Positions 1 through 21,643 of a DNA stretch of 21,643 bases are shown piece after piece. Below the pieces are notes generated by a model. That model ran no database searches and was not told the origin of the DNA. It was given only the letters and a program-made list of their open reading frames with translations. Position numbers and translations under genes: made by a program. Position 1 is the first letter of the stretch; every line of letters begins with the position of its first letter. This DNA comes from a virus, in IMG/VR virus record IMGVR_UViG_3300030108_002521, positions 1 through 21,643 of that record; one strand, written 5' to 3'.

Positions 1-164
1 ATTTCCTTCAACTTATCTCTATGTGCTATCGCTTGATCCCGTATAACTGGGGGAGCATCTTTAGATACCACCATAATTTTATTCATAGCCATCTCAGCCA
101 TTTCTTCTGGCGAATGACCTCTATTGTTACTCGTAAATACAAAAGGATCAGGTATCTCCGTCAT
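1..164 (-). CDS. Hypothetical phage protein, C-terminus cut by window edge
   Basis: Reading the minus strand from an ATG at 164 gives an open frame to the window edge, 54 complete codons, beginning MTEIPDPFVF and continuing with a Met/Glu-rich stretch (HSPEEMAEMAMNKI). The start overlaps the stop of the upstream adaptor gene by one base (TAATG), the same coupling used along this operon, which supports it as a real gene. I recognise no domain. It sits at the downstream end of the connector genes, so a role in virion assembly or tail attachment is possible, but only by position. Confidence 0.7.
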   Translation of the reverse strand, partial: MTEIPDPFVFTSNNRGHSPEEMAEMAMNKIMVVSKDAPPVIRDQAIAHRDKLKE

Positions 165-808
165 TACGCAACGTCTCTCCTAACCCTGTCATACCTATAT
201 TGATCTCTGGTCTGGAGGCCTTCACCAAGATTTTTCAGCCACTGAAGCGACTCTTGAAATCTTGCATTATAAAGTTGAAGAATGTCAGCTTCGCCTTTCA
301 TAAAAGTATAAGCCTCAACCAAACTACCATATAAAAGAGCCAGTTCTGCGTTGTCCCCTAGATAACTTGTGCCATCACCACTAGCAGTTATAGACGTAGG
401 TCTATAAAAATAATGTAACTCCATGGTGTAGTCTGAGTCAGGAGTTGGAGCCAACAAAAAACTGTCACTGTCCCAATCAGCATAGAATCGAGGAGTTCCT
501 GTGGTAGCGGGGTTAGGAGTAAAATCTTGCAGAGCCGTAACGTTTTTGTACAAAAGAAACTCTTTGCTAGATGAATTAATCACACTCAAAGAATTTTGGG
601 ACAAGAAATCTGCCGGCTTGGATAAATATTGATTACCAGAGGTAGCAGAACCTTGCGCTGCTTTACGAAAAACATCCAACTGAGTTTCTTTTAGAATACG
701 CTCCTCTGCGTTTATTATGAATCGAGACAACTGACTAACAAACGTGGATTCAGTGTTTTGTGTGTAATCCTGTATAGCTGTCTTCAAAGTTGTAAAAGTA
801 TACGCCAT
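164..808 (-). CDS. Head-tail adaptor-like protein (SU10-type adaptor family)
   Basis: About 214 residues. The helical N-terminus (YTFTTLKTAIQDYTQ, then FIINAEERILKET), the central beta-rich part with PRFYADWDSDSFLLAPTPDS and MELHYFYRP, and the helical C-terminus resemble the adaptor proteins that bind below the portal in SU10-like and related phages; this is a family-level match from memory. An in-frame GTG at 817 exists, but the ATG at 808 is preferred because it lies one base after the upstream TGA and a GGTGAG-like Shine-Dalgarno precedes it. The neighbour upstream is another structural gene, and a further gene overlaps its stop. The likely role is joining the portal to the tail. Confidence 0.7.
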   Translation of the reverse strand: MAYTFTTLKTAIQDYTQNTESTFVSQLSRFIINAEERILKETQLDVFRKAAQGSATSGNQYLSKPADFLSQNSLSVINSSSKEFLLYKNVTALQDFTPNPATTGTPRFYADWDSDSFLLAPTPDSDYTMELHYFYRPTSITASGDGTSYLGDNAELALLYGSLVEAYTFMKGEADILQLYNARFQESLQWLKNLGEGLQTRDQYRYDRVRRDVA

Positions 809-809
809 A

Positions 810-1313
810 TCATGCACTCACCGTTACGGGACCGACAGAAGAAAACCCACCGCCACCCCGGGTGTTTCCAGTGGTGGCTGTTCCGCTTCCAGAGGTAAAA
901 GTATAACTGTCATCAGTTACCTTTGTAATAGAAAAGCCTGAAGAATTTTCTATAGCCGCTTCTGTAAAACCATCAAAAGCCTCTACTTTTCTGAACCGCA
1001 CTGTATCTCCTGTGCTACGACCATGATTTACTTCTGTGACTGTTATTACCGCTGAACCACTAGACCCAGACTTAAAAGAATTAAAAGGTAATAGAACCTC
1101 CGGAGCAGGTTCTGTCCTAGCAGATCGACTTAGTTTTAAAGCTTGAGGATCAGCCAAAACTTTTCTGGGTTCCAGTTGTGGTTGCTTTGATTCGTATTCG
1201 TCTTTACCAACTAAGCTACCGTTCCACTCCAGCAGCATACTGTTTAGTTTGTACGCCCTACCAGATCTATCTGAGATACCTAAAGCGTATTTTCCAGAAG
1301 CGTATCGAGCCAT
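810..1313 (-). CDS. Conserved phage structural-type protein, unknown function
   Basis: 167 residues. The N-terminus MARYASGKYALGISDRSGRAYK with SMLLEWNGSLVGKDEYE and KQPQLEP is a pattern I remember from many marine phages, always near connector genes. The second half (about residues 82-167) is a beta-rich, Ser/Gly/Thr-rich module with VNHGRSTGDTVRF and DDSYTFTSGSGTAT, the type of sequence seen in add-on beta domains of virion proteins. It begins one base after the stop of the upstream connector gene (TAGCATG) and ends immediately before the adaptor gene. A virion or tail-connector role is inferred from context; the biochemical function is not known to me. Confidence 0.65.
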   Translation of the reverse strand: MARYASGKYALGISDRSGRAYKLNSMLLEWNGSLVGKDEYESKQPQLEPRKVLADPQALKLSRSARTEPAPEVLLPFNSFKSGSSGSAVITVTEVNHGRSTGDTVRFRKVEAFDGFTEAAIENSSGFSITKVTDDSYTFTSGSGTATTGNTRGGGGFSSVGPVTVSA

Positions 1314-1314
1314 G

Positions 1315-2214
1315 CTACAAACTCAACGAAGAATAACTAGGAACCAACCGTAAAGCGGTCCTTTCTCCGTCCTCTGATGCAGCTCTTTGAAACTCTTCCT
1401 CGTAGATATCTTTCAAGAGACCAATCCTTTGAGGCGCCTTTTTAACAGCTATGTAATAGGCCAAACCAGCAACCAAGCAAGGTAAGAACCTAAACGGTAA
1501 ATCAGCGGTGTTAACACCTGCATCCGCATCTTGAATGCGTCTGATCCTGTAGTAAATCAATTCGTCCGTTGAGTTTTCAGGAGAGGGCCAGAGCGTAACG
1601 GTGGGTGTTATCTGACGGTCCACATAAAACTGAGAGGGCCTTGCTTGGCTGGTTTTTTCGGGCGTACTAAGATAGTCACCTCGATTTATCCGGGTAATCG
1701 ATATGTCTGTTCCACTTCTTCGTATGACTGCCTCAAGCATGTCTACGGTAGACTGAACATCCACTAAGCTTGGATTAGAACTAATCGTGGTCGTTGCGGA
1801 ACTACTAGACCCAGTTATGTTCTCCCCCGCTGTAAAATCTCCAGATGGTACTGTTATTCTAATTGTTGTGGAACTAGGCTTACTAATCACAGACGCTGTA
1901 ACACCACTTGTAGCACCTGTGATAGTCTCTCCTACACTTAAATTAGTTGAAGCACCTACGGTAGCCGTTATGTATCCTATTGGATAGGTGGCCACAGATG
2001 ACGAGGCAGACAGACGGGCTAAGGGTTGAGTAATCTGTTCTACCGTCCACAGATTTAATCCTCTGTTGGCCCATTCTGCGAACAAGAGATTTAGAGACCG
2101 CCTAGAGGTAGCCGCATCATAACCTGTTCTAAACTCTAGGCCACACCTCTCAAAAGCCTCTTCTGTAACTTCGGCCATGTCTAAGTTAAAATCAACCGAA
2201 CCAGAAGTCGCCAT
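1315..2214 (-). CDS. Head-tail connector/tail tubular-like protein with inserted beta domain
   Basis: 299 residues. The helical N-terminus (EEAFERCGLEFRTGYD, RRSLNLLFAEWANRGLNLWT) and C-terminus (LPFRFLPCLVAGLAYYIAVK, RIGLLKDIYEEEFQRA) are characteristic of the head-completion or tail tubular proteins that follow the portal ring in podovirus-type connectors. The core appears interrupted at about residues 80-147 by a Ser/Thr/Gly-rich segment with two similar units (LSVGETITGATSGVTASV and FTAGENITGSSSSATTTI); the core resumes at VDMLEAVIRRSGTDI. The insert looks like a surface beta domain. The start is supported by an AGGA motif 7-10 nt upstream. P22 gp4-like or T7 gp11-like are alternatives I cannot separate by eye. 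Confidence 0.7.
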   Translation of the reverse strand: MATSGSVDFNLDMAEVTEEAFERCGLEFRTGYDAATSRRSLNLLFAEWANRGLNLWTVEQITQPLARLSASSSVATYPIGYITATVGASTNLSVGETITGATSGVTASVISKPSSTTIRITVPSGDFTAGENITGSSSSATTTISSNPSLVDVQSTVDMLEAVIRRSGTDISITRINRGDYLSTPEKTSQARPSQFYVDRQITPTVTLWPSPENSTDELIYYRIRRIQDADAGVNTADLPFRFLPCLVAGLAYYIAVKKAPQRIGLLKDIYEEEFQRAASEDGERTALRLVPSYSSLSL

Positions 2215-2223
2215 AATTAATTC

Positions 2224-2436
2224 CTATCCAAAAACAGCCAATCGAACAGCAATACCGATTTGACCCAATACCAAAAGACCCACGCCCCAAAGAATCTTAG
2301 TAATTAAATCTAAGGATTTTTGAACATGGAATAAGTCATTTGTTTTTATAGTGTCTATTCTCTCCGAAAGAAGTTTTAAATCCCCTTGAATCTTGACGAG
2401 TTCCAGCTCGTTCTTCCTGTCAAGATCCTCAGACAT
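2224..2436 (-). CDS. Small coiled-coil membrane protein, XhlA/holin-like
   Basis: 70 residues: a charged helical N-terminus predicted as coiled coil (ELELVKIQGDLKLLSERIDTI), an amphipathic linker, and one hydrophobic segment at about residues 47-67 (ILWGVGLLVLGQIGIAV). This layout matches the haemolysin XhlA-type proteins that act with holins in host lysis, but single-TM coiled-coil proteins are common and the assignment is by architecture only. It lies between two structural genes and far from the 3-TM holin, so a non-lytic membrane role is equally possible. Confidence 0.6.
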   Translation of the reverse strand: MSEDLDRKNELELVKIQGDLKLLSERIDTIKTNDLFHVQKSLDLITKILWGVGLLVLGQIGIAVRLAVFG

Positions 2437-2440
2437 TTTC

Positions 2441-2845
2441 TTAGTACTGCTTCAAGCAATGCAAAACGATGGAGTAAGTGTCCCCACTGGAGTGACCAAC
2501 AGTGGTCAACTGAATATCTCCAGTGTTGCCGCCAGATGCCGCTACATTCGGAAGACCGCTCATATCTGAGTAGTCCAACGTGTCTGAATAGTCCGCTGGA
2601 AGTTCAGCCGCTATCACATCCGTAGTCGCATCCCAAAGAAGTTTTACACCCATCCCAACATTGGTGAAGGTAATTCTTTTTACACGAACACCTGTGCAAG
2701 CCGTTCCGTCTTGCAAAGAAGAAAGTTCCGAAACATCTACTTTGGTGACAGCGGACTCTCCCGTGCCATCACTGGTGTTGGTAAGATAGAAAATGGCTTC
2801 TTTTGGACCATCTTCTACGGTGGTAGCCGTTACTGCATCAGCCAT
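2441..2845 (-). CDS. Conserved phage structural protein, decoration-like
   Basis: 134 residues, beta-rich and acidic. The segment FYLTNTSDGTGESAVTKVDVSEL and later VKLLWDATTDVIAAELP correspond to a small protein family I remember downstream of capsid genes in marine phages, usually annotated as structural or hypothetical. A strong AAGGAG Shine-Dalgarno lies 7 nt upstream of the ATG, directly after a terminator-like hairpin (2860-2881), implying separate control of its level relative to the upstream gene. Function in the virion is inferred from position and composition. Confidence 0.6.
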   Translation of the reverse strand: MADAVTATTVEDGPKEAIFYLTNTSDGTGESAVTKVDVSELSSLQDGTACTGVRVKRITFTNVGMGVKLLWDATTDVIAAELPADYSDTLDYSDMSGLPNVAASGGNTGDIQLTTVGHSSGDTYSIVLHCLKQY

Positions 2846-2859
2846 TGTTGTCTCCTTTT

Positions 2860-2881
2860 AAAAGAACGGGGGTCTCCCCCC
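2860..2881 (-). terminator. Hairpin with short T-tract between two structural genes
   Basis: On the minus strand a G-run of six (2881-2876), AGA loop and five C (2872-2868) form a compact hairpin followed by GTTCTTTT. It lies 9 nt past the stop codon at 2890 and just before the Shine-Dalgarno of the next gene. It is probably a weak or partial terminator that lowers readthrough downstream. Confidence 0.55.
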
Positions 2882-2889
2882 ATCCTAGT

Positions 2890-3438
2890 TTACGCAACCT
2901 GAACGTACTCAATGATAAACGTAAAGGAACCTGCCGTAGTAGCATCTACCGTGTTTGTAATGTTACAGTAAATCGTTCTTTCTGCTGAAGTATACTGGAC
3001 AGAAGCTGGGGCCGTAGTGGCATCTTGCGTCTGCAAGACAAGAGAAGTAACTGTAACGTTACCCACCACAACTGTCGTTCCTCCATCCAGAATTTCATCT
3101 GTCTGGGCAGCAACAATCTGAGCCCCAGAACTAGAAGTTCCAACTTCGTAGCCAATATCACCAGTTCCAATAACAGGAGATGTAACACAAAAGATTTTAA
3201 TATCAGTGATAATAGTGTTTGCAGGTTGCGTGAATTCACCAATGTTGTCGCTATCACCAGCCGTGGTGTTAACGGTAACGCCGGTAGCAAAACCAACGTG
3301 CTTGACGTACTTGTCAGTAACAATACCAGTTGAGGCAACATCAAAAACGTTTGTTTCTGCACCTGTCGTGGCATTAACATTAATTACTTCAAAACCGTTT
3401 TCCGAACGGACGGGACCGTTAAAAGTGGTGTTACCCAT
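2890..3438 (-). CDS. Conserved phage structural protein, beta-rich
   Basis: 182 residues, low in Lys/Arg and rich in Thr, Val, Ala and Gly, consistent with an all-beta virion protein. The start MGNTTFNGPVRSENGFEVIN is a type I remember from small structural proteins encoded close to the major capsid gene in marine phages; the following pattern of alternating hydrophobic residues (TIITDIKIFCVTSPVIGTGD) suggests a jelly-roll or Ig-like sandwich. It is the second gene after the capsid gene and is bracketed by two hairpins (3525-3548 upstream, 2860-2881 downstream), so it probably forms its own expression step. Decoration or fibre protein is possible; not certain. Confidence 0.6.
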   Translation of the reverse strand: MGNTTFNGPVRSENGFEVINVNATTGAETNVFDVASTGIVTDKYVKHVGFATGVTVNTTAGDSDNIGEFTQPANTIITDIKIFCVTSPVIGTGDIGYEVGTSSSGAQIVAAQTDEILDGGTTVVVGNVTVTSLVLQTQDATTAPASVQYTSAERTIYCNITNTVDATTAGSFTFIIEYVQVA

Positions 3439-3524
3439 CTAAATAACTCCTTACGAGAGATTGGCCCTAGAGTCTTCGTAAGCGTCTGCTGGGACAGTCG
3501 CTAGGGCTATGATTCCCAGAAAGT

Positions 3525-3548
3525 ATGGGGGAGGTTGCCCTCCCCCAT
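3525..3548 (-). terminator. Strong hairpin just after major capsid gene
   Basis: Perfect 10-bp arms (ATGGGGGAGG and CCTCCCCCAT) around a 4-nt loop start 5 nt after the capsid stop codon. The minus-strand sequence that follows is ACTTTCT, a weak T-tract. It may act as a partial terminator or protect the 3' end of the abundant capsid mRNA. Confidence 0.6.
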
Positions 3549-3552
3549 GTTT

Positions 3553-4461
3553 TTACGCGCCTTTAGATCCGTACACACAACGAGGATCAGAGAAACCGAA
3601 GCTGTAACGCTCACGGGCTTTGAACCGTACATTGCCAGTATCGAAATCGCCTTCCATCTTTGTGGACATGGGCATACGCTCAAAGTGAACGAAACCACGA
3701 GGAGCATCCGTCTTGATGAAGAACGCATCCGTATCCGTCAGATAGTGGTTAACAACATAACCCTGCGGCAACATACCCATGTTACGCATTGCGTTAACAT
3801 CGTTGTCCGCAGAACCTGGGCGAAGAGTGGACTCAAGCAGACGATCCGCGACGAACTGAAGATTCGGCGGGATAATCAGCTTTTGACCACGAACCGATAC
3901 TTTAAGACCACGCTCATCGACAAAAGCTGCAATGTCAATAAGAGCATTCTCAAGGCTGGTTTCGTTCAGGTCAGCATCAGTGCTGGGCTCGTTGCGAAGC
4001 GTGCCATTGTTTACCAATGGGTGGTCAGTAGCACAAAGCTCCTTACCATCACCACCAGTAAAAGTGCTATCAAAAGCATTGTTCAACGTAGCCGCAGCTT
4101 TCACCTGTTTGGTGTTAGCCATGCTACGAGCCAAAGCTTTCGTATAGCGAGAGGCAAGGCGGTCATAAAGATTATCTTCAATCGCTTCTTCCGTAATGGA
4201 GAAAGCAAGAGCGATAGTCTCATGCGTATACCGTGCCGTGTACGCTTCTTGTGCATCGTCAAAAGAAACAGCGGAACCTTCCTGTTTTACGGGCGCAGAC
4301 CCAAAACCAGAAAGCATCACTTCTTCTTCGAAAGCACGCTCCGAAGATTCAGTGTCATAGATTTCCGCAGATTCGTCTTCGTACCGGGCATACTCAAGGC
4401 CGAAAAGGGCGTTGAGACCGGGCTCTAGCTCTTTAGCTAGTTGGGCTCTACTGATAGCCAT
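3553..4461 (-). CDS. Major capsid protein (Mu gpT-like, HK97 fold)
   Basis: 302 residues. The N-terminus MAISRAQLAKELEPGLNALFG, the YTHETIALAFSITEEAIEDNLYDRL block, the ALARSMANTKQVKAAATLNNAF helix and ATDHPLVNNGTLRN loop fit the Mu-like major head subunit (gpT) family, which adopts the HK97 capsid fold. The C-terminus ends RYSFGFSDPRCVYGSKG. It forms the capsid shell. A complete AGGAGG Shine-Dalgarno sits 8 nt before the ATG, the strongest ribosome site in the block, fitting the need for hundreds of copies. Neighbours are a decoration-like protein and, further upstream, the scaffold. No N-terminal propeptide is evident, in keeping with scaffold-assisted assembly. Confidence 0.93.
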   Translation of the reverse strand: MAISRAQLAKELEPGLNALFGLEYARYEDESAEIYDTESSERAFEEEVMLSGFGSAPVKQEGSAVSFDDAQEAYTARYTHETIALAFSITEEAIEDNLYDRLASRYTKALARSMANTKQVKAAATLNNAFDSTFTGGDGKELCATDHPLVNNGTLRNEPSTDADLNETSLENALIDIAAFVDERGLKVSVRGQKLIIPPNLQFVADRLLESTLRPGSADNDVNAMRNMGMLPQGYVVNHYLTDTDAFFIKTDAPRGFVHFERMPMSTKMEGDFDTGNVRFKARERYSFGFSDPRCVYGSKGA

Positions 4462-4473
4462 TTTCTAATCCTC

Positions 4474-5118
4474 CTATACGCCAGTAGTTGACGGAGTACC
4501 AGCTACGATAGCACCGTTGTTACTGTTAAAGTGATTGTTCAGACGTACAACCATGCCAATGCCCGCTGCCGCAAAGTCAGCATTCTCAGGGTCATCTACC
4601 CAACCCATAATCCGCATGTGAAGAGCGGCTGTCGTGGCAATCGTGCTTACGGCCAAGCGGCCAAGCGAGACGCCAGTAGCATCCGTTCCAGTGGTTGCGG
4701 TTGAGAAGTTAGCATTAGCAAAAACTGCGGCACGAGCCCCAGCTTTGTTGGTCAATGTGGCATCCGATGCAATTACATAAAGTTGCATTGGATCATCATT
4801 GACAATCGCCTTTACGGGGTGATTGCTATCAGCCCCAGATCCCGGCCAAGTATTGCTGAACACGGGTTTTCCAGTGGTGCTAGAAACGTACTCGCATCCC
4901 TGAAACACACCAAGCAAACCAACCGATCCACCAGCGGCAGCACCCACGATGTCAATAAACCCTGTTGAAAGGGGAATGACAGGCGCACCTTGATAGATCT
5001 TATTGGTATTGCCATTGGCAATTTCATAGAACGTGTAGTTATTAGTACCAGTGGAGTTAGCGGCACTACCCTGCTTCATCAGAGGGCGTAGACCAAAGCT
5101 TCCATTACTGTTAGCCAT
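4474..5118 (-). CDS. Capsid-associated (decoration-like) structural protein
   Basis: 214 residues. The opening MANSNGSFGLRPLMKQGSAAN followed by a Thr/Asn-rich beta region is a recognisable pattern in proteins encoded beside the major capsid gene of many phages; the middle (YQGAPVIPLSTGFIDIVGAA, SVGLLGVFQGCEYV, KPVFSNTWPGSG) is predicted beta. Such proteins are virion components and probably bind the outer capsid surface. An AGGAG Shine-Dalgarno lies 7 nt before the ATG. It is immediately upstream of the capsid gene in the same transcript, with a 12-nt gap, which supports stoichiometric production. The precise function is inferred. Confidence 0.7.
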   Translation of the reverse strand: MANSNGSFGLRPLMKQGSAANSTGTNNYTFYEIANGNTNKIYQGAPVIPLSTGFIDIVGAAAGGSVGLLGVFQGCEYVSSTTGKPVFSNTWPGSGADSNHPVKAIVNDDPMQLYVIASDATLTNKAGARAAVFANANFSTATTGTDATGVSLGRLAVSTIATTAALHMRIMGWVDDPENADFAAAGIGMVVRLNNHFNSNNGAIVAGTPSTTGV

Positions 5119-5128
5119 TTTCTATCTC

Positions 5129-5614
5129 CTAGTCCTCATTTTGAGGACCTCCAAAAGTTACACGAGATTGCCTCTCAGGGTTACTGATAGGCATTGCCGG
5201 ATGTTGCTCACGAGCTAACTCGTTATCAACAGCCGCCATTTGATTGCGGGTCATATCACGAAAATGTTTATCGCGCTGTTCCACAATCTCTACAGGAATC
5301 CTTGCAAGCAGAAGACCTCCTACACCTATAACACCAGCATGTTTACCGTCATCAACAGTAGGGGCTTCAAAGTCAGGATATTCATCACCACGAACCAGTT
5401 CCCATCCCTCTCGAGATCTCGCTGATACGTTTTTACGGTCATCAAAACCCATAACCTCTGCCCGGACCCATCGATGCTTGTACCCATCTGGGGCGGGTGG
5501 TGCGTCCAACATGGACGGTGGCTTCCAAGGTTCATTGCGTGCTTGCCTTGCACGAGTTTGGTTGGCTCTCGGCGTTCTCGTAGACTTTTGGCGAGTTGTG
5601 TTCTCAGTAGTCAT
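5129..5614 (-). CDS. Conserved head-module protein, unknown function
   Basis: 161 residues. After a basic N-terminus (about residues 8-30) it carries the block WKPPSMLDAPPAPDGYKHRWVRAE, then KNVSARSREGWELVRGDEYPDFE and KHAGVIGVGGLLLARIPVEI. I remember this protein from marine phage head modules, lying between scaffold and capsid genes as here. No enzyme motif is visible. A role in prohead assembly or as a minor virion component is inferred from consistent position only. Confidence 0.65.
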   Translation of the reverse strand: MTTENTTRQKSTRTPRANQTRARQARNEPWKPPSMLDAPPAPDGYKHRWVRAEVMGFDDRKNVSARSREGWELVRGDEYPDFEAPTVDDGKHAGVIGVGGLLLARIPVEIVEQRDKHFRDMTRNQMAAVDNELAREQHPAMPISNPERQSRVTFGGPQNED

Positions 5615-5616
5615 GA

Positions 5617-6501
5617 TTAATCCCTCACATATTTAGCGTATTCTTCAAGCGGTACATTTAACCTCTTTGCAATAGCAACTTGAGAAGGCGTTAATCGCAC
5701 AGTTTTTCGTCCACTTCTATTGCGGGATGCAGAGGCCTCGGCTGACGCAACCTTTCGGCTTCCCCCGTTACTTTTAGACTTAGCATCAAATTTCTGAGGA
5801 AACTCTGCTCTAAGCCTATTGTCTAATTCAGCATAGTAGTCATCTGAAGTTGGGTCAAATCCTTCATCTTCGACCAGACGCCTATGAATGCCAAAAGCAC
5901 CATATGTCATAACTTCATCTTGGCCAAACCAGTCATTTTTTTGAGCCCATGCTTCGGCTTTGGGGTCAGGAGGAGGAGCAGGGGCAGCGGGAGCAGCTGG
6001 GGCGGCTTGCGGTTGAGGCGCAGTTTCTTCCTTAGTCTGCACTTCTTCCTTTTCGGCCCTAACAGCTTTCAAGGTTCCCTTCTCAACAGTCAAATCAGCT
6101 AAAGCCGCTTGAGCATCAACAATCTTATCAACATCGCCCGTCTCATGAGCTTGTCTCAAAATCTCTTTTGCTGACTCAATTTGATTAGAGACCCTAGTCT
6201 CAAACTGTTCTTGATAGCCTTTGTCCAAAGACTGAATGCGCTCTTTTAAGCCTTCATTCTCTTTGCGGACATTCTCGGCATACTCAATAGCAGTTTGTTT
6301 CTGCCGTTCTTCCTCACGGAAACGTTTGGTCAAATTGTTAATTCTACTTTTGACCCCAGAACTATAATCATCAAGTTCCTCTTCGGAAGCTTGAACTTTT
6401 TCTTCAGACTCTTCTTTGGGCTCTTCGGAATCGTCAGATAAGTCTACACTTACTGAATTTTCTTCCTCATCACCTATGTCGATCTTGGACTCTTCAGGCA
6501 T
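5617..6501 (-). CDS. Scaffolding (prohead core) protein
   Basis: 294 residues with the typical three-part scaffold layout. Residues 1-48 are extremely acidic (Glu/Asp/Ser), residues about 49-155 form a long charged coiled coil, and a Pro/Ala linker (APAAPAAPAPPPDP, about 166-182) leads to a basic C-terminal part ending LTPSQVAIAKRLNVPLEEYAKYVRD. The basic helical tail is the part that contacts capsid subunits in known scaffolds. The gene lies two genes upstream of the major capsid gene and directly follows the GroES-like gene, all classical for a head-assembly cassette. GGAG lies 7 nt before the ATG. No protease motif is visible, so removal would be by exit or by another protease. Confidence 0.85.
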   Translation of the reverse strand: MPEESKIDIGDEEENSVSVDLSDDSEEPKEESEEKVQASEEELDDYSSGVKSRINNLTKRFREEERQKQTAIEYAENVRKENEGLKERIQSLDKGYQEQFETRVSNQIESAKEILRQAHETGDVDKIVDAQAALADLTVEKGTLKAVRAEKEEVQTKEETAPQPQAAPAAPAAPAPPPDPKAEAWAQKNDWFGQDEVMTYGAFGIHRRLVEDEGFDPTSDDYYAELDNRLRAEFPQKFDAKSKSNGGSRKVASAEASASRNRSGRKTVRLTPSQVAIAKRLNVPLEEYAKYVRD

Positions 6502-6530
6502 GGTTTTTCTCCATGGTCTCTTTCTTCTTT

Positions 6531-7019
6531 CTATACATGCTTGATGTCATCCGGTTCGAGGATTGTCGCAATGACCTCATCATCATTGATGATCCGTACT
6601 TCGCCACCATCGATCTTAAATCGAGCGCCGGCATATCGGCCAATGCAAACCCAATCACCTTCCTTACACCAAGATTGCCCATCTGGGCCAAATTTACCGG
6701 GGTCTTGATATGCAAGAGGCCCAACCCTCAAGACATACGCAACCACGGTAGCGAGTGCTTCTCTATCACGAACAGCATCAGGAATATGTATGCCACCGTC
6801 TGTGGTGGCCTTCCCCATGTAAGGCATGACAAGAAGACGCCAGCCTGTTGGCTGGGGGAGTCTTTCTTTTAAGTTTTTGGAAACGAGAGATGGATCAAGA
6901 ACTTTATCGCTCTTGTCTATGTAAGCTTTAATTACGGTTGCATCCTCTTTTATGCGTTTTTTAGCCGATTTCTTTTGCGAATCCAGAACATGATCTGGAA
7001 CGTAGAGAGTTTTAGACAT
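6531..7019 (-). CDS. GroES-like co-chaperonin with N-terminal extension
   Basis: 162 residues. Residues about 58-155 match the Cpn10/GroES fold: GWRLLVMPYMGKATTDGGIHIPD (first strand and mobile loop), TVVAYVLRVGPLAY, KEGDWVCIGRYAGARFKIDGG and the closing VRIINDDEVIATIL. The GGI-hydrophobic-hydrophobic-P element at about 75-80 corresponds to the mobile-loop tripeptide that docks into the GroEL apical domain. The first 55 residues are a charged helical extension not present in bacterial GroES. Like T4 gp31, it probably replaces host GroES to help the host chaperonin fold the phage capsid protein; its place next to the scaffold gene supports this. The start overlaps the preceding stop as TGATG. 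Confidence 0.85.
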   Translation of the reverse strand: MSKTLYVPDHVLDSQKKSAKKRIKEDATVIKAYIDKSDKVLDPSLVSKNLKERLPQPTGWRLLVMPYMGKATTDGGIHIPDAVRDREALATVVAYVLRVGPLAYQDPGKFGPDGQSWCKEGDWVCIGRYAGARFKIDGGEVRIINDDEVIATILEPDDIKHV

Positions 7020-7210
7020 CAGTCCTCCGATGATTGCAAGAGATCCCTTATCTCTTGTTCTGCAAACTCCAATCCCTTCAGTTCTCCGATTAGCAGCTTA
7101 TAAGACTCCATGTCTTTAGGACTGCCGTGAAGGATAGAATCTTGCGTTAGTTCTATGCGACCCTGTATAGCCTTTAATACGGCATATGCAAAGGTCGTTG
7201 GGTCGGCCAT
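7019..7210 (-). CDS. Small conserved phage protein, unknown function
   Basis: 63 residues, acidic, mostly helical (AYAVLKAIQGRIELTQDSIL, ESYKLLIGELKGLEFAEQEIRDLL), ending SSED. Both ends overlap neighbouring genes by one base (TAATG at 7210, TGATG at 7019), so it is translationally coupled to the co-chaperonin gene. Similar short helical proteins occur beside head genes in other phages and are usually called hypothetical. I cannot assign a function. Confidence 0.65.
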   Translation of the reverse strand: MADPTTFAYAVLKAIQGRIELTQDSILHGSPKDMESYKLLIGELKGLEFAEQEIRDLLQSSED

Positions 7211-7650
7211 TAAAAGATACCTGAGAAGTTCTTACCTTTGATCGCACCGCCAACAGCGTACTTGATGGGGTCGCGCTTCTTCTCTTTCATCGCACCACCA
7301 ACCATGTAGCCTAAATCTTCAGGCATCGTTGCGGTGCCACCTTCGGCCCTTTTAAGGCCCCGGACTGTTCTCCGGGTTGAGTAACCCTTAGCCCTTTGAG
7401 CTTCAGGACCATAATCGGCAAGCAATTCTTCATCTTTTGCAAGGTCTTCAAGTATTTGTTTCCGCGCTCTTTTAGATTGTTCTTTGTCTCCGCTAAATCG
7501 CACACGAGCGCGGCGATTTGATTCCATTTGTTGCCGTGCTTCTTCAAAACGTTCTTCCCCAAGCTTTTCCTCTCGGTCTCTCCGTCTTTGAAAATACGCT
7601 TTTATTTCTTTTTCTGACATGCCTCGAATGTCTGGTTGATTGGGGTCCAT
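7210..7650 (-). CDS. Small basic protein with GG boxes and Phe C-terminus
   Basis: 146 residues. The first 95 are a very charged helix (YFQRRRDREEKLGEERFEEA, RRARVRFSGDKEQSKRARKQ). The tail carries three glycine boxes, RAEGGTAT, YMVGGAMK and YAVGGAIK, and ends GKNFSGIF. The boxes and the terminal aromatic are shared with the next genes (see the finding on this array). No enzymatic motif is present. Its place in the head block and basic charge suggest a minor virion, DNA-binding or assembly role, which is inference. Confidence 0.6.
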   Translation of the reverse strand: MDPNQPDIRGMSEKEIKAYFQRRRDREEKLGEERFEEARQQMESNRRARVRFSGDKEQSKRARKQILEDLAKDEELLADYGPEAQRAKGYSTRRTVRGLKRAEGGTATMPEDLGYMVGGAMKEKKRDPIKYAVGGAIKGKNFSGIF

Positions 7651-7922
7651 TAGAAAGTTCCTTTTCCACCGTTGTCATTATACCTAAAAGCTCTCGCCGC
7701 TCCACCTTCGGCCATCTTCATGACTTCTTCCTCGGACACGCCTTCCATCTTAGCGACAATATCTGGGCGTTCTTCTCTCAGGGCTCTCTGACCTTCATTC
7801 AAGCCACCTTCGGCCATCTCCACATCATTCATTTGTTTAGCTTTGTTCATAAGACCCTTGGCCTCCGATTTAGGGATGTCCATCTGTTCAGACATCTGGT
7901 TTACCATTCTACTTTTAGCCAT
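7650..7922 (-). CDS. Small helical protein with repeated MAEGG motif
   Basis: 90 residues, two helix-turn units each followed by MAEGG (VEMAEGGLNEG and MKMAEGGAARA), ending NDNGGKGTF. A SEQMDIPKSEAKGLMNKAKQ stretch is the most helical part. It is coupled at both ends by one-base overlaps. Less basic than its neighbours, but the GG box and phenylalanine end place it in the same set. Function unknown. Confidence 0.6.
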   Translation of the reverse strand: MAKSRMVNQMSEQMDIPKSEAKGLMNKAKQMNDVEMAEGGLNEGQRALREERPDIVAKMEGVSEEEVMKMAEGGAARAFRYNDNGGKGTF

Positions 7923-8224
7923 CAGAAAATCCTCACTTTAATAGCGCCACCTGTATACCGCTTTACAGCCTTAACCCTTCTAGGCTTCCCTGCCGGTTGT
8001 CCTAGCCTTCTCTTTTGTGAAATCCTAGACCTTTTTTCAGAAGATGTTAACTCACTTGATGTTTTTGGTGTCTTCTTTGATACACGTTTACTGGGTCTAC
8101 AGTAAGGTGTTCCTCTCTTCTCACCCTTCTTTCTGCCACAAGGTTTTCCCGTTCTAACATCCACCCAGTCTTCCTTAAACCAACGTTTAAGTGCCGCGCC
8201 CTTCGCTGTCTTACGAACAGCCAT
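7922..8224 (-). CDS. Small basic Cys-containing protein, resembles DUF5872 family
   Basis: 100 residues starting MAVRKTAKGAALKRWFKEDW. A longer in-frame reading from 8275 exists, but the ATG at 8224 overlaps the previous stop as TGATG, matching the operon pattern. KRWFKEDWVDVRTGKPCGR and TPYCRPSKRVSKKTP resemble the small family with K-W-F--W-V-D, PCGR and P-C-P blocks that I recall as DUF5872 in phages and large algal viruses. The two cysteines (29 and 42) are likely paired or metal-binding. The C-terminus is RYTGGAIKVRIF. Highly basic, so nucleic acid binding is plausible; not shown. Confidence 0.65.
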   Translation of the reverse strand: MAVRKTAKGAALKRWFKEDWVDVRTGKPCGRKKGEKRGTPYCRPSKRVSKKTPKTSSELTSSEKRSRISQKRRLGQPAGKPRRVKAVKRYTGGAIKVRIF

Positions 8225-8433
8225 CAGAAAATCTTGACCTGTCGGCCACTGTGACGCGACATGACCGCACCACAACCGTTGGTCTTAACCGTGCCGCCTA
8301 CAGCTCTTTTGGTTTTGTTGCCCCAATTGCTGGCGCCTACCTTACGGCATTTAGCAATCGCTCCGGAAGCATAGGCCGAAGGAAACACCTTATACCTTGC
8401 TTTGACTTTCCTATAACAAGCGTCTTTTGCCAT
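8224..8433 (-). CDS. Small basic Cys-containing protein, conserved in phages
   Basis: 69 residues from the ATG at 8433, which overlaps the upstream stop as TAATG (a reading from 8445 adds four residues and is less likely). Sequence DACYRKVKARYKVFPSAYAS followed by GAIAKCRKVGASNWGNK is a compact family I remember from marine phages and some large viruses of algae. Three cysteines (6, 29, 54), high Lys/Arg content, an RAVGGTVK box and the end GRQVKIF link it to its neighbours. Function unknown; virion or DNA-condensing role is inference. Confidence 0.65.
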   Translation of the reverse strand: MAKDACYRKVKARYKVFPSAYASGAIAKCRKVGASNWGNKTKRAVGGTVKTNGCGAVMSRHSGRQVKIF

Positions 8434-8732
8434 TAGCACTTCCACCTTCTACGAGCCTGCCGAATACGAGAGTTTGGATCATTTCTTGTTTTGGCAGAAC
8501 TACGTTTCAACTGACCCAAAGATCTAGCGCAATAACTCTTCCTACGTTTCGCCGCTGCGCTTCCTTTTTTCACCTTACCCGTTACAGCCGTCTTGAGTTT
8601 AGAACCAGGGTTGGCTTTACGGTACGCTGCAACGCCCTTCTTAGTCATCCCGGCACCACTCTTGGTGGGGCGATAGTTGGCACCTTTGCCCTTTGTAGTG
8701 CGCCGAATTGGTTTTTCTCGTTTTCTAGCCAT
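8433..8732 (-). CDS. Very basic small protein, resembles DUF6321 family
   Basis: 99 residues with more than 35 Lys/Arg. Blocks GAGMTKKGVAAYRKANPGSKLKTAV, AAKRRKSYCARSLGQLK and the end ARRRWKC match the small family recalled as DUF6321, whose hallmark is K-S-F/Y-C-A-R followed by a terminal W-x-C. Cys68 and Cys99 are probably the conserved pair. Members occur in tailed phages and in algal large DNA viruses. The gene is the first after the parS palindrome: its ATG lies 2 nt from it, and there is no normal Shine-Dalgarno because the palindrome fills the gap. Confidence 0.7.
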   Translation of the reverse strand: MARKREKPIRRTTKGKGANYRPTKSGAGMTKKGVAAYRKANPGSKLKTAVTGKVKKGSAAAKRRKSYCARSLGQLKRSSAKTRNDPNSRIRQARRRWKC

Positions 8733-8734
8733 AT

Positions 8735-8750
8735 TGTTTCACGTGAAACA
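8735..8750. promoter_or_regulatory. Perfect parS site (ParB-binding palindrome)
   Basis: TGTTTCACGTGAAACA is a perfect 16-bp palindrome identical to the canonical chromosomal parS bound by ParB in Bacillus, Caulobacter and most bacteria. With two further bases it makes up the whole 18-nt gap between two genes in an otherwise overlapping gene chain. Chance occurrence of this exact 16-mer in 21.6 kb is about 5 in a million. No parA or parB gene is visible in the window, so host ParB would be the binder. Identity as parS is certain by sequence; function in the phage is unknown. Confidence 0.9.
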
Positions 8751-9422
8751 TTACTTCTTGTTGTACAAATTATCAAAAGTCACCGAAGGGTCCATGTAAC
8801 TGTCGTCAGATTCCGCGTTATGCATCCATTGACTTGGTTTAAAATCAGGGGCTCCTTCACCTGTTTCCCACAAAGCGGGACTTGTTGTCCTAACTCGGTT
8901 ATTGGGTAATGCAATTATGTTACCTGTCCATTTTCCAGCGTCCGTAAGTTCGATCACATGACTTTGTTTATGCTGGGCGGGGTCATCCGAAATAGAAGAC
9001 TCCGTGTAATCAACCGTAAACATATATTTACCCGTATAAAACTCACCATCAATCTTACAAAGCCAAGGACTAGAACTTGTTCTATCGTACACTATCACAG
9101 AATGATTTCTAGAACTACAGTCCCACGGCTGGGCATGATGGGTCACCATTCTTTCTGGCCACTCCTCAAGTGGCGTATCTGCCACGAGGGCCGTGATAGG
9201 CATTCTAGCCCACATGGCCCCCCCGTGGATGTTTTCCTCATCCGAATCGTCACTTTCACAGCCTGTAAAAATAACTTGAAAGCTTAAAGAACGATCTGGA
9301 ATCGTATTGACTGCTATAACCATGGCATGGAGAAACTCTCCATGATACTTCTCGTGATTATGCGTGAACTCTCTTCGCACCCAGCAATGAAAATGCGGGA
9401 TGTTGCTTTGCAAATATGGCAT
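8751..9422 (-). CDS. Conserved marine-phage protein, unknown function
   Basis: 223 residues. MPYLQSNIPHFHCWVRREFTHNHEKYHGEF, then VIFTGCESDDSDEENIHGGAMWARMPITALVADTPLEEWPERM are strongly patterned and familiar from marine phage genomes, where the protein lacks a known role. It is rich in Trp, His and Cys (HCW, TGCE, WDCSS), with mixed alpha/beta character and acidic overall, unlike the basic proteins around it. Conserved HGGAMWARMP could form a binding site, but I see no known catalytic motif. It overlaps the upstream basic protein by TAATG and is followed immediately by parS. Confidence 0.7.
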   Translation of the reverse strand: MPYLQSNIPHFHCWVRREFTHNHEKYHGEFLHAMVIAVNTIPDRSLSFQVIFTGCESDDSDEENIHGGAMWARMPITALVADTPLEEWPERMVTHHAQPWDCSSRNHSVIVYDRTSSSPWLCKIDGEFYTGKYMFTVDYTESSISDDPAQHKQSHVIELTDAGKWTGNIIALPNNRVRTTSPALWETGEGAPDFKPSQWMHNAESDDSYMDPSVTFDNLYNKK

Positions 9423-9643
9423 TACTTACGTTTGGCGCCACCACGAGCAAAACCTTTTTTCTTCATGCCGCCACCCATCTGACGTTTAACACCACCACGA
9501 GCGTAACCCTTTTTCTTTTTAGCTACGCCCATGCCGCCGCCCATCATCTTCTTGCGAGTGCCGCCTTTTTTCTTTTTCATAGCCACTTTTTTTCTCCTAT
9601 TACCAGTTAACTGTTTAGGCATTTGAGAACGAGATATAGTCAT
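9422..9643 (-). CDS. Tiny poly-basic repeat protein
   Basis: 73 residues from the ATG at 9643, which overlaps the upstream stop (TGATG). After MTISRSQMPKQLTGNRRKK it consists of Lys runs and Met/Gly runs with an internal repeat: MGGGMGVAKKKKGYARGGVK and MGGGMKKKGFARGGAK. It is almost purely Lys, Arg, Gly and Met and is probably disordered and DNA- or RNA-binding. It shares the ARGG box with its neighbours. Function unknown; a histone-tail-like packaging or capsid-interior role is speculative. Confidence 0.6.
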   Translation of the reverse strand: MTISRSQMPKQLTGNRRKKVAMKKKKGGTRKKMMGGGMGVAKKKKGYARGGVKRQMGGGMKKKGFARGGAKRK

Positions 9644-9885
9644 CAAAATACCCTCGTATTTTTAGCCATACCACCATCATTTAACAACATACTCGTGTAC
9701 TGATCTATGGTATTCGCCTTGTTCCTCTTTTTTAAAGAAGCACGCATGGCTTTTTGCATACCTCTATCAATAGAACGCAGGTCAGGGTTGCCGACTTTGG
9801 GCGCACCTCTTCTAGTCAAATGAATCTTACCAATACCTCTACCGCGTCTGCGGGTAGGGATCGTTGGTTTTGTTTTACGACTCAA
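9643..9885 (-). CDS. Small basic protein ending TRVF, TTG start
   Basis: 80 residues. The start is a TTG at 9885 inside the upstream stop (TTGA overlap), with GAGGG 6-7 nt before it; no ATG occurs until residue 43, so TTG is the best choice. Arg-rich N-terminus (TRRRGRGIGKIHLTRRGAPK) suggests nucleic acid contact. It ends LLNDGGMAKNTRVF, nearly the same as the upstream protein (NDGGMAEKTRVF). Function unknown. Confidence 0.6.
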   Translation of the reverse strand: MSRKTKPTIPTRRRGRGIGKIHLTRRGAPKVGNPDLRSIDRGMQKAMRASLKKRNKANTIDQYTSMLLNDGGMAKNTRVF

Positions 9886-10148
9886 AACACCCTCGTTTTT
9901 TCAGCCATGCCGCCATCGTTACGTTTCAACATTTTCTTCACGTCTTCAAAGCCTCTATCAGTCAAGACTTCTGTCGCGTCAGGATCATTCATGGCTGCTC
10001 TTAACATTTCTTCTCTTGTCTTTTTTGTTTTTTCATCAATAACTTTATCAATAAGTTCTTGAGTTCTAGGCTTTCTATTTCCAAATCTTCTATTAGCAGC
10101 TTGCTGCATTAATCGGCGACTTGATTTTTCAGGACTTCTACCAGACAT
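9882..10148 (-). CDS. Small basic helical protein ending TRVF
   Basis: 88 residues. An Arg-rich start (SPEKSSRRLMQQAANRRFGN) is followed by helices (ELIDKVIDEKTKKTREEMLR) and the tail RNDGGMAEKTRVF shared with the next gene, which suggests an old duplication of the tail or a common binding peptide. It begins 4 nt after the portal stop, with AAGGA about 9 nt before the ATG. Function unknown; coupled to portal expression. Confidence 0.6.
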   Translation of the reverse strand: MSGRSPEKSSRRLMQQAANRRFGNRKPRTQELIDKVIDEKTKKTREEMLRAAMNDPDATEVLTDRGFEDVKKMLKRNDGGMAEKTRVF

Positions 10149-10152
10149 TTTA

Positions 10153-12546
10153 CTAATTCCTTTGCTGCCTATCTTGTTGTTCCATACGCTCTCTGTTCAC
10201 TTCTGCACGTAAAAGCGCAATATCTTCTTGCGAGTCCATCTTCTCTCGGACAAGCTCCTGACGATCTTCTTCTTTCTCCTTGTCGAACAGATGCTGCAGA
10301 GCAAACTCTTCAGACTTGCGCTGCACATCAGCCGCTTTGATATCAAGTTCTTTAGACCGAAGTTCTACGAGAGGGTCTACTTGTCCTTCCGGTGGCGGCA
10401 TGAATGCGGCCATAACTTCTTGAGTATAAGTGGCTACCAATTCAGCGACCCTCGCCTCGGCATCCACTTGTGGCGGCTGTTGACCCATCTGCATAGCCTG
10501 CTCCATAGCCATCCTCATTTCAGCGTCTGCAACGCCTCGAGCCTTAAAGGCAATATGCTCACATATGTGTGCTTGAAGTAAACCAAACACGGGAGGGGAC
10601 GAGGCTACGATAGGTGTCTGCATAAACACAATATGAGATGCTATATGCGAATCATGATCTTGAGTAGGGAACGCCTGTAAGGGTTCTTGTATAATTGACT
10701 TGGCGTTCTCAATAGCTGGGTCGGTGGGTTGTGGTGGTTGTGGCGTTGGCAACAAAGCCTCTATGTTGTCCACCCCTATCGCTTCATAAATGCGACGATA
10801 CGCCTCGTGCAAGTTGTGCATCTGAGGATTGCTTTGAGCAAGTTGCAGTTGCGTTTGTGCCAGAGCCAAACGTTGAGACATGGAGAAGATATTTGGATCT
10901 GACACAGGTATGACATCTACCCTCTCGTCAAAGTCCATCTGCTTAACCATCGCCTCCGCACCATAGACATTATAGGGGTACATAGGAGGGAGTGATTCAG
11001 CGAACACACGACCTAGCATCCTAAACTCTTGTTTTTGTGCATAATGCAGTCTTTTGTGTATGGCTGACATCACCTTTGATCCGCGCTCCAAAAGAGCAAC
11101 GGTTGTTCCTACCGCAGCTTGTTGATTGCCGTCTCCCACTTGCATATCAGCTATGGAAGCAAACCTACGGCCAGCATCCACAACAAATCCCAAAAGACCC
11201 ATCAGCGTCTGGCTTGGTTCCTTATAGGGAAGCGGCAAGATGCTTTCTCGCAAAGCACCGCCGGGGACATCAATATCGCGAAACTCACCAGGAGACAGAG
11301 GCTCATCAGCGTCACGAATCCTAATACCACGAGCTTTAAAGCCAGCGGGAAGATTAGCAAGTGTTCCAGCATCGATCAGTTGCCTCAAGATGGAAGTTGC
11401 GGAACGGCCTAGACCACCAATCATATGCAGTAGTCCAAACCCATAAAAACCTAAACCGGGTAGAAACTTGTAGTGTGCAAAGTACTGTGTTTTTCTGTAA
11501 TATTCGTCGCCCTCTCTCCAGTTCCTACGAACAGAAAGAACCTTTGAACTTCCTTCGTCTATCGTCACAATATAAGGAAGCTTGATACCCGTCTCTTCGC
11601 CGTCTATCGGATTGGTGTGTTCAAAACCCGGCAGATCTAAATCCGTGTGAACCTCAAGGATAGTGCAGTCTTGATCGTCAGCGCCTGTCTTCTCAACGCC
11701 CATTAAGCTACGTTCTTTCTCCTTCAGTTCATCGTCGGAGTCATACGCCGTAAGTTCGATATCACGATAAAACCCAGCCGCCTGAAACTTCCGTACATCA
11801 TTCGTGTTCATGCGAATGACATGTGTGATACGAGAAGCCGAACTTAAATCGGTAGCATTATACGGAACAAGAAGATCATCAGCCGGCACAAATCGAGATA
11901 CGGCCCTGTCTAAAATATCATCGTAATACACCTTCTTGAACGCACTTCCAGCCAAGGGAAGATAAAACAACAGACGATCCATCTCTGGATCATACTCATC
12001 CATGACATGAGTTATCTGGTAATTCATAAATTCCTGAACACGTTGGGCCTGCATCTCAACGTCAGGAGTTGCTGCACCAACGACCTGAGTTCGAACCGGA
12101 CCAGAACTAGGAAGAAGTTCTCTATACGCCTGCGCCTGAAACTGTGTAACGGCCTCGGCTATAATCGGGTGGGTCACGCCACTAGAGCCCCTAAAAGGTT
12201 CTTCGCGTGTTTCATACTTGATACCAAGAAGATCCAAACCGTCTGTGTAGGCATCCTCCCACTCCTGACGGCCACTCTTATCGTCTTCGTAATACCCAAC
12301 GAGTTCTGAGGAAATATCCATCAGAACCCTCTCGTCCATAATTTCAGCTAAATTGGCGTCAGGCTCTGTCTGAAGTTCTTCCGTGATCATCTCATCAAAG
12401 TTGAGAACAACAGACCCATCCTCGTCTTCCATCATATCGGTGGGTTCTTCAATCTCCTCAACCTCAATCTCTTCTTCACTACCGCCTAACGGCATACCTT
12501 GAGAGGGCATGGACGTATCTATTAGTGAGATGGGTTCTTTTGCCAT
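10153..12546 (-). CDS. Portal protein
   Basis: 797 residues, long for portals and in the range of P22/SU10-type proteins. An acidic N-terminal arm (about 1-75) leads to GRQEWEDAYTDGLDLLGIKY, EPFRGSSGVTHPIIAEAVTQ and FQAQAYRELLPSSGPVRTQV, which are characteristic of this portal family. Then RLLFYLPLAGSAFKKVYYDD and RFVPADDLLVPYNATDLSSA follow. The C-terminal third is helical and Gln/Met/Glu-rich (barrel and crown region), ending in a coiled coil. Twelve copies form the ring through which terminase pumps DNA and to which the adaptor and connector proteins attach. It is overlapped by the holin gene (TAATG) and followed by small basic genes. Confidence 0.93.
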   Translation of the reverse strand: MAKEPISLIDTSMPSQGMPLGGSEEEIEVEEIEEPTDMMEDEDGSVVLNFDEMITEELQTEPDANLAEIMDERVLMDISSELVGYYEDDKSGRQEWEDAYTDGLDLLGIKYETREEPFRGSSGVTHPIIAEAVTQFQAQAYRELLPSSGPVRTQVVGAATPDVEMQAQRVQEFMNYQITHVMDEYDPEMDRLLFYLPLAGSAFKKVYYDDILDRAVSRFVPADDLLVPYNATDLSSASRITHVIRMNTNDVRKFQAAGFYRDIELTAYDSDDELKEKERSLMGVEKTGADDQDCTILEVHTDLDLPGFEHTNPIDGEETGIKLPYIVTIDEGSSKVLSVRRNWREGDEYYRKTQYFAHYKFLPGLGFYGFGLLHMIGGLGRSATSILRQLIDAGTLANLPAGFKARGIRIRDADEPLSPGEFRDIDVPGGALRESILPLPYKEPSQTLMGLLGFVVDAGRRFASIADMQVGDGNQQAAVGTTVALLERGSKVMSAIHKRLHYAQKQEFRMLGRVFAESLPPMYPYNVYGAEAMVKQMDFDERVDVIPVSDPNIFSMSQRLALAQTQLQLAQSNPQMHNLHEAYRRIYEAIGVDNIEALLPTPQPPQPTDPAIENAKSIIQEPLQAFPTQDHDSHIASHIVFMQTPIVASSPPVFGLLQAHICEHIAFKARGVADAEMRMAMEQAMQMGQQPPQVDAEARVAELVATYTQEVMAAFMPPPEGQVDPLVELRSKELDIKAADVQRKSEEFALQHLFDKEKEEDRQELVREKMDSQEDIALLRAEVNRERMEQQDRQQRN

Positions 12547-12953
12547 TATTTAGTAACCCCTTTAAATTTTTCGAAGGTCCTGAGACCTCCCAATCCCAAC
12601 ATCCCCATCAAAACGGGCATCATTTCACTCATGTCCATGGCAGGGAGGTCCACAAGAAGTCCCGCTTGGGCCAAACCAAAATGCAATATCGGCGTGACCA
12701 CATAGGACCAAGCCAAGGCCACCCCACATGACCAACCGATAAACGGGCGCCAACCACTTACCCAGATGGAACGGTGGGCCGCTTCCGTTTTATTTATTTC
12801 CAACTGCGCTACGTCAATCTTAGCAAGATGAGTCGCAAGCTGTTGCTCCAGTTGCCTCTCCGCTTTCGCACGTGCTTCTTTGTCTTCAGGCAAGAACCGC
12901 CCAATAACATCTGTGACTGCGGGTAGTATACTAGGTAATAAAGCTTGTATCAT
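12546..12953 (-). CDS. Holin of the 3-TM superfamily
   Basis: 135 residues. A charged helical segment (KEARAKAERQLEQQLATHLA) precedes HRSIWVSGWRPFIGWSCGVA, then hydrophobic stretches (ALAWSYVVTPILHFGLA; MPVLMGMLGLGGLRTFEK) and the end FKGVTK. The RS-WxxGWRPFIGW and GMLGLGGLRTFEK blocks are hallmarks of the Holin_3TMs family, also found in gene transfer agents. It would form inner-membrane lesions at lysis. It overlaps its upstream gene by ATGA and the portal by TAATG. No endolysin gene is visible in the window. Confidence 0.88.
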   Translation of the reverse strand: MIQALLPSILPAVTDVIGRFLPEDKEARAKAERQLEQQLATHLAKIDVAQLEINKTEAAHRSIWVSGWRPFIGWSCGVALAWSYVVTPILHFGLAQAGLLVDLPAMDMSEMMPVLMGMLGLGGLRTFEKFKGVTK

Positions 12954-13633
12954 ATTCCTCCCTCTCCGTATCCACCTGTAAGATCACCGTCCATGCCGTC
13001 ATCGCCACCATCGCCACCATCGCCTAAACCATACGCCGCAGCTTCAGGATCATACGCAGCTGGTGCGCCCATCCCTCCATAGGGCGAACTCTCTCCAAAA
13101 ACATCTGCTGCATCAGTGTAACCAGGAGTACCAAAAATTCCTACACCCGGACTAGCAAAGGGCGAATCTAACAATCCTACTCCCACAGGACCCAGAGATG
13201 GAAGACCTCCTGTAGTGGTTGGCGCTTTATTAGCGGGACTGACTAGAGGATCCGGTCCTCGTGGGTCAACTCCACCCCCCATGTAGTTTCTTATATAATC
13301 ATTAAGAATAGCGGCTCTTCCCAAAGGAGTGCTTCGTGATTCCTCCATCGCACGCTCTGTTTCAGTCGGAAATAGTTTTCTACCAAAAGGTAAAAAATCT
13401 CTTGCGTCTCCTGAGATAAGTCCTTTGCCGATGTTTGCTAAGATGCCAATTGGAGTTGAAATACTTCCAAGTCTACCAAGACCACCCGCCATGTCCACTA
13501 AACTCAAAGCACCTGTGGCAACGGTGGCGGGATTGTCTTTAGCAAAATTAAGTATCCCTTCTGGAGTAAAGCTAGGGGAACCAGGCAACGCCTGTGCAAT
13601 TCCTCTTTCTAAATCTGATATACCGTTAGCCAT
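12950..13633 (-). CDS. Gly/Pro/Ala-rich protein, unknown function
   Basis: 227 residues. An ordered N-terminal half (ISDLERGIAQALPGSPSFTP, GALSLVDMAGGLGRLGSIST, then RAAILNDYIRNYMGGG) is followed by a low-complexity half of Gly, Pro, Asp and Ala ending GDGGDGGDDGMDGDLTGGYG. Such proteins are seen near holin and portal genes in phages as possible minor virion or membrane-associated proteins, but I recognise no domain. The start has only a weak ribosome site, and a 37-nt gap precedes it. Confidence 0.55.
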   Translation of the reverse strand: MANGISDLERGIAQALPGSPSFTPEGILNFAKDNPATVATGALSLVDMAGGLGRLGSISTPIGILANIGKGLISGDARDFLPFGRKLFPTETERAMEESRSTPLGRAAILNDYIRNYMGGGVDPRGPDPLVSPANKAPTTTGGLPSLGPVGVGLLDSPFASPGVGIFGTPGYTDAADVFGESSPYGGMGAPAAYDPEAAAYGLGDGGDGGDDGMDGDLTGGYGEGGI

Positions 13634-13670
13634 TTAAAAACACTCTCAAAAGGTATTGACTTTTATAGCA

Positions 13671-14027
13671 TTATGATTGTTTCGGAACAACGGGGGGATG
13701 CGAACCATTATGCATACTCAATTGACGCTCCATATCACGCCTCAACTCTTTGATCGCAGACTGCATCTCAGAGGTCTCTCGATTATGCGTGGCAAGCGCA
13801 GACACACTATTTATTTCAGCAAGAGTTTTTACCTTAGACGATATGACTTCATGTCCACTTTCAAGTGCGTCAATACGTTTATCGATCTCACGAAGTCTCT
13901 TCTCAATATCCCCCATGGCCTCAAGTATGGACTTGATTTGCATCTTGCCCACGGCGGCAGCTCCAGCGACACTAAAAAGTATGCCGCCTAGCGTCACGAT
14001 CAAACGTATGTCAATCGCGCCGTCCAT
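13671..14027 (-). CDS. Membrane-anchored coiled-coil protein, possible i-spanin
   Basis: 118 residues: an N-terminal membrane segment (about 8-27, LIVTLGGILFSVAGAAAV), then a long coiled coil (MGDIEKRLREIDKRIDALES onward) and a Pro-containing end. This N-in/C-out layout matches inner-membrane spanin subunits and also general phage membrane coiled coils. The proximity to the holin gene favours lysis, but no overlapping outer-membrane lipoprotein frame with a lipobox was recognised, so the spanin idea is tentative. It starts one base after the upstream stop. Confidence 0.6.
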   Translation of the reverse strand: MDGAIDIRLIVTLGGILFSVAGAAAVGKMQIKSILEAMGDIEKRLREIDKRIDALESGHEVISSKVKTLAEINSVSALATHNRETSEMQSAIKELRRDMERQLSMHNGSHPPVVPKQS

Positions 14028-14028
14028 T

Positions 14029-14580
14029 TCAAACCTTATTGTGCCAGATGAAGGCTACCATCCCAGCTATAAACAATATAACGAAGATAACCTTGCCTGT
14101 TTCAATCAAAGCTTTCTGCCAGAAGACTCTGCCTTGTAATTTAGCCTCGGCACGCTTTTCAGCTGCTATTTTCAGGCGTTTTTTCTGCTCTATCTTGGCC
14201 TGCTCTTGGGCATCAAGTATCTCTTCCCACGTGCCAGATCCGAAACGCTTATTTATCTGAATTGATAGCTTACGGATGTCTTCTTCTTGCTGTTTTTCCG
14301 CTAATTTTGCCGCTGCTACATTGGCCAAGGACGTTTCGTCGTTGTCATTGCTTTTAAGACTAAGTTTAACAAACTTTGCCCACTTATTTTTGGGTAATTT
14401 GTTATTTTCGGCCTCTTTTATGCGTTTTTTGGCCGCACCATGGGTCTTAAACAGCGTATCTATGTGACTAGCTATGGCGCTCACGTCATCAGCGGACTCC
14501 AAAGCACCTCTAACACCACTTATGGCTGCTTTTACAGCGGCAAATCCACCCGTAACAGCCGCAAGCGTCAAAGGATCCAT
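14029..14580 (-). CDS. Coiled-coil protein with C-terminal membrane anchor
   Basis: 183 residues. The N-terminus MDPLTLAAVTGGFAAVKAAI with a following helical stretch is a type I remember from marine phages; a long, highly charged helical middle (EEILDAQEQAKIEQKKRLKI) follows, and a single membrane segment lies near the end (VIFVILFIAGMVAFIWH). Tail-anchored layout suggests location at the inner membrane with a cytoplasmic body. Together with the holin, the coiled-coil membrane protein and the 58-residue protein it forms a membrane-protein cluster between terminase and portal. Function unknown. Confidence 0.6.
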   Translation of the reverse strand: MDPLTLAAVTGGFAAVKAAISGVRGALESADDVSAIASHIDTLFKTHGAAKKRIKEAENNKLPKNKWAKFVKLSLKSNDNDETSLANVAAAKLAEKQQEEDIRKLSIQINKRFGSGTWEEILDAQEQAKIEQKKRLKIAAEKRAEAKLQGRVFWQKALIETGKVIFVILFIAGMVAFIWHNKV

Positions 14581-14602
14581 TTTTCTACCTTATCAACTAC
14601 GT

Positions 14603-14818
14603 TTACAAAGAACGATAGAGATCAATACAGTCTATAACGAACCCTTTGGACTCCTTATATTCCGATTGTATCAACCTCTTAGCGTCTTTTTCAGTAGCGG
14701 CCTCTACATCAAAGTAATGAACATCTTCCCAAGCGGCCTCTTCCTCACCAACATCCTCACCAGAGCGTACTTTGTCTCTAATAAATCTGTTGTAGATGCC
14801 AATTTGATATATAGGCAT
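14603..14818 (-). CDS. Small conserved phage protein
   Basis: 71 residues, soluble, mixed alpha/beta: YQIGIYNRFIRDKVRSGEDV, WEDVHYFDVEAATEKDAKRL, then GFVIDCIDLY. The pattern of strand (YQIGIYN), acidic loop, strand (HYFDVEA) and helix fits a small ferredoxin-like or swapped beta-alpha unit, found as hypothetical protein beside terminase genes. A TAGGGT motif before its ATG may be the ribosome site. No function assigned. Confidence 0.6.
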   Translation of the reverse strand: MPIYQIGIYNRFIRDKVRSGEDVGEEEAAWEDVHYFDVEAATEKDAKRLIQSEYKESKGFVIDCIDLYRSL

Positions 14819-14827
14819 ATAAAAACC

Positions 14828-15004
14828 CTATAGGAGTCCCTTTTCTTTCAAAACGAAAGCCCCTACCCCTACAATAATACCCAACAGAACCACCAGAGAA
14901 CTGTCGGCAAGGATTCCTATACCTACAGCACCAATACCAATCGCCGCATACGTCGATGGTTCACGCATACGCTCTTGAACCCATTTCGGAATGGATTTTT
15001 GCAT
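14828..15004 (-). CDS. 58-residue two-TM membrane protein, holin-like
   Basis: An open frame from ATG 15004 to TAG at 14828-14830 encodes a 58-residue protein starting MQKSIPKWVQERMREPSTYA. Two hydrophobic segments follow (about 20-33 and 37-52) separated by ADSS, and the end is KEKGLL. AGGAG lies 7 nt before the ATG and contains part of the terminase stop codon, so its translation is tied to terL. An EPSTYAxIG start followed by two helices is seen in small phage membrane proteins sometimes annotated as holins; here a 3-TM holin also exists, so it could be an antiholin or second holin. Assignment is by architecture. Confidence 0.75.
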   Translation of the reverse strand: MQKSIPKWVQERMREPSTYAAIGIGAVGIGILADSSLVVLLGIIVGVGAFVLKEKGLL

Positions 15005-15013
15005 GGAAATCTC

Positions 15014-16474
15014 CTAATAATATTGTCTCGCTTGCGGACGGATCACAGGTTCGTCCTCTTCTTCGTCGCTGTCAAGTCGAAGGAACCCACCTTTACGGTA
15101 TCTAATGAGTGCCATCGACATACTATCACAGAAGTCATCGTGTTCGCCATTAGGAAATGCCGCACATTCATCTATGACTTCCTCAGAAAACTTTTTCTCA
15201 GGCGCCCAAACCTTTCCAGACTCAAAAATCGGCGCCACCATATGCATCCTCGTGTGCTTATCACGGCCCTTGGACGGTGTATAATTGACAACAGGTATCC
15301 CCATCGTCCTCAACTCGTCCGTGAGCGGTGTACCACTGGCCTTGGCCTCAATCAAAACCATGTCGGGCTCCCAATAATTGTACTCCTCCATCGCATTCGA
15401 CTTTAGTTCCGGGAAGTCCCAGCGCCCACGCTTCGCATCCATAAGAATTATGTTGTCCGGACCACCCTCACTCGGCTGAAATACACCCCACGTGGTAATA
15501 GCAGAGTAGTCTGCCGTCTCCTTCTTACTAAACGCCGTGTCATAACTCTGCATAATGTAGCTCACAGGAGGTATGGAGTCCTTCTCCCACTTGTTCCACC
15601 ACTCCTTCTTTATAATCGCACCCTCTTCAGCCGTAGGATTCTGCTGCCACTGTGCATTCCACTTGCCCACGGACAATGAAGCCTTGACCTTTAACAACTC
15701 CTCCTTCTTCCAGAACTCCGGCCACAGAACATTGTCACTCGGAAGTATCGCTGGAAACTCAACCACGTCCCATTGATCAGCCATCACGTCAGACGCCTGC
15801 GCCTTAATCAGCTTGCCCGTCAAATCCTTCAACGACCACCGCGTCATAACCACAACTATCGAACCACCAGGCTGTAACCGCTGACGAGGACCAGACGTAT
15901 ACCACTCATACGCATGTTCCATCGCCGTATCAGACAACGCATCCTGTTCAGAATGAGGATCGTCAATGATCAACAAATCTGCACCACGGCCCGTGATGGC
16001 TCCACCTACACCAGCCGCAAAATATTCACCCCCCTGCCCGGTCTCCCAACGACCAGCAGCTTTCGAATCCGCACGCAAATCAACGTCAGGAAAAATCTCC
16101 TTGTATATCTCCAGCTCCATAAGGTTCCTTACCTTACGACCAAACCGTACCGCCAACTCAGCCGTGTGAGTCGTCTGGATAATCTTCAATTCTGGATTCT
16201 TGCCTATCAACCACGCCGGCAATAAATACGATGCAAACTCAGACTTCGTATGACGAGGGGGCATGTTGACAATGATCCGTGAACCGGGGTTCATGGACAA
16301 CTTCTCAAACTGACGTGCAACCTGCTTATGATGGGTCCCCTCTATAAAACCCTCATACACATGCTTCACAAACGCCATGAAATCATTCTGTGCAACTTCC
16401 CTGATCGATAATGTCCGCTTGGCCTGTTCCAAAGCCAAGATTTCACGCATTACCTCATCTGTCGCATTTAACAC
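15014..16474 (-). CDS. terL: Terminase large subunit
   Basis: 486 residues. ATPase domain: Walker A-like PPRHTKSE (72-79), Walker B LLIIDDPHS (167-175) and coupling motif VVVMTRW (207-213). Nuclease domain: D312 in SYDTAFSK, E376 in LIEAKASG and D446/D447 in EHDDFCDSM, the RNase H-like acidic triad. It cuts concatemeric DNA and pumps it through the portal. The start is GTG at 16474, chosen because GGAG lies 7 nt upstream; an ATG at 16450 lacks such a site. No small terminase subunit is recognised in the window. It is the first gene of the leftward late block, and an AT-rich divergent gap precedes it. Confidence 0.97.
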   Translation of the reverse strand: MLNATDEVMREILALEQAKRTLSIREVAQNDFMAFVKHVYEGFIEGTHHKQVARQFEKLSMNPGSRIIVNMPPRHTKSEFASYLLPAWLIGKNPELKIIQTTHTAELAVRFGRKVRNLMELEIYKEIFPDVDLRADSKAAGRWETGQGGEYFAAGVGGAITGRGADLLIIDDPHSEQDALSDTAMEHAYEWYTSGPRQRLQPGGSIVVVMTRWSLKDLTGKLIKAQASDVMADQWDVVEFPAILPSDNVLWPEFWKKEELLKVKASLSVGKWNAQWQQNPTAEEGAIIKKEWWNKWEKDSIPPVSYIMQSYDTAFSKKETADYSAITTWGVFQPSEGGPDNIILMDAKRGRWDFPELKSNAMEEYNYWEPDMVLIEAKASGTPLTDELRTMGIPVVNYTPSKGRDKHTRMHMVAPIFESGKVWAPEKKFSEEVIDECAAFPNGEHDDFCDSMSMALIRYRKGGFLRLDSDEEEDEPVIRPQARQYY

Positions 16475-16539
16475 ATTTTTACTCCAGATATTTTCCAGAA
16501 ACTATATAATATAGAAATAAATGTAAGGGAACCACGCAA
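16475..16539. promoter_or_regulatory. AT-rich divergent gap with TATAAT
   Basis: The 65 nt between terL (leftward) and the zinc-ribbon gene (rightward) are very AT-rich and contain TATAAT at 16505-16510 on the plus strand, 30 nt before the plus gene. No good -35 is visible at 16-18 nt spacing on either strand. It is probably the promoter region for one or both genes; the late side may need a phage activator. Confidence 0.4.
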
Positions 16540-16722
16540 ATGGGAGACGTTGTAAATCTGGGACCACCGCCCGGGGGGCCCCAAGAACTCGAATGCCTGA
16601 GATGTGCAAGTAATTCTTTCTTCATCTTTCCAGACGCTGTCGTTACATGCACAGAGTGTAGCTACATCATGGAACTAAAGAATATCGGACCACTGATCAT
16701 GGTTCCTGGCACCAACGATTAA
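16540..16722 (+). CDS. Small zinc-ribbon protein
   Basis: 60 residues: a Gly/Pro-rich start (MGDVVNLGPPPGGP), then CLRC (19-22) and CTEC (37-40) separated by 14 residues (ASNSFFIFPDAVVT). Two CxxC knuckles with this spacing indicate a zinc ribbon, as in small transcription-related or nucleic-acid-binding proteins. AAGGGA lies 9-10 nt upstream of the ATG. It is a single-gene unit, opposite to terL and closed by a clear terminator, so it may be a small regulator. The exact role is unknown. Confidence 0.7.
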   Translation: MGDVVNLGPPPGGPQELECLRCASNSFFIFPDAVVTCTECSYIMELKNIGPLIMVPGTND

Positions 16723-16799
16723 TAGCCATGATTATTTGTTCAAAACACTTCTTACATCTGGCGCTGTAAGAACCCAGCCGCGCCCGATATGGACGCGGA

Positions 16800-16848
16800 T
16801 TTCGGAGCGGCCTTTTCAAATTTCAAGACCGCTCCGGAACCTTATTTT
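16800..16848 (+). terminator. Intrinsic terminator after zinc-ribbon gene
   Basis: An 11-bp stem (TTTCGGAGCGG pairing with CCGCTCCGGAA, one T-G wobble) with an 18-nt loop that can pair further is followed by CCTTATTTTT. It ends the plus-strand unit before the convergent minus-strand gene. Confidence 0.75.
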
Positions 16849-16850
16849 TG

Positions 16851-17033
16851 CTAGGTGGTTTTGAAAAATGCTAGTCCGACAAATCCAGAACACGCTCCGA
16901 TTATGACCATGCAACTAGACAGAACAAATCCCGTCATTGGATCAATCCAAACTTCATCCCGCAAAAACAGATAGCCACTACCTGACATAAACGCGGCAAT
17001 CACGATAAAGAAAACTCCGAATACTTTTCTCAT
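16851..17033 (-). CDS. 60-residue two-TM membrane protein
   Basis: A short membrane protein with two hydrophobic segments (about 4-22, KVFGVFFIVIAAFMSGSGYL; and 35-57) joined by a charged loop (RDEVWIDPMTG). The start overlaps the stop of the upstream 56-residue gene as ATGA, and GGGGA precedes it. The size fits accessory phage membrane proteins such as superinfection exclusion or signal-blocking proteins, but nothing specific is recognised. Confidence 0.6.
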   Translation of the reverse strand: MRKVFGVFFIVIAAFMSGSGYLFLRDEVWIDPMTGFVLSSCMVIIGACSGFVGLAFFKTT

Positions 17034-17200
17034 TCGCTTTCCCCTTTATCAATATTTGTCTCTATCCACGTTACCTTGTCATTAAGGTTGCGCTCCGGAT
17101 CAAGGATGTACTCTTTTAAAAGCGCACGTTTTAAATCCCCTTGTCCGCGCAACGGGTCAAGAATGTATTGTTCTATTCCTTGAAGCATCTTATCAGTCAT
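17030..17200 (-). CDS. 56-residue protein with duplicated YILDP motif
   Basis: A frame from ATG 17200 to TGA at 17030-17032 encodes a 56-residue protein beginning MTDKMLQGIEQYILDPLRGQ. It contains an internal duplication (QYILDPLRG and EYILDPERN, 20 residues apart). It overlaps both neighbours by ATGA, which makes a three-gene translationally coupled set and is the main reason for accepting it. Charged and soluble, helical. Function unknown. Confidence 0.7.
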   Translation of the reverse strand: MTDKMLQGIEQYILDPLRGQGDLKRALLKEYILDPERNLNDKVTWIETNIDKGESE

Positions 17201-17427
17201 ACGTCTTCTCCAAACTTAGCGACCATGGCAGCGCCAATCTTCTCACAAATCTTAGTCGCCTTAATCTTGCCCTCCGGGGTGTCGTTCAATTGCATCAGGC
17301 TAAGGCCTGTTGTGTTAAATGCATCATGCGCTTTCTGCCAATAGGCCATCTTTTCATCAAGCAATGGATCAACGGCGCGGATTTCGTTCATTTGATTTAT
17401 CAAATCTTGTTCTGCTTGTTTACTCAT
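17197..17427 (-). CDS. Small helical protein, unknown function
   Basis: 76 residues, predicted all-helical (AEQDLINQMNEIRAVDPLLD, EKMAYWQKAHDAFNTTG, then KATKICEKIGAAMVAKFG). AAGGGAAAG precedes the ATG as ribosome site. It is the first gene of the coupled triplet with 17030-17200 and 16851-17033, and a hairpin separates it from the gene upstream. No family is recognised. Confidence 0.6.
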   Translation of the reverse strand: MSKQAEQDLINQMNEIRAVDPLLDEKMAYWQKAHDAFNTTGLSLMQLNDTPEGKIKATKICEKIGAAMVAKFGEDV

Positions 17428-17448
17428 TTTCTTTCCCTTCCAAAATGA

Positions 17449-17469
17449 AGGGGGGACACTGTCCCCCCT
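17449..17469. repeat. Hairpin repeat, copy 1 of 3 (AGGGGGGACA-N-TGTCCCCCCT)
   Basis: Perfect 10-bp arms around one base; functionally a 7-8 bp stem. Nearly identical hairpins occur at 18677-18697 and 19167-19187. Here it lies between two minus-strand genes and is followed on that strand by TTCATTTT, so it could act as a weak terminator or mRNA processing hairpin. Confidence 0.65.
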
Positions 17470-17474
17470 ATTGA

Positions 17475-17732
17475 TTAGCGTTCGGCAATATTGAATTTGT
17501 CGAACGAGGTGGCCTTCACTTCATACGCTTTGCGGTGTTGCGTTGTCACCGTAACAATGTGATCCGCGTTGTGCGCTTCGCCGTGCTTTGCAATGACAGG
17601 TTTTAACTCGGCTTTAAGTTCGTCCTGCTTCTTTTTAAGCGCGCGCATTTCGCGAGACATTGTATTGATCTGTTCGTTCAAGCTGACCAGATCGGCGACT
17701 ATAGTGGCTTCGGTGTTTGTGAATTTACGCAT
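17475..17732 (-). CDS. Small coiled-coil protein with C-terminal beta part
   Basis: 85 residues. The first 45 form a coiled coil (LNEQINTMSREMRALKKKQDELKAEL), and the rest is a beta pair (HIVTVTTQHRKAYEVKATSFDKFN) reminiscent of short phage proteins with a helical hairpin and beta tail, seen near recombination or replication genes; no confident family. AAGGGGA precedes the ATG. The region upstream holds inverted repeats that could be operators for its promoter. Confidence 0.6.
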   Translation of the reverse strand: MRKFTNTEATIVADLVSLNEQINTMSREMRALKKKQDELKAELKPVIAKHGEAHNADHIVTVTTQHRKAYEVKATSFDKFNIAER

Positions 17733-17760
17733 TGTTCTAATCCCCTTTCATTCATTTGTT

Positions 17761-17802
17761 TAGAACATGTATGTTCTACCATCAATCATGGTAAACTGTC
17801 TA
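17761..17802 (-). promoter_or_regulatory. Promoter/operator region with two inverted repeats
   Basis: TAGAACAT-GT-ATGTTCTA (17761-17778) overlaps TACCAT-CAATC-ATGGTA (17777-17793). On the minus strand TAGACA (17802-17797) and TAGAAC (17778-17773) are spaced 18 nt, a weak sigma70-like pair whose -10 lies in the first palindrome. The layout fits a repressed promoter for the 85-residue gene. The GAAC-N6-GTTC spacing is not a standard LexA box. Confidence 0.4.
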
Positions 17803-17946
17803 GAAAAAAATGCATCTTTTTGAAAATAATTTTCGGCGCTTTTCTTTGGCTATCGGGCGACAATATTGAGCGAGAGGAAACCAGGTTTTTGATTATGTAT
17901 TATTACTATACGTTACACGTATAGTGGAGCGGCGGTAGCTGGGTGC

Positions 17947-17991
17947 CGATCCCAACCCGACCCGATCCCGACCCGACCCGACCCGATCCCC
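17947..17991. repeat. GACCC-rich tandem tract 1
   Basis: Units of CGACC and CGATCC repeat with several GACCC in a row (17960-17985). The minus strand reads GGGTCGGGTCGGGTCGGG, four G3 runs with 2-nt loops, a G-quadruplex-type motif. It abuts the terminator at 18001-18027. Confidence 0.75.
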
Positions 17992-18000
17992 AGCTCCCAT

Positions 18001-18027
18001 AAAAAAAGGGCGACCCGAAGGTCGCCC
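18001..18027 (-). terminator. Intrinsic terminator with UUCG loop
   Basis: On the minus strand GGGCGACC-TTCG-GGTCGCCC is followed by seven T. It is a textbook intrinsic terminator, 25 nt after the stop of the minus-strand gene at 18053-18292. A related copy is at 19253-19279. Confidence 0.92.
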
Positions 18028-18052
18028 AATGTTCATGAAAGAGATCTTTAAT

Positions 18053-18292
18053 TTAAAACCATTTCCCCGTTTCAATATCTTTAATAAAACTTTCGGGATA
18101 ATCAGCTTTGACATCGGCAAGGCTTTCGTGCGTTTCACGACCCGCGTAAATCAAACCAGCACCCTCGCATTGGACACAATAATAATCAGTGTAAACGGGG
18201 ACGGTCCCGTTTAGATCGACAGAAGCGTGAGCCTCTTCTAATGATCCAAAGCCATCGCAATTTGGGCACTCAATATGTATGTCGAATTGCAT
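18053..18292 (-). CDS. DnaJ-type zinc-finger protein (CxxCxGxG x2)
   Basis: 79 residues with CPNCDGFG (9-16) and CVQCEGAG (39-46), the CxxCxGxG repeat that binds zinc in DnaJ and in many small phage proteins. The N-terminus FDIHIECPNC and the linker between the two knuckles are as expected for one zinc module; the acidic C-terminal 30 residues are helical. There is no J domain. GGAG lies 8 nt before the ATG. It is driven by the leftward promoter of the 18314-18353 module and closed by the UUCG terminator, a single-gene unit. Probably a regulatory or protein-binding factor; substrate unknown. Confidence 0.75.
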   Translation of the reverse strand: MQFDIHIECPNCDGFGSLEEAHASVDLNGTVPVYTDYYCVQCEGAGLIYAGRETHESLADVKADYPESFIKDIETGKWF

Positions 18293-18313
18293 TTTATAAA
18301 CTCCATTTATCTG

Positions 18314-18353
18314 TTGACCATGGGATTATATGGGAGTAGGATTCAAGAGTCAA
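18314..18353. promoter_or_regulatory. Overlapping divergent promoters, module A
   Basis: Plus: TTGACC (18314-18319), 17 nt, TAGGAT (18337-18342). Minus: TTGACT (18353-18348), 17 nt, TATAAT (18330-18325). Each -10 is followed by 7 nt and TCAACA, so each predicted start lies on the -35 of the other promoter. Only one polymerase could bind at a time. Module length is 40 bp, equal to module B at 20184-20223. Confidence 0.7.
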
Positions 18354-18372
18354 CAACATAGGAGTAATTGAC

Positions 18373-18666
18373 ATGGCTAAAAATCCACTAGGAAAAACAC
18401 GCGACGTTGAAAAACCATATGCCACGTTCACGGCAGTGATTGGTGATCTTGGCACGATGGAGATTCGGGTCTTGAAAACCTACAAGATACCGAAGAATGA
18501 AGGGCCGTATGCCACGTGGTACACGGCGGGAAAATCGGACGCGACCTATGGCTCATGGGAATACGGTGATATGTACAAATCAGAGATCACCCGCATGACA
18601 CTGGCGTATGCCTCGCCAGAATTTCAAGAGGCATATCGGGGCGAACTATTTAATTTGGTCGCCTGA
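18373..18666 (+). CDS. Conserved small phage/plasmid protein
   Basis: 97 residues. MAKNPLGKTRDVEKPYATFT, then WEYGDMYKSEI and AYASPEFQEAY are blocks I remember from hypothetical proteins of alphaproteobacterial phages and plasmids. Beta-rich start (FTAVIGDLGTMEIRVLKTYK), Tyr/Trp-rich middle (GPYATWYTAGKSDATYGSWE), helical end. AGGAG lies 9 nt before the ATG in a leader shared with other plus genes. It is the sole gene before a terminator. A role in early infection is likely from position; no biochemical function known. Confidence 0.7.
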   Translation: MAKNPLGKTRDVEKPYATFTAVIGDLGTMEIRVLKTYKIPKNEGPYATWYTAGKSDATYGSWEYGDMYKSEITRMTLAYASPEFQEAYRGELFNLVA

Positions 18667-18676
18667 CCATTAACCA

Positions 18677-18704
18677 AGGGGGGACATCGTCCCCCCTATT
18701 TTTT
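18677..18704 (+). terminator. Intrinsic terminator, hairpin repeat copy 2
   Basis: AGGGGGGAC-ATC-GTCCCCCCT followed by A and six T. It lies 11 nt after the stop codon at 18666. Because the next plus gene starts only 15 nt later with no promoter seen, some readthrough is likely. Confidence 0.88.
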
Positions 18705-18718
18705 GAAGGGGAAAAACC

Positions 18719-18976
18719 TTGTTTGATATTGAACTTGAAAATCTAACCAGAGAATTGTCTGCTAGGTATGATCGTGTCATTGACGCAATGAACGAAACAA
18801 CCGACCTAACAGATGAAGTGTTAGAGGCTATTGAACTACACGAAAAGCAAGCGCGATTAGTCGTCTCGCATCTGGGTAAGGAAAAAAGTTTTGAGAAACT
18901 AAACGCCCGAATGGTAGATATGAAATGCGACGAACGGGAATGCATAGAGAAAACGATGGAGTTTATAAATGCCTAA
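18719..18976 (+). CDS. Small helical protein, TTG start
   Basis: 85 residues, all-helical and acidic (DIELENLTRELSARYDRVID, TDLTDEVLEAIELHEKQARL), with two Cys near the end (MKCDERECIEK). The start is TTG at 18719, preceded by AAGGGG 7 nt upstream; there is no suitable ATG before residue 24. The stop overlaps the next gene by 8 nt (ATGCCTAA). It depends on readthrough of the terminator at 18677-18704 or an unseen promoter. Function unknown. Confidence 0.65.
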   Translation: MFDIELENLTRELSARYDRVIDAMNETTDLTDEVLEAIELHEKQARLVVSHLGKEKSFEKLNARMVDMKCDERECIEKTMEFINA

Positions 18977-19148
18977 GACATATTGCGTTGGAACATGTCA
19001 TGACGGGACGGATATGGGGATCTTCCTATCCGGACCCGATGACGAAAAGCTTACCTTGGACCAAGCCAAGGAACTGGCCAATTCGCACGGGACGGGTCAC
19101 TATCTATTTGATTGCACCATAGACGAATACTATCGGTCCAATGATTGA
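18969..19148 (+). CDS. 59-residue Cys-containing small protein
   Basis: An open frame from ATG 18969 to TGA at 19146-19148 encodes a 59-residue protein that starts MPKTYCVGTCHDGTDMGIFL and continues with SGPDDEKLTLDQAKELANSH and a GHYLFDC block. It overlaps the upstream gene by 8 nt, so it is translationally coupled. Three cysteines and a strand-helix-strand pattern suggest a small folded domain. No family recognised. Confidence 0.7.
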   Translation: MPKTYCVGTCHDGTDMGIFLSGPDDEKLTLDQAKELANSHGTGHYLFDCTIDEYYRSND

Positions 19149-19159
19149 CCCGACCCGAT
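19144..19159. repeat. Short GACCC repeat at gene end
   Basis: TTGACCCGACCCGATG runs from the last codon across the stop. It is the smallest of the GACCC tracts and directly precedes a terminator hairpin. Confidence 0.6.
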
Positions 19160-19166
19160 GACATAC

Positions 19167-19195
19167 AGGGGGGACAGTGTCCCCCCTATTTTTTT
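19167..19195 (+). terminator. Intrinsic terminator, hairpin repeat copy 3
   Basis: AGGGGGGACA-G-TGTCCCCCCT followed by A and seven T, ending the plus-strand unit 18719-19148. Nearly identical to the copies at 17449 and 18677. Confidence 0.9.
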
Positions 19196-19211
19196 GCCGG
19201 CAGCACCGGGC

Positions 19212-19250
19212 GCAGCCGACCCGACCTAGTCCCCAGTTCCCGACCCGACC
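19212..19250. repeat. GACCC-rich tract 2
   Basis: CCGACCCGACC and CCCGACCCGACC flank TAGTCCCCAGTT. The tract plus the following terminator resembles the 17947-18027 cassette (both have a CCCCAG[CT]TCCC element and an A7-GGGCG junction), pointing to duplication. Confidence 0.7.
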
Positions 19251-19252
19251 AT

Positions 19253-19279
19253 AAAAAAAGGGCGCCCCGAAGAGCGCCC
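19253..19279 (-). terminator. Intrinsic terminator with UUCG loop, second copy
   Basis: On the minus strand GGGCGCTC-TTCG-GGGCGCCC followed by seven T; one G-T wobble in the stem. It ends the minus-strand pair of genes at 19305-20161 and faces the plus-strand terminator at 19167-19195. Confidence 0.92.
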
Positions 19280-19304
19280 CGAAGTTTTCAACAGAGGAGT
19301 TTTA

Positions 19305-19730
19305 TTAGTCGGGCCAGAACTCGCAAAAGCTTCCGCACCCTTCGTATCCTTCATCAACCCACCCGCCGCTAATTTCGAGGTCGGGCCAATCAAGAACAAG
19401 TTTTCTGATCACTGGTTCGGGAGTAGACCACGCTGTCAAGAATTCATAGGTTAAGCCGTACCAATCATCTATAAGATTTTCCTTTCGGAATTCGCATTCG
19501 TAAGCGTTCCATTTGGTTCCCCAATTTTCGGATTGCCAATCGTACCAATTGGGGACGCCCTCTGATTTCAATCGCTCTTTATCCTCTTGAGACAAATTAT
19601 CGCGAAACATGTTTTTGGGAGACGGAATCACTTTTTCGAAATCCATGTCCTCGCCCATATGGGCGAGGAACTTATCGATGTCGGATTTCTTACCAGAAAC
19701 GTGCAATTTGTTTTGTGTATGGTTTGGCAT
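19305..19730 (-). CDS. DUF1281/Api92-like ferredoxin-fold protein
   Basis: 141 residues. MPNHTQNKLHVSGKKSDIDK, DMDFEKVIPSPKNM, SENWGTKWNAYECE and YEFLTAWSTPEPVIRKLVLD-type blocks match the DUF1281/Api92-like family of phage and plasmid proteins with a ferredoxin-like fold. Known members are small accessory proteins of unclear biochemistry. The end is Gly/Cys-rich (YEGCGSFCEFWPD). The start overlaps the upstream stop by one base (TAATG), so it is coupled to the gene at 19730-20161 and both are driven from module B. Confidence 0.82.
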   Translation of the reverse strand: MPNHTQNKLHVSGKKSDIDKFLAHMGEDMDFEKVIPSPKNMFRDNLSQEDKERLKSEGVPNWYDWQSENWGTKWNAYECEFRKENLIDDWYGLTYEFLTAWSTPEPVIRKLVLDWPDLEISGGWVDEGYEGCGSFCEFWPD

Positions 19731-20161
19731 TATGCGGCCCTCCTCTCGCGTTGGTCTCTCAACAATTCATCAAGCGGACCTCCCATTACGGTCACTTGAT
19801 CGCGTTCAGGTCCCCACCAATCGACGCTCATAACGGTGACGTAAAGTTCGCCATTTCGGGCAGTGACCCTGTACCAGTAATCGCTATCCGAAGAGAACTC
19901 CCACGGGTGCTTTTTATTGATCAAGCGAACACCGCCACCAGAATGCTCACCACTATCTTTATTAGCGGCAACAAAAGAGGCGGCAAATTCGTCCGCTTCA
20001 AAACGTGGCAGACCCCATGCAAAATCTTTTGCATCGTTGATCCAAATTAGACCGCCAGCCTCACCGCCTTGGTAGGCGTAATAAGGATAGCCATCATGGT
20101 GCTTGTAAACGTGGACCTCGCCACGGTCATCAAAAAACGTATAACATGCTCTAGTAGACAT
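19730..20161 (-). CDS. Conserved phage/plasmid accessory protein (MSTRA family)
   Basis: 143 residues from the ATG at 20161. An in-frame upstream start at 20197 would lie at the predicted -10 (20196-20201) and is rejected; GGAG sits 8 nt before the chosen ATG. MSTRACYTFFDDRGEVHVYK, HHDGYPYYAYQGG and LPRFEADEFAASFVAANKDS are blocks I remember from proteins of phages and plasmids in alphaproteobacteria, with no known function. Aromatic-rich, beta-sheet character. Cotranscribed with the DUF1281-like gene. Confidence 0.75.
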   Translation of the reverse strand: MSTRACYTFFDDRGEVHVYKHHDGYPYYAYQGGEAGGLIWINDAKDFAWGLPRFEADEFAASFVAANKDSGEHSGGGVRLINKKHPWEFSSDSDYWYRVTARNGELYVTVMSVDWWGPERDQVTVMGGPLDELLRDQRERRAA

Positions 20162-20183
20162 TAGATTTACTCCATTAAAGTTA

Positions 20184-20223
20184 TTGACAAGGTCCATTAT
20201 AGATGGGAGACTCTCCCTGTCAA
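20184..20223. promoter_or_regulatory. Overlapping divergent promoters, module B
   Basis: Plus: TTGACA (20184-20189), 17 nt, GAGACT (20207-20212), then 7 nt and TCAACAA. Minus: TTGACA (20223-20218), 16 nt, TATAAT (20201-20196), then TCAATAA. Same 40-bp length and element sharing as module A, including ATTATA...TGGGAG in the middle. The plus -10 is poor, so the leftward promoter may dominate. GGGAGA-C-TCTCCC (20205-20217) is an extra palindrome, perhaps an operator. Confidence 0.65.
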
Positions 20224-20241
20224 CAATTTAGGAGAAAAACA

Positions 20242-20631
20242 TTGGCAAAACTTACTTTTAAAAACGACAAAAAAGACACCCTCGCTCGTATGCTACGACA
20301 TGCGATCAAGAACAAGCGCAAGATTCCATACGTTGATGAATACACAGATGACTATGGTCTCACCCTTGTTAAAGATGAAGGCATCTATCTTATGTCATCA
20401 GCAGAGAGAACGTTTTTAGATGACGGTGACGACTTCAACACTGTTGTATATGCGCGGGGATATAAACCCACCAAAGCAAACCGTGATACCTTATGGGATA
20501 AGACTTATGCGGTAAGTAATGATGACTTTGCACAATTTATAAAATTAGGTGAAGACATGGTTTATAGAGTCCTACACGGTGGACCCATCGTTATTGAATT
20601 AGAAGAAACGACCTTAACGGTAACGGCATAA
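20242..20631 (+). CDS. DUF3085-like protein, TTG start
   Basis: 129 residues from TTG at 20242, with AGGAG 7 nt upstream. An ATG-initiated reading from 20203 is longer, but it would begin before the predicted transcript start (about 20219). The block GLTLVKDEGIYLMSSAER followed by NTVVYARGYKP resembles the DUF3085 family found in phages and plasmids of alphaproteobacteria (from memory, moderate confidence). Basic helical N-terminus (TLARMLRHAIKNKRK), beta middle, helical and acidic end. Function unknown. Confidence 0.7.
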   Translation: MAKLTFKNDKKDTLARMLRHAIKNKRKIPYVDEYTDDYGLTLVKDEGIYLMSSAERTFLDDGDDFNTVVYARGYKPTKANRDTLWDKTYAVSNDDFAQFIKLGEDMVYRVLHGGPIVIELEETTLTVTA

Positions 20632-20648
20632 ATTGAAAGGGGCCTAAG

Positions 20649-20861
20649 ATGAATGCAACTCTACAAAGAAGGACTACCCAGTGGCAGTTCTCAAAAGATT
20701 TAAGATCACGTTATGATGGAGACGTGACCATCCATAAAATGGAATCAGATACAGAAAAGGGTTGGATGTATCTGTATTACACTTCCTGTTATAGGAGTGT
20801 TACTGGTGATAGGCATTGTGGAACGTGGAGCAATGGGAAAGGCTGGGAGTTTCTAGCATAA
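20649..20861 (+). CDS. Small protein, unknown function
   Basis: 70 residues, Tyr/Trp-rich: RRTTQWQFSKDLRSRYDGDV, then GWMYLYYTSCYRSVTGDRHC and GTWSNGKGWEFLA. Two cysteines 12 residues apart could pair or bind metal. AAGGGG lies before the ATG. It is 17 nt after the DUF3085-like gene and probably in the same transcript. Confidence 0.6.
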   Translation: MNATLQRRTTQWQFSKDLRSRYDGDVTIHKMESDTEKGWMYLYYTSCYRSVTGDRHCGTWSNGKGWEFLA

Positions 20862-20862
20862 A

Positions 20863-20892
20863 TTGACATAGGGGGCGGCTGGGATCTATCCT
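20863..20892 (+). promoter_or_regulatory. Candidate promoter for a small RNA
   Basis: TTGACA (20863-20868) immediately after a stop codon, 18 nt, then TATCCT (20887-20892). The stretch also forms an 11-bp hairpin (20875-20898, one G-T wobble), so either promoter or RNA structure may be the selected feature. Confidence 0.3.
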
Positions 20893-20897
20893 AGCCG

Positions 20898-20981
20898 CTT
20901 ACCTCCCTGAAAGGGATCTCGAGGTTAAGCCCGGGTCCCGTAACTTAGGCCCGGGGCTACCCAGCTCCGGGCCTCTTTTAT
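20898..20981 (+). ncRNA. Candidate structured small RNA or long 3' UTR
   Basis: Non-coding, strongly structured: CCCT-GAA-AGGG inside CCTC/GAGG, then paired CCCGGG blocks and a final terminator hairpin. It could be an 80-nt RNA from the promoter at 20863-20892 or simply the 3' UTR of the gene before it. No Rfam-type family is recognised, and it lacks tRNA T-loop sequence. Confidence 0.3.
20947..20980 (+). terminator. Strong intrinsic terminator
   Basis: AGGCCCGGGGCT pairs with AGCTCCGGGCCT over 12 bp (one G-T wobble) with ACCC loop, followed by CTTTTA. It closes the plus-strand unit 20242-20861 (and any small RNA). Confidence 0.85.
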
Positions 20982-20982
20982 G

Positions 20983-21066
20983 CCCCGACCCCGACCCCGA
21001 CTTGACCCCGACCCCGACCCCGACTTGACCCCGACCCGACCCGACCCGACTTGACCCCGACCCGCC
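20983..21066. repeat. Higher-order GACCCC/CTTGA repeat tract
   Basis: The tract reads (CCCCGA)3 CTTGA twice, then CCCCGA (CCCGA)3 CTTGA, then CCCCGA. Three TTGACC sites occur (21002, 21024, 21051); the last is the -35 of the next promoter. The minus strand has many G3-G4 runs two bases apart, a G-quadruplex-type pattern. It directly follows a terminator, as do the other tracts. Confidence 0.85.
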
Positions 21067-21091
21067 AACCATGGTACAATTCGCTTGTCAA
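21051..21091 (+). promoter_or_regulatory. Promoter for the Gp88-like gene, module C
   Basis: TTGACC (21051-21056), 18 nt, TACAAT (21075-21080), then 7 nt and TCAACAATTAGGAGG, the same leader as in modules A and B. The reverse strand has TTGACA at 21091-21086 but no usable -10, so this copy works in one direction only. Confidence 0.7.
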
Positions 21092-21107
21092 CAATTAGGA
21101 GGTTATT

Positions 21108-21643
21108 ATGACAAAACGTTTTACTAAATTCTTTTCCGTCGATAGTCCAAAGGCCATCATGGCCAGCGACTTTGGATACTTAAACGCCATCAACTACATG
21201 GCGCCCCATAGCACGGCAGGTCGCGGAGACTTGTGCGGAAACTCAACAAAGGGTTGCCGTGATTTATGTTTAGGTTGGTATAGCGGTCACGCTGCAATGG
21301 TCACGGATCTCAACAAAGGCACAAACAAGGTCCGCGAAAGTCGCATTGCCAAAGCGCAATGGTTCATGGATGACCGAAAAGCATTCATGGCCGAAATGAC
21401 AAGCCATGTTGAAGCCTTGATTCGGAAAGCAAATCGCGAAAGCTTAGACTTGTGTGTACGGCCCAACGGATCAACCGACCTTGCTTTTGAATATATCAAA
21501 ACGGACAACGGACAATCGTTACCCGTCCGCTATCCAGAAACACAATTTATTGACTACACAAAAAGCTTAGAGCGGATCCTAAACAAAAAGCGCCCCGCCA
21601 ACTATCATTTGACGTTCAGCTTGTCAGAAGAAAACAGGCTAGA
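21108..21643 (+). CDS. Gp88-family phage protein (DUF7227), C-terminus cut
   Basis: 178 codons to the window edge. MTKRFTKFFSVDSPKAIMAS, GYLNAINYMAPHSTAG, LCGNSTKGCRDLCLGWYSG, RIAKAQWFMDDRKAFMAEM and VRPNGSTDLAFE match the Gene product 88 family first named in mycobacteriophage L5 and now widespread in phages and plasmids. Three cysteines (43, 50, 54) in the C-x6-C-x3-C block are conserved in the family and suggest a metal or Fe-S site; the function is unknown. AGGAGG lies 7 nt before the ATG in a strong promoter-leader. The gene continues beyond the window. Confidence 0.85.
   Translation, partial: MTKRFTKFFSVDSPKAIMASDFGYLNAINYMAPHSTAGRGDLCGNSTKGCRDLCLGWYSGHAAMVTDLNKGTNKVRESRIAKAQWFMDDRKAFMAEMTSHVEALIRKANRESLDLCVRPNGSTDLAFEYIKTDNGQSLPVRYPETQFIDYTKSLERILNKKRPANYHLTFSLSEENRL

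Follow-up and report, generated by a model that had tools for sequence, protein, structure and literature searches.

A putative orphan, host-type parS site in the head genes of HTVC023P/HTVC027P-type podoviruses

The palindrome and its setting

The DNA analysed here, referred to as the window, is the whole 21,643 nt of IMG/VR virus record IMGVR_UViG_3300030108_002521 (G000), which at 21.6 kb may be a fragment. It comes from a marine phage that, by its terminase, portal, GroES-like, scaffold and capsid genes, belongs with the podoviruses of the HTVC023P/HTVC027P type; the nearest cultured portal proteins, at 52–54 % identity, are those of two Pelagibacter phages. The G+C content of the window is 46 %, versus approximately 35 % for most of HTVC027P. 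Scanning the portal protein against bacterial genomes in order to name a host returned nothing. Among 50 related records an integrase was detected in one, a contig that is not clearly of the HTVC023P/HTVC027P-type family.

The head and packaging genes lie on the minus strand. The terminase large subunit gene (15014–16474) belongs to the upstream part of the head/packaging zone and the major capsid protein gene (3553–4461) marks the downstream end of the zone that holds the sites of this family. Between them are the portal protein gene (10153–12546), which served as the anchor for relatives, and a series of overlapping small genes (6531–10148). These small genes include a 223-aa gene (8751–9422; PHROG 3704, 'ferredoxin', and PurM in HTVC023P/027P) and a 99-aa gene of unknown function (8433–8732; PHROG 10346). 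The stop codon of the former and the ATG of the latter are separated by an 18-nt gap (8733–8750), consisting of the 16-bp palindrome TGTTTCACGTGAAACA (8735–8750, no strand assigned) and 2 nt, so that the stop codon abuts the palindrome and the start codon lies 2 nt past it. The 16-mer matches the chromosomal parS consensus exactly (Livny et al. 2007, as cited in PMC10197239).

An earlier note on this DNA, made from the sequence alone, had described an exact canonical parS in this gap, with a chance of approximately 5e-6 for the window. The 16-mer and the gap were found as described, and the same chance was obtained at equal base frequencies. The palindrome is the single match in the window at up to three mismatches, and shuffles gave 0.15 matches at that threshold. 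The note had also called this the only intergenic gap in the chain of coupled small genes, which holds for 10148–6531; applied to the whole operon it would be slightly too strong, as gaps of 4 nt (10149–10152), 29 nt (6502–6530) and 2 nt (5615–5616) are also present there. A terminator at the window site was considered and rejected, as no T-run follows the palindrome and none is predicted there.

Two further observations concern the surrounding genes. The PurM/ferredoxin-like 223-aa gene relocates among relatives in the manner of a mobile cassette, being found after the portal gene, before a tail gene or in the replication module. Many consecutive small head-operon proteins of the window (7210–10148, minus strand) carry C-terminal tags ending in F or Y, such as GGxxxKTRVF, YNDNGGKGTF, IKGKNFSGIF and RQVKIF, and 41 of approximately 107 small ORFs from ten loci end in F. 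The loci sharing C-terminal tags with the window were L126, L144, L152, L162, L173, L178, L184, L187 and L193. These termini may serve to sort or dock proteins during head assembly.

Conservation, placement and wider occurrence of the site

Following a check proposed in the earlier note, the 16-mer was sought in related phages, represented by 41 portal sequences with less than 99 % mutual identity and extending down to approximately 78 % identity to the window. The site was present with at most one mismatch in 34 of the 41, in all cases within 3 kb downstream of the portal gene; for three of the seven site-negative representatives, the available downstream sequence is shorter than 750 bp. When 60 shuffled palindromes were sought, none occurred in any of the 41 representatives. 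Mean pairwise identity was 0.98 for the site, 0.41 for the ungapped flanks and 0.37 for four-fold sites of the portal gene, the last value indicating that the neutral background is saturated. The pattern in the 16 bp is one of purifying selection combined with parS-like tolerated variants. The variants among relatives were TGTTTCATGTGAAACA, TGTTCCACGTGAAACA, outer-base changes and one instance of TGTTTCACGTTAAACA, and all except TGTTTCACGTTAAACA also occur in alphaproteobacterial genomes. The kinds of variant common to the family and these genomes were a CATG centre, T to C at position 5 and a changed outer base. In locus L487 (terL 87 % and portal 75 % identical to the window) a paired C/G change affects positions 5 and 12, and the site lies 125 bp after the portal gene.

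The note had suggested scanning for the site at the same junction. Relatives do carry the site, but the junction is not fixed, usually falling between terS and the capsid gene, and at least ten different gene junctions host it across the relatives. In these, the site follows the PurM-like gene or other small genes, lies on either side of the 99-aa gene, or falls between terL and portal. At L126 the site lies within the coding sequence of a scaffold-like gene, in the frame NVSRET. At many loci it directly follows the upstream stop codon and ends 2 nt before an ATG, and this arrangement recurs at several different gene pairs. Such mobility is the behaviour of a position-independent DNA element.

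The site has also been lost. The subclade L137, L140 and L145 illustrates the fate of the site once constraint is absent, with disappearance near the portal gene by decay or deletion; L145 reads TTCTTTACGTGAAAAA at the same junction, from which the site is gone in L140. HTVC027P, cultured on SAR11, carries the one-mismatch form CGTTTCACGTGAAACA, which also occurs in a SAR11 genome, and several complete relatives have no site; one of them, HTVC023P, shares its SAR11 host with HTVC027P. Its absence from these complete genomes and its loss in one subclade indicate that the site is not essential to every member. The GC skew of HTVC027P, examined as a replication-origin check, showed a local disturbance at 15–18 kb near its site and no clear switch.

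Placement was assessed in 15 long records of 24–61 kb. A zone that starts 3 kb upstream of terS and closes with the capsid gene holds 22 of their 24 sites, and one of the two outside this zone is 45 bp past the capsid stop codon. The first site fell in the zone for nine of ten lineages, where 3.9 were expected (P approximately 0.001, for a zone defined after inspection). Clustering around terL as an artefact of short contigs chosen by hallmark genes was considered and rejected because the clustering persists in the 15 long records, with the zone set post hoc. The other common bacterial parS form, TGTTCCACGTGGAACA, showed the same placement and was often found directly after the capsid gene. 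As a rule there are one to three sites per genome, and most of the window's clade have exactly one.

Multiple sites were observed in some other phages. Three to five exact parS copies are packed into approximately 0.9 kb at L017:2657–3444, L044:10535–11462 and L053:240–961; these phages have a distant terminase (28–29 % identical), and the arrays adjoin terL in L017 and L044. A 201-kb virus contig has two parS (L069:4944–4959 and 5819–5834) with identical flanks, ttgacaaaatggaaa ... tctgcattgtgtcaa, which resemble a promoter duplicated together with the site.

In IMG/VR, TGTTTCACGTGAAACA was found in at least 120 contigs and TGTTCCACGTGGAACA likewise in at least 120, and control palindromes of the same core or composition were found in five (TTGTTCACGTGAACAA), one (TGTTTGACGTCAAACA) and two (TGATTCACGTGAATCA). 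Among the matches listed, marker genes of the window's phage family accompanied approximately 32 of 80 contigs with TGTTTCACGTGAAACA and 22 of 79 loci with TGTTCCACGTGGAACA. Other site-bearing contigs had different terminases, portals, a tape measure protein or replication genes. A single site was seen in each of four microviruses (4.4–6 kb, with VP1 and Rep), the T form in three and the C form in the fourth. These Gokushovirus-like sites are at L006:3842–3857, L026:1966–1981, L076:2536–2551 and L472:2485–2500; some are followed by a T-run and could double as a terminator. Among cultured relatives, Alcaligenes phage vB_Af_QDWS535, which has a laboratory host, carries TGTTCCACGTGGAACA at 47934 (L461:3935–3950, corresponding to OK172329 47934–47949), inside a 165-nt annotated ORF; terL follows approximately 2.2 kb later when the map is read as a circle. 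The site is not unique to the window phage or its junction: it is recurrent in HTVC023P/HTVC027P-type podoviruses and also present in unrelated phages. A metagenomic contig with a parS match should not be taken for a bacterial origin region on that ground.

Host ParB and the use of the site

The earlier note's remark that no parB is visible was borne out beyond the window. The ParB_N domain (PF02195) was absent from all 50 related records, a set of nine complete phage genomes and otherwise fragmentary contigs in which a divergent ParB could escape PF02195; the window is itself a 21.6-kb fragment of its own genome, elsewhere in which a ParB is possible. Among the matches listed, three of 80 exact-site IMG/VR contigs had ParB_N above the cut-off and one below it. 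For the records examined, a phage-encoded ParB was rejected.

On the host side, the site was found within one mismatch in 131 of 144 alphaproteobacterial genomes, versus two with a reversed control. Of 22 partial assemblies of SAR11 single-cell genomes, 15 contained it exactly once (at most one mismatch), and in all ten inspected a gene encoding a ParA Walker motif lay approximately 600 bp away. These counts suggest a single site for a SAR11-type host, the same number that phages of the clade generally carry. The window site equals the SAR11 and alphaproteobacterial chromosomal parS.

Judged by these sequence comparisons, the window site is an apparent orphan, without a detected ParB gene, and a host-type parS under selection. 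Host ParB very probably binds it. The capture of host ParB is strongly supported by conservation over a saturated background, mobility between junctions, host-like substitutions, the absence of ParB and the parA-adjacent site of SAR11. The earlier note had proposed this capture together with silencing or timing of late genes, positioning or partition of phage DNA and titration of ParB as possible uses; the capture stands on comparison, but the uses are inseparable by sequence data.

At chromosomal parS, host ParB loads with CTP, slides along the DNA and engages ParA and SMC (PMC12704722; PMC7022226). We consider it an even call that selection maintains the 16-mer as a functional parS of the host type, through which phage DNA is handled like a host centromere; partition or positioning of phage DNA as the use of the site is placed at this level or slightly under it. 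Site-bearing phages probably borrow the host chromosome-sorting machinery. On DNA entry, host ParB would load at the phage parS with CTP and slide across the adjoining head and packaging genes, which are presumably silent early, leaving few transcribing polymerases to strip the ParB clamps. Host ParA, together with polar anchors or SMC, would then treat the phage DNA as the host's own centromere. The phage DNA could thereby be kept with the nucleoid, positioned and inherited by daughter cells if division precedes lysis. Late transcription and rising copy number would strip and dilute the ParB complex, freeing the DNA for packaging.

A centromere-like role is favoured by the small number of sites, their free position, the lack of a detected ParB and the precedent of SGI1 (PMC10954446). 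With one to three sites and no fixed position, a centromere is a better match than an operator. Partition alone would not predict the preference of the sites for the head zone; this preference can be reconciled with a centromere on the assumption that early-silent DNA accumulates clamps and late transcription clears them.

The same preference would fit a copy-number-sensing late-gene switch, in which ParB spreads from the site and damps the head genes at low copy until replication dilutes ParB and frees the late genes. ParB at an intergenic parS can repress its neighbours in Pseudomonas aeruginosa (PMC7022226), and the position of the first site between terS and capsid in nine of ten lineages points the same way, although the zone was chosen after looking. 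However, the site lies upstream, inside or downstream of varying head genes, even in coding sequence, which is unlike an operator, and a switch of this kind is considered unlikely. It also counts against a switch that silencing by native chromosomal ParB is weak and that ParB is cleared by transcription, not transcription by ParB.

If the site were instead a decoy, replicating phage genomes would titrate ParB off the chromosome, and segregation or control of the cell cycle in the host would stall. The single parS of SAR11 would be outnumbered by a large number of phage copies, up to five sites occur in some relatives (L017, L044), and SGI1 destabilises its helper plasmid in such a way (PMC10954446). 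A decoy would gain from many sites, yet most of the clade keep exactly one, and we regard this use as rather doubtful. Loading of SMC (condensin), whereby SMC recruited by ParB at the site would compact phage DNA or resolve its entanglements close to where packaging starts, is in keeping with the clustering of sites around terS, terL and portal and with the loading of SMC by ParB–parS in several bacteria (PMC7022226). This use appears improbable; the site is also found in four microviruses of 4.4–6 kb.

That the palindrome serves a phage-encoded DNA-binding regulator, or forms an RNA hairpin in the late transcript, is very improbable. The 16-mer hairpin is weak (−3.9 kcal/mol), and a 45-nt region of the window reaches −8.4 (z −3.3). 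However, the half-changed form TGTTCCACGTGAAACA has no hairpin and is nonetheless present in several relatives, the position in the transcript is not fixed, and the same sequences occur in unrelated phages and beside parA in bacterial chromosomes. The RNA hairpin was rejected because half-changed sites do not fold and the position is free. Chance or misassembled bacterial DNA, short as the motif is and metagenomic as the contig is, has a negligible probability and is already refuted by the conservation of the site in relatives, the control palindromes being at least 24 to 120 times rarer and phage head genes flanking the site in dozens of contigs.

Returning to the centromere-like role, we tentatively propose, at somewhat less than even confidence, that capture of host ParB by an orphan parS is a general phage strategy that evolved repeatedly in podoviruses, other tailed phages and ssDNA microviruses. 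Viruses without lysogeny genes would in this way make their DNA count as a host centromere, and placement in late genes would couple loss of the partition complex to the packaging switch. If so, abundant, apparently non-lysogenic phages of slow-growing marine bacteria plug into host chromosome segregation, and a concrete mechanism would be available for carrier states or the positioning of infecting genomes. The 16-mer is a simple genomic marker for screening, and cultured carriers exist in HTVC027P and Alcaligenes phage vB_Af_QDWS535.

Comparison with known systems

The window shares the terminase, portal, GroES, scaffold and capsid module of HTVC023P/HTVC027P-type pelagiphages (PMC9599517), of which HTVC023P is without the site and HTVC027P has it with one outer mismatch. 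The description of HTVC023P-type genomes in PMC9599517 makes no mention of parS or ParB. Relative to chromosomal ParABS, the 16 bp are identical and the tolerated variants are the same as in alphaproteobacterial genomes, whereas the phage site is in head and packaging genes with no ParB gene found and chromosomal parS lies near oriC and parAB. A complete ParABS, with ParB on the same replicon, was seen in none of the 50 related records.

Phage P1 encodes its own ParA and ParB, and its parS differs. P1-type phage-plasmids resemble the window phage in being phage DNA with a centromere site, but they have their own ParA, ParB and parS, whereas the relatives of the window have no ParB_N (50 records) and a host-type site.

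No report of an orphan host-type parS or of chromosomal ParB capture in phages was found in the full-text literature, a search with most subscription journals and preprints outside its scope. The parS copies of SGI1 bind the ParB of its IncC helper plasmid, by which SGI1 is stabilised and the helper destabilised (PMC10954446). SGI1 is integrative and mimics a plasmid ParABS, whereas the phage site is of the chromosomal type, is accompanied by no detected integrase and occurs in several phage families. As far as we found, the trick is known from this one mobile genetic island and not for phages, and SGI1 parS mimicry is the closest precedent: SGI1 is a mobile element whose parS binds the ParB of another replicon, as is probable for the phage site.
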